This document shows, in pieces, positions 1 through 64,000 of a stretch of 64,000 bases of DNA. The stretch's first letter is position 1, and every line of letters starts with the position of its first letter. A program made the translations under genes and the position numbers. The stretch lies in NCBI GenBank assembly GCA_021432635.1, contig MU270034.1, positions 839,966 through 903,965 of the forward strand, read 5' to 3'. The DNA comes from Thozetella sp. PMI_491. Its lineage: Eukaryota > Ascomycota > Sordariomycetes > Chaetosphaeriales > Chaetosphaeriaceae. The notes under the pieces are model-generated. The model saw nothing but the letters and a program-made list of their open reading frames with translations. It made no database searches and was not told the origin of the DNA.

Positions 1-828
1 AGTGGGGAGGGACGACGACACAATGTCGCCGCTGATAGTCGCCATTACGAACGAGTGGGAGCAAACTCTATACAAGGCTTTTAATGGATGTCAATGGGGG
101 TTCATCGCACTCCCGAGAGACGGGCAACTATGCCTAGAAAAGTAGGACTTGGCGTGATGCCTGTGTGTCATGTAGCATGGACACGCAAGGCAAATCGACT
201 TGGACTAGCTGAGTAAATAATTAATCTTCACCTTGCCGCTTTTGCTCTGGGTTGTGGTGGTACGATATTGCTATCGCGGAGATTCGAACATTACGCATCT
301 GGTCTTGTTCCGCGGGCCAACGACCTTGCCGTCGCAAGCCGTTTGCTCTTCAAACGGCTAGATGTTGGGAAGGATTTAGCTATACATTCCTCATCTGGCC
401 TGACGATCCGAGACCTCTCTAAAACGGCGTTTACCGAGACCGTGGGGCTCGCCAATGCCGATCCGCTATTGGCCGCCCGTGTAAAGCTCCTTCGCTGAGC
501 GAAGCCCCAATTTCAGCTGGGCTGTCCCATGATCCTGGGTCTCCGCTCCCCATTTGGCTAGAGCAATAAGGTGCCCGTCCCCACGAGGCACGATCAGTGT
601 AAGTGGGGGGGCCGAGAAACCCTGTATCCAACGGCCATGCCATATTGCCAGCCTGTGGTAAGCTAAGTAAGTACCTTGCTCTGGTAATGCATCCTCTATC
701 CCATATCTCTAGTTTGTAGTCGACCTAATCACAATCTTCTCGAACATAGCTGCCAGCCCTCTCAAGTTTCCCGAGCTACCACATCATTCGAAAGACCGTG
801 TACTTGTAGAGAGAAAATCGGCGCAGCC
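1..828. other. NRPS upstream region, no gene seen
   Basis: No convincing gene is visible. The longest open frame (268-498) lacks an ATG start and any recognisable motif. The stretch runs into the NRPS start codon at 829 and so should hold its promoter and 5' leader. A possible leader intron (GTAAGT at about 667 to CTAG at about 711) can be drawn but is not supported by anything else. No second module or carrier domain precedes the first condensation domain here. Confidence 0.5.
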
Positions 829-3800
829 ATGATTCCACCAAACGGCGATGACCGCGGGGCGATAGGGGGAGCCGTTGGGAGCCTGAAGATGCTAGGTTTC
901 CAACAGGCGTCCAATGAAAGCTTTGGGTCCTTCCCGAAGACTAGCGGTATCGTCACAATCGACGAAGTATCCCCCCTCCAGAGCCCAGGACCTACCAGCT
1001 ATGTCGATAGCTCGGCTCCAGCAAACGAAGCTCAGCTCGAGCCTAGCAGGTTCCCACTGATGGACTTCACCCAAGAGAGCCTCCAAGCTCTAGTTAGTGA
1101 ATTCCTTGCCAGACACGATGGCCTTACCGAAGGCGACATCGAGGACATCTATCCTTGCTCCCCCGTGCAAGAAGCTGTTCTCGCGAGCCAGCACCAGGGC
1201 AGGAGCGACTATGTGATTCGCGGAACCCTCGAAGTCATGTCGCTGGGAGACGGCCCTGTCCAACTGGGTCGACTCGAAGACGCGTGGAAGAGCGTCGTGA
1301 GGCAGTCTCCTATCTTGCGTACTGTCTTCCTCGAAGATACGACTGGGAGGGGTCTATTCTGCCAAGTAGTCGTCAGAAGCATCGCTGCAAGTATCGACAA
1401 GGTCCAGTGCAGTTCGCTGAACTCTTTCCTCGACAGAGTTGGCTGGACCAAGGACAGCTTCTCTCCACACTGCCTCACGTTTTGGGAAGCGCCTGCAGGC
1501 AAGACCTACCTCAAGCTTGAGCTTAACCACGCCATATCCGACGGTGTGGCGACGCTGGTTATAGTGCATGAGCTCATGCGCTTGTACGATGACCCGTCTC
1601 TGCGACTCACCGGCCCGTCGTATCGAGATTTCATGACGCACCTCCGGGATGTCCCGTATGAGGAGCATCTAGACTATTGGAGAGACTTTCTCTCCGGCGC
1701 GGAACTGTCGAATTTCACGCGGCTGAGTGACCCCACTCCATCCGGGTCCGAGCCCAAGATAGGCCGCCGCGAGATGAAGCTAGACAGAAACCGGATCCGC
1801 GCGGTGGGGGGTGACAAGGGAGTAACGCTCACGATGTTCTTCCAGGCAGTCTGGGCTGTGATTCTTCGCAGCTACCTTCACAGCAACGATGTGCTCTTTG
1901 GCTTCGTCTCATCAGGGCGACGATGTGTCCCGCTCAAAGCCGTCGGTACGGCCCTGGGCCCGTACATCGCCCAGATGGTGGCCAGGGCCCAGATCCAGAA
2001 CTCTGACACTTTGGTCGAGCTAGCGAAGAAGCTGCATCACAGCACCACTGAAGCCCTGTCCCATGAACAGTGCTCCTTAGCCCGAATACAACGCGAGCTT
2101 CGGTTTAACGGAAGCATGTTTAATACCATGGTGGATGTTCAAAGGCATCCGCCGCTCCACAAGACGGGAAAAGCCATCTATATGGCAATTGCCGATGTCT
2201 ACAGTCCCACCGAGTACGATATTGTGTTGAACGTGGAGGACAGAGGCACGGAGCTTGCTGCAAAGATTAACTATTCGACGGACTTCTTTACTGCTGCGGA
2301 CGCAGAAGTCTTAGAGAGTGTCTTCCTCTCCACGGTAGAGCAGTTTCTCCGCGACCCGGAGCAGAGGGTTATGGATCTCGACTTGGCTCCCCGCCATCAC
2401 CAGGATCGAATCATGTCATGGAATAGCACTCTTCCTGAACCTGTCGATGAATGCATTCCTAATCTTATTGACATCGAGGCTGCCCGCTTCCCGGAAGCAC
2501 CCGCTATCCGCTCGCTGGATATGGACATGACATTCCAAGAGTTGGCGGACGCGACCAATCGCTTGGCCCGCCACTTGGTCTGGCTGGGGGTCAGTCCCGG
2601 CGATATGATCCCGTTCTGCATGGAAAAGTCGCCCTGGGCTATCATAGCCATGTTGGCAATTATGAAAGCCGGCGCAGCGTTTGTGCCGCTTGACCCGGCG
2701 AACCCACCGAGCCGCAGCGCTGGTATCGTTGCGGACACCAATGCCAGCATCATTCTCACCTCTCCCACAATTCAGCCGGCAGTCACGGCCTTCAGTGAAC
2801 AGGCAATTATCGTGGTTGTCGATGATTCCATACTTGAGACTTCTCAGAGCAACAGCGAGTTGCCTTCTCTAAGGCCCGACTACGTGGCTTACGTGCTCTT
2901 CACCTCGGGCTCTACAGGCAAGCCGAAGGGAGTTGTTGTGCCCCACCGATCCATCTGCTCGAGCATGCGCGGCCATGGCCCGGGCATGGGGACGGTCCGA
3001 GGGGCACGCGTATTGCAGTTTGCTGCCTTCACATTCGACGCCATGGTCTACGAGGTTTTCACGGTGCTCGCGACCGGCGGCTGCGTTTGTGTTCCCTCTG
3101 ATCAGGACCGACTGGACGACACAGTTTCAGCAATCAACCAGTTGGACGTAAACCTGCTCATGTTAACGCCCACCTTCCTCAGGACCATTGATCCTTCCTC
3201 CGTCCCGGGCGTGGAGACCGTCATCCTTATCGGCGAGGCGGCGGGCAAAGATGTGGTTGATGCGTGGTGCGACAGAGTGAAACTTTACAACGGATATGGA
3301 CCGACTGAGACCTGCGTGGTCTGCGTTGCTAGAGAGTTCTCCAGAGAGCTTGGGATGACGCACGATATCATCGGCAAAGCGGTCGGCTGTCGATCGTGGG
3401 TGGTTGACCCTGAAGACCACAACAAGCTCGCGCCCCTCGGCGCCGTCGGTGAGCTACTAATTGAGGGCCCTGGTGTCTCGAAGGGATATCTCAATGATGC
3501 GGAAAAGACGGCCGCATCATTCATCGAGCCTCCCAGCTGGCTCGCAGGACTGGGTCTGGGGAGCCCGGACGCCCACGCAGCCTTTTACAAGACCGGTGAC
3601 GTCGTCCGGCAACTCTACGATGGATCATTGAAGTTCTGCGGTAGGGTTGACGACCAGGTCAAGGTGAACGGCCAACGCCTTGAGCTTGGTGAGGTCGAGA
3701 CTCATCTCACCGCCAGCGGGCTGGTGCTTCAATCCCTAGCGTACGTGCCGAAGAGCGGCCCGGTGTCCGGGCGCCTGGTGGCGCTCATTTCCCTGCGCAA

Positions 3801-6800
3801 GACAACAGGAATTGCACCTCAACCAAAGGCCAGCAAGGATACCCTACAACTGCCCTCTGAAGGGCTCCGCGATGAGGTGGCGCAAGAGATTGCCGTCCTC
3901 TCCGAGAGCATACAGTCCTCGCTGCCGGCGTACATGGTGCCTTCAATATGGATACCGGTATTGAGCATGCCAATGCAGCAGTCGGGAAAGCTGGACCGCA
4001 AGACGATCTGTTCCGCAGTTCTGAATATGGATGATGCCACCTTCCAAAAGATCTCGAGCTTCCAGAGCATTGGGGTCGACCAGGAGCTGGATCAAGCATT
4101 CGCGGGGAAGCTGGTAGAGTCACGACTTCGGGACATCTGGAGTGAGGTGCTGAACACACCAAAGAGCAATATAGGTCTGCATAGGCCTTTTTTGGCCCTT
4201 GGGGGCGACTCGATCTCGGCCATGAGGGTTGTTTCGCGAGCTAGGACAGAGGGCATACGGTTAGGCGTAGCCGACATTCTACGCCATTCCACCATCGCCG
4301 AAATATCCCGGCGTGCAGTCCAGATTATTGCTCTTCCAGGAATCCGGCCTCTCGAGCAGGAAGAGCCTCTCCAGATCCCTTTCTCGTTGTCCCCGATACA
4401 GGCCGCACACTTCAACGCCTGCCCGGACGGAGAGAATCGCTTCAGCCAGAGCATCATGCTGCAGATGAAGAATCCGGCCGAGGTCTCCACATTGCGCCGC
4501 GCAATCGATGCAATTGTCGACCATCATCCAATGCTCAGGGCTCGCTTCTCGAGAAACGATGACCATGTCTGGACCCAGTCTATATCTCAGGAGAAGAATT
4601 GGAGATTTGTCGAAACTTCTCTTGATTCAGAATCCATAGCGTCAGCACAACCACTCCTTGAGAAGAGCCAAAACTCTCTGGACTTCGCCAACAGACGCAC
4701 TCTCTCGGTGGATGTGATCAACCTACCTCTCGGCAGACAGTTCATCTATATTGTCATCCACCATCTCGTCGTAGACCTAGTCTCTTGGCGCATCATCTTC
4801 GAGGATCTCGAAGATATACTAAAACTCGGAAAGATCCAGCATGACAAGTCCCTCACTTTCCGTCAATGGAGGCAGCTTCAGCAGGAATACGCTAGCAGAC
4901 TGTCCTTAGACAAAGTCATCCAGCGAGATCCCGTGCCCGCAGATCTGGGATACTGGGACATCGATTCCTCAGGAACGTACGGCGACGTAGCTTCCGTTTC
5001 CTTCAAACTTGACGAGAAGACCACGAGCCTGCTGCTAGGGGCGGCGAACGAATCGCTCCGTACTCAGCCCGTAGAGCTCTTCATGGCTGCCGTTCTATAC
5101 TCCTTCGCGAACGTCTTTACCGACCGGGCCATTCCCTCTCTGTTTACAGAGAGCCACGGACGACACCCCTTGGCAGAAGAGTGTGATATCGAGCGAACGA
5201 TCGGCTGGTTTACCACCATCTCCCCCATTACCATCGATACTACAGAAGGTAAAGATCTGGCGGATTTGATTCGGCTTGTGAAGGACGCTCGCCGAACCGT
5301 CCCCAATGAAGGGTTGGACTACTTCACATCACGCTGGTTGACTCCTGGTGGAAAGTCAGCATTTGCGCCTCACGACACTCCGGAGATCATCTTCAACTAC
5401 CAGGGTCTTTATCAGCAACTAGAGCGTTCGGACTCCCTTCTTAGGCGTGTCCCCCAGACCGACATCCAACTGCCCCCTGATGTTGCGGGCTCATACCCCC
5501 GCATGTCGCTTTTCGACATTTTATCAAGTATCGAGGACGGTCAATTTTTGTGCTCTTTCACTTGGCCTCGGGGGATTTCACGTCTGGAATCGATTAATCG
5601 CTGGGTTGATGAGTGCAAACAGGCATTGGTTCGAATCGCTAACAGCCCGCTGCCATCCCTTGCAACGCTGAGCGAATATCCCCTCATCCCTCATGGATAT
5701 GCACCCCTGGACAGCTTTGTGGGCAAATTCCTTGAGCAGTGGAAGTTGAATAGCCTTGAGGAGATCGAGACTATTCTTCCTTGCTCCCCTATTCAAGAAG
5801 GTATTATTGCAAGTCAAGTTAAGGATTCTAACCTAGGTCTGTACGATTTCGAATCGGTGTGGAAGGTAAGTTCCGAGACCGGAACACCGGTTAATCTGGA
5901 CCAGTTTGAGTCTGCCCTCAGAGAGGTGGTCGGCCGGCATCAGATATTGCGCACTGTATTCTGCGAGTCCGAGTTTGCGCGGATGCCCTTCGTGCAAGTT
6001 GTTCTTCGGGATGCGGAGTCGATATGCCGCACCGTCTTTCGAGTTGCATGCAACTCGGTCAACGACATCGACACAGCAGTGACTCACCCTGGGCTCCTGG
6101 TTCCTGGACAGTTCCCTTACAGCTTTACCATATACGAGACGGCCCAGGGTGTCTATTGCAAGTCTAATATGAACCATGCTCTAGTTGACGGCGCGTCGAT
6201 GGCTGTCTTGCTCCGCGACATCTACCTCGCCTATGACCGCCTCGAGCTCCCTCCGGCACCATTGTACGGAGACTTCATCGCCTATCTGCAGAATCGTGAC
6301 GATGAAGAGTCTTACGCCTTCTGGAAATCTATGCTAGAAGATGTTGACCCCTGCCATTTCCCAAGCTTAAACAAGACACAGAGAGCGGAGTTTCGGTCGG
6401 TCGACGTTCCCGTTGCTGACGGGGTTAGGTTGCGCGAGTTCTGCCGGAGCCAGAATGTAACAATGGCGACTCTCATGAGTACCGTATGGTCTCTTGTCCT
6501 TCAGTCGTACCTCGGCAAGGACACTAGCACTGTGTGCTTCGGGTTTCTCGCAGCGGGGAGAGACGTCCCCGTAGCCGGTGTGCAGGACATCATGGGGCCG
6601 CTCTTCGCCATGCTCGTTCAAATGGTCTCCCTTGATCTGTCGACAGCGGTCACGGACCTCCTGGGCCAGGTCCAAAATAAAATCGCGGAGAGTCTGTCCC
6701 ACCAGCATTGTTCACTGAGCCGCATCCAAAACAGCATCGGCCTCAACGGCACCAAACTGTTCAATACTGTGCTCAACCTGCAGCGACGCGATCGTCTCCA

Positions 6801-9800
6801 GAACCGGCCATCCATCAAGATCGAGTCCGAAGCGGTCTACGATCCAAGTGAGGTTTGTACTACCGTTGTCTCGAGACGCAACATTTTGCCCTTCGCAGGG
6901 TGCTGATAATCGTGTGTGCCAGTTTGACATCAGCTTCAACATTGTCGATGCGGATGACGGGGTCTCGGCAAATCTGCAGTTTTGGACCTCCTGCCTGTCC
7001 GAAGAGCATGCCCTCAACGTCAGCAGGGCGATAGACCAGGCTATTCGGGCGGTTCTCGAAAACCCAGCGAAGTCGGTTGGCAGCCTCAGCCTTTTCCACG
7101 AGCATCACGCAACCCAGCTGCGCCAGTGGAACTCTTCAGTTCCAGCATCAATAATCTCTTGTGTCCACCGTATGGTGGAAGAGCAGGTCGACGACCAGCC
7201 AGGCGCTCTTGCTGTCTGTACGACGGCAGCGGGGGGCAACACCCGCTTAACTTATCGAGAGCTTGATGATCTGGCCGCCAAACTAGCCTCTCATCTTGCT
7301 TCGCTTGGGGTTGGTCCAGGGACTTTTGTTCCCTTCTGCCACGAAAAGTCACCTTGGACCATCGTCGTCATGTACGCCATCCTCAAAGCTGGGGGGGCCT
7401 GTGTTGCTCTCGACCCATCGCACCCGCCCCGAAGACTCCAGGAGATCATCAATATGACCGAGGCAAAAGTCGTTGTGAGCCAGAAGAAGCATGCAGAAAA
7501 GTTCGATGGTCTCGCAAAAGTCGTCGAGATTGCCCCAGGGACCTGGGATAGTCTACCTCCGCTTCCCTTCAGAGGCTCTGCGACACCCCGTGACGCTGCG
7601 TTCGTCACATTCACTTCAGGTAGCACTGGCGTGCCTAAGGGCATCGTTCTGGAGCATGCTTCTCTCTGTACCAGCATCCGTCATCACGGCTCTGTGGAGT
7701 TGGTGCAAAAATCCACCAGGGCATTGCAGTTCGGAGCCTACACCTTCGATGTAAGCGTCGAGGAGATCTTTACCACTCTGTCATTCGGCGGCTGTGTCTG
7801 CGTACCATCGGAGCATGAGCGACTCAACGACCTGTCCGCCGCTATCAAGGAGATGGAAGTGAATTGGGCCCATCTCACTCCAACGGTAGCCGGCCTCTTG
7901 AATCCCGTCGAATTGTCCTGCCTCGAGACAATAGTGTTGGGCGGCGAGGCCATACCGTACAACACGATTGCACAGTGGCTAGGACATACTCGGGTGATTG
8001 CTACCTACGGTCCTGCCGAGTGCTCCATCACATGCTCGGGCGTCGAGGTGCATGAGCCTGACGGCGGGCTTATGGGCCTCCCCGCGGGAGCCAATCTTTG
8101 GATTGTAGCTCCTCAGGACCACAACAAGCTGGTCCCCATTGGATCTCCCGGAGAAATCCTCATTGAGGGTCCTCTGCTCGCAAGAGGGTACATGGATGAG
8201 AAACAGACCGAGGCGGCTTTTATTTATGACCCAGCATGGGCCAAGGACTTCCCGATTCCAGGTGTGCCAGAAACCGGCCGACGGATGTACAAGTCCGGTG
8301 ACATGGCCCGTTTCAATCTTGATGGATCCATCAGCAGCGCTGGGCGGAAAGACATGCAAGTCAAAATCCACGGCCAGCGCGTCGATTTGCGAGAGATAGA
8401 ACACCATATTGCCAAGACTGGCGCTACCAGGCACGCTGCGGCGCTGATCCTGCAGAAGGGCCATCTCGCGGGCCGCTTGGTATTGGTTTTCTCTCCGCTC
8501 GACGCCGCAACGGAAAATGACGATGTAGGCGCGGAGCTCGACCTTGGACCACTAATTTTGCAGCGTAATGACGTATCCTTCCGCCATACCTCCGAGCTGC
8601 GAAGCCTCCTAGAGGAGCGTGTCCCAGGTTACATGCTGCCCAGGGCCTGGATATGCGTCAACGCTCTCCCCGTGACAGCGAATGGCAAACTCGACCGGAA
8701 GCAAACGCAGAGGTGGCTCGAAACGCTCAGCGACGAGACCTATGAGAAAATTATGGCGGCAGAGAGCACGGGCTCATCAGCAGCTGAGCCGGATAACCCT
8801 GTCGAGAAAGAGCTACGTAAGGCATGGAGCCGAGTGCTGGGAGTTCCTGAGAAACAGATTGGAACCAACCAGAGCTTTTTCAGTCTCGCTGGCGATTCTA
8901 TCTCGGCTATCCAGGTGTCTTCCATCCTACGGAATGCAGGCATCCAAATCTCTGTCCAGGATATCCTCCAGTTCCGCTCGATTCAAGAGATTGCGAAACA
9001 TACCAGCATGGTGCACAAATCTTTGACCAATGCAGTGTGGGAGGATTCGATTGACTCAAGTTTTCCTCTGTCACCGATCCAACGCATGCATTTTAACGCG
9101 ATGCCTGCTGGCCAGAACCATTACAATCAAAGCTTCCTCCTCCGATTCAAGAGATCGGTGGAAGCCAGCGCCGTACACAGGGCACTAGAGGCCATAGTTA
9201 AGCGGCACTCCATGCTTCGGACCCGGTTTCACTGCGACAATGATGGCGGCCAGTGGTCACAGACAGTCACTGACAATGTTTCTTCTCTGCATTTCACCCA
9301 GGCAACAGACGCATCCACCCTCGAGGACGGCAAGACTTTCTTTAACAAACTCGAGACAAACTTGGACATTCGCGACGGACCAGTGCTGGCCGCCGGATTC
9401 TTGTGCTCGAGTGACGGCGCGCAGCATTTATTCCTTGTCGCCCACCACCTTGTGGTCGACATCGTCTCGTGGAGAGTAATCATCGAGGACTTACAGGACA
9501 TCCTGCAGTCGAGAACGCCATCTCCAAGCACAATGCCATTCCAGGCCTGGGTACACTCTCAGATTGCGTATGCTCAAAACGAGAGTACCCGAGGATCCCT
9601 TTCACCGGCAAAGGTACTCCTATTCGGAGCGCCCCCCGCTGACTTCGAGTTCTGGGGCGTCCGGGATGTGGGAACTCACAATGACACGATATTTTCTTCT
9701 TTCGATCTTGGAAAAGACCATACTGCAAGACTGGTAGAGCACAGTAGTCAACATCTGGGCTCAGAACTGGTGGACATATTGCTTGCTGCTGTATTCCAGT

Positions 9801-12800
9801 CTTTCCGACATGTGTTTGCGGACCGCCGCCTCCCTTCAATCTTCAACGAGGGGCATGGCAGGGAGCCATTTAGCGAATCTGTCGACATCTCCAGGACCGT
9901 CGGTTGGTTTACAACAATGTATCCAATCGCAATTGAAAACAATGCTAGCGCTCTTCCTAGCTTCCCAGAGACACTTCGCGCCGTCAGAGACGCTCGACGA
10001 TTTCTTCCAGGGAAGGGGTGGCCATACTTCACAGCGCGATACCTCACGGCCGATGGGGCCAAGCAGTTTGCAGACCATGAAAAGATGGAGATTCTGTTCA
10101 ACTACCTAGGACAAACGCTGAGGTCCGAGAACGATGATGCCATATTCGAGCAAGCGGCAAACCCAGCTGATGTGTGGGACGTGAGCCGGTCCTCCGCGCG
10201 CGCAGCGTTGTTTGACATCGTCGCATCGCTCGAGAACGGGCAGCTCAAGTTCCACTATGCCTATTCTTCCAAGCTCCTCGGCCAAGATCGTATTCAGCGA
10301 TGGGTTCGAGAGTGCGAGTCCTGCCTTACTTCTGTGCCAGATCTGTTCAAGACGCACGCCACGGTACTACCTGCGTTCGGCGACTTCCCGCTTCTCCGAG
10401 GGCTCGTCGACTACAGCGGCCTAGAAACCATCACGAGAAATTCTCTCTCTGAACTCAAAGAGAACATCAGCCAGATTGACGAAATTGATGACATCTATCC
10501 ATGCTCGCCGATGCAGGAGGGTATTTTGGCTAGCCGGGCAAGACAACAAGGCTTGTACGATACCCAGGAGACCTGGAAGGTTACCCCTCGCGTCAAATCG
10601 AGCCCCGTCGATCTGCATCGACTTCAGAAAGCAGTATGCATGGTGATCAGTCGACACCCATTACTCAGGACCTATTTCGTCGAGGGTACAGCACTGCTAC
10701 CATACGTGCAGGTGGTGCTGAAGAAAGTGCCGAACCCTGTTGACATTGTCGCTTGCAAGGACCTGGCGGAGCTGCTAGCCCTTTCGTCCTACAGCAAAGA
10801 CGTTGCGGAAAAGATGTTCACCTACCGCTTCACCATAGCGGAGACTCCAAAAGGGGAAGTATTCTGCAAGTTAGAGATGAATCACGCTCTCATCGACGGT
10901 ATCTCGATGAAAATCCTGGTGCGGGACATTGTGCTTGCTTACGATAGTCCGGACACCCCTACTGCCGGGCCACTGTATAGCGAGTTCATCAGGTACCTCC
11001 AGCAGAAGCAGCCAGAGGAAACCGCCATTGCATACTGGGCTAATCTCTTGGGCGACGTCGATCCATGCTTATTCCCTTCACTCGCAGTCGACGCACCCGA
11101 AGCGCCAAAGGTTTTCAACGCGCGGGACCTCTTCTTATCCAGCGCGCACGTCAAGCGCGTGCATGAGTTTTGCCAAAACAACAGTACGACGGTTGCTAAT
11201 TTCATGTCGGCCGTTTGGGCTCTGGTTCTCCAGGCATACACGGGCTCCAGCACCGTATGCTTCGGGTATCTCTCGTCTGGGCGAGACGCCCCAGTTACCG
11301 ATGCGGACGCGATCGTCGGGCCACTTATTAACATGATGATTCGGAAGGTAGACCTAGACGGCCAGCTTCCCGTACCAGAGCTGATTGAGACCATGCACAC
11401 GAACTTTCTACAAGGCTTCTCCCATCAGCACTGCTCGCTTGCCAAAGTTCACCATGTTCTGGATCGGGAGCGGCGCCGTGGGCAGCTGTTTAATACGGTC
11501 GTGAATGTACAAAGACTTGCCAGTCCAGGCAGCGACCAGTCAGCTATCGAATTCGAAGTGGTCCACGGGCACGATCCCAGCGAGGTAGGCAACTCTAGTC
11601 TTCTTTCCTACGCGCATGCGCGCATGGAAGGGATCGTGGGGCAGTGGCGGAAAGTAAAAAGAGGACATGCTAATTTCATTCTAACAGTATGATATTACCT
11701 TCAACGTGGTGGACTCAGATCGAGAAATCTTCTTCAGTCTGCAGTACTGGACATCCTGCCTGTCCGATGAGCACGCCGAACTCCTCCGCAGTACTCTGCT
11801 TCGGGCTGTGGAGAGCCTGATCGACAACGCCGCCGGTACACTGGCGAGTATTGACTTATTTAGCGACCATCACAAGGCTAAGGTGCTAGAATGGAACTCT
11901 AATGTGCCTCAGACTGTGGCGTCATGCATCCAGGAGTTGGTCGAGCGTCGGGTCCAGTCCCAGCCCAACGCCCAGGCCGTTAGCTCGTCTTCAACAGTTC
12001 TCACGTACAAAGAACTAGACGACCTCGCTTCCAAGCTAGCAGGGCATCTCGCTCTCCTGGGTGTCGGACCGGAGACTATGGTGCCGTTCTATTTCGAAAA
12101 GTCTGCGTGGGGCGTCGTCACCACGTACGCGATATTGAAGGCCGGGGGTGCTTGTGTCGCCCTCTCGCCTGAGTATCCACGGAACCGCGTGGCAAGCATC
12201 ATCGAGTCGACCCGCGCTACAATTGCCGTGGCTGATGCTACACTTGCGCCGCGCCTCGCCGACCTTGTCGACAAAGTTGTCGTCATCGATGCATCGAAGG
12301 GCGGGCTAGCGTCAATGAAGGAGCAACTGGAGGACCTACCCATCTCTCAGCCGGTCCGAGCCAGCCCGGAAAATCCTTGCTTCATCACCTTCACATCGGG
12401 AAGCACAGGCACTCCTAAAGGCATCGTGATAGAGCATGCGTCGCTATGCACCAGCATCCACCATCACGGTACAGTGGAGCTCCTGGCCGCGACAAGCCGG
12501 GTCCTGCAGTTTGCGTCGTACATATTCGACGTCAGTGTTGAAGAAATGTTCACGACACTTTCCTTTGGGGGCTGCGTATGTGTTCCGACGGAGCAGGAGC
12601 GGATGAATGACCTCGCAACCTTTATACAGTCGCAGAACATCGACTGGGCGCACTTAACCCCTACAGTTGCGAGCCTTCTCGACCCTGAAATGGTTCCAGG
12701 CCTGAAAACACTGGTACTGGGTGGAGAGCTGATTCCAAAGAATATCGTGGAGAAATGGGTAAACCGCACGCAACTAATCGCTACTTACGGTCCCGCCGAG

Positions 12801-15800
12801 TGCTCTATCACCTGCACTGGAGCGCCGATTTCACCTTCCCAAGTCAGGGGCGGCCAGATGGGTCTCCCCGCTGGAGCACTAATCTGGATTGCGGATCCAA
12901 AGGACCCTAACAAGCTGGCACCAATAGGTTGCCCGGGAGAAATCATGATCGAGGGCCCTCTCCTGGCCCGTGGATACCTGGATCCCGTTCAAACCGCAGC
13001 TGCGTTCCTGGTAGACCTTCGCTGGACTCAGGACGTTCCTGTCAATGGAGTGCCGTCTACCGGTCGGAGAGTTTACAAGGCAGGAGACATGGCACGATAC
13101 AGCTTAGACGGTTCAATCATCAGCGGGGGCCGGAAAGACACACAAGTGAAGATCCGCGGCCAGCGTGTCGACTTACGGGAGATTGAGCACCACCTTGAAG
13201 GCGAGGATGTACGGCACGCTGCAGCCCTTATCCCAAGTACGGGCTACTGGAAAGAAAAGATCATCGCTGTGTTTTCTCTGTGGGATCTCCCTGTTGGTAA
13301 GAAACCCGAAAATCTTCAGGTGATGGCTGCAAAGGAAATAGTTCCCTACATCAACAAGTTCCGGTCCGCACTGCAGGACAATGTCCCCGGCTACATGATG
13401 CCGGCCGCCTGGATCGCAGTTGAGACGCTGCCCTTGACGACAAACGGCAAGATGAACCGTCGCCAAGTTCAGGGATGGCTAGAGACTATGGATCCCGAGC
13501 TGTGCAAGACAGTTCTTTCCCTGGAGCGGCGCGGTGATGCCTCTGGGCCCAGGCGCGAGCTGAACGAGATGGAGAAGGAGCTGGTGACGATATGGGCTGC
13601 CGTTCTGGACATAGAGGAAAGCAGAATTGGGCTAGACCAGGCATTCTTTAGCCTCGGAGGTGACTCCATCTCGGCTATGCAGGTGACTTCGCGCCTGAGG
13701 GCCGCAGGCATCCGGCTACCAGTGCACGACATCCTGAGATACCGAACCATCGCAGCGCTAGCGACACGTGCCACGTACACAGAGGAGCGGCAAACGAGCG
13801 TTGCAGCTCAGACTATGACCAACAGGGTTGAGAGCATCGACACCGACTTTGGCCTGACTCCTATACAGCAGATGCACTTCCAAATCCACAAGTCGGGCCA
13901 GAACCACTATAACCAGAGCATCTTGATCAAGTTGCGGGAGAGATCTAACGCCAACGTGGTTCATGAGGCTCTATTGGCCCTCGTCGCTCGCCACCCAATG
14001 CTTCGCGCACGGTTCAGAGTCAATTCTCAGGGAGTCTGGGCTCAGCGGATAACGACCGAGACCTCAGAATCATGCCGATTCACAAGCTTTAGTGCGTCTT
14101 CTCTAGAAGAGAGCATACCAATGCTGTCGAGATCCCAAACAAGTCTGGACATTATCAATGGTCCACTCATGGCCGCCGATCTCGTGCAGACTGATGAGCA
14201 GCAATACTTGTACATCGTCATCCACCATTTGGCAATAGACCTTGTCTCTTGGGGTATCATCTTCCGCGAGATGGAGGCTCTTCTTTCCGGCAAACTGGAT
14301 TCTCCACAGCCTCTGTCGTTCCAGACATGGGCACTTGCGCAGGCGGATTACGCGCTTGAGAACCTTGCCCCCCGAGGCGTGTTGCCTTCAGGCGGATTGA
14401 TTAAGCCAGACTTTGAATACTGGAACATGACAGACACGCAGAATGCATACGGATCGAGCACTGGAGCAACGTTCTCCATCGACCGAGAATCGACTCGCCT
14501 GATCCTCGGAGATGCCAACACGGCCATGCACACGGAGCCAGTCGAGATCATACTAGCCGTTATCATCACCTCATTCCAGCGAATATTCCGAGACCGCAAC
14601 GTGCCTCCAGTCTTCTTGGAAGGACATGGCCGAGAGTCGTGGCTTGAGGACATTGACATATCGAAAACAATCGGCTGGTTCACGACCATGTACCCGATAC
14701 AAGTCAGCGGTGCAAAGACCGTTGCTGCGCCTACACATGATAACCAGCTCACCGACCTGGAGCGAATCTTGAGAGAAGTCAAGGACGTACGCCGTCGGGT
14801 GCCCGGAAATGGCTTCAATTATTTCGCGTCACGCTACCTCAATCCAGACGGTATCGAGACGTTCCAGGGCCAGGAACGAATGGAGATTCTCTTCAACTAT
14901 CTTGGTGGACAGCAAGGTACCGATCTCGGGAGTGGACTCTTCGGGAAGTCCGCGTTCAAGTTTCCCGATCTCTTCGATGTAGACCCGAGCGCTTCTAGGG
15001 CGGCACTGTTCGAGATCTCAGCCGGGGTGGAGGATGGCGAACTACGCTACAGCATTAACTACTCCTCCAACATCGGTCGGCAAGATCAGATCCGCGCCTG
15101 GATTCGCGAGTGCGAGCTTCTACTTGCCTCCGCTTGCAAAAAGCTCGCTAAGGCTCCTGTCATACCCACACTAGTCGACTATCCCTTGCTGCAGCTCGAT
15201 GACTACGAGCCTCTGGACAGCATCGTTGAGAATTGCGTCGTGCGACTCGGCCTGCCCGGAGCGGAGAACATCGAGAGCATCCACCCTTGCTCACCCATGC
15301 AGGAAGGCATCTTATTCAGTCGCTCCCGCACAGACAGCCTATATGACGTACAAGTACTGCTCCAAGTTACCAGCCGCGGTGGACAGGTGGTGGACTTGCA
15401 CCGCTTCCAGCAGGCTTGCGAGCAGCTAATTGCGCATCACCAGGCTCTGCGCACGCATTTCATCGAGGCAGCGGGCGAGCAGGAGAACCTTCGCTCGTTC
15501 TTGCAGGTTGTTGAGAAACACGTTACCAACCCCCCAATCTTGCTGTGCAAGTACGATAGCCTAGACCAGTTCAGCGCCTCATCGCCCCCTGCGACGCATG
15601 AAACCGGCAAGCTGCCCTATCGCTTCACCATCTGCGAGGTGCCCTCTCGAGATGCCAGGCCAGGAGAGATCTACTTGCGAATTGAGATTAACCACGCACT
15701 AATCGACGGCACGTCGACCGGAATCCTCGTCAGGGATCTTATGCGGTCTTATGATGGCGAGCTGCGCGGCCTGGTCGGTCCGGCTTACAGCGACTTCATT

Positions 15801-18800
15801 GCATATTTACAAGCGCAGCCGCCGAACGAAGCAATTGATTTCTGGACAGCCTACCTCTCAGGAGTAACGAAGTGCCAATTCCCTGTCCTGGTGGACGAGG
15901 TAAAGCCTGGAACGGACAAGACAGCCTCTGAAAACGCTGGCCAAACACACCCTGCAGTGGCGGGATCTCGTCTCCATGTTCTCGACCTGGATATCACAAA
16001 GGAGCAAAGTGAGCAACTCCACAGCTTCTGCAAATCATACAATACTACCCTGGCGAACTTGATGTCGGCTGTCTGGGCTATTGTCCTGCAATGTTTCGTC
16101 GGTACCAGCTCCGAAGATCCCTCCGTGTGCTTCGGGTACTTGAACTCGGGTAGAGACATCCCCATCGAGGGCGTGCACGACCTCATCGGCCCCTTGATTA
16201 CGATACTCGCGCGCAGGGCCCAGGTGTACCCGTCCATGCGAGTCATCGATTTGGTGGAGAAGATGCAGGACGACTTTGCAAGGAGCCTACCGCATCAACA
16301 CTGCTCCCTCGCCGAAATTCATCACGCACTCGGCCTGGGCGCCTCGCCCTTGTTCAACACCACCGTTAACTTGCAGAAGAAGGACCGCGGGCTGGGTGGG
16401 TTAACTCAGGGCAGTATCGTGCTGGAAGAGGTCATGGGGTACGATCCGAGCGAGGTATGTAAACCTGTTTCGTTCTGATAAACACGGGGTTCTCCTAAGC
16501 AAAACTCACGTCTTCTAACTCGATACAGTACGATATCTCACTTGGCATCCTCGATGGCGACCATGTTCAACTCTCTTTGACATACTGGGATCATTGCCTT
16601 TCTGAGTTTCATGCAAGAAGTCTATCCCGGTCAGTAAGCGCTACCCTGGCATCCATCCTCTCGGATCCGAACAGGCGCATCGCCGATATAAACCTAGTCA
16701 GTGCCCATGACCTGGCGCTGTACCATACCTGGAACGCAGATTCGGAGTACGAGGTGTCAGGCTACATCCATAACGCTATAAAGCGGCAAGTAGACCTGCA
16801 GCCTGAGGCTCCAGCGATTTGTTCGACAGAGCCCGCGGTGACAGTATCGTATCGGGATCTCGATCGCCTTTCCGACCACCTGGCAAAATCTCCCCCACTG
16901 CATGACATCGAAGCAGGGGCATTCGTACTTCTCTGCTTTGACAAATCCCCATGGACACCGCTCGTCATGCTGGCGGTTCTCAAGGCCGGTGGGGCGTGTG
17001 TGGCGGTGGACCCGTCACTCTCAGCCGACCATCTAGAGGGCATTATCGAGGATACCAAGTCCTCCGTCGTTCTCGCCACCCCTTTTCATGCTCACCTGTT
17101 TGCTACCAAGGTAGCTCATGTCATTGAGATAGACGGCGAGAAGCTCACGAGCCAGCTGCAGGCCCAGGGCGCTGAAGGACGCTACGAAAGTGCTGACGAT
17201 GGTGTGCCACTTCACCCTAAGCTTGGAGGAGTAGACCGACCAGCATTTGTTATTTTCAACTCCAGCGGCACAGAAAAGCCCGAGGGCGTCGTGGTCAATC
17301 ACAGCACCTACTGCACCAGCGTGGCCGCACACGCACCGATCCTGCGCATGCAGCGCGGCACTCGGGTGCTGCAGTTCGCCTCTTACATGGAAGATACGAG
17401 CGCGAGGGAAATTTACACCACGCTCATGGTGGGCGGGTGTGTTTGCGTTCCATCCGAGAGTCAGCTGCGGGACCAGCTTGCCGCTTCTATACAGGCCATG
17501 CACGTCAACTATTTGTCCCTCACGCCCACCGTAGCAGCAGCGCTGCAACCCACCAGTGTTCCAACAGTGCAAACGCTGGTAGTCAGCGGAGAGGTCATCA
17601 ACCGGGGTGTTCTCGCCTCTTGGGCCGACAGCGTATCCCTCATCACTACGTACGGCCCAGCCGGTACGGCGGGATGGACCACTGCGAATGTTGGAATCAA
17701 GTCGACAGCTTACCCGGCCAACCTAGGCCAAACCAAGCTTGGAAACTCCCTCTGGATAACGGACCCGCGAGACTCTAATAAACTCCTCCCCATTGGTGCG
17801 CTAGGAGAAATTGTTGTGGGTGGCCCAGCATTCGCACATCGCTACCTCAGTACAGAGCCCAAGGCCGACAGCGCCTTCGTTGAGCCTCCAGCGTGGTACA
17901 ACCTCAGCAAAAGAAGCAATGGCATCGAGTTCTTCTACAGATCTGGAGATCTTGGTCGCTATAATCCTGATGGAAGCGTGACACTCGTTGGTCGCAAGAG
18001 CGATCGCTCTGGGCAACTAGACGACCTCGAGCAGGTATGCCAACAGCTTGTCGCCCTTCCTGGTATCGAGCATGCCGCTGTCCTCCTCCCGCAGTCTGGA
18101 GTTCTTGGCCGGCGCCTAGTAGCCGTCCTCTCTCTCCGGGATGTAAGTCTCAATTTACAGCAGCCTGAGGCTCTCCGGCCCGTCGAATCCCGCTTCCACG
18201 AGCTCGCCTTCAAATCGCTAGGTCCGGTAAGATCCGAAGCAGAGCTTGTCCTACCAATGCAGAAAGTCCCTACTGAGTGGATCGTGGTGGAAAAAATACC
18301 GCTCCTGTCGTCTGGCAGACTAGACACGCCGGCGGTCCGTACCTGGCTGGAGAAGATGACCCAGGAAGAATACCAGACTGCGATTGCTGTGCTAGCCCAT
18401 GGCAATTCGATCGATACTCTCGGGGAAACGAATTTGAGCCCACTGGAAATTGAACTACGGAGTGTCTTTGCGCAGGTACTCAAGCAGGACTCAGATACGC
18501 TCAGTACATCGCGGACGTTCATCGGGCTTGGGGGTGATTCGATCTCGGCTATGCAAGTGGTATGGCACGCCCGCGCTCGAGGCATCAACATCTTTGTTCA
18601 GGATGTTATGCGGATGGGCAGCATATCCAAAATTGCAGTGAGGGCGGCAGAAGCAGGACCAATCCCGGGCAAAGGCTCTCGTCAGAAATCTAGTGGCGAT
18701 CCTTTCGCACTATTGCAAGTCCCGACTAGTCGCCTAGAGACCCTCCTTCGTGAGCTCACTCTTTCGCAACGCGGCTTGGTTGCCCACACCAAGGATATCG

Positions 18801-21800
18801 AAGACATCTTCCCCTGCTCTCCGGTACAGGAAGGTATCCTCATCAGCCAAGCCAAGAGTCCGAGTCAGTACAAGGTTCGCGCCATGTGGAAAGTCACCAC
18901 GAGCCATCCAGGAGAGACGGTCGTTGTTGACCGCCTAGTCGAGGCTTGGAATAAGGCCGCAGCTCGGCACCAGGCCCTCCGCTCGTTCTTCATCGAGGAG
19001 GGTTTCGGAAACGCCAGCTTTGCGCAGGTCGTTCTCAAGGAGGCTGCAGTCCCTGTCCTCCAGCTGGACTACGACACGCTCGAAGACTTCATGGCTGCCC
19101 AGCAAGCTGACACTTACCCAGACGGAAATCTACCGTATCAAGTTACCATCGGCAGGTTGTCCTCTGGCGATGTCTACTGTAAACTCGTCATCAGCCACGC
19201 ACTTGATGACGGGTTCTCCCGACAAGTGGTCCTCCGGGATGTAGCAGCAGCATATGACAATACCCTTTCGACAGAGAAAGCACCTGCTTATAGCGATTAT
19301 ATCGCATATATCTCCAGGCAACCTGCAGAGGCTGCATCCACGTACTGGAAGAACTACCTATCAGACGTGTCACCATGCCACTTCCCAGTGCTGAACCAGG
19401 AGGTTCAAGGCCAATCTCTCGAGCTTCCCATCGTGCGACGTGTCATCGACCAAGAGCAGACTGCCGCCCTGCAGCTTCTATGTGTCGAGCAAGAAGTCAC
19501 CATTTCGGACGTGTTCAAGGTTATCTGGGCTGTTGTGCTACGAGCCTATCTCGGCGGTGAGCCCGTCGCCTTCGGTTACTTGACTTCAGGACGTGATGCA
19601 CCGATCGATAACGTACACGGCATTGCTGGACCGCTCATCAACATGCTTGTCTATCGAACTGAAGGCAACGCGGGAGCTACATTTGCCGACCTCCTCAAGG
19701 AGGCGCACAATGATTACGCTCAAAGCCTCCCTCATCAATATGCGCCACTTAAGGAAGTTCTTCACGTAGCAGGCGCAGGACAAGACGGGCTCTTCAACAC
19801 AGTGGTCAACGTAATGTCATTAAAGTTCCAAGGAGAGGCCTGGAATAGTAAGATCGCATTCGAGCCTCGGCCTGTCTATGATCCAACTGAGGTAAGTGCG
19901 TCGAGACAACACCTTGTCACAGTATCTAACATGTTCTATAGTACTCCGTTTCCTTGGATGTAGTTGAGTCTAAATCAGAGATTGAGCTGTTCCTCGACTA
20001 CTGGCCATCCTATCTTTCTCCGGAACAGGCAGCGGGTATCATGGAAACTGTGCTGAAAGCTATTGGCTGCCTGCTAGACAATCCATCCCAGACCCTCGGT
20101 CAGCTGGACCTCTTTAGCAAGCGGGACCAATTGCAGGTATCCAGATGGGGGGCTATACCTGACTACGGAGACAGCGAATGTCTTCACCATGTCATCGAGC
20201 GTCGCGCGGCAGCTCAACCCGATGCACCAGCGGTAGCCTCGGACGATGGAGGTCTGTCCTACAAGGAGCTCAACGAATTTGCAAACGTGCTAGCACATCA
20301 CCTCGTCGATTTAGGTGCCGGTCCAGAGAAATTCATTCCTCTTTGCTTTGAGAAGTCCCCCTGGGGAGTCGTGGCAATGGTCGCCGTGCTCAAAGCCGGG
20401 GCAGCGTGCGTGGGTCTCGATCCAGCACAACCACTGGAGAGAATGGAGACAATTATCAGCGATACAAACGCCTCGCTGGTTCTGGCATCGACGGCAAACG
20501 CAGGGCGCTTGAAGAACCGTGACGTTGAGGTAGTGCTCGTCAACTCAAGCACTTTGGCCAGCCTACCAAGAAGGGCCACAGCCCCCAAGACCGCTGTTAC
20601 AGTCGACAATGCTGCCTATATTGTGTACACATCCGGAAGCACCGGTACTCCGAAGGGTGCAATTCTGGAACATCGCAATCTCTACGCGATGTCGCTGAGC
20701 CTGCCCAAGCTTGGCATGACGGCTCATTCGAGGGTCGGCCACTTTGCGTCATACGCGTTTGATGTCAGCATCGAAGAGACAATCCTCACGCTAATGCAAG
20801 GAGCCTGCAGCTGTGTGATATCCGATGAGGACCGCCTCGGGGACCTTGCCGGTGCTATGAACCGTCTCCAGGTTACCTGGTCAGAGCTGACGCCAACCGT
20901 TGTCCGCATGTTGGAGCCACGCGATTTGCCGCACCTGGAGACCCTGATTGTCGGAGGAGAGGTCTTGCCAGACGACATCATTGCCAAATGGTCCAGCCAA
21001 GTAAGCTTGGTCAACACATACGGCCCATGCGAATGTTCAATCACCTGCTCGATGACCGACGTACTGGGAACTGGTACCCGCGGAGTCAACATCGGCGGGC
21101 CACTTATGGCGAACTTTTGGATTACCGACATCCACAACTCCGAGAGGCTAGTTCCGGTCGGTGCAATTGGAGAGCTAGTCATCGAGGGGCCCCTTGTCGG
21201 CCGTGGATACCTGAACAACAAAGAAAAGACCAGGGAGTCGTTCCTTCAAAACCCAGCGTGGTCGCACGATAGTGGCCTCGGCCATCGCTTCTACAAAACC
21301 GGCGACCTGGCACGATGGAATTTGGACGGCACCGTGACATACCTGGGCCGCAAGGACAGCCAAGCCAAGATTCACGGCCAACGTATTGAGCTGACCGAGA
21401 TTGAGCATCATATTTGTGATTCCCCGCTGGCCAAGGACGCCATTGCCGTGGTACCCCGACAAGGGCCTCTCGCCCAACGGCTAGTGTCCTTGGTCGTAGT
21501 GAAGGGCGACTTTGCATCAAAGCAAGCGGAGGACGGTCTCCCGATAATCGAGAATGCGGAACAAAGATCGTGGGCGTGGGACCAGCTCGCCAACATCCGC
21601 CAGATCGTTGAAATCAAGCTTCCGCGCCACATGGTCCCAACACTTTGGATACCCGTTATCAGGCTGCCTCTACTTGCCTCTGGCAAGACCAACCGTCGGC
21701 TGATAGCCCGCTGGCTCGAGGAGATGGACCATGGAACCCATGTGCAGATGATTGGGCCATCGCAGGAGCAAGAAGCCATAGTCCCTCCGTCCACCGAGAT

Positions 21801-23598
21801 GGAGATCATTCTTCGGGACCTATGGGCTGAACTCCTTCATACCGCACCCGGGAGCATCGGCATAGACCAAAACTTCTTCGGGATAGGAGGCGACTCCGTC
21901 CTCGCCATGCGGCTCATCTCTCTTCTGCGCTCACGCGGGGTTGGCGTTACAGCTGGCGATATCTTCCAAAAGAAAACCATCGCGAAGATTGCATTGGGCT
22001 GCCGTCGCCGTCTCGTCGACCACAACAGGGCAGAGACCGCCGGTGGAGCCCTCGCGAACGACGCTGGAGCACGCAACAACTTGGGCAAGATGAGGTTCCG
22101 CGGCCCGGAGGGTATTGTGGCTGCTGGCATTGAAGACTCTTATCCATGCTCGCCCATGCAGGAGAGCATACTGGAGGCTCAAGAACAGAATAAGAATGGG
22201 TGGTATTCTCAGTGGATCTACGAGCTCGGCTCACCACACACGGGCCGTCCCGTCAACCTCAACAACGTCGCCGATGCCTGGCAGAAGACCGTTGCTCGCC
22301 ACCAGATTTTGCGCACGTTGTTCTTCCGGCCGCCGACTCTCCTCGGGGAGAAACCCGAGCGGTACCAGCAAATTGTCCTCAAATCTTTCGAGGCACCGGT
22401 GGTATACATCAACGCGGATGCCGAAGATCCGGCCACGATATTCGAGATGGCCCCAGACATCCCATCAGCCAATGTGCCTCCGCATCGTGTCATTCTCGCA
22501 TCTACTCCATCCGGCAAGACATTTGCTCAATTCCAACTCAGCCATACACTATACGACGCTGTCTCGCTCTCGGTGCTGTGGCACGACCTCCAGCTGCTCT
22601 ACACATCAGACGCTGGCACAGAGCTCCCTCGGGCGCCACCGTATCGCGCATTCATAGATTATCTCGAAGGCGCCGGCCGCTCAGAGGCTGAGTCCTTTTG
22701 GCGGGGCCGTCTCGCCCGCCTCGAGCCTTGTAACTTCCCAGTAATAGCGCCTCTGTCGAGCAGGAGCAGCAGCTCTTCGGCGTTCAAAAGTCTCGCGGTT
22801 CCATTCACCGCCGGGTCGAATGTGCTCAGGAGCTTCTGCCGAACGAAAGGAATCACGACTGGCAATCTCTTCCAGGCGGCCTGGGCTCTCGTGCTACGCC
22901 ACTTTACCGGCCGTGACGACCTCTGCTTCGGCTACATGCTCTCCGGACGCGACGCACCTATCGAAGACGCTGGCTACATGCTGGGGCCCTTCATCAACCT
23001 GATGCCATGCCGGGTTGACTTGAGTCCGACGAGGTCACTGGCTAGCGTCTTGAGCACACTTCAGGAGGGGCTAGCCGACATTCTTACGGTGAGCTTTCCC
23101 GCGTTTCTCGCTCCTTGACTGACTTGGCATCTGTCGCTCCGGGGGTCGTAATCGCTAAAAAGAACTTACCAAAAATAGAATCAGAACTGCTCTCTAGAGG
23201 ATATCACTGCCGCTATTGGCGCGGCAACACCTCTTTACAACACCTTTCTGAATATGCAGCGCGTGGCCGCGCAAGAGGCTTTACAGGAAACCGCCCTGAC
23301 AATGAAAGAGCTTGGGGGGTTTATGGCAGATGAGGTAAGCATCTTACAAATTGGAATCACACTACGGTGGTGGTCCAATGGTCGATACTGATGCTCCCTA
23401 TAGTACGCAATTTCGGTCTATGTGGTCGAACATGGAGAGGAGGTCAGTATATCTATGAACTACTGGACCCACGTCTTGTCGGAAGAGCAAGCTGCACAGG
23501 TTGCTCGCGCTGTCGACGCAGCCCTATCACTTATTTTCGAAAGATCAGGCAAAACGCTTGGGGGTTGCAGATTAAATCTAGAATTGGAGGGATTGTAG
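829..23598 (+). CDS. Five-module non-ribosomal peptide synthetase, C-(A-T-E-C)x3-A-T-C-A-T-C(terminal)
   Basis: Cytosolic multimodular enzyme that would activate amino acids as adenylates, hold them on phosphopantetheine carriers and condense them. Exons by eye: 829-6852, 6923-11584, 11688-16454, 16529-19891, 19942-23088, 23179-23334, 23404-23598; all introns are phase 0, 50-103 bp, GT-AG, total about 7437 residues. The start ATG sits in a good context (gcagccATG), about 70 residues before the first condensation domain. Carrier serines lie in LGGDS/LAGDS/IGGDS motifs near residues 1128, 2667, 4218, 5821 and 6924. Condensation motifs read NHAISDG, NHALVDG, NHALIDG, NHALIDG, SHALDDG and, terminally, SHTLYDA, the form typical of fungal cyclizing C domains. 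Three epimerization domains carry HHLVVD or HHLAID followed by SW. There is no thioesterase. The closing exons were found by matching NQNCSLEDI and YNTFLNMQR to the usual C-domain tail. The product is predicted to be a cyclic peptide; substrates are not assigned. Confidence 0.93.
1060..5680 (+). other. NRPS module 1 (C-A-T-E) including N-terminal condensation domain
   Basis: The C domain runs from about 1060 to 2390 with IYPCSPVQ at residue 107 and NHAISDG at 233-239. The A domain (2450-4040) has intact core motifs: FTSGSTGKPKG, YGPTE, YKTGD and the A10 motif SGKLDRK. The carrier LGGDS is at 4198-4212. The E domain (4370-5660) has HHLVVDLVSW near residue 1311. Residues read by eye at the GrsA pocket positions are D-A-Y-M-I-I-G-V-V, which I do not match to a substrate. 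A C domain before the first loading module has no upstream peptidyl donor in this protein; the same oddity is known in cyclosporin- and enniatin-type synthetases. Confidence 0.85.
5750..10340 (+). other. NRPS module 2 (C-A-T-E)
   Basis: C domain from ILPCSPIQ (about 5773) with NHALVDG at residue 1782, interrupted near its end by intron 6853-6922. The A domain is intact (FTSGSTGVPKG, YGPAE, YKSGD, the hinge GQRVDLRE and A10 NGKLDRK). The carrier reads LAGDS rather than LGGDS, a conservative change beside serine 2667. The E domain has HHLVVDIVSW. The pocket positions read D-V-E-H-V-G-T-I-T, the same nine residues as module 3. Confidence 0.85.
10480..15140 (+). other. NRPS module 3 (C-A-T-E)
   Basis: C domain from IYPCSPMQEG (about 10495) with NHALIDG near residue 3328 and intron 11585-11687 at the same relative place as in module 2. 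The A domain is intact (FTSGSTGTPKG, YGPAE, YKAGD, GQRVDLRE, NGKMNRR). The carrier LGGDS is near residue 4218. The E domain has HHLAIDLVSW near residue 4407. Pocket residues D-V-E-H-V-G-T-I-T equal those of module 2, so both probably use one amino acid. Confidence 0.85.
15270..18650 (+). other. NRPS module 4 (C-A-T) with degenerate adenylation domain
   Basis: C domain with NHALIDG near residue 4897 and intron 16455-16528. The A domain (about 16750-18350) keeps its fold-level similarity (LKAGGACVAVDP, YRSGDLGRY) but key motifs are altered. The phosphate loop reads FNSSGTEKPEG, losing the glycine/threonine pattern and the PKG lysine. The A5 motif reads YGPAG, with the Mg-binding glutamate gone. 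The A8 hinge GQRVDLRE is collapsed to SGQLDDLE. In A10 the catalytic NGK lysine is SGR. The carrier LGGDSISAM is intact and no epimerization domain follows. Confidence 0.85.
18780..22030 (+). other. NRPS module 5 (C-A-T)
   Basis: C domain from IFPCSPVQEG (about 18805) with SHALDDG, still an HxxxDG motif, and intron 19892-19941 at its usual late position. The A domain is intact (YTSGSTGTPKG, YGPCE, YKTGD, GQRIELTE, SGKTNRR). Pocket residues read D-V-E-E-I-G-T-I-T, two changes from modules 2 and 3. The carrier IGGDS is near residue 6924. No E domain follows, so this residue should stay L. Confidence 0.85.
22120..23598 (+). other. NRPS terminal condensation (cyclizing-type) domain
   Basis: Starts at SYPCSPMQES (about 22135) and carries SHTLYDA near residue 7139, the SHxxxDA variant seen in fungal terminal C domains that release products by macrocyclization. 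Introns 23089-23178 and 23335-23403 split the tail; the second again falls at the conserved E-to-Y junction used by the other C domains. The frame ends with TAG at 23596-23598. No carrier or thioesterase follows. Confidence 0.8.
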
Positions 23599-24831
23599 AA
23601 GACAGTTACTTCTTGTTGAGAGGGGGTTGGGGCGCATGTTTTAGTCCAATAACGTTTTCCTAGGTCCATGTATAAATTTCTTCGTATTATCCAATATAAT
23701 GGCATCTTGGTCGTTTCTTTTTGCATCTCCCGGATGAAGCATCCAAAGCCAGCAACTTCTTCCGCCGATGACGTCCTCACACCGGGGAGCTGGTCATTGG
23801 CGCAGCACGTGCTCCCCGCATGACGCATTGTTGTAATCCCCCCCCAACCCTTTCTCACTAGTATTTAAAGGAAGAATTCTCAAATATTATCCAGTGGCTT
23901 GAAGAAAAGCGTATTGTTTGTGTTAGGCGCTAGAAATAAACCTGGAATTTGAGATGCCAAGGAAGGATCTTGTACCGGAGCCTGAAATCTGTCCCGCCTC
24001 CCTGGGTCCGCATAGTGCTCATCAAATTTGATGACGGTCAGCTTTAAACGGCCATCCACATTGAAAACCAGTCTGGCGAACAGTACCTCAGTAAGTGCTA
24101 TTAGCCCTTTATTTCTAGTCGCGGACGCGACTAATAGTCCTTAATGGGTCGAAGATTGACATTCATAGGTGTTTAGTGCTGAAGGGATGGCCGCAGATTG
24201 CTGTATTCTTGCGGGTCTTGAAAGTCACCATTCTTGTATTTTATCTAGTCTGCCCAAGCCTAGATGCCTTTTGAGAAGGCCGAACCAGAGCTCGAGATGC
24301 CGGACATGTCGAAGATGATGCATAAGCCTTTTGATCCACGGTATGTTCTCACGCCTCAAGAGCGCGCTAGAACGGGTTTTAGTTTTATAAAAGCTGTTTA
24401 CAGTCGCAAATATAGATCGGTAAGCTTTAATACTTTTTAAAATCTAATACATGAACTAGCTAAACCTAGGTAGAGACACAAAACACAATCCTCAGTAGTA
24501 TGTCCCTTCACCATTAGCGAACGCCAATGCAAGATTTGCGTTGTCGTAATACAATGCTTAGCACTCAGGACAAAGTACTACGCCCCAGATGCCTTACAAT
24601 TATCCCGTGATCCTGTTCATCGGCCCAGGAGGTGAGTACGTCACGTGCCTGATGGGTTACTAAGTACGGCAGACGTCGAGTTCCAGGCAAGTTGTTCGTA
24701 ACCTAGCTTTACTGCACAGTATCTTCTGCAGTGTAAACAGATTCAACCCGAGCCTTTTCGCTGCAACTAGCCCTCGGCAGGATAGCCGGTGAAAGATGAG
24801 TTCCTTTTCACGGGATGCGCTAGATATGACA
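23599..24831. other. Intergenic between convergent NRPS and MFS genes
   Basis: About 1.2 kb between two converging 3' ends. It contains short gene-like pieces, for example an ATG frame at 24264 running into a good GTATGT donor at about 24341 and another small frame at 24573 ending in GTGAGT, but I could not chain them into a protein. Confidence 0.4.
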
Positions 24832-26880
24832 TCATAAGGTGTATCTAAAGAGCGGGCTACGGTCGCCCAATTCAGTGAGAGCCCAGTCCCCGTGTTTTCC
24901 AACAACACCGTCTGGCCCCCCATTCTCTGTAACATAGCGCTCGCGTTTCTTGTTAATGGCAGAGAGTACTACCATCATGACAATGACGGCAATGAATGCA
25001 GATCCAAGAAATCCAATCGAAATTCCGTAGCCAAGGTGATAATGCGGCTTGTCCTGTGCACGATAGATGTTGGAACCGATAATCCCTCCGGTATTGCCCA
25101 GAGCTGTACAGTCAATCTCAGCTTTTCAAGATCTCTTGAACACCAGGGTGGCTCGAGACAGACTCACATATTTGCAAAGACATCCCAATAGCTCGCTTAT
25201 ATGGTCCGGCAAGATTATTTGCTAGCCATGAAATAACACCAGGAAAGGCCGGAAAGAACCCACAGCAAGCAAGGAAGCACCCGGCGTATGTGACTCCTGC
25301 GAGTTCCTTGTTATTGGAAGTGACGATGGCCATGATAAAGCCGACGATGGAAACGACCAGGGAGCCTCCTATAAAGAATCCACGCCGTTTCAGCTTGTCT
25401 GAAAAGTGAGCAACAGCAATGGTGAGAAGGCAAGCCGTGATGTAGGGCGGAACAGTCATGAGCTGTGCAGCCCGAGCCGTGTAGCCCTAAGCGATGACGT
25501 CTTAATTAGCGGGGCATCTAAGGGGGTACGAAGCGAACCCACCAGATCTGCTACGATTGTAGGAAGACCAAATACAAGGCCGTACGTTGCTACCGAAATA
25601 CCCAGGTATACAACCACACTAAGGTAGATCTTTTATCAATGTTAGCACTTCCGGTCTGAGCCGTGGGGCAGAGGTACACTCACCTGCCAATCACTAAAGG
25701 CAGCCTTGGTATGCTTTCGCTTGGACCCTTCCTCCAGCGTCCCCATTCCTGCCCTATTTCCATCATACGCGAGCTTAAGCTTAATATACCGTTTCTCTTC
25801 CTCTGTAAGCCACGAGACTGCATCCGGGCCGTTGTAGATGGTGAAAATAGCAACAACCCCCCCCACTACGGTAACGAGCCCCTCCAGTAAAAAAATCCAT
25901 TGCCAACCAGCAAGGCCGGCAAGGCCGTCCATCAATGTGATTGCATAAGCGAGGAGTCCAGAAAAGGCACCTCTGGCACGAGGATTAGTAATGGGGCGAA
26001 AGCAAAGCAGATGCAGTTACACTTACGCCAACGACGCAGTGGCATAGAATAAGGCCGTCCGATACATGGCTTCATGTCTGGTATACCAGCTAGTGACGTA
26101 ATACGCGCAGGCAGGAAAAATACCCGACTCTGGCACGCCGAGGAAGAATCTGGTAGCAAGAAGACCACGGTAATTTTGGACAACACCCATTAAGGTCATG
26201 ATAATCCCCCAGGCGATGGTGATTGAAGGTACTGCTAGGTTAGCTCTCTTGCCAACCCGTGAGGGCAAACGGAGACTTACTCCAGACCCGCGGAGAGAGA
26301 CGTTTTAATGCCATATTTGCCGGAACTTCAAAGATGACGTAGGAAACAAAGAAAATCGTCAAGGCCACGTTGTATTGGTCCCCTTCCATTCCCAAATCAC
26401 TCTCGAGGCCTGCAAGTCTTGCATTGCCGATGTTGCCGCTGTTGATTTCATCCACGAGTCAGCCCACTTGCCCCCCAAATTTTGGTGTCAACATACCGGT
26501 CCAGATAGGCAAAGAGATAAAGAACCGCGATCTGCCCGTGATGATTAGCTTAGCTCATGCGAGCGCCAACCTGTTCCCCTTCACGCTCTCAGAGTGCTTA
26601 CTATCGGGATGAGGTGCAGATCCATTTTACGCATGAGCTTCCTGTATTTGGCCCCAGAGAACTCTTTGAACAAAGCTGCCACATCTGGAGGAAGCCCATC
26701 ATCGTTCAGCGCTGTCGCCTTCTCGCCGTGCAAGCTTATGGCTGGTTCGGCCGATGTAACAGCTGCGCTCACGGTATTGGACATGCTGCGTGTGAGACGG
26801 GTGTTTTCATCAGAGGTAGAAGGTGAGGAGATGCGAGACTGAGGGTGTGCCAGGATTGGAAGACTTGTTCTACTGTACAT
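24832..26880 (-). CDS. MFS transporter, allantoate permease (Dal5/ACS) family
   Basis: Plasma-membrane proton symporter of organic anions or small peptides by family; substrate unknown. Exons by eye (minus): 26602-26880, 26497-26531, 26281-26438, 26027-26231, 25684-25972, 25543-25629, 25168-25486, 24832-25103; phases sum to 547 codons plus stop. A cytosolic N-tail of about 90 residues ends in KMDLHLIPI. The diagnostic helix 1 end LDRGNIGNARLAG is created by splicing of the tiny 35 nt exon. Family motifs VPESGIFPACAYY, GWQWIFLLEG and GNTGGIIGSNIY follow, with about 12 hydrophobic segments in all. It converges on the NRPS and could move its product or precursors, but this family mostly imports nutrients; a role in the cluster is only inferred. 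It is a distant homologue of the MFS gene at 57664. Confidence 0.85.
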
Positions 26881-27523
26881 CTTACATCTTAAATATCTTC
26901 ATTCAACCGTCGAAAGGCGCGCTCCCGGTGGAATCGTTGCTAGATGTTCACCTGGCGGTCCTAACCCACTAGCTGCATGCTAAAATGCGGAGAATGCGGG
27001 GAATAACATGGGGAGACCTAGAGGATCCAATCAACTACCTAACAGGATTTGACCTAACTCTTGGCTCCACTTCTCTTCGCTTCCACCGGAAGCTCGGCAG
27101 CCTTGGCAACGTCCTGGTTGGCAGGGAACAGGTCCTACACTACTCCATCCGAGGGCGATGGCATCGATGCCAGGACTTTTTGGCCAGTGCTGGAGCATAC
27201 CATTTGCATTGTTGGCCATATTTGCTTATTACTAACACCTTCCCTCCTAGAACCGACTCCGTAGAGATGTCTTGTTACAAATTAAACTCAACTCCAACCG
27301 CATAAGACGCCATTTGCATGGGAACTGCTATCGAGGCAACGGAACATGTTTCGTACGTGATACAACTAAACTAAACAGGCAAAAATGAGTCCACTATCGA
27401 ATTCTAGTAATAGTACCGTATATATACGTTGTACGACCGGATGCTAAGGTGGAGTATAAGCCATAGGCAGGTCCTAGTAAAGTGCAACACCGAAGGAAGG
27501 AGATAATCCAAAACGTCGACTAT
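26881..27523. other. Intergenic between MFS gene and Zn2Cys6 regulator
   Basis: Holds the promoter of the minus-strand MFS gene and the 3' side of the minus-strand regulator. No coding or RNA gene recognised. Confidence 0.4.
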
Positions 27524-29903
27524 TCATGGAGATAGAGAACTCTCCGACGTAGGTTGTGTTGACCAAGCCGTCTCATCGAATCCCGGTGCTGGAAGGCCGT
27601 ATCCATCTCCTGATAGCTCAGTCAGGCTAAGCGAGAGGACGCCGTAGTTTTCGGCCTCTTTCGCACTGCCCAAAGCACACCTAAGCATGCTTTCGGGTTC
27701 CATGTTGCTTAGACCCCGACTCCATGCATATCCAACTGCCGTGTTCCCTTTCGCTTGTACATCATATGGCAAATCCGTCTTTCGGAAGGACTGGTAGAAG
27801 CACTCAGCCTCGACCTCTCTTGCTCCAGATTGAGACATCTCCAATTCTGGGGTGCTATGTGCTTCCCCGTCTATTGTATAAACATCCCTAGCCTCCTCCA
27901 TACTCCATGGAGCGTTTTCGGGCATGAGAGTATCGCTAGTCTCACTTCTCGTTGCTGGAATACTTGTAGTAGTTTCCAAACTGGCTCCGATCGGCCCAGA
28001 AAGAGATTTGGAGCAATCTCTAGGAAGATGATGAATTAGATCACACTCGATTAGCTTGTCGTATAGGCGAGTAAGCATGATTGATGATTTATTAATGCGC
28101 TTAGAAGTTGGGGTTAATCCACTTATAGTTGTGGCACATAAACCTCGGGACGCGCAAATCGAGAGAATTATTTTGCTTGGATAAATGTTAGCGTACGTTT
28201 GATCGGAAGAGATTCTGCAAAAAGCCTTACTGGTAGTAGATGTGTAGGGAGATGCGGTGCACAAGAATGCAAGGAAGTACACCATCATCTGTACCACCAT
28301 CTTGGTCATATTGAAGGACCTTTGGAAGGTTGAGGCTCCAGGAATCAAGCTCTATAGATCCAGTTTCATAGGATGTCACTCTCCTGTCCTGTGACACCCG
28401 AGCCCAGGTTTCCGAAGCGGGTGGCGCCAGGCAAGATGAGTTCTTTGGGTCAGGTTGGTCCCCTCCGATGCCGCACGCAGCCAAGCGCACCAGCTGGATG
28501 GAGAACATGGAGAGAACAGTTCTTTTTCCGAGCTCTTCCTCAGGAGATAGGTCACTGCTGGTTAACCGGAAGCCGACGTTGTAATCGGCGAGGGTCAGCA
28601 TGGGCACGTCGGATTCCTCGAGCCGGATTCTGGGGTTCTGCTGTACTGCGAGTGCCACGAGTCTGTCTCGTAAAAGGCAACTCCACCAGCACCGTTTGCG
28701 CATGGTTTTTTGCCGCTCGCTCACATCCGCGCCGGGCTTTTTGTGAAGGCCAAGGCTAAATGCCAACGAAGTGGCAAGGCCAGACCAGTGCCAGGCGTCC
28801 TTATTTTCCCAGGATGGGTGCCGCCAATACGACATGAGAAGAAGCGACTGTAGTACAGCGATCTGGTCTTTCTCGACATCCAACGAATATAGCGCACGTA
28901 CTTTAGAAAAGAAGTCCAGCTGAGCCGCCTTGCGCGAGCTATATCCAGCCCTCAACAGGACGCTTAGCGCAGCGCAATTGGTCGCTGCGAAAAGAACTGC
29001 CTGGAGTACAAGGAGACTGATGCCAGCGCCGCGATTCTCTTGACCACCTAAGCCCACAACCTCGAACTTTTGAAGTTGACGCCTTTCCCAGAATTCCTCC
29101 TCGTCAAGGCAGGGTATGTGTGGGTGAACGAAGTCGAAGTAGCATTGCAGTAAGTCGTCCACGACGGCAGGTGGGGGGAGGTTGAAGCATCCCTTGGCAG
29201 CAAGATATGAAAATTCCTCGTCAGAGAAGCCATGCAGGTCATGACGGGTGATAAGAGGCTGGTCGGGAAACGCTATTGAGATTGAAGAGGCCGGTGATTC
29301 GGTTCCTCTTACTAGCGATGGCGTCCGAGTATTCTTCAGGGACCCTTGATCGGTACTTCGCTGGGCTGTCCAAATCGTCTCAGGCACAGTCCGTCAAGCT
29401 TGGGTCGTGTATGGACCTACATGCGACATCACTGCCAGCAACACCGATTGTGGCATCTTCTATCAAATTTCCGACCACCGAGCGAGGATTCCCGACAACT
29501 TGGATATCGTGCAGAGATGCAAAGTCGACAACCGCTCTGTAAATACATGTTGGATCTCGGGGGTTGCTCGGATCGCCACTGCGGGCGTCATGCGTGGTTC
29601 CAGATGTTTGTTGCGAATCTTGGCTTGGCTTGCTATGCGCTGTATGCCGCCTGTTCTTGTACATCAGAGGCTTGTCCCGAGCCGAATCCGCCACACTTAC
29701 CGTTTTCTTTTAGAAATTGTACAATCGATCCCATCCAGCCGACAATTTGTGCAAGGTGCGCCTTTGGGGTGCACGTCACACCTAACCTTTCGCTGCCTGC
29801 AATGTCGACATGCCACTTTAGAGCGAGATTTGATCACCCGACTCGGGCAGTTGCCGGTGGGCGCGGGAGACGCAGTCTCCATTAGCTTGTCGACGCCCGA
29901 CAT
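27524..29903 (-). CDS. Zn2Cys6 fungal transcription factor
   Basis: Nuclear DNA-binding regulator. Exons by eye (minus): 29701-29903, 29421-29632, 28231-29365, 27524-28175; total 733 residues. A canonical binuclear zinc cluster CX2CX6CX8CX2CX6C uses Cys32, 35, 42, 51, 54 and 61 and is preceded by basic SRSK. A fungal_trans middle domain covers about residues 190-480 (FDFVHPHIPCLDEEEF, LLMSYWRHPSWENKDAWHWSG, KRCWWSCLLRDR). The ATG at 29903 is chosen because it lies 31 codons before the first cysteine. The splice joining exons 3 and 4 (28176-28230) is the least certain; the C-terminal 200 residues are low-complexity acidic/serine-rich, fitting an activation region. It is divergent from the regulator starting at 30385. 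Its targets are unknown; the NRPS is one candidate. Confidence 0.75.
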
Positions 29904-30384
29904 GAGGTCTTTTTCGGAAAGGGCCAGAGCTATCCTGTCGCACACCTTTGGACAGAAAGTGACGAAGGCCAGGAGAAAAGAAGATGGGCGTTGCACTAAA
30001 GAAGATTGCGCAGAACGGGCAGCCCTGCCCCCCCCCCCCCATCCCCCTTCCCCGGACAGGCAGGAAGCTCTCCACCGGAGCAGGAGGGACAAGGGACAGA
30101 CAGCTAGACCCCAACAGACCCCACATGACAAGGTGGTCGGAAGAGCGGGCAAACGGGGTCTCGACGGGGTTAGAGTGGCACCAGTGCGGGGTAGCCCCAC
30201 GAGCAGGACCAATGCAGAAGCTCGGCTGGTATAAAGGGGAGGGGGCATCTGCATCAAACATCCGGTGGAACTTGGGGCCGTTCTCTTGCGGTTCCCTCTT
30301 CCTCCACCACGACATCCATGCCCGCCTGACCTGTTGCCACAGCAGGCCTGTTTTGCTCTCCTGGACACCCTGTCTACCACGAGC
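29904..30384. promoter_or_regulatory. Shared divergent promoter of two Zn2Cys6 genes
   Basis: 481 bp separate the two ATGs. A TATAAA sequence at about 30231-30236 lies roughly 150 bp before the + strand start and could be its TATA box. The tract is unusually C-rich on + (G-rich on -). Confidence 0.5.
30028..30040 (+). repeat. Poly-C tract in the divergent promoter
   Basis: Thirteen consecutive C on the + strand between the two regulator start codons; likely length-variable and a possible nucleosome or factor site. Confidence 0.7.
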
Positions 30385-32723
30385 ATGCTCGGTACCGGCC
30401 AGGATGGGCGCACTACACTTAGTTCGGAATCGCCGACTGGCCGGGTTTCCGAAGCCTGTGCGCGCTGCCGTCGCCAGAAACTCAAGGTGGGCTTGATGTC
30501 TCGTGCGTGTGGCCCGATCGTAAGACGTCAGATCTAACAAAGAGAAAGTGCGACAAGACGAGACCATGCATCATGTGCGTTCGATCGGGTATGGAGTGTC
30601 AGCCTCGACTCGTAGCTGCCTCCAAGCCAAGGAAGCGGAGGGCCAATAACGCCCGCAGCTCGGACGCATTGGATCCACCGAGGACTAGCAAGCAGCGCCA
30701 GACTACATCGAGTCCAAATGCTGGGGAGCAGCCTGGTCCTCTATCGGTCCTACTAGCTTCAGCTGCCGCGAGGTCGGGGCCGGCCATCAGCTCCACCGAG
30801 GCCCAGCAGTTTGGTGCCAATAGATCGGCTATCTCTCTGGCTACAAACGTGTACGAGAATCTGGGGACGCACGCACCGACAGAGACATCCGCAATTCCCG
30901 GAGATGCGTCGCCTACTTCGGCCAGCAGCTCAACATGGACCTTGCAGTCGATGGAGATGCCGCCCCAACGGGTTATGGATGCCTTGATTGAAGTATATTT
31001 CGACAAAATGCACTGGTTCATCTGGATCTTCCACAAGCCTTCTTTCCTGGACCAGGCACTACAAATTCTCTCTGTCAGCTCCTGGCAGCGGCGGGACATG
31101 GGAAAGGTCCTTGTCACCTTGACAGTTGCTGCAATCGGTCTAAAATGTGCGATACAAAACACCTCATCCGACTCCCAACAATTCTTGGCGTCAGTGTCCT
31201 CCAACCCACGGAAGCTGATAGACCAGATCATTGCCGAAGTCCGGACGCATCTTGTAGACCTCCTCGACGACAATTGCATCGAAACAGTTCAGGTGTCTCT
31301 GCTGCTCGGCGCGCTCTATATCTTCCACGGTTCGCCGAGTCTCGCCTGGGCGACCATTGGGCTCGCAGTCAGGGCTTCCTACGCATTAGCACTCCACTGT
31401 GCGTCGGAATCTGACAGCCCCATCGCTACGCAGATCCGACGTCGGTGCTGGAACCACCTCACAGTTGCTGATACATTCGCTTCGCAAATATATGGGCGCC
31501 CGGCCGCCCTCGATCCCGCTTTCTCGGATCTCCTGCCACTCGCAGAAATGGATGATACGATCATCGACATCTCCGACGGTTCTCAGATTCAGGATGACCC
31601 CAGAGACTCCGTAAACGCCTTGACTTTCCATTGTCTCAAATACCGGCTCTACGCGATTATTCGGAAGACACTATCCACGTTCAGACTGCTGAGGCTGCAC
31701 AATCCCATGACGGTTGAAGAGCTCGAGTCCCTGATAGGTGCTGTGCAAACCATTGATGCGCAGCTGATGGAATGGAAGGCGACGCTTCCGCGTCTGCTCA
31801 GCGGTGTCCACATATCAGGTCATGATGCTTCCGGAGGCTGGTCGGAAGAACTTCTCGACAATTACGATGGCCAAGACGGTGACTTCCATCGCCTCCGTCT
31901 CCAGGCACATCTGTTACGAATAACCTATGATGCCGCCATTATCCTGGCCCATCGGCCACTACTCGAACATAAGTTATCCTCAGAATATAGCCAGGGCCTA
32001 TCGAAGAGCACGACGGAATCTGTCTCCAAATCCTTCGATCTCTGTGTCAAGGCAGCGCTTCGAATATCTCGTACACCCGTTATGCAATTCAAGCACGAAT
32101 TCTGCATGGCATTCATATTTGTTCACCTTTTTACCGCCGGCGTTATTCTCTGCATACCTCCAACTAGCCACCCATTTAGCAGCACTGCTCAGGACGCGAA
32201 AACTGGGGCATTTCGAATCATCCAGGCTGCGAAAGCACTGAGCCCGCACAGCCACATTGCGCGGCATACGGAACGGCTCCTGAGCGATTTACTGAAACTT
32301 AGCTTGCACCGCGAGGTTGACCTGGCGTTTAAGGAGAAGCGCCGAATAGATCGGGGAGAGAATCCGCGACGATCTCCAGTAGAGGTAGCGCCAATTAACG
32401 ACTCTCAAGCACCAAGGATTGTAACTACCGAGCAGCACCGCAATCTACCAGTCCTCGGTCCCAACGGGAGCTATTATGTTGATAATGCATCGCATATTCT
32501 GTTGGAGTCGAGTTCTGAGGCAACTCTAAGTCCACATCAGCGTGATTCTGTTGCCGCGAATCTCCATGATAGGTTGGTAGAGCCATACCTGATGTTCAAC
32601 AACCTCGCGAATGCCGACGGATTCGGAACGCGGCCGTTGGATTTGCAGCTTGATGAGACATTTGGTGCCTTCGGTCAAGGTAAACTCATTACCTCCCTTC
32701 TCGGTGTTGGCGATTATTATTGA
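30385..32723 (+). CDS. Zn2Cys6 fungal transcription factor
   Basis: Nuclear regulator of about 758 residues from exons 30385-30486 and 30549-32723. The zinc cluster straddles the intron; choosing the AG at 30547-30548 rather than 30541-30542 restores the canonical CX2CX6CX5CX2CX6C spacing (Cys25, 28, 35, 41, 44, 51), which fixes the acceptor. A basic linker (KPRKRR) follows. A fungal_trans domain begins at about residue 175 (EVYFDKMHWFIWIFHKPSF) and continues to about 450 with RRRCWNHLTVADTFASQIYGRP. The first in-frame ATG is at 30385. Its mate on the other strand is a different subfamily by sequence. No target sites were identified. Confidence 0.85.
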
Positions 32724-34108
32724 CAGCATGCATAGTAATGTTTAACCTTATGCCTGACGATCCCTTGAATACTTGGGGCTGGGGAAAGGGATTGCCATAA
32801 GGAAGTTCAAAGACTTGGTAGCTTTATCCTTAAACGAGAGCACCAAAATGTCGGGGCATTTTCACAGATAAATTCTGCCTCAGCTTGCTCTGAGGCCCAT
32901 GACACCAGCGTCTCGCCATGCTTTGAGGCATCGCAATAATGTACCCCAATAACTAGCCATAGCAGGCGGCAAGTGACATAAGCGCTAAGCTATTACCAGT
33001 TACCATTAAGGTGATTAATTTCCAAAAGATAGATCTCTCAACTGCACCGTTCATCTAATTGGTGTTGCACTTCACGCCTCTGCAATCAATCCCCGGCTTC
33101 CAATCATCGTAAGCGCAGACTTGCGGATACCGGGGGCCGAGCCGCCCGAGCCCGGAAATAGAGGATCTGTCCCATCCATCGACAAATGTCTCACTCGCCG
33201 ACAATGAAATACGCCCTGCAGGGTCAAGCGGCCTTACCCAAACACTAATCACCGACGAGCAGGCCGGCATAGGCAGTCGTGTGGGATATGTAACTGACTG
33301 ATTCTAAAACAAAACACCGTCTTCTCTAGTCCCCTATTTTAGTGTGGTTATTGTATGAAGTGTCTAAGGATCTTATGTGTTCGAGGGATCGAGCCTAGTG
33401 TCGATGGTCCTAGCACCGCTAGGAACTTTTAATAGGATAATTTCCTAGCCGAAGGAACTCTACGGTAAATTTGCCTAGGATGGCGGGAAGGTGGATGAGT
33501 GGGGGCAAGGGTGTAGCTGATACTGTACTTGTAAGGGTATGGCTACGGGTCTTGCGTGTGCAGGGGGTTAGAATGCTTGATATGTACTTCCTCGTTGTAA
33601 GGCTGCCATAAGGCTGGCCGTGGACACGCACTAGCGGTAACCGATCTGCCGTACGAGCTCTACTGGTACCGCCGTCACATAGTCCGGCACAGTAATCGAC
33701 AGTTTGTACCTCAAGATGAATAGAAGACGCTCTTTTGAGGGCTGTAATTTGAAATTTCGTTTGTAGATCAGTCTGGATCAATCTTCAACACCGGAGATTT
33801 CTGCGCCACTACGGTTTAGCAGCGCCAGGCGGGGTAGGCATCATGAAGCAGTCCGGTGTTTAGATATCAGATTGATAAATCTGACGGCATCAGAGGGTAG
33901 AGTCATTATCTTAATATTGTATTATTAAGGGGATGCGGATTCGAGCCCCTCTACAATAGTAAGTATGCTTGCTGTATTTCACAGCCCCGGCCGTATCCAT
34001 GCTCCTTTCAGCAATACACGTCGCAATAATGGGTGACTATGCTAAGCATGGCAAGATGCAAAAAATAAAGCACTACAACCTAAGGATCCCCCACCTCTTC
34101 GAGATCGT
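32724..34108. other. Gene-poor spacer, possible repeat remnant
   Basis: 1.4 kb without a supported gene. Around 33870-33960 a stretch resembles part of a tRNA 3' half (ATTCGAGCCCC) but cannot be folded into a full cloverleaf. 33390-33780 has repeat-like texture with many short TAGGA/CCTAG words. Confidence 0.35.
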
Positions 34109-35492
34109 TTATCGCAGAGGCACCACTACTGGTTTCTCGTTTTTCCTGAGGCTCACACGCTCGACGAACAGCTCCGTTACGCGTGCGCACCATGGGTCGA
34201 CGTAAGTGGTCCACAGGTTGGCGGCCCCATAAAGCAGGGGAATCCAGATGACGAACGAGACATAGAACCGTGCCATGCCCGGGAACAAGGGAGTGGGCCC
34301 ATGAACCCATTCACCTTGATCATTCTGGACGTCTGGGGGGTATGTGAGACCATAGAGCATCCAGGTGAGGACGGTTCGAATGAAGAGTCCGTGTAACAGA
34401 TACACAGCGAATGACTGCTTGCCGAGCCAAATGAAGTAACGGTTCGAGAGCAACTCGCGTGTCCAGGGTGTGAACTGTAAACCAAGTGTAACCAGCTGCA
34501 AACCTAGCCCAGAGGCAAACCGTGGGATATCGGCATTGGTCGGCAGGATAGGAACTAACAGATCATGTATAGCTCTCGACCAAGCCATCCACTCAGCCTT
34601 ATCCTCGGGGTAGGACATGAGGACTAAGCCAAAGAAGATAAGAACGGTTGACAGCATGCGGCACAGGCGGCCATGTCCGACGAGTAAAGTATTCGCTCCA
34701 TCGTGATTTTGTAGATCTGCAAGGAATATGCCCCAGAAGAATTGCATTCCGAGTTGGGCTGGGCCATGATTAGCGAAGGGGGTTGTAAGACGCGAGACGG
34801 GCTGCGCCAGTCTCCATAGAAGAGAATAGAAACCCACGCTCTGCAGAGATGTAAAAGAAGAGGTATAACGCCAGACTTAGCATCATCCGATACCGCTGTT
34901 TCACATAGCTCGTCCCTATCATAAACATATAAACCCACATACTCCCTTTCAGCAACGGCAGCATAGTCCACTGGTGGCCATCGTACTGGTTTACACCTGT
35001 GGCCCATGTCGTCCAGAGATTGTAAATAAGGTGCTCCATCGATTTGACCAGCGACGGCGAGACTGGCTCAGGGCTCGTAATAGAAACCCACCAGCTATCG
35101 CAGCGCTTGGCGACTTGAAACGCTCCCAAGGTCATAAGAATCCAAATCAGCACCGTCGCAAAGGCGGCAGGAAGCACCAGCCTTGGTATCCGCCGTAGTG
35201 CAGACTTAACCATCGAGGCGAAAGCCGCTTCCTGGTTTCCCTGCTGGCATAGCTTAATCGGCTTGAGGGCACAGACATAACCGGTCACGAACGCGAATAT
35301 ACACACGCCTACGCGCCCTTGGAACAGGATCCGGATGAAAGGTAGCTGCAAGAGCTTAGGCGCCGCATCTTCAGCAGAAGTGGGCTGGAACAGATCCGGG
35401 AAGAAGGCTCGCGAGATATGAGTGAAGACGACGAGAATGGAGGCGAAACCGCGAATGCCCTGCCGCGGTAGCAGGTTAGCATGAACAATCAT
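34109..35492 (-). CDS. Integral-membrane acyltransferase-3 family protein
   Basis: Predicted membrane O- or N-acyltransferase (PF01757) of 434 residues from exons 34838-35492 and 34109-34758 (minus); the 79 bp intron has donor GTGGGT, branch CGCTAATC and acceptor CCCAG, and the phases agree. About ten hydrophobic segments are present. The N-terminal family signature is GIRGFASILVVFTHISRAF with the conserved histidine, and the late signature is FIWLGKQSFAVYLLHGLFIR. The annotated ATG at 35492 is uncertain: just inside it lie CTAAC and CGGCAG immediately before GGCATTCGCGG, which could be a branch site and acceptor of an upstream intron, so a longer N-terminus is possible. The acyl donor and acceptor are unknown. 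It could decorate a secondary metabolite, but such genes are also common outside clusters. Confidence 0.8.
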
Positions 35493-38400
35493 TACGGTAT
35501 ATCATACTGCCCGAGATCACGAGGAACTGGGCCTCGATATCATCTTCCGAGAACCGGGCTGGCCACGAGCATGAAAACAATGCGAGGCCAAGAGAACCCG
35601 TGTCGATACCGATCCCCCGAGCCAAAAAGAAATACCGGCAGTAGTTCCGGTGGAGGGCGGGGAGCGCACATCAACCCACTTCACGTTTCCCTCCTTTCCA
35701 ATAGCCATTTTTCAACACCGGCCAAGCCCGATCAGGAACGTCCTAGCTCGCGGCGCGCTCAAGCAGAGCTCACTAGTAGTCGAGTGTGCACTCAGGACAT
35801 GAAGACCGGCATCCGAAGGTAGTGGGACGTAAATGGCGTTTCTGGTTCTAGTCACGAGTAGATGAGGGCAGTCGCGTGAGCGCAGCAATAGCCGAGGTCG
35901 CGTGGGGTCGTGGGAAGGATCTCGTATTGGGGTGGTTGAATGATTAGGCCACGAAATGATAAAGGTAGGAATAAAAAGAAAAAGAGTTTGTAACGAGAGG
36001 CAGATGGGGGACGAATGCGACGGCGAGAATGCGTCAGGTTGAAGGGAGAGGGAGCGGGAGGAAGACGGTACGCAGGCGCAAGAAAAGTAACGCTAAAGCA
36101 TGGGAAGGAGGGAAAGGAGCCACGGGGTGGTGGCTGAAAGTAGGTGGAAGAATACAGAAAATTCTGAGTGTCAAGAGATTCACGTGCGGGTCAGCGCCTC
36201 TTATCATATATTTATTGTAATTAAAGATGAACGGCTTTGTACCGTGGGAAGCCGCCCGTAGGAACTCTTCTAATAGAGGGCCGGCCGATGGGGCAGCAAA
36301 GGGTTAGCGGGGCAGGCCGCTGACTCTTGGCATCAGCAGGGCTGCTAGGGTAGAAAATGCGAGCCGTCCGCGCCTTGATGTCTGATGCACGGATGTGAGA
36401 TTTAAGACCGGCAACTTGCTGCAGAGCTCAACAACGGGAAGAGACCAATGCATCGAGGGCAGCTTATCGTGGGGCGGCCGCATGAGGTATTTCCTTGATA
36501 ACTGTTGCTGCCCGTCTGCTTGCTTCCATAGTACAGCATTGGGAACACACAGAGCTTCATACAAGCCAACGAGCCCTAAATTTAAACGCAAGCATCTTAG
36601 AGGGTGGCAAGCCCCACAGCCAATCGAGCTAGGTGCGATGCTGGAGCGAGATCCCTGTCTGCATCATCTCCATCGTCAAATCCAGACTGTATGTATATAT
36701 GGTCCAACCCACCCCTTTATGTTTGGTGGCTAGGTACGAGGCCAGTAAAACTGCTATGTATAACTGGTCCTAAGTCAGTCGGTCTACAGTATTTATATAA
36801 CTCAACTAGCAATCCAGGAAGCAAAACCGGTATTGTTGAGCAGTGCTAGTGCCTCCTGCTCTATTGCAGCACACACACACACACATAATTAGCCCCGTAG
36901 CCGACTTATAAAACCCCTGTGTCTGTATCAATTGCTAATTGTAGAGTGAGCTAACTACACGCACTTGCCATAACACGCATAGCTGTGATAACGCTTGGGA
37001 AAGCGAAGCGCAATGTGTGGGCGTGCTGCCCATCCTTTTACCTTGAGGATTAGCATTGGTGCAAGACGACGGCGAAGGGATCGCCGTCAGAGCTGCAGAG
37101 GGCAAACCCCCACCACTTCTCCCCAAAATGCTGATTGGATTGGATGTGGTGTACGGAGTACGTCGCGTCGTTATTACCGTCTCGCTTGGCATTCTGCCTC
37201 CTGGCGCACAGGTGGAGCATCGGATACGAGCTGCAACGGATCATTTCGGAGAAAAAAAAAAGGGGGGAGGGTGAAGCGAGCCGCCCTAAAGAGAAAAGGG
37301 GGCAAGAAGGCGGGGTCTAATATGACGGAACAGCACTGGCCAGCAGGGATAGAGCTGACAGGCGACCTTCGGGCTAAGATCAACGAAAAATGCCACAAAA
37401 ATTGCTAAAACAGTCCTGGCGCGACTAGGTCGCACTAGTTCTGTAAATCGTGACAAGTTTGGCGGCAGTAGATTCGTTCCTGGGTACGGCGTCGTACCTT
37501 GGCTTCCTTGGCTTTCCTCCGCAAACTCTGCCCTAGTTACTATGTAACGTAGAAACAGCCTACCGCTCACTAAACCGTATCAAGATATTGAGTTGCCAAA
37601 GCGGAGGCGGACAACGTCAAAAGGACCATGTCGTGCCGCTGTTCACAGTCACAGTCGTCGAGTTTGTTTTCCCTACTGTCGAAGCAGCAGTAAGGGACAT
37701 CTGCCTGTGTCAAGAACGTGAAATCTTGCTCTGGCGGGAATGGCGAAGGACGCTCACCCGGGGTGCCGCCGTCTTTTAGTGCGTTATGAGCGAATTGTCT
37801 TTGGCGAGAAGCACGGTAGTCATGTGAGGAGCTACTCTGCACTATACTCTCCCGGCCCTATATAGCCTTTTTCTTTGATACTGTAAACAGAAACGGGGTT
37901 GGTGGCAAAGGAACAGGTATATAGGATCGGAAACGCGCGACAAATGTGCGACGCAGCTGGTTGCCGTGGTTGTTTCGGTCATATAAGCTGAGGGGAATAT
38001 AAGTTAACTAGTTAGATGCTGAACCCTATGCTTATTGTGTTGGTTGCTGAATGATGACGCACCACAAAGCCGCTGCTGGGTAACACCCTGCATGTTTAAG
38101 ATCGATAAACCCCACGCTGTGGCGTCGACCCAGACGCCACCAGCCATTTTACTCGACCCCTCCACCGTAGAAATGCTGCCACGGTCGTCAACGACCAATG
38201 CCTTGCGTATCCAAAAGGCTTTGGTTCGGCCTAGATATTGTCAGGGTAAGACTACGACACAGCAGCTCGGAGCAAGCACAAGCTTTCTTCGAATTCTTCC
38301 CGTCGTATAAGCGTGCTCCGGCTTGGGATAATGCAGACTTAGGTAGCCGCGCCTCTTTCTTTTTATTTATGGCTCGTAGACAATCCAGCCTCTTAGGGGT

Positions 38401-38595
38401 TAGAACGACCGTACTTTGGGAATTTCGACTGGGCCGCTAGCAAGTCCAGGTTGGGGCGATAAGTTTAGAGTACAACGTTAATTTTTCCCTTCTCTCTTAT
38501 TAATCTTCACTAGTAGTGAGCGGAGCAGAGATTAGAGCACTTACGGTTTATTGAGGCAAGTTTTGACTCAGGCTCTTCTAGGTATCTAGTTACCC
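35493..38595. other. 3.1 kb gene-poor region
   Basis: No supported gene on either strand. Purine-rich stretches occur at 35940-36120, and a run of A then G lies at about 37252-37270. Short frames here lack motifs. Confidence 0.4.
36870..36885 (+). repeat. (CA)n microsatellite
   Basis: Eight consecutive CA dinucleotides. Confidence 0.9.
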
Positions 38596-40266
38596 TCACT
38601 GAATCACAGACAGGACAATTCTCGACAACTCCCGGCCACAGCTAATCTTACGCATCGCCTTGCGCATATGCTTTCCTGTGCCGGGATTCTCACTCGTGCC
38701 CAAGTTTCTGGCAAATTGCGGATGGCACCCGCCGGCTACATACAATCGGATGCAAAGCCTTTGCAGAATCGATGTGCCGTGTCCCGCATCTGCAGCACGA
38801 CGTTTTGTCCCGTGTCTCGATTCGGATCTAGCCTCATAGCCCTCAGTCACATTGTATGACCTCCCGCTGGGGTCCACCTCGCTCAACCGCACAAATAGAT
38901 CCATGTGTAGGTTTTCTCCACGATGCGTAAGTTCGACTCGCGGCTGACCAACCACGATGAGATCCTCTGCCAGAGGAGCACTGGTGAATGGCAAGACGTC
39001 TTTCTGCGCTGCCAGTGCCGAGTCATTCGCTCGCCCGCCACCGAATAGAAGTGGACCGCTGACTGTTGGTGTTGGGCGTTCTGGGTCAAATAGAAATGAT
39101 AAAACAGTCTGTTGTGTGTCATTCTTGGTGACCAGCCGCTTGTCCCCGGCCAGGAAAAAAGTGCGCTCTGTGCCTAGCGGCGGCCACTGCTCAATTTCGC
39201 GCCATTCCTTGGCGCCTCGACTTGTGGTTATACAGAACTGTACCGCCTTGGACCTATTTTGTTCGAAACGCTTTGCAAGATGAACGTTTAACCACTCAAG
39301 AATCTTCTGCCTAACCAGAGGTGCCGCCATCGTCTTGGGATGAGTCCATGGGCCAGCCGTCAACGCCACCGGACAGCCCCTTGCTTGCAGCCTCGCGTAT
39401 TGTTCCATGGTTAGCGGCAAAAAAAAATCCATCCACCCAGTCACCAGCAACACTGGCACATTAACCTTATCCAGTGCTATTCCATGCTGAACCGGCTCCC
39501 AGAATGGGTCTTCGAGGTCCGGACGTCCCACGCGCTCCCGCAGCCACGGCGCACCGTTCCTTCTAAAATGCTCGTCGATCGCCTTCTGCAGCGGCACGTT
39601 ATTCAGTATAGGCTTCAGCCTTCCCTTGGCCGTCAGCAAACCCATGCTGGGCAGCACGCCTAGCACCTTCTTCTCTTGGTTCATAACCATATCGCTCCAT
39701 CCAACCAGGTCGAGGTTGAAGGCTCTGGTCCCCCAGAGGTGCTTGCCGATATCGTGCGGGGCGATCCAGATGCAGGCCGCGACCATGTCTTCTGGCGGTT
39801 CGCGCAGTAGCGCCCACTGCGTTTGGCCTAGGTACGACATGCCTACTGTGGCAAAGGACCCCGTGTACCAGTGCTGTTTGCGCATGTAGCGCACCACGGC
39901 CTGAGTGTCAGCTGCATCCGTGGTTTCAGCTTGGAAGGTCCCGCCTGACCCGAATGTGCCGCGGCAACTGGTGAAGAGGACGATGTAGCCACGGGCGGCG
40001 AAGGGCCGCGGGAGCGTGCTAGCGAAGATAAGACCGCGACCGTACGGACCATGGACGAATACGGTCCCGGCCGGCGCTTTGTTGGGAGGAAGATTGGGCT
40101 GGTAAAGATCACCGGCAAGGAATATTTCTCCCTCGTCTGCCGTGGAGACAGGTACGCGCACAGGGGTGATAGTGTAGCTATTAGTTTCCGGAGGTAGACC
40201 GAACTGGGCTGTTACGAGTCGGTCGAGGGCGAAGCCAAATATGCTTCGTGCTTTAGGTTTCTTCAT
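38596..40266 (-). CDS. CocE/NonD-type alpha/beta hydrolase (S15 family) with internal frame-swapped segment
   Basis: Predicted serine hydrolase (acyl ester or peptide bond) of 556 residues, intronless. The first ATG is at 40266; the frame opens upstream only with a TTG. The catalytic triad is readable: nucleophile Ser144 in VGMSYLGQ, Asp280 in VTGWMDFF and His309 in GPWTHPKT. The C-terminal jelly-roll domain has VDPSGRSYNV and, near the end, AGGCHPQFARNLGT. Between these two (about residues 476-503, nt 38755-38840) the translated frame loses family similarity while the +1 frame reads RLDP, NVVLQMRDTAHRF and KGF, as expected. So two compensating indels seem to bracket about 80 nt. The residues affected are outside the catalytic domain, so activity may persist. 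It may alternatively be a sequencing artefact. Confidence 0.8.
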   Translation of the reverse strand: MKKPKARSIFGFALDRLVTAQFGLPPETNSYTITPVRVPVSTADEGEIFLAGDLYQPNLPPNKAPAGTVFVHGPYGRGLIFASTLPRPFAARGYIVLFTSCRGTFGSGGTFQAETTDAADTQAVVRYMRKQHWYTGSFATVGMSYLGQTQWALLREPPEDMVAACIWIAPHDIGKHLWGTRAFNLDLVGWSDMVMNQEKKVLGVLPSMGLLTAKGRLKPILNNVPLQKAIDEHFRRNGAPWLRERVGRPDLEDPFWEPVQHGIALDKVNVPVLLVTGWMDFFLPLTMEQYARLQARGCPVALTAGPWTHPKTMAAPLVRQKILEWLNVHLAKRFEQNRSKAVQFCITTSRGAKEWREIEQWPPLGTERTFFLAGDKRLVTKNDTQQTVLSFLFDPERPTPTVSGPLLFGGGRANDSALAAQKDVLPFTSAPLAEDLIVVGQPRVELTHRGENLHMDLFVRLSEVDPSGRSYNVTEGYEARSESRHGTKRRAADAGHGTSILQRLCIRLYVAGGCHPQFARNLGTSENPGTGKHMRKAMRKISCGRELSRIVLSVIQ

Positions 40267-41052
40267 CTTGACGAGATCTTGCTGGAAACAATCTTGGAGG
40301 AATAGAGGGAATAGATAGTCATAAAAGCGGGTGGTGGTACATTTCTGCAAAGGGAGAGATACGGCTCATCCGATGTTACATGTTTCATGGGTTTTGCGGC
40401 CTGAACCAGCGGTTTGGTATGTGTTTTATCTTTGAAGGGTCAAAAAGGCATTCCAGGCGTCTGGTGAGGAAGGGTTTGGGAAATATTACCTACATAGTGG
40501 TTTCCTAGATAGGTAAGCGGAGTGGGCGTTAAGCACTATAAAAACAACTGGAGAAAATTATCCTTCTCAGCTCGTCGATATGATCAATGCAGCACCTTGC
40601 ACTGAGTTGCAGCCTAAGTCTTCATTACTGCAGCCTGGTATGTGAAAGGATGTTCTCTTCAAATTACGTGCAGTGTCCTGTAATGGGGCGTTAGACGCCT
40701 GGGTAGAGGAGATTGTCAAAGTTGGAGTTGCCCGACGCGAGTTCCTCAAGGAGTGCACACCCAGTTATTTCAACGAAGAAGGCAGGATGAGTGACAAAGT
40801 CACCCGAGCTAATCTGTATGGAGGGGGCGGTATTACGTATCTCGAAATCTTGCGTAAATGGAGAGAACAGGACGGACTAGAAGGACTATAGACGACGAGT
40901 GCATGCTAAATTGTAGGATTATTGTATCTTCAAACGATGTTCAAATCCCTGACGTGGAACAAGTAAATTGTTTATCGAAACTTTTTTTTCGGGTTATTTT
41001 TCTCAACAAGAGATTCTATATTCCTGGACCCCATGGCTCGCCTACCGCGAAG
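40267..41052. other. Intergenic, promoter of the hydrolase
   Basis: No gene recognised; includes the upstream region of the minus-strand hydrolase. Confidence 0.4.
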
Positions 41053-41289
41053 ATGCGTTTTCTTTCCGCTCTGACACATTTCAGTCTAGTGGTGCCCATG
41101 GCGACTTCTTCTGAAGCAAGTCCTTCTTCAATAAACAGTACTATATTTTACGATTATTGCTTCTCCTTTACCGGTTCTTCGATCCCCTTGGTGCCGGTCC
41201 CTCCACCCTGGTCGGCTCCATTTCCCGCCCCTCCGCCCCCATTGCCATTTCCGAAGATCCCTGAGCCTTACATCCTCGCTGTCAATTGA
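41053..41289 (+). CDS. Possible small secreted proline-rich peptide
   Basis: A 78-residue frame beginning MRFLSALTHFSLVVPMATS, which resembles a signal peptide (basic residue then a hydrophobic core with small residues after it), then a proline-rich C-half (PPPWSAPFPAPPPPLPFP). There are no cysteines, no family and no codon-use support. The frame extends upstream without this start being required. It could be chance. Confidence 0.22.
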   Translation: MRFLSALTHFSLVVPMATSSEASPSSINSTIFYDYCFSFTGSSIPLVPVPPPWSAPFPAPPPPLPFPKIPEPYILAVN

Positions 41290-41862
41290 GAGAACATCAT
41301 TACCCCTTGACTTTTTACTTGTATGTCCGGAAATTGACTTTGGCCGAATATCCACACGGGAAGAACGCGAGCTTCAACACAGATGATACATGAGCGATCT
41401 AACGCAGCGGAAAACAGACACCGTGAACGCATGGTCGTACTTCCGCCGGTGACATAAGACTGACTTCATGGACTCGCTAGAGATGCCGAGCAGCAAATCA
41501 TTTCGTGCGAGCATATTGGCGAGTTGGACAAAATACGAGTTCTATGCCGTGTTGAGGATAGGAGGCACGTTTGGCTAGAGTCGCATGGACACGGGCAGTT
41601 TTGATTTTAAGTGAATATCCCGCAACTCTCGATTCACAGACGCGTTTCGCTACAATATTCAAACAGTTCCACGTCAAGTTGAGCGTACGGGAGTACAGTG
41701 TGCCTGGGGACACCTTGTCGTCATTCATGTCAAGGGCCGAAGAAGCGGCAATGTTTTCCGAGAAAGGCTTACTTAAGTGACACTGCAAAGTATTGTGGCT
41801 TTATCTCGCGATCTGTCAGCGTAAAGTGTTGAATGTATTGATTGTCCGACATCCTCATTAGC
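41290..41862. other. Intergenic upstream of the SDR gene
   Basis: 570 bp with nothing recognised beyond the likely SDR promoter. Confidence 0.4.
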
Positions 41863-42772
41863 ATGGCTTTGGTTTTTCCAGGTGTAGCCCTTGTAACGGG
41901 CGCAAGCTCAGGTTAGAGCCCGAGTCTTCCAATATACCCTCAAACCTCAAACCTCAGCTGACGTCCCAAGGAATCGGAGCACAAACGGCCCTCTTGTTCG
42001 CGAAGCAGGGTTGTAAGAGGATCACGCTAGCAGACATCAACGATGAGGGGATAAGCCACGTTCGAGTGCAAATGCTGGCAATTGCGCTCGACATGGAAAT
42101 TTTGTCTATCCACCTAGGTAAGGCTGCACCGGTAGATTTTAGCTTGGCAATAGCATTCGTAGAGACACAGAGCTAATAGCTATTGCAGAACTTCTCTCGG
42201 AAGAGTCGATAAACGCCATGGTATCTTTGACTGTCGCCAAATTCGGCAGGATCGACTATGCCTGCAATGTAGCGGGTGTTTGCATTCCTGCCCTCGAGAA
42301 GGAAGTAACTACGGAAGATTTTGACCAGCAGATGCAAATTAACGCTCGGGGGACCTGGCTATGCCAGAAAGCCGAAATAGATCAGATGATTAGACAAGAG
42401 CCTCTGCAGCCTGCAGATAGCCAGTTCCCGGCGCGGGGTGCAATCGTCAATGTGGCCTCTATGGCTGGTCTGATCTGTCTTCCAAATCTCGTAGCTTACT
42501 GCGCTTCTAAGCACGCCGTGGTTGGCTTCACCAAGGCTGACGCTATGAGACACGGCCACAATCACGTTCGCATCAATGTTGTCTGTCCCGGAGTCATACA
42601 GACTCCCATTTTAGGGAAGTTTTCCGGAAATAACGTCGAGGGCGTCGTCCAGTCACTCGGCTTGAGAAGAGAGGGCCTCCCGGAAGAAGTTGCTGAATGT
42701 CTTATCTGGTTGGTCTCATACAAGGCTAGCTACATCACGGCGACCGCTCTTAGTCCAAACGGAGGTATGTAG
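41863..42772 (+). CDS. Short-chain dehydrogenase/reductase
   Basis: NAD(P)-dependent oxidoreductase of the classical SDR fold, about 259 residues, from exons 41863-41911, 41971-42117 and 42189-42772. The first intron splits the nucleotide-binding motif TGASSGIG (residues 12-19). NVAG is at 92-95, the catalytic region has VNVASMAG and the YxxxK pair is Tyr169/Lys173 (YCASK). The end is ambiguous. Reading through gives SPNGGM and a TAG at 42770. A GTATGT donor inside that sequence and TTTAG at about 42819 would instead give a last exon ending in a GGIIGG-like tail, which looks more like the usual DGG ending of the family. The substrate is unknown and there is no close partner gene. Confidence 0.78.
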
Positions 42773-43702
42773 TATTTAACAGCCTAATGTTGCGTCTGTC
42801 AGATTAACATCCGTTTAGGTATTATTGGGGGTTAAGATAGTGACTTAGTCTTCTGCCGAAGTTATTTAAATAAATCAGTTAGAAGTAGTATATTATGCTT
42901 GTCTGCGAAATGAACACATTAAACTTATATACGGCAGCGGCGTTTTGTTACCTTTAAATTAGTGTATATAGTCCTACACAAACAGGGTACCGTCTATATA
43001 TACAATCACGACATACTATGCCCTTCTTTGAAGACTTTCCCCTCAAGAATCAGGGTGCTGCTTAAACCTTTACTAGCATCAGTAGGCATAGAGCGATGGA
43101 GGCCTATATAGGTAACGGTTAAGATCTTCCCGAAGGGTAAAGGGGAACATAATGAGCAGCCTTTATAGGCGTCAAGGGCAGCTTTAGACTAAAACTGAGA
43201 TTAACATCTAAAAAGCAAAAGCTATAGTTCCAACTAAGTAACGCCCGTATTCTTAAATACTAGACTGCTTCATATAGAGCCGCGACCTAAAGGCTATATA
43301 TACGCGCCTCCTAGACTGGCACATATTGTGGAGCCACTGCTATCCTCCTGAGTAGCTCTCCACTGGTAGGCAGTTTAGGTGCTCAAGGCATCAAGCTTCA
43401 AGCTAGTATCCTTGGGTAGGGCAACGCCTGTTCAGTCGTCGCTGACAGAGTTGTAACACCTTACCTACCCGTGGGTAAATCCACCTAGGGCCCAGCTGCA
43501 TGCCACTTCATTACTGCTACTAAGTAATAACTGTTACTTGGTAGAAGAAAACGGCGATAATCCCATGAACAACTAGCTATGTGGGGGTATCGAATTAAGT
43601 AATAGAAGTGAAACAAAACCTCATTCTTCCTCCTCATTACGGCCGTAGCCTTAGCACGTATTCCTCACGCATGAAATTGAGGCTTGCCTTTCAGCTTCTG
43701 GA
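42773..43702. other. AT-rich spacer with repeat-like texture
   Basis: 0.9 kb without a supported gene. 43080-43500 contains many TATA/CTTA words and looks like an old mobile-element remnant, but no terminal repeat or protein motif could be fixed. Confidence 0.35.
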
Positions 43703-45322
43703 CTACGCTGTAGCTGCCTCCTCCACCTCGTTGCCCTCCGATGCTGCAACCTCTTCCGTAGGTCGCTCAGCGGGAAAAGCTTTCTCACTGATTGCCCCGG
43801 CCATCTTGGCCTCTGCCTCGGCCTCTGCAATTATCTTCTTCAGTCTGACAATTTCCTGCTCTTGCTCGGCTCCCTTCTTCTCGAGGGAAATCTTCTCAGC
43901 TTCGACAGTCGTGATCTTATCCTGCAACCCCGCTACCTCCGCAGTCGTGGCGTCTATCTGCTTCTGTTGCAGGGCAATATTCGACTTCATCTCAGCTAGT
44001 GTAGCAGCTGAAGTAGCTTGCTCCTGCTTTCTGCCACTTTCGGAATCGGCGAGATCATTTTGCACACTCCGGAGGCTAGCACGAACTTGCTCTAGCTCGT
44101 TTTTCTGCTCCTCCTGCAGGGCAGTCTTCTGGTCCTCGCTAGCGGCAATTGACCTCTTCGCCGATTCTAGGTCCGCGACCGCAAGGTTGTGAGCTGTCTG
44201 CAGGGCATCGTACTTCTCCTTAAATTGGGCGATGTCCTTCTGCGCAGCCGATAGCTTGGCCTCGGACTCCGCCGATTGCTTATTGTAGGCATCTTGCAGG
44301 CTGGAGGAAGTTTTCCTTGCCTCGGCTAGTTCGTCTTTTACCGTAGACAGCTCAGACTCCGATTTGGCCTTCAGCATTTCGAAGGCATGCTTCGCAGCCT
44401 CAAGGTTGTCCTGCGATTCCTGTAACTCCTTCGACTTTGCCGAAAGCGCTTGTTCCGAAGCACTCACGAGATCAGCACGGGCTTGTTGCAAACTGGCTAC
44501 CGTGGCTTGGGCCTCGGCGTGTGCTGATTGCGCCGTCGATAGCTGCCCTTGGAGATCGGTCTTGGCTGCATCATGTGCTGCACGAGCGTCGGTGAGGCTC
44601 TGTTGTAATTCAGCCAAGTGTTTCGTAGCTGTCGAGATTTGCTCGTCTGTTTCTTGTTTGAGCACATCGTACCCATTCAGGAGGGTGCTGTGCTTCTCCT
44701 TTGACTCGGCCAGGTCCTTCTTGTACGACTCCAAAGTGTCTTGCAGGGATACTAGATCACCCTTAACACTGGCAGATTCTTGCTTGAGGGCCTCAGATTC
44801 CCCCTGAGAATCGGTAAGCTGCTGCGTGACCTTGGCTAGCTGCTCGTTCAATGCTGCCTCACGCGAGACGCCCTCCTGCACAGCCGAAGTAAGCTGCTTT
44901 TGCACGGATGAGAGTTCTTCCGTGAGAGTCTTCTTGGCCAGTTCCAGCGTTGAGATGCTATTCTCTAACCTGGCTATGTCGCCTTTCAGAGCGGTAAGCT
45001 CGTCGGCATGGCTGGCGGCTGCCTGTTTTCCCGCGTGCTCCTGCTCAGCTACTTTGGCGTTTAGCTTGCCAGCCTCAGCACGCGCATCGCCCAGTTCCTT
45101 CTCCGTTGACAAAAGTTTAGTCGAGACATCCCCTAACTGCTGGCGGAGGGACTCGGCTTCCTGAGAGAGGATGGAGTGCTGCTTCTCTTTGGCGCTCAGC
45201 TCCTCCTCAAGGATGGTTATGGTTTCCTTCTTGTCGGAGAGCTGTTCTTCAAGCGCTTCTTTCTGCGCTTTGAGGACAGATAGCCCGTTTCCGTGGGTGA
45301 GGGTGGAAAGAAGATTGCCCAT
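43703..45322 (-). CDS. Long coiled-coil protein with N-myristoylation signal
   Basis: Intronless 539-residue protein. It begins MGNLLSTLTH, matching the N-myristoylation pattern MGxxxS/T, so glycine 2 may be lipidated and tether it to a membrane. From about residue 17 to 505 it is almost uninterrupted heptad-rich alpha helix, dominated by A, E, K, L, Q and S with very few aromatic residues and no proline-rich hinge, giving tropomyosin/SMC-arm-like low complexity. The tail is acidic (EEVAASEGNEVEEAATA). There is no catalytic domain. Repeated units of the type (L/S)xxxLxEaxk suggest internal expansion. The long antisense open frames over it arise from codon bias. The role is unknown; scaffold or tether is only inferred. 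Confidence 0.75.
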   Translation of the reverse strand: MGNLLSTLTHGNGLSVLKAQKEALEEQLSDKKETITILEEELSAKEKQHSILSQEAESLRQQLGDVSTKLLSTEKELGDARAEAGKLNAKVAEQEHAGKQAAASHADELTALKGDIARLENSISTLELAKKTLTEELSSVQKQLTSAVQEGVSREAALNEQLAKVTQQLTDSQGESEALKQESASVKGDLVSLQDTLESYKKDLAESKEKHSTLLNGYDVLKQETDEQISTATKHLAELQQSLTDARAAHDAAKTDLQGQLSTAQSAHAEAQATVASLQQARADLVSASEQALSAKSKELQESQDNLEAAKHAFEMLKAKSESELSTVKDELAEARKTSSSLQDAYNKQSAESEAKLSAAQKDIAQFKEKYDALQTAHNLAVADLESAKRSIAASEDQKTALQEEQKNELEQVRASLRSVQNDLADSESGRKQEQATSAATLAEMKSNIALQQKQIDATTAEVAGLQDKITTVEAEKISLEKKGAEQEQEIVRLKKIIAEAEAEAKMAGAISEKAFPAERPTEEVAASEGNEVEEAATA

Positions 45323-45487
45323 GGTTTTGTCCGATGGAGCGGCTTGGAATGGCAGAGCTGAGGATGAGGAGAAGGCGCAGCAGACTTTGTTGTAAACTAA
45401 TTTTCAATGCGACGTCGCAATCTTATCGTTGCCTGGCCAATTACAAGCACCAAGCTAAATCACCTGAGGGTCCACATTGTGGTTCAC

Positions 45488-45498
45488 CCGGTAATGAA
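45488..45498 (+). repeat. Left 11 bp target-site duplication
   Basis: CCGGTAATGAA in the same orientation as the copy at 48723-48733; two extra A separate it from the element's GGACCC end. Confidence 0.65.
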
Positions 45499-45583
45499 AA
45501 GGACCCATAAATCGACGGGTACCGTGGATATTACATAAGCGTGGACCCTAACAAAAAATATAAGGGCATACGATCTTAGATAT

Positions 45584-45676
45584 ACTCGGGGGTCTGTGCG
45601 AGAGCTCGTAAGACCCCCTACTTCGTAGGGGGTCACAAAACCGTGGGATGGATCAAAACTGTGGGACAAACCCCAC
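45584..45676 (+). repeat. Left inner inverted-repeat block with hairpin
   Basis: 93 bp matching the reverse complement of 48479-48572 except for one A. It contains the near-perfect palindrome at 45612-45634 (GACCCCC...GGGGGTC). Confidence 0.85.
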
Positions 45677-46259
45677 ATCGCGTAGCGTGTTCCATACAGC
45701 GCGTTTTCCATATAATTGAACATTTTGACCTGTGTTTCTCGTGATATCTCAGTCTAAACTAGCCATTTCGTCCCCAAAATACCGGCCGACCAGCCAGATC
45801 CAGAGCCTATTCCCCTCCTCGCAGCTAGATGGCTGATTCGCGCCAGGGAGCGCTTTAAGAGCGGCCGAGATATTATAGTATACAGTGGAAAACTCCCCAT
45901 GATCCTCCTTGCCTCCTTGCGATACGAGTGTAGCTCCTCTGCCGTTAGGAGGCACTTTAAGAGCCTTAAAGAGACGGGGTTGCCCTAGTCTTGCGGTAGA
46001 ACGCTAGGGAGATCAACCACGCTTATGATCTATAAAGATACTGCCCTTAATTACTACCTCCGTCTTACTGTTGATAGTGGGCTGTTTGTAGACCGTTTGC
46101 TGGTAGAGATAATGGCGAACGAACTTTGTGCGTGGCGTGCTGTTCTAGCTGGCCCAGTCTTAAAGGCATGGTATCCGTGCTGGATCAGAGACTTGGTGTG
46201 GTTCTTAAGGATCTATATAAAGGTAGTGGAGGTAGTATAAGTATCAGTTAGTCTACGAG

Positions 46260-46700
46260 TCAAGTATATAAAGAGCTTCTTTAATATCCTTGAGTTAGCC
46301 AGGCAAAGATATTACCTTATAGCCTCTAGTGTGTGGAACGTTAACAAGAGTAGCTTCTAACTAGGCGTTATCTCTAGCTGCTTTAAGATCCTTTGCTTAA
46401 AGACTATAACTAATGTGTTAAAGGTTAGTATTATACTCTAGATAAAGCTCTTTAACTAACTAATTACCTATATAGGGCTAAGTCGTTGACTTTGCTAACC
46501 AAGAGTTAATAATAATAGTCGCAAGTGTAAATGCTGCTGGCAAGTATATCTAGCCTCTTTATATCTTTAAGACATATCTAGATGAGAGCTAGGGAGACAC
46601 TCCCCTTAACGACTAGGTATTATTCGCCCAGTCTAATACTAGCTTTAGCTTGAAGGAGATTATAATGGATTAGATACAGTACTTTAACCGTAAGAGCTTC
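46260..46700 (+). pseudogene. pogo/Fot1-type transposase remnant
   Basis: Discontinuous similarity to DDE_1 transposases: a helix like IKSFFNILE, a WNVNKSSF.LG block where active relatives have NMDEKGF.LG, then DTPLNDWV and DWIQYFNRKS after ignoring stop codons. Multiple in-frame TAA/TAG codons and the loss of the acidic residues make it non-functional. Precise ends cannot be set. Confidence 0.6.
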
Positions 46701-48478
46701 TATCTCTATATAGAGTTCTAATAGCGTGGCTATACACTAGAGGAGTGGTTTAGGTATGATAAATATTAACAAAGCTCTATTATTAAGGGAGAGGATCTAG
46801 ATCTAGACCTTCTCCCTTATTAATACTCTATATATAACTAAAATAAGGAGGAGATAAGGATCTAGTGCCTTTTAATACTAGATAGCTTCTCTAGCTACTA
46901 TAGACTTGATCTACTTAAGTACTATATAATATTTAATATCCTACCTCTCTTCCTCCCTCTTTATTCCTCCTATTACCTTTAACTACTTAATGTTAGTATC
47001 TTCTAGTCTATAAAGACCTAGTATTAGAAGAATATAAGGTTTTATATTAATAATAGCAAGCTAATATTCTCTAGGTTAGATTTTATAATAAGATTATGTA
47101 TTAGTATAGCTTAGACTATGTAGAGAGTATAGACTTATTGTTTCTTATCTAAAGTCTTATTAATACTAGCTTTTAGTAGCACTATATCTTAAATAGCTTT
47201 ATTAATACTAGTATTTAACTGGTTAACTATATACTAGTGTTAAAGAATCTTATGCATAGCTATAGGGGAGATACTATTATATCTTGATATAATTAGGACT
47301 TTAATAGTTGTCTTACAATTACTAACTATAGTCTTTAATGTATTAGTATAAGGTATAGTAATATCCTTAGCTTGTTAATAAGAGAGGATATTAGAATAAT
47401 AGATAAGATACTTAAGGAGAGTATTATAATGATTTACTATATAAAGACCTTTACTACTAACTAGATTACTTGTCTTAAGCATCTAGCAGAGAAGAAGATA
47501 AGGAGGTATACTATACAGCTAAAGAGTAAGTTAATTATAGTATCCTCTATTATACACCTCTACTATCTTTAGACAAGTCGTATAAAGAAAGAGGCAGCTA
47601 CTTACTAGTAAAAGTAAGTAAAGATTATCTCTAATATTGAGAAGTATAAGCTATAGTTACTTAGGGATAAGTATTCCAAGTAGAAGAGGAAACTAGAGAA
47701 TAAGATTATAGGCAATAAGGGGCGCCTTTGCTAGAGGACCTTTGAGGAGTGGCTAGAATATATAGGGAAGGCTGAGGAGTTTATTCCTCTTAACGAGAGC
47801 CACCCCCTTTTTACTAATAGCTAGTCTTAAAAGCATGGAAAAAAGCCCTTTTTTATTATTGATACTATACCGACTATTATACCTAACCTATACTTTAACT
47901 ACCTCTTTTATAACGTGATCTTTATAGATATACCCTTATATAGGAAGAGGGGGTCTTATACTGACAATCTTATAATACTAAACGTCTCTAGTAACTCTTT
48001 AGGGTCTAATAATAATACTAATGATACTAACGATACCAGAGAGGTATAATTTACAGTAGAGAAGCTCTTTATACCACCACAGCTATAGTTATAAGAGTGT
48101 ATCCTTTTTATTATGCGATCTGAGTTGAACTTACCCATACCAGGGCCGATTAACCAGCTGGGACTACTTAACAGTATATAACTAGTACAAAAAGCTCAGA
48201 AATAAAGAGTTATAGATCTATACTACGATTTATATAGTGATAAATACTGGGTATGATGGTCGGCCTAGTAGCTGGGTCGTGGCACGTAGCGCGTACTGCA
48301 GTGGGCGCTGGCCACCATAGTAAAAAAATCACATACTTATTTTGGCGATCCACGCGATGGGAGCTCCAGAGACCCTCAAAACACCACGCTCACGATATTT
48401 ACTAGTTGATCTGGTGGATATGCTGCATATAGTGGAGGGTGCTTCCAGTTGTTCTATACGGATCCCCATACAAATCTG

Positions 48479-48572
48479 GTGGGGTTTTGTCCCACAGTTT
48501 TGATCCATCCCACGGTTTTGTGACCCCCTACGAAGTAGGGGGTCTTACGAGCTCTCGCACAGACCCCCGAGT
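48479..48572 (-). repeat. Right inner inverted-repeat block with hairpin
   Basis: Inverted copy of 45584-45676. Its own palindrome is at 48522-48544. It is followed outward by an 11-C run (48591-48601) and tandem variants of the CGACGGGT...TATGGGTCC end motif (48641-48722) that the left arm lacks. Confidence 0.85.
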
Positions 48573-48722
48573 AGTGGTTTCAGACCATCTCCCCCCCCCC
48601 CTTATGGGGGATCCCAGGGTTAGGGTCCACGCTTACGTAAAATCGACGGGTCCCGTTGATATATGGGTCCCCATGGTACCCGTAAAAACTTAAATCCACA
48701 GTACCCGTCGATTTATGGGTCC

Positions 48723-48733
48723 CCGGTAATGAA
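48723..48733 (+). repeat. Right 11 bp target-site duplication
   Basis: CCGGTAATGAA immediately after the element end, direct copy of 45488-45498. Confidence 0.65.
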
Positions 48734-50837
48734 TCTTACGAAGCGATCTCAAACCGCAATAAGTCACGAGGAACAGCTTCCATTGAGCAGAGAGTATCGC
48801 AAAGTGCTACAGTATTGAGGGCAAGAGAGAGAAGAAAAAGAAAAGACGACCATTTTAGCTCGGTTATAACGGAATTTCCACTAAAAATTGGCGCAGGAGC
48901 TGCCACGCGTCTATTTTAAACGACAGGAGTAAAACTTTAGGAATATCTAGCGCTGGTCTTGCTATTTACGCAACATAATAATTACAGGTACCTTGCCTGG
49001 ATTTGTTGGGTCGCACCATGTAGTTAGAGCCTAGACCTATAAAGCTGATTAAACAGTATAGGATACCTAGGTACTTTGGGTACTATTAACCTGAATTAAT
49101 TCCAACTAGGTATTTCGATTCGGCGAGTGTTGACTTTTTATACTTTCTTTAGCGTAGCGACATTAGGCAATCTCTGAATTGCTTCTAGCAACCACTGGCA
49201 GCGTCTTGTGGTCGCCGTGACAATTTTCCGGCGTTTATTAACAGACCACCAAGCGTGTCGCATTTCTTTTGCCGGGAGCCGTGAAGGCGACAGGCAGTAA
49301 CACAAACTATTAACTCAGCCTTTTCCGGATTGAAATATATGCCAATTAGCGAGACACCTCGCATGCATCACATATTACGTCAATATATCGCTGTACTAAA
49401 TCTTCCATGCCACCGGCTCATTATTGGCCTCCTACGCTATGTGACTAAAGGGATCATCGGCAATATATTGACTGGCTGCCGGACCTGTGAAAACGGTCTC
49501 TAGCCTTCTGCGACCTTTCAATTGTCAAAATGTATGCAAGCTGGAAGGCATTTGTTAGGAATGTCCTTGCTATGGGGGCAGCGAATGTATTCGCATCCTC
49601 GTTGGAAAGCAAATCCAATACACATGTCGCTAATCCCGATGAAGAGATTTCATTTCATTACCGCTTCTGTGAGTTACGACATGGCTCCCCATTTACTTCG
49701 GCGGCTCTAACAAGAATAAGTCGACGCCCCTATTTGTGACAAATGCGTCGACCCGCATTATACTTGGCCATATAACAATGGCAGCCCGTAAGTTCTGCAT
49801 CGCTATCTGGAGTTGACTCCATCAAGTTAGACCAAATAAGTGAGCTTATGCAGGAACTCGACGCTAAACATGTATTATCTCAGGAGTCGAGGCTCTACAG
49901 AGAACTGTTATAGTGCTCCTGTGGGTATAAACTGGCAGCGCCTCGAAATTGACAACACCTTTTCCAATACCAAATGTTCGTTCTTTTAATACCCCCTGGC
50001 CTACCCAGCATGTATACTCACTCTGACTCCTAGACGGCGTACAAACTTTTTGCAATATTGACTGCAAAGGAGGGTCCACAGCTCTCTATCAAGGAATTAA
50101 CTGCTTCTCACCTCCGAAGGGGTAAGTTCTATGCACTGCTACGTGTTTATACGCGAAATTTGGATTCAATTCCTGATTTTGGGACATTAACGTCGGAGAA
50201 TTAGTTGTGCCATCGGCAGCTTGTAAGCGTAGCGCCGGCTTTGGTCCCTTTCGACCTTGATACTAACAACTTTTTAGCCGAGTATGGTCCTAAACTACCA
50301 GATTGTTCCGCATATACAAGATGAGCGGAAGCAAAGAGAACAGACACAGGACTCAGGAAGGAAAGAGTCCATTCACTGGCTGTGCATTGCATCCTATTCC
50401 AGGAGCATATTATCTAAAGCCTTATAATCACGACGAAATTCGCTCTACAGCTCGTGTTCAACTCTGATCGTGAATCAGTGTCCGTGGTTCTATTCTTATT
50501 TGATCTCGATCTTGTAATTTTTCTTGTAGTTCCACGCCACGTAACTCGGGCATTCAGTCAGCATCCTCACTCAGGTCAAGTAAAACCCTGAGTCAAGGCG
50601 CTGGCGTGTGTTTAGATAGTTAATGTCTCAGTTTTACGAGTTCTAGTAACTAGTGAGGATGAGACTAGACTGGGTGTACGTTTATTGGGCCCTAGCCTAT
50701 TTGGAGATCTAGGAGGATAAGGAGGCCGACGAACGGGTGAAACCTGGGGCTATTAGGTGGTAGTAGAAGGCGCTAGTATTCTATTCTATTCTATAGTTAC
50801 TCAGACATCACCTACCTGCCTTTTGTATGCGTATGAA
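48734..50837. other. 2.1 kb gene-poor region
   Basis: No intact gene. Two splice-flanked fragments on + (49778 onward and 50034-50120, the latter reading YKLFAILTAKEGPQLSIKEL before a GTAAGT) look like pieces of a decayed gene but are too short to classify. 50620-50780 has repeat-like texture. Confidence 0.35.
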
Positions 50838-52178
50838 TCAAGCAAGTTGCATCACCAGGCCCTTTTTGAGGGCATCCCTCTCTGCCTTCCCCAGGGGGTC
50901 CCTGTTATCGAAACTGGCTTTCTTGCGCTCTGCACTTGTCCACGTCGTGATGTCCAATGCATCACCGCCAATGCCCACCGCCTTACTTCCAGGCCGCGAA
51001 ACGCCATAGCAACGCTCGTAGTGTTTGATGGACAGTGCCCAGCTCCATACATCGGCATTATCATCTTTAGGTGTGGGCAGCGCCACCGTGATGTCACAGT
51101 CGGCACAGAGCTCGTCGATGTCAGGCGGGCCCACTAGGGGTATCGCGAACTTGTTAGCGTAGGCGAGGACGTAATCGTCGAACCGGTTGCTGTCGTAGAT
51201 GAACACTGCCGCGTTGTCGTCCTTGGCTGCCTTGCCCTTCTTGGCGACGGCCTTGGCCGGCGGGGTGTCGACGGAGTCCACTAGAAAATTGCTCTGGCGC
51301 ATATGTGCCGCCATCTTGACATAGAGCGCCATGGTGTGCCCAAGGTTCTGCACTTCGGAGTTCTCGGCGAGGAGTTTCTGGGCGTGAAGCTTGGAGAGCA
51401 TCGAGAGAAAGGCTTGGCCGACGAGGCGGAGCGTCGACTCAACTCTCTCCGGATCGTCGCACCTAGCATAGGGGTAATCCGCGTCAGCTCTTACCCCGAC
51501 AATGACTGGAGGAGGAATAATGTCAAGGACAGAAAATAGCGCCTACCCCATCATCGGGCCAATCATGTAGTCTGAAAGCAGGAAGTACACCGCCGCTTGG
51601 CAGACTATCCACTGCTCCTTCCAGCTGGCACGAGCTGTGTCGAAGTCGACCAGTAGGTTTTGCAAGACTTCGAGGACGCCATAGCCGGCATGGTCATTGT
51701 AGGTGTACATCGCAAAGTTGTCTGGGTCGCGAAGCTCGCAGTGGATACGTTGGTGATGGTACTTGTAAAACGCAGCGAGGGTCAGAACCCAGGGATGATC
51801 CGGATGATCTTTGAAGTCGGCCCTGCACACGCATGTTTTGCCGCCGTCGCATCTCTTTCGCTCAGGTTTTCCCTTGTCGTCGTGCTCTCCGCGATTGTCG
51901 TCATTCAGGCTGTCATCATCGCTGTCATCGTCCTGGCTAAGCTCGAATGGCGCCGTGCAGATACAGATATAGGAATAAGATTTCTTTGGGTCGTCAGTCA
52001 CAATCTTCCAGTACTCGGCGTCCGCATTGGCAGAGCCAGAGATAGTCGACCAGCGAGTCCTGCGCATCATCTTCATGACCTCCTGTTCCAGCTCATCGTC
52101 ATCAATTTGGCTGCCCTGCTTAGCCCTTTTGGCACTAGCGGTCTGGGCCGTAGACGGTGCAGCTCTTTTCGCGGGCAT
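50838..52178 (-). CDS. Conserved-looking protein of unknown function
   Basis: 418 residues from exons 51547-52178 and 50838-51462 (minus); the intron has donor GTAGGC and acceptor GCTAG, with matching phase. The N-terminus is basic and rich in A/K/R (KRAAPSTAQTASAKRAKQ), resembling a nuclear signal. A very acidic D/S/E stretch is at about residues 80-105, then CDGGKTCVCRADF with three closely spaced cysteines. A hydrophobic, aromatic core carries YKYHHQRIHCELRDPDNF and YNDHAGYGVLEVLQN. The C-half is charged, with AKKGKAAKDD and ADCDITVALPTPKDD. I recognise no catalytic family. The balanced codon use and the spliced frame argue that it is real. Confidence 0.72.
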
Positions 52179-54490
52179 CTTAGCAGTACTTCCGGGAATG
52201 GTTTGTCAAGGCCTGTATATCCTGCGTGTAGCAGTCAACAAGTCAGAGCAATTTGCAGACAGACGCTCGCCAACTAATGGAGGTCTGAAAACAAAAAGTT
52301 AGATGAGATGGGCAGGGGCAACGCGACGCGTCCGTTTAATAGACCCGCTTTTCCCTCGGCATCTGGGCAGGGTTCGGGCCATGGGTCTCGACAGAAAATG
52401 CGATGATCCACATCTTAAATTGAAGAAGGAGCAGATTGGCCTCCCTAGCCTCCCCTTCATTCGCAGCTAGATGCCAGTCTCACGCTGCAGAATACCTTCC
52501 AACGTTTGTCATGGAAAACTCCAGGCGCAAATGAAATGCTCATTTAATCGAAACCTCAAACTGCTCCATCTCACATTCTCCTAACAATTAGCAATGCCGA
52601 TTCCCATCCTTCCTTGTATGTGCAGCGTGCGTTTTAGTAATTATAAACTAATAACTATTTAAAGACCTTCATCTAAAAAAAATCCTAATCAGTAAGTCAT
52701 CAATATCAAGGCTGATCTATTTTATAAGGCGCTAAGGCGCTTTAACAGGGTAATATAAGGCCCTGTATTAGCTGTGATACTTTAGGCCTTTGAGTAGCTA
52801 TTCACCTAAAGCAAAGTATACAGCCACCAGAGAGCCTACCATGCCAAGATAAAGAAGCATTGCCGTTGCGGTCCCCGAAGATCCGGGAATTCACCCCAGA
52901 TCCCCAACATATATTCAATAACTTGATCCAGAGGTACCTCTAGGCTTATCGATAAAATTATCCACTCGACCATATCTGTCGTGCAATACTTGCCTTAGAC
53001 CCACTCAGCGTAACATTATTCCAACACCGCCTGATGCTGCATCGGGTCTTGCACGTTTGAGCAGTAAATCTGGAAAGAATGACCCTCGGTTGCAACAAAT
53101 CCACCTCATCTAGTATCCTGCTCATTCTCGTTCGGGATTTCCGGCTAGGTGTCTGTAGAAGCATTGAGGCTTCTTTCCAAGACGGAAGAGAATACTATAT
53201 TCATAATCTTAGCAAAGCATGAATAAAACCAGGCGAATCACACAATAGAAGATTAATAAGCCGCGTACATAGAATCCTACGGAGCCCACCATCTTCTCAG
53301 TCACGCCGGTATTGGATAAGGTCTTTTTACTCATATAAGGCTGCTAGAAATTGCTTCTTCGGTGTACAGCCTGCACAACAGAAACCAGCACCACGGCAGA
53401 CCGGACTGCGCAGTGAGCCACCTATTACACACACTGGTATGAGTCAATTGGCATCTAGCTTTCGGAGATGGCTCCCGTCATACAACCATACAGCTCGCCC
53501 CTCTAAGGATAGTTATTAAATCAACTTAAGAGAATGAATAACTCCTTGACGTCAATTCCAAGCCTCATCAAGGTGTAACACAGTATTATTGCACATTTAA
53601 ATGCTCGACTACGTTTTAAGCGGCCAACGCCCACTATAAGACCCAGAGCTATCCACTTCCAGGTACGATAGCATCTTGCCTGTCGCTACGAGTAGTGCCG
53701 AGCCTTGACCCTAGAAGGTGCCTTAGAGACACTACTAGATTGTAGCTTCTTCGCATAAATGCTACCGTGTCACTTTATTGTGTACGTCCATACGACCGGA
53801 TTCCAATACACGCCTATCTAAGATGTTCCAGCAAGAAAGGTACGAGGGAGAAGACATTAAAAGTTCAACAGTAAGGATCATGTCGTATTTCTCTGCCTCG
53901 GGCCTTTCAAGTGACTTGTTGCATTCTATATTGCTATACGAAGCACAGTAACGGGAAGTCGGGGAGGTATAAGCACAATTAGAGGACTTGTTAACTTATT
54001 ATAAAATTATACTTATTACAGGTTACGCTAGTCTTTTCAAGCAGCGAAGCCCTGTAGTGTGGTAAATTTAAAATATAAATTTATGGCCTTTGCTGTCTAT
54101 TTTTCCCCGACCGACCAAGGTAAATATTGTCTTTTTTTTTTTCCCCAGTGAGACCATAGTTTTCCCCTTCTAACATCTCTCTCTACTATATTTTCTTAAG
54201 TAGAATTTTATTTTTAGTTTCATAAGATGTTAAACAACGCTGGAAGTTGGTTTGTATATTTTTGTTCTTAATAAAACGTTAGTGTGGGGTTGTAAGATAG
54301 AGACTGTTGGTGGGAAATCTGCTTCTAGTTTAGTGACTACTACATGTAGTTAGCGCTCTTACTTTATAGTCAGTACAGCATTGAGTCACCCTTCTTGTTA
54401 TGACATGATGACATGACGTCACCCTCCCTGTAATATGAGTTCACGGTCCTAAACCATTTATATTTCCCACGTCTACAACTCTTCATCGTA
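52179..54490. other. 2.3 kb gene-poor, AT-rich towards the right
   Basis: No supported gene. 52670-52760 and 53930-54300 are markedly AT-rich. The last 200 bp should contain the promoter of the gene at 54491. Confidence 0.4.
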
Positions 54491-55660
54491 ATGGCTGCAT
54501 TCATCACAGACAACCAAGAGCTCCCGATTTGGGTGGCGTTCACAGGCACAAGTCGTCCGCTTGTTTTCGACCTTTCAGGGGCCGTACCTTTTGAACTTTA
54601 CTTATCCACACGCAGAAGCATTACAGGGGAGACAGACCCCCGGGATCTCGTGCTCTTGAAGACCGGTTCTGTGTTCGATTTGCCAGCAGCTCTGGACAAA
54701 GGTCTCGTGGAACTTGTTGACGAGGCCAGTGGTGATGTGATCCCGTACCATGAAAACATCGTTCAAGCTGCGGCTGAAGAGGTCACTCCCGAAAACGTAG
54801 ACAATGAGTCATTCATAACGCTCCCTACCGACGTCCGATGTAGGGGCCGCCCTATCCAAACCGTGCCTCTGAATGCAGCATCATGTCTCCGCGCAAAGGT
54901 ACAGCCAGGGCGCAACTATTACGTGCGCCTCCGCGACAAGAATCTAGGGGTGCGTTGGTGGGCGTGGGGGGGATCTCCGACATCATATAGTGATCGCAAT
55001 GGGCTCCCTCCTTCTGAACGCCAAACAATCGTTTCGGCTGGTCTGCCACGCTCCAAGACGTTCACTGTCCAGTCAGAAATACCCCTACCACCAAAGCTAT
55101 CCATTACCTTGTCTCTAGCAAGCCTGGCCCACACGAGGGAGGGAGACGGCGACGAAGCCGCAGTGGCACTATCATCACCCATCATACTGATTACCATTAC
55201 GAATGCGAGCGACCGGTCTCTAATACTAAAGACCGTCGGAGACCAACCTCACCTTAAGGAACCCGGTGAGATAACCAACCCATGTGCGCGCGTCACGCAC
55301 GAGCACCCCGACGTGCAGAATTTTTCCATCGTCGACCAAGAGACCAAGAAAGACATCATCAGTGACGCACCCCTGTTCACTTCACCCGCTCCCAGAAGCG
55401 GGCGCGGCTGGCCACGAAAGCAGTTCCTTGCGCTCGCGCCACAGGAGCAGGTCGTTCGGATGACCGCGCTTCCAGGCCACAGGCTCGTCCTCGGTCGGGA
55501 GTACCACGTCAACTTGAGATTCACGGGATGTTGGTGGACATACGGGACGCTAGACGACTTGTTTGGTAAAGGGAATAATGTCCTTGAGACATGGCCACCA
55601 GCGCCCATAGTCCCGATGCTGCTGGAAAGCGAGGATACAGTGGTGTTAATTCACTACTGA
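54491..55660 (+). CDS. Unknown protein with internal twofold repeat
   Basis: Intronless 389-residue protein. The two halves look like divergent copies of one beta-rich domain. RDLVLLKTGSVFD...VELVDEASGDVIPY (residues 50-95) resembles RSLILKTVGD...FSIVDQETKKDIIS (240-295). LNAASCLRAKVQPGRNYYVRLRDKNLGVRWWAWG (130-162) resembles the segment ending VLGREYHVNLRFTGCWWTYG (335-357). Each copy ends in a WW/WWxYG aromatic signature. There is no signal peptide, transmembrane segment or catalytic motif. The function is unknown; an immunoglobulin-like or carbohydrate-binding fold is conceivable but not shown. Confidence 0.75.
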   Translation: MAAFITDNQELPIWVAFTGTSRPLVFDLSGAVPFELYLSTRRSITGETDPRDLVLLKTGSVFDLPAALDKGLVELVDEASGDVIPYHENIVQAAAEEVTPENVDNESFITLPTDVRCRGRPIQTVPLNAASCLRAKVQPGRNYYVRLRDKNLGVRWWAWGGSPTSYSDRNGLPPSERQTIVSAGLPRSKTFTVQSEIPLPPKLSITLSLASLAHTREGDGDEAAVALSSPIILITITNASDRSLILKTVGDQPHLKEPGEITNPCARVTHEHPDVQNFSIVDQETKKDIISDAPLFTSPAPRSGRGWPRKQFLALAPQEQVVRMTALPGHRLVLGREYHVNLRFTGCWWTYGTLDDLFGKGNNVLETWPPAPIVPMLLESEDTVVLIHY

Positions 55661-57663
55661 ACTTATAATGGGGCATGAAACTATGCTCTTGCATCTGCCA
55701 CCGGACGGCGCTCATTGGTAATCATGCTTAATATGGACATCGTGTCACGCTTCCAGATGCAGGTGACCACCATTTACAATGGCCTTGCTGTGGATGGGGC
55801 CGCAGATTTTAAGGTCCCATCTAATTTAATCGATTAGTATGTGTACTTACTTAGCTGTGATTTGCTATGCTCAACCCTATCCTCCGTTGACTGTGGCATT
55901 GGTATAAGCCAAAACAGCCTCTGATTCAAAACTTTCTTTTGCTGACCTAGCTCCCCCCTCCACTTAATGCAATTGAAGGACTTATTTATGTATTTCTAGC
56001 TGTCAGGGAAGTTGTGTCTGTGGTGTGTGGCGTGGTCTTGAATTGACGACGACGAGAGTTGAGAAGTGAGGTACATGTGCGTACGACGGTGACCATCTCC
56101 ATATGCCGTCCGCGAAAGCTTTCCCCGAAAGCTAGATGTCGGTCGAGTGATGCCGGGGTAGATGGCCTGCAGCTCACGGCGCCAAAAGCTTGCCGTAGTG
56201 CTATTTTCTCCAGTGGTCGTGCGCCAAACCGACCGTTCAGGTAACCTATGTGGCCAGCGTGGCCCCACCCGAGGATGACCAGCTCTGTAGGACCCCGTGC
56301 ACGCACCCTATCGATATTTTGCTGTTGGATTTGCTTGATTCACCACCTGTGCCTAGGATGTCGGTTATTGCAGCCGCTCTGCGGATAATTATTCTTTTCG
56401 TGCTTATGCTGCACGTACTCTATAGGCTCGCCCATCAGATTCATATAATTTGGGCAGGCTTGTAGAGTTTATATAGAGAGAGAACACTCCGAAGAGATTC
56501 GGTGCAGTGAATTCAAACTGCGGGTTTCTGAAGGAGCTATGAATCTGATGAATTGCATTTAGTTGAAGGTGCTAGCTTGGGGCAGATTGAGACGACTAAG
56601 TGAATGGATATTCTGTGAGTAGACCTAGGCAGCTTGCTGTTGTTCCATCTTGTTAGACCATGGCTTAAAGACATCATTGGCGCTGATACACTGTTTTAGA
56701 GAATTGGGATAGGGAACTTTATTTTACAGATTCGAGGTAGCGGTCTCGATCCGAATTTCCTAGTTTTACCTGCATACGAAAATGGCTTAGATTACTATTG
56801 GAGAAGGTCTACACATTTCTGCAGTTGCCAGGTGGCTGGTCCTCGGCATTCAGGAGCTGGGAGAGTAGCAGAACAGAAATTTCGGCCTCTTGACCGCATT
56901 AGGTCGCAAACCAGTTCTTGGCTATGCCTTAACCTGCCACAGGTCGTCAAGAAGTACGTTGCAAGCGTGATTCCGCCCAAGACGTGTCTCCGATTCCGAG
57001 CTAGTGGATGCGGGTACTTTCGCGCAATTGCTCGGCTGCTGAGTCGGGTAGTTCCGCATGAGATTCTGGATGTGGAAGCTGACGATTCCGCGCTTTCCGA
57101 TTCCGAGAGCCTAAGCGCAAGTAGCCGATTGTTACACCTTTTAATCCGTAGAAAATACTAGGGGGCGTAGCCGTTAGCTATCCATTTCACCGGGTATGGG
57201 ATAGTCCATGGGGAGCAATCATGAGAATTTGTCTTCATCTCTGTTGCGATTGGCACCGTTGAGTCAAGTTGAGTACAACTCGTTTTGAAGCACATCGGTC
57301 CGCTTCCAACCACGACTCAGCGCCACCCACGAGATGACACTAGTCGAGCCAATTCGAACTCCATCGGAACCCAATGCAGTAGTCTCCGGGTGCGGGGAGT
57401 GCATCTCGGTTTCGAGCCTAGATTCCATTGGTCTATCTAGTGTCTGGGGAAGTTGGCTGGACCTTTCCCCCCCGCGGGGTGTAGAGCGTGGGGCAAGCTA
57501 GCCCCCGACAACAACATTATAAGTACCTCTTCTGGCTATCATCTATTTCCCTTGATAATTCCCTGAATTAGAACGCACAGTTCCCCGCGGCGGTACCCTA
57601 CAAGAGCCCGAAGCAAGAAACGGCAACAACGACAAGATCAACAATTAAACAGCATCCAGCAGC
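55661..57663. other. 2 kb gene-poor region upstream of the MFS gene
   Basis: Short frames only. A small hydrophobic frame near 56360-56460 is probably chance. ATTATAAGT at about 57515 could be a TATA element for the gene at 57664. Confidence 0.4.
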
Positions 57664-59575
57664 ATGTCTGGCGAGCCTGCAGATAAGCTCGAGTTTGACC
57701 CAGTGCAGGTGGAGAATGCTAGCGATAAGGAACCCGACCGTGGCGTGATCAGCCTGGAGACAGAGAAGAAGCTGCTTCGGAAGTGCGATCTCCGTGTGCT
57801 CCCAGCCATCACCGCTATTTTCTTCCTTTCGTTCATAGACCGTTCGAATATCGGTGAGTTTATACGATTCGCTCCACCCAAACCCCACTGCGTTGGACTA
57901 CCTTAATAATCCGTCCACCCACAGGCAATGCAAAGATTCAAGGAATGACCGGCGATCTGCATATGCAAGGCCCGGACTACAATATCGCATTATTCATATT
58001 CTTCATCCCGGTTCGTTGACAAATAAAATACCAGCCGAGAAGAAGGGAAGAGACTAATCACATGGCTCACAGTACATTATATTCGAACTGCCATCTAATC
58101 TTGTTATTAAGCGCATCCTGCCATCCACATGGCTCAGTGCAATCACGGTTTTGTGGGGTTTGTGCTTGTCTTTAGACATTATGATCGTTGGGAGTGCCTA
58201 CTGACGTTGTCTGGGTTGCAGGAATTTGCACTTGTTGCATGGGTCTAGTCACAAATAATGCCGGATTGGTCGCTTGCAGACTTCTACTCGGCATTTTTGA
58301 GGCTGGTATTGTTCCAGGTATTTAGTAAACTTGAACCGCAGCAAAACTGAATGCCATATACTTATCGGGCGATCCACAGGCTGCATTTACTTGATCAGTA
58401 TGTATTACAAGAGATATGAAGTGCAATGGCGAATGTCGCTCTTCTTCTGTGCGAGCATCCTAGCTGGTGCCTTCTCCGGACTGCTCGCATTTGCGATCTC
58501 GAACATGGACGGCGTCGGTGGATACGGGGCATGGCGATGGTATCTCTCTTCCTCTATCCTTGTCTCTTGCGGAGGTCTCCTATGTGCAGCTGACTAACAA
58601 AAGCTGTGGCAGGATTTTTATTATCGAAGGGCTTCTGACAGTTATCGTCGGCGTCATCGGCAAGTGGTGGATCGTTGACTGGCCCGAAACAGCAAAATTT
58701 CTTAATGAGGAGGAGAGGGCAATACTCTTAAGCCGGATAGCCGAAGATGTCGGTGATGCAAAAATGGATCATCTAAGCAAGAGCGCTACCAGGCGCATCT
58801 TGAAGGATCCAAAGATATACTTCGGCACTCTCGCCTATTTTGGGGTAGTCAATACTGGATATGCAGGCTCGGTAAGGTCTTCTGCCAGCTGTTCTTTTCC
58901 CTTCTCCCCTCCTAGATATAGCCTGCTCGCAGTTGTTATGTCGCTTCCACACCACAGACAAAAGCTAATCATTCATAAACTCAGTTTTTTATCCCAACGA
59001 TCCTGAACCAGATGGGTTTTAAAGCCGCCGACGCTCAGATCCGCACTATCCCAATATATGTCGTAGCTACGATAGCCTGCCTCACGACCGCGTATATAAC
59101 CGACCGTCTGAGACATCGCTATATCTTTACGATGATCGGAATCATAGTTGGATCCGTGGGTTACATTCTCCTGCTGTGCCAGCAATATATTGCTGTCGGT
59201 GTTAGGTACTTTGCACTCTTTTTGATTGTCTCCGGTGGCTACATGACCCAGCCAGTAGTCCTCGCGTGGCTTTCAAATACCGTCAGCGGGCACTATAAGC
59301 GGGCGGCATCGTCGGCAGCGCAGATAGGTTTCGGAAATTTGGGCGGGATTGTCGCTTCGAATGTATTTTTCGACCGGGAGGCACCACTGTATACGACTGG
59401 GCTTGGGGTCAGTCTAGGAATGTTGTGGATTTGTGCAGCCGCATGTACCGCACTATATACATATGCGACGCTAGAAAACAAGAAGAGAGACAGGGGAGAG
59501 CGAGACTCGCGGCTACAAGAGCCAGACGCCGATAACCTAGGCGACGATCATCCACACTGGCGACTTGCCACTTAA
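57664..59575 (+). CDS. MFS transporter, allantoate permease (Dal5/ACS) family
   Basis: Plasma-membrane importer of ureides, carboxylates or small peptides by family. Exons by eye: 57664-57853, 57925-58010, 58073-58157, 58222-58317, 58380-58539, 58613-58871, 58985-59575; 488 residues, all phases consistent. Motifs in order: cytosolic KKLLRKCDLRVLP, first helix FFLSFIDRSNIGNAKIQGM, YIIFELPSNLVIKR, LLLGIFEAGIVPGCIYLISMYY, IFIIEGLLTVIVG, and late GHYKRAASSAAQIGFGNLGGI. About 12 hydrophobic segments. Its 3' end lies 120 bp from that of the ureidoglycolate lyase gene, which supports transport of allantoin-pathway compounds. The C-tail is charged and rich in D/H. Confidence 0.88.
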
Positions 59576-59695
59576 AGATTGTTCAAGTCGCTGAGGAACT
59601 GGGCATTTTATCGGCCAATTCATGTTGTTCGATTACATAATCAAGGCCGAAGTGCCCACCTTGTCAACGGCTTCCATCAAAGTAGTGTTCATAAT

Positions 59696-60374
59696 CTACA
59701 TTCCCTTATAAAGGGAGGGAAAGTAAATGGCAATACTATGCCCCTCAGCCAAGGGGTAAAAGGTACAGTCGTCTGCCGGGACGTCGTTGGTGTGCTGAAA
59801 GACCGCAAAAGTCACGGCCGTCTACCATTTCCGTCAGTTAAAAGAACCTGGAGCTAATCGGTAGAGACGCATGGAAAGCCGGCCAAAAAGGTTCACTAAC
59901 CTCGCCTATCACCGCCATAGGAGCGTGCCATAGCCCCGTCCGGTAACAGATTCCCTGGCCCGAGGTCGCGACAAACGCGCGTAAGGTACCGAGGTCGGGG
60001 GTAGCATCATCGCACGTCTTACTTTCCGCCACGGCAACTAGATACTTTGCATCCGCGGTCATAGGCACAAAAATCTGAGTCGTGAATAAGTGTCTTTCTA
60101 GCATTTCCAGCACAAACGTCCGGTGGCCGTCTCCATTATCGATGGTAGACCTCGGAGAGGCCTGGCTGACATTCACAACGGCTCGCCCCGGCCTGCTGCT
60201 TTGCTCGTATCGATTTTCGGTCTGGACCACGTTTTGCCATCGCTTCGACATTCCTCCATTGGTCATCACGGTATTCGGCGTTGCCAGATCGGCTGCGATC
60301 AAGCCTCCATAGCTCGCGAACGCGGCCTCTGTCAGCGGCTCTGCATAGATGGCGCGAAGTGCTGTCGTGGACAT
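59696..60374 (-). CDS. Ureidoglycolate lyase
   Basis: Splits ureidoglycolate to glyoxylate and urea, the last step of allantoin/allantoate breakdown. 199 residues from exons 59901-60374 and 59696-59821 (minus), near the size of yeast Dal3. The intron (donor GTTAGT, branch CTGAC, acceptor GGTAG) was placed so that the last exon reads VFQHTNDVPADDCTFYPL and a tail FPSLYKGM. Family features: EPLTEAAFASYGGLI at the N-terminus, the metal/substrate region LEMLERHLFTTQIFVPM, and GLWHAPMAVIGE near the junction. Intron choice is supported by phase and by family similarity on both sides. Convergent with the Dal5-type transporter. Confidence 0.88.
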
Positions 60375-61229
60375 AGTGAATATCTATCAATGGACAATAG
60401 TGAATGTTCCAGGTTTTAAGAGATTACCCAGTTCTGAGGAGGCTGTCTCAAGTTTAATCAGACTGCCTCCACCCTTTGTGATCAGAAATTTGCTCTTGCG
60501 GTAACTTCCGGTAGCATGGGTGAACTCCGGAGTTATAATGCCGTGCGGACCTCTTATCTGAGGTGGGTACCCTTAGTTAACGGCCGCAAACCATCAGAAT
60601 GCTTCTCCGAACGTCGGCCACACTAAATTGTACCTCTTTTGCCTTAGAGGCAGCCGTTAACGAGGTAGATGCTGACAGACGCATTCGCTTCTTGGATAGA
60701 TGGACCGACTGCTATTATTATTTATATAGCTCTTCTAGTTAGGTATTGCTTTAATATAAATATTTATACTCTGTCGGTGTCATCTCGGACCTGGAATCAA
60801 ACCTCCGATCCCGTATAGCAGAAAAGTATTATGTGTAGCTGATCTCGCGTTCTTAGAATGAACCATCCGTCTATCTTGAGCTTAATTATCCATCGAGAAT
60901 AGGTTTGCCAAGATCAAGAGTACACTTTACTAAAGATCACAAGCCCCAGTCTTTCTATCACATCTTTAATCAGCGTGTTCTTCAAAAGCGAAAGGTAACT
61001 CGACCTCACTAACCAGCAGGGAAGGTGACCAAACTTGACTGTGTAGTAACACTGCGAGTCGCTCAAAAGTACCTTTTCTTTTGGGGACCAGTAATCCTCC
61101 TAAGGAAAATTCTTACTTTTACGATGAATTTTATTTTGGATATATAATTCCTCTTAGCGAATACTTGCTTGCTCTGGCATATTCTCGACATCAGATGAGG
61201 TTTGCACGGCTAGAAATAAGGAACACAGA
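60375..61229. other. Intergenic, lyase promoter side
   Basis: Upstream of the minus-strand lyase and downstream of the cyclase gene. AT-rich at 60710-60780. GATA-type words (nitrogen regulation) occur but are not denser than expected by eye. Confidence 0.35.
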
Positions 61230-62549
61230 CTAAAATATAGCTACTGCATTTGGTGGAGAGGCAACACCACCTGGGATCTGTGAGAAAGTTAGCAGGAAAC
61301 CTTTCGACTCAATTGGTGATCAAATCCACCTTTAGTGGCACGCTGGACACAAAAAATGACCATCTTCCAAGTCTATTACATTCCTTCGACAGGTCTTCAA
61401 GATCAAACATCTCTCCAATGGGCATCCCCCATCCCGCCAGGCACCATTGATGGATGTTGCGGTCCTACAATATGTAGTGTTAGCAGTTGCCCAGGTAAGA
61501 CCTATTTACGTGGAGTTGTTTAATGACCACTGGCGTATGTCTCCACGACATCCGTCTGTAGCTCTAGGGCTACCGCTGAAGGGAGGTCTTAGCAGAGATT
61601 GACTAACTGGAGGATTGTATGGTCCTGCCATTGGAGAACGCTCAAACGCAGGTGCGTCACCTGCGATGGCAGCGAAACGACTCTCCCATAGCCAGCGGAG
61701 GGAATTCTCGGTTGCCTCGACGCCGAGGAATCCGGCCGGCTGTCTGTCGGGAAAGTTCTTCTGCGCGGCGACAGACAGCTCTTCGTATGCTTTGATGAAC
61801 CCGCCGCGAACGAAAAGGATGTCGCCCTGTTTTATCTCGATCCCTTTCTCTTGCACAATGCTCTCCAAGTCACTTAGCTTGATGGTGTTGGTCTGATGTG
61901 GGTTGAGTTGGATACCATTCCGCTCAGCCCAGTCGGCCCAGTCAAGCAAGATACCGCGGCCGACGATACCGCCGTTCTTTACCCAGACTTAAAAATACGA
62001 TGTGAGCTTTGTGTGTCTTCTACCTTTTCCATCGAAATTGCCCATATAGGGTAAAGCAAAGGGTGAGGACACTTACTATTTGTTCCCAATAAATCACCCT
62101 GGGCAAATTCCTCCTTCTTATGCCCATTATAGAATAGCCCCGCCTTCTGATAAGCTGCCGATGCGCGACCTCATTAGCTACAGGGCACAGAGAGTGTTCA
62201 ATGAGACTGTCGGCGTACCGAAATGCCGAAGGCCGTCCCACTGCGTGCTGCTCTGGGTGTTGAAAGTAACTTCATCATCAAACCCGACCAACGGGGCATG
62301 ATCGACGATTTTATGCCCAAACGCAGGTCGTTTGAACGAGGGAAACAATGGCTTGATGAGTTCCCAGTCTAGAGACACACGCGTGCCCTCTTTGATCTCG
62401 CTTGCCGCAGCCTTGACGACCTCGGGTGTTAAAAAGTTAAGCCGCCCCAGTTGGTCGTCATCGCCAAATAGACCCCACGCATTCCCCGGTGGTCCATCTT
62501 TTCGGAGTGGGAGCTCATCAAAAGAAGGAATCTTTGCTGGAACGCCCAT
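61230..62549 (-). CDS. Cyclase/kynurenine-formamidase-like family hydrolase (PF04199)
   Basis: Predicted metal-dependent amide or lactam hydrolase of the putative cyclase family; substrate unknown. Exons by eye (minus): 62219-62549, 62077-62154, 61608-61987, 61330-61464, 61230-61277, giving 323 residues with consistent phases. Motifs: WGLFGDDDQLGRLNFLTP near the start, STQWDGLRHF followed by AYQKAGLFYNG across the first intron, GGIVGRGILLDWADW, GDILFVRGGF, GDAPAFERSP, HQWCLAGWGMPIGEMFDL and the end GGVASPPNAVAIF. The last two exons are short and were identified from this conserved tail. Its place after a ureidoglycolate lyase and transporter suggests a role in nitrogen or amide catabolism, but only by context. 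Confidence 0.87.
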
Positions 62550-63354
62550 TTTTTAGCCTTTTATTACTGTGTGTTGCTAAGAGAGACGGACGAATTCGTC
62601 TCTAGGTTAAACATGAAGAGACGTTGTAAATCTAGATCCAGAGCAACCGAGGGTAAAAGGTGCGGGGATGGCAATCACTAGCGGCTATCCATACTGAGTT
62701 TGCCGGATGACAAGTAGCTGGTTGACTAGTAGAAAGTTTCTATGTAGAATGAGAGAGATGCTAGCGTAAAAAAAGGAAAAAAGAAAAGGGGCGGGATATG
62801 CTGGCAACTAGAAGTGCTCTAACCATTCCGGATATGGGTAACCGACGACTCTCATTCTCGTTATGTCGTTATGGTCTGCGAACCATTCGATGGAGATGAT
62901 TCCGTCAAGTCGTATCATTAGAGTTACCATCCATCAGAGTTAGTTCGAAGTAAGCAGACGAGTAATATGCCCTGCCACCCAACAGTCACAGTTGCGATCC
63001 ACCTAACGCTAAGAAAAGCTCTCGGCCATTCAGGGGCGGTGCCGGGCTGGGCTCGACGGAAGCTGAGACAGCGACTTACCTTGTCGAAGATATTTATGGA
63101 TCGAGCCGATCCTGAATTGCGAACATATAGCCCGGCGTAGCTCTACAGGTAAGGAGAAAACAGGACAGTGGCTTTGGGCTTTTATGGTAGAATTATAACG
63201 TAATCCATATGTGAATCGAGTTCTTCGCATCGGAGGGCTTGCCATTAGAATTGTCTGCAGGTGTAGCAAAGCCCCATAAATGCCTCGTCTGAGTCCGGCT
63301 AGTGACCTTAGTGCTTGATACCATCAATTTTCTTACCAAACCGCCTCATAAACC
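62550..63354. other. Intergenic
   Basis: Promoter side of the cyclase gene plus nothing recognised. Confidence 0.35.
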
Positions 63355-63627
63355 TCAAATATACAGAACTTCTGGGGCCATGATCAACCTCTTCCCTTCC
63401 TTCTCGTGTTGCTCGAGTCGCTTCCTCTCGTGAAGAGCAACATCAGACTAGGCTCTAGCAGCAATTTCATGCACCACTTCCAAACCTACATCTGACTCCA
63501 GCCATTCCGTCTTCCAGATCTTTTATGCGATTTGCAGCGTCATAAACTTTCCAATGGCAATCCAATCTTCATAGTGGCGCTTTTTGATCGAGCCCAAACC
63601 AGTCGATAGTGCCGATTGAAAGAACAT
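63355..63627 (-). pseudogene. Decayed reading frame with two in-frame stops
   Basis: From an ATG at 63627 the minus strand keeps one frame for 91 codons to a TGA at 63355-63357, interrupted by TAA after TLQIA and by TAG after HEIAARA. Between stops it reads as ordinary protein (MFFQSALSTGLGSIKKR, HYEDWIAIGKF, KIWKTEWLESDVGLEVV, SDVALHERKRLEQHEKEGKR). Both stops could come from CAA and CAG by C-to-T change. No family recognised. Confidence 0.45.
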
Positions 63628-64000
63628 ACGCGGCGACTGCTACTAGCCACAACTGTTGCTCTTTACCGTAGTAACTCTTGGGCTTCGATCAAGCTAAGGA
63701 TTCTTCTCCACAGAGTCTAATGCGCCTTTTTTCTTGCAAGGTCTTCTCCAGCCAGAGAAGAATAGGTCCATCTGTACGGCTTGCGGGAAAAGGCGTTCCT
63801 GTGAGCGCAGGGACACGTAGGAACTCATTCGCCCTTTGTGTATACATAGATGCGAGGACCGGGTCTATATTATTCTGACCAGGCCTGCTTGTTGCCTGAG
63901 CTAGCCGCACGGTGTATATTATGCAAAGCGACCTAATGGTTTGAGGTTAACATAGAACAGGGGGTAATTATGTAAGCCTTCACAAGGCCATTCAGAGAGA
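63628..64000. other. Right edge, nothing recognised
   Basis: No gene supported up to the window end. Confidence 0.35.

Follow-up and report, generated by a model that had tools for sequence, protein, structure and literature searches.

The 64,000-nucleotide stretch analysed here (the window) corresponds to positions 839966-903965 of contig C20 in a 72.3-Mb, 157-contig assembly of Thozetella sp. PMI_491, and it carries a large NRPS gene on the forward strand (Table 1). Before splicing, the main coding frames of this gene form five long stop-to-stop stretches that shift from one frame to another. Removal of six putative GT-AG introns (70, 103, 74, 50, 90 and 69 bp) leaves a single frame of 7437 codons with zero stops, the introns and the start codon being predicted from the GT-AG borders and frame continuity. 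The Pfam AMP-binding, PP-binding and Condensation profiles matched in every one of the five exon frames scanned and, together with our own home-made profiles, give the domain order C1-A1-T1-E1-C2-A2-T2-E2-C3-A3-T3-E3-C4-A4*-T4-C5-A5-T5-C6 (the asterisk marks the degenerate A domain). Modules 1 to 3 of this 19-domain protein each have an E domain, which is absent from module 4. Five of the six predicted introns (starting at 6853, 11585, 16455, 19892 and 23335) occupy the same codon site near the ends of C2, C3, C4, C5 and C6, while no break was seen at that site in C1 or the E domains. The profile matches of some C domains of the same clade on contigs C77 and C85 also break there, and those of other clade members are unbroken. 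The shared site suggests that an intron-bearing C domain was spread by duplication. The terminal C6 has Ala where Gly is usual in its SHTLYDA motif (22540-22560), and it clustered apart from the terminal C domains of contigs C11 and C85 of the same genome.

Table 1. Position of the NRPS gene and of the features in and around module 4, in window coordinates.
Feature	Position	Strand	Description
NRPS gene	829-23598	+	spliced gene as predicted; six introns, 7437 codons/aa
NRPS exons (predicted)	829-6852, 6923-11584, 11688-16454, 16529-19891, 19942-23088, 23179-23334, 23404-23598	+	
A3	11787..13559	+	intact; best candidate for charging T4
T3 and E3	13560..15125	+	E3 HHLAIDL; putative upstream D-peptidyl donor
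C4, directly 5' of A4	15258..16681	+	NHALIDG; intron 16455-16528; HMM scan
A4	16625..18412	+	adenylation domain, full length, degenerate
A4 motif A3 (phosphate loop)	17249..17302	+	degenerate: VIFNSSGTEKPEGVVVNH; includes NSSGTEKPEG
A4 motif A4	17384..17410	+	YMEDTSARE; Phe lost, Asp kept
A4 motif A5	17645..17665	+	TTYGPAG; Glu lost
A4 motif A8	17990..18040	+	reads GRKSDRSGQLDDLEQ / GRKSDRSGQLDDLEQVC; hinge and QVK/R/E residues lost; 3-residue gap
A4 motif A10	18296..18331	+	IPLLSSGRLDTP, including SSGRLDT; catalytic Lys to Arg
T4 carrier	18434..18646	+	LGGDSI intact
C5	18782..20100	+	SHALDDG; intron 19892-19941; groups with C2-C4
A5	20038..21792	+	intact; alternative candidate for charging T4
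C6, terminal condensation domain	22114..23562	+	SHTLYDA; probable release domain

Upstream of the NRPS gene are found a 2OG-Fe(II) dioxygenase, an AflR-like Zn2Cys6 protein and, about 13 kb away and beside ABC transporter pieces, an extra divergent fatty acid synthase (FAS) alpha/beta pair (C20:815351-827674); the FAS-beta family occurs in three places of the genome and the FAS-alpha carrier in four. Downstream are weak major-facilitator pieces (under the curated cut-offs), two fungal-type regulators, an acyltransferase, an S15 peptidase and a short-chain dehydrogenase. Because the first domain of the protein is a C domain, the product could, as a guess, be an acylated peptide, and the upstream FAS pair may be the acyl supplier to the N-terminal C1. 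Because of the FAS pair, a cluster of the HC-toxin/apicidin type was also considered, a candidate that we set aside when none of seven class-IV aminotransferase matches proved to lie on contig C20.

The first-pass annotation had described the A domain of module 4 as lacking the phosphate-loop Lys, the A5 Glu, the A8 hinge and the A10 Lys, with the other four A domains intact, and the sequence agrees on every count (Table 1); to these losses we add that of a conserved Gly from A6 and that of the Phe from motif A4. The latter motif still has its Asp, for which reason A4 probably derives from an amino-acid A domain, and motifs A2 and A7 retain their conserved columns. Against a reference set of 29 A domains from this genome that look functional, over the 53 columns in which at least 90% of them have one residue, A1, A2 and A3 keep all 53 columns, A5 keeps 52 and A4 only 36, counts that are partly circular given that the 29 references were picked by eye from their motifs. 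The contrast with the paralogues persists at thresholds of 80, 95 and 100%, where A4 keeps 53/83, 32/45 and 23/32 columns, respectively, and the minimum leave-one-out value across the 29 references is 87.5%. An independent check is given by TIGR01733, the amino-acid adenylation model with a curated cut-off of 317.4 bits. With this model A4 alone fails, at 229.3 bits, and A1, A2, A3 and A5 score above the cut-off (379.8, 353.5, 346.7 and 385.7 bits, respectively). The PF00501 AMP-binding match of A4 (150 bits, gathering cut-off 29.9; profile positions 2-384 of 384) marks it as a homologue by descent and is no proof of a competent enzyme.

The losses in A4 are not evenly spread, since 11 of the 20 conserved columns in motifs A3, A8 and A10 are gone against 6 of 33 elsewhere (Fisher p=0.0076, for motif groups named after inspection and with A5 kept out of the group), so that 27/33 columns are kept outside these three motifs. 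The mean identity of A4 to 19 A domains from outside the window is 0.297, compared with 0.351-0.360 for the other four A domains and 0.341-0.376 among the 19 themselves, and its position in the A-domain tree is without support (0.240). Two other causes were considered and rejected. A frameshift or misassembly is not behind the motif loss, as the other two frames hold no canonical motif in the A3, A4, A5, A8 and A10 stretches. Repeat-induced point mutation was likewise discarded, the composition of A4 being near that of the other A domains, though with an edge value in two of three measures: its TpA/ApT ratio is the highest of the five (0.79; 0.43-0.69 in the others) and its GC3 the lowest (0.607; 0.619-0.677 in the others), and its CpA index of 1.21 falls inside the range of 1.18-1.40. 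From these sequence comparisons we infer that A4 is a full-length A domain that has become catalytically dead.

The neighbouring domains tell where the decay stops. Conserved columns are kept at 38/40 in C4 and 36/38 in C5 (columns of their clade in both cases) and at 9/10 in T4, and the mean identity to nine outside C domains is 0.312 for C4 and 0.307 for C5, next to 0.314 for C2 and 0.318 for C3. T4 has LGGDSI with its Ser and gives the lowest values of the five carriers, both in mean identity to outside homologues (0.342; 0.348-0.381 in the others, T2 having 0.348) and in Pfam score (33.8 bits; 51.6-62.8 in the others). In both C4 (NHALIDG) and C5 (SHALDDG) the second His and the DG are present and the first His is replaced by Asn or Ser, as is also the case in C2 (NHALVDG) and C3 (NHALIDG), which do not flank module 4. 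The carrier of module 4 and the C domain that follows, which had been called intact, do show their motifs, T4 and C5 being slightly below their paralogues. Strong decay therefore appears to be limited to A4, C4 being as conserved as its paralogues and T4 and C5 as conserved as theirs or slightly less so, and a mild relaxation of module 4 beyond A4 is possible. By these motifs, A4 agrees with what is classed in fungi as a degenerate A domain (dA), in that core motifs A3, A5, A8 and A10 are lost and the T and flanking C domains are intact. It had also been claimed that no stop or frameshift occurs over 22 kb and that this argues for retained function. The first part is true of the spliced frame, which is open throughout, but the gene itself is interrupted by six introns; the second is a weak argument, because selection on the downstream T4-C5-A5-T5-C6 would maintain an open frame anyway, and it shows no retained function of A4.

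We propose that A4, full length but catalytically dead and with its losses densest in the nucleotide-contacting motifs, would stand next to a carrier that is still primed and still used, and that T4 would be loaded from elsewhere in the same protein, with A3 as the first candidate and A5 as the second. The synthetase would then add five residues using four activities, and the fourth residue would be the one that A3 (or A5) activates. In our estimate, such loading from within the protein is as likely to be right as wrong. The arrangement of five carriers and four active A domains suggested in the first-pass annotation is supported, in that four A domains look competent by TIGR01733 and by their conserved columns. 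Skipping of module 4 and loading of its carrier had both been left open there. The strong decay of A4 alone favours loading over skipping, and the grouping of C5, discussed below, gives skipping some weight. We place A3 ahead of A5 as the candidate loader because an upstream A domain serves a downstream T domain in the precedents, namely SidD and the proposal made for sib1. At the nine pocket residues, which we take to be those at the PheA positions, A2 and A3 have one and the same code, DVEHVGTIT, from which A5 departs at two positions, so that the second, third and perhaps fourth residues of the product may be of one kind. Against the loading of T4 would speak the after-E type of C5, yet with no E domain between T4 and C5, and the standing of T4 as the lowest of the five T domains, with C5 slightly below C2-C4.

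The type of C5 was assessed in a tree built from 41 C and E domains, all from this genome, after exclusion of 14 of 55 rows (siderophore synthetases, C10, fragments and others); a T-domain tree was disregarded, as these domains are too short for reliability. Support is 99 for a group made up of the 13 ordinary-type C domains placed after a T domain and 100 for the group of the E domains. C5 clusters with C2-C4 (SH-aLRT 92, under the program's starred value of 95), in a wider set (support 88, also under 95) that takes in every one of the 10 C domains preceded by an E or E-like domain, together with five lacking such a predecessor, namely C1, C5 and three more. C2-C4 are located behind E domains and C5 and C6 are not; T4 is joined straight to C5, the two profile matches being separated by 45 residues with no E domain between. 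C5 thus appears to be of a type mostly found after E domains in this genome, and the stereochemical inference drawn from it is a moderate one, because just 66% of the comparable fungal C type (CT-DCL) lie behind an E domain according to the portion of a large survey that we cite (PMC10212144). Set against the E-less module 4, this type would fit a lost E domain, a D-peptide coming directly from T3-E3, or a D or achiral residue on T4, whereas T4 with an L residue would be an odd donor for C5.

The same observation bears on the possible skipping of module 4. In that case the D-peptidyl chain would go from T3, after E3, to C5 and be joined there to the residue on T5, giving a four-residue peptide. 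We consider this unlikely, though not far-fetched. The grouping of C5 with the after-E domains would suit a D-peptidyl donor at T3-E3, but it is weak evidence for skipping too, given the same proportion in the survey (PMC10212144). The number of competent-looking A domains, four, agrees with a four-residue product, T4 and C5 are slightly under their paralogues, and skipping has been described in fungal peptaibol synthetases (PMC12192607, in part). On the other hand, a skipped module would leave C4 and T4 free to decay, and no clear decay is seen in them. Skipping has further been tied to altered active-site motifs of C domains in the same source. The second His and the DG are unchanged in C4 and C5, but this argument is weak in turn, because Asn or Ser stands there for the first His, just as in C2 and C3. 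A more elaborate version, in which skipping would be programmed, appears quite unlikely to us: module 4 would have shed both its A activity and an ancestral E domain, C5 would have stayed of the D-donor type, the T3-E3 peptide would pass T4 by, and A4 would be retained only as a spacer, keeping C4, T4 and C5 in register with one another.

A different explanation is that the whole synthetase is decaying, A4 being the first part to go, and that no peptide is made. Degenerate A domains are indeed frequent in the loci examined. A census of the window and the NRPS loci of 10 contig regions gave 42 A-domain hits, of which six partial or intron-split ones were set aside, and 7 of the 36 kept look degenerate, namely A4, three on contig C77, two on contig C19 (one a fragment) and a truncated one on contig C49, which lies in the order A-T-C-dA-T-C as in SidD and NPS6. 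The rarity that the first reading had implied is thereby not supported. The C77 synthetase (C77:230600-261900) is a large NRPS, and its three degenerate A domains are full length and have carriers with GGDS; it also has two modules without an A domain by our home-made profile and one E-like domain in which the first match to the active-site pattern is QHYLPDR. On contig C19 (C19:187460-196438) an NRPS-like gene has an open frame of 2993 codons. All three carriers found in it read GGDE (Ser to Glu), its two A-domain matches are degenerate or partial, two C domains are without HHxxxDG, one C domain keeps 28/44 columns, and its E domain retains HHLVVDL. It looks like a pseudo-synthetase that has been kept open, and its broad decay, like the frequency of degenerate A domains, counts in favour of a dying gene. 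However, the C19 gene is damaged in its A, T and C domains together and the window NRPS strongly in A4 only. In the latter, the signature motifs of the other domains are kept where inspected, with small departures (LAGDS in T2, SHTLYDA in C6 and the first His of the C domains), and the predicted splice form runs through its 7437 codons without a stop. We hold the decay of the entire synthetase to be improbable.

Still more doubtful is the reading in which a stand-alone A or A-T enzyme encoded elsewhere charges T4, the dead A4 being kept because this loader needs it. The preservation of 27/33 conserved columns outside A3, A8 and A10 could be understood if A4 were a docking scaffold for a loader acting in trans, which is our own reading of it. 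There are precedents as well: in bacteria inactive A domains are complemented in trans (PMC8949500 and PMC10587159, in the parts cited), and NRPS9 is discussed as delivering the residue in connection with a truncated A domain in the fungal NRPS5 (PMC6563249, likewise). Against a trans loader, no A, C or T domain was found outside the synthetase in the window, in the 30 kb upstream or in the 20 kb downstream, and no stand-alone loader was found over the same span in open pieces of at least 30 codons, apart from two chance-level scores of 5.9 and 6.9 bits at locus L009. Genome-wide, 14 of 169 A-domain candidates were scored. Finally, that A4 still adenylates by means of non-canonical residues, or that its changes are sequencing or assembly errors, is scarcely credible, since the retained Asp of motif A4 and conserved columns of A2 and A7 are outweighed by 17 of 53 columns lost across motifs A3 to A10, by the absence of the phosphate-loop Lys, the A5 Glu and the A10 Lys together, by the lack of these motifs in any other frame and by a composition close to that of the other A domains.

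The loading of T4 from within the synthetase would matter for the prediction of products, where one residue per module is the assumption made for fungal synthetases. Five carriers, four competent-looking A domains and a preserved C4, T4 and C5 make the product a clean choice between five residues and four, and the two outcomes can be told apart partly by the stereochemical type of C5. If A3 does charge T4, inter-module loading would no longer be confined to siderophore synthetases and would extend to an epimerizing peptide line whose dead A domain is full length.

Degenerate A domains in fungi were described in a 2008 paper (PMC2644324), and modules without a functional A domain are presented as a recurring feature of fungal NRPSs in a 2023 paper (PMC10192304), both as far as the cited parts go. 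In the synthetases of the Trichoderma peptaibols and of myxochromide S, modules outnumber residues (PMC12192607, in part); altered C-domain active-site motifs are reported for skipping synthetases in the same source, and in C4 and C5 the second His and the DG are present and the first His is changed in the way that it is in C2 and C3. Among bacterial systems, the non-functional A domain of the kutzneride line is called critical for transfer by the stand-alone KtzN, and the inactive A domain of the albicidin line is served by a stand-alone A-T enzyme (PMC8949500 and PMC10587159, in part). Both share with the window NRPS a non-functional A domain in a multimodular line, the residue coming in their case from a separate enzyme, but the window NRPS has no stand-alone A or A-T gene nearby. 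In Fusarium, NRPS5 (fusaoctaxin) has a truncated first A domain and NRPS9 has been suggested to deliver the residue (PMC6563249, in part); it is also a fungal line with a defective A domain and several E domains, but its defect is in the first module and A4 is internal. The sib1 synthetase of Schizosaccharomyces pombe has a degenerate A2, whose role is proposed to be taken by A1 in cis (PMC2644324, in part), and resembles the window NRPS in having a divergent A domain without core motifs in a multimodular line, though it is a ferrichrome synthetase with another architecture. Another close comparison is with the fusarinine and coprogen synthetases SidD and NPS6. In SidD, A1 loads T1 and T2 and the A domain of module 2 is dead (PMC10192304, in part), and the degenerate module 2 of SidD and NPS6 is also covered in the cited parts of PMC2823734 and PMC5118889. 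These synthetases and the window NRPS have in common a fungal module with a dead A domain and with its T and C domains present. They differ in that the dead A domain of SidD and NPS6 is N-terminally truncated, with about 290 residues missing, while A4 is full length and point-degenerate, and in that their order is A-T-C-dA-T-C, compared with 19 domains including three E domains in the window NRPS. The bypass of a dead fungal A domain by another A domain is thus already established in SidD and NPS6 and proposed for sib1.
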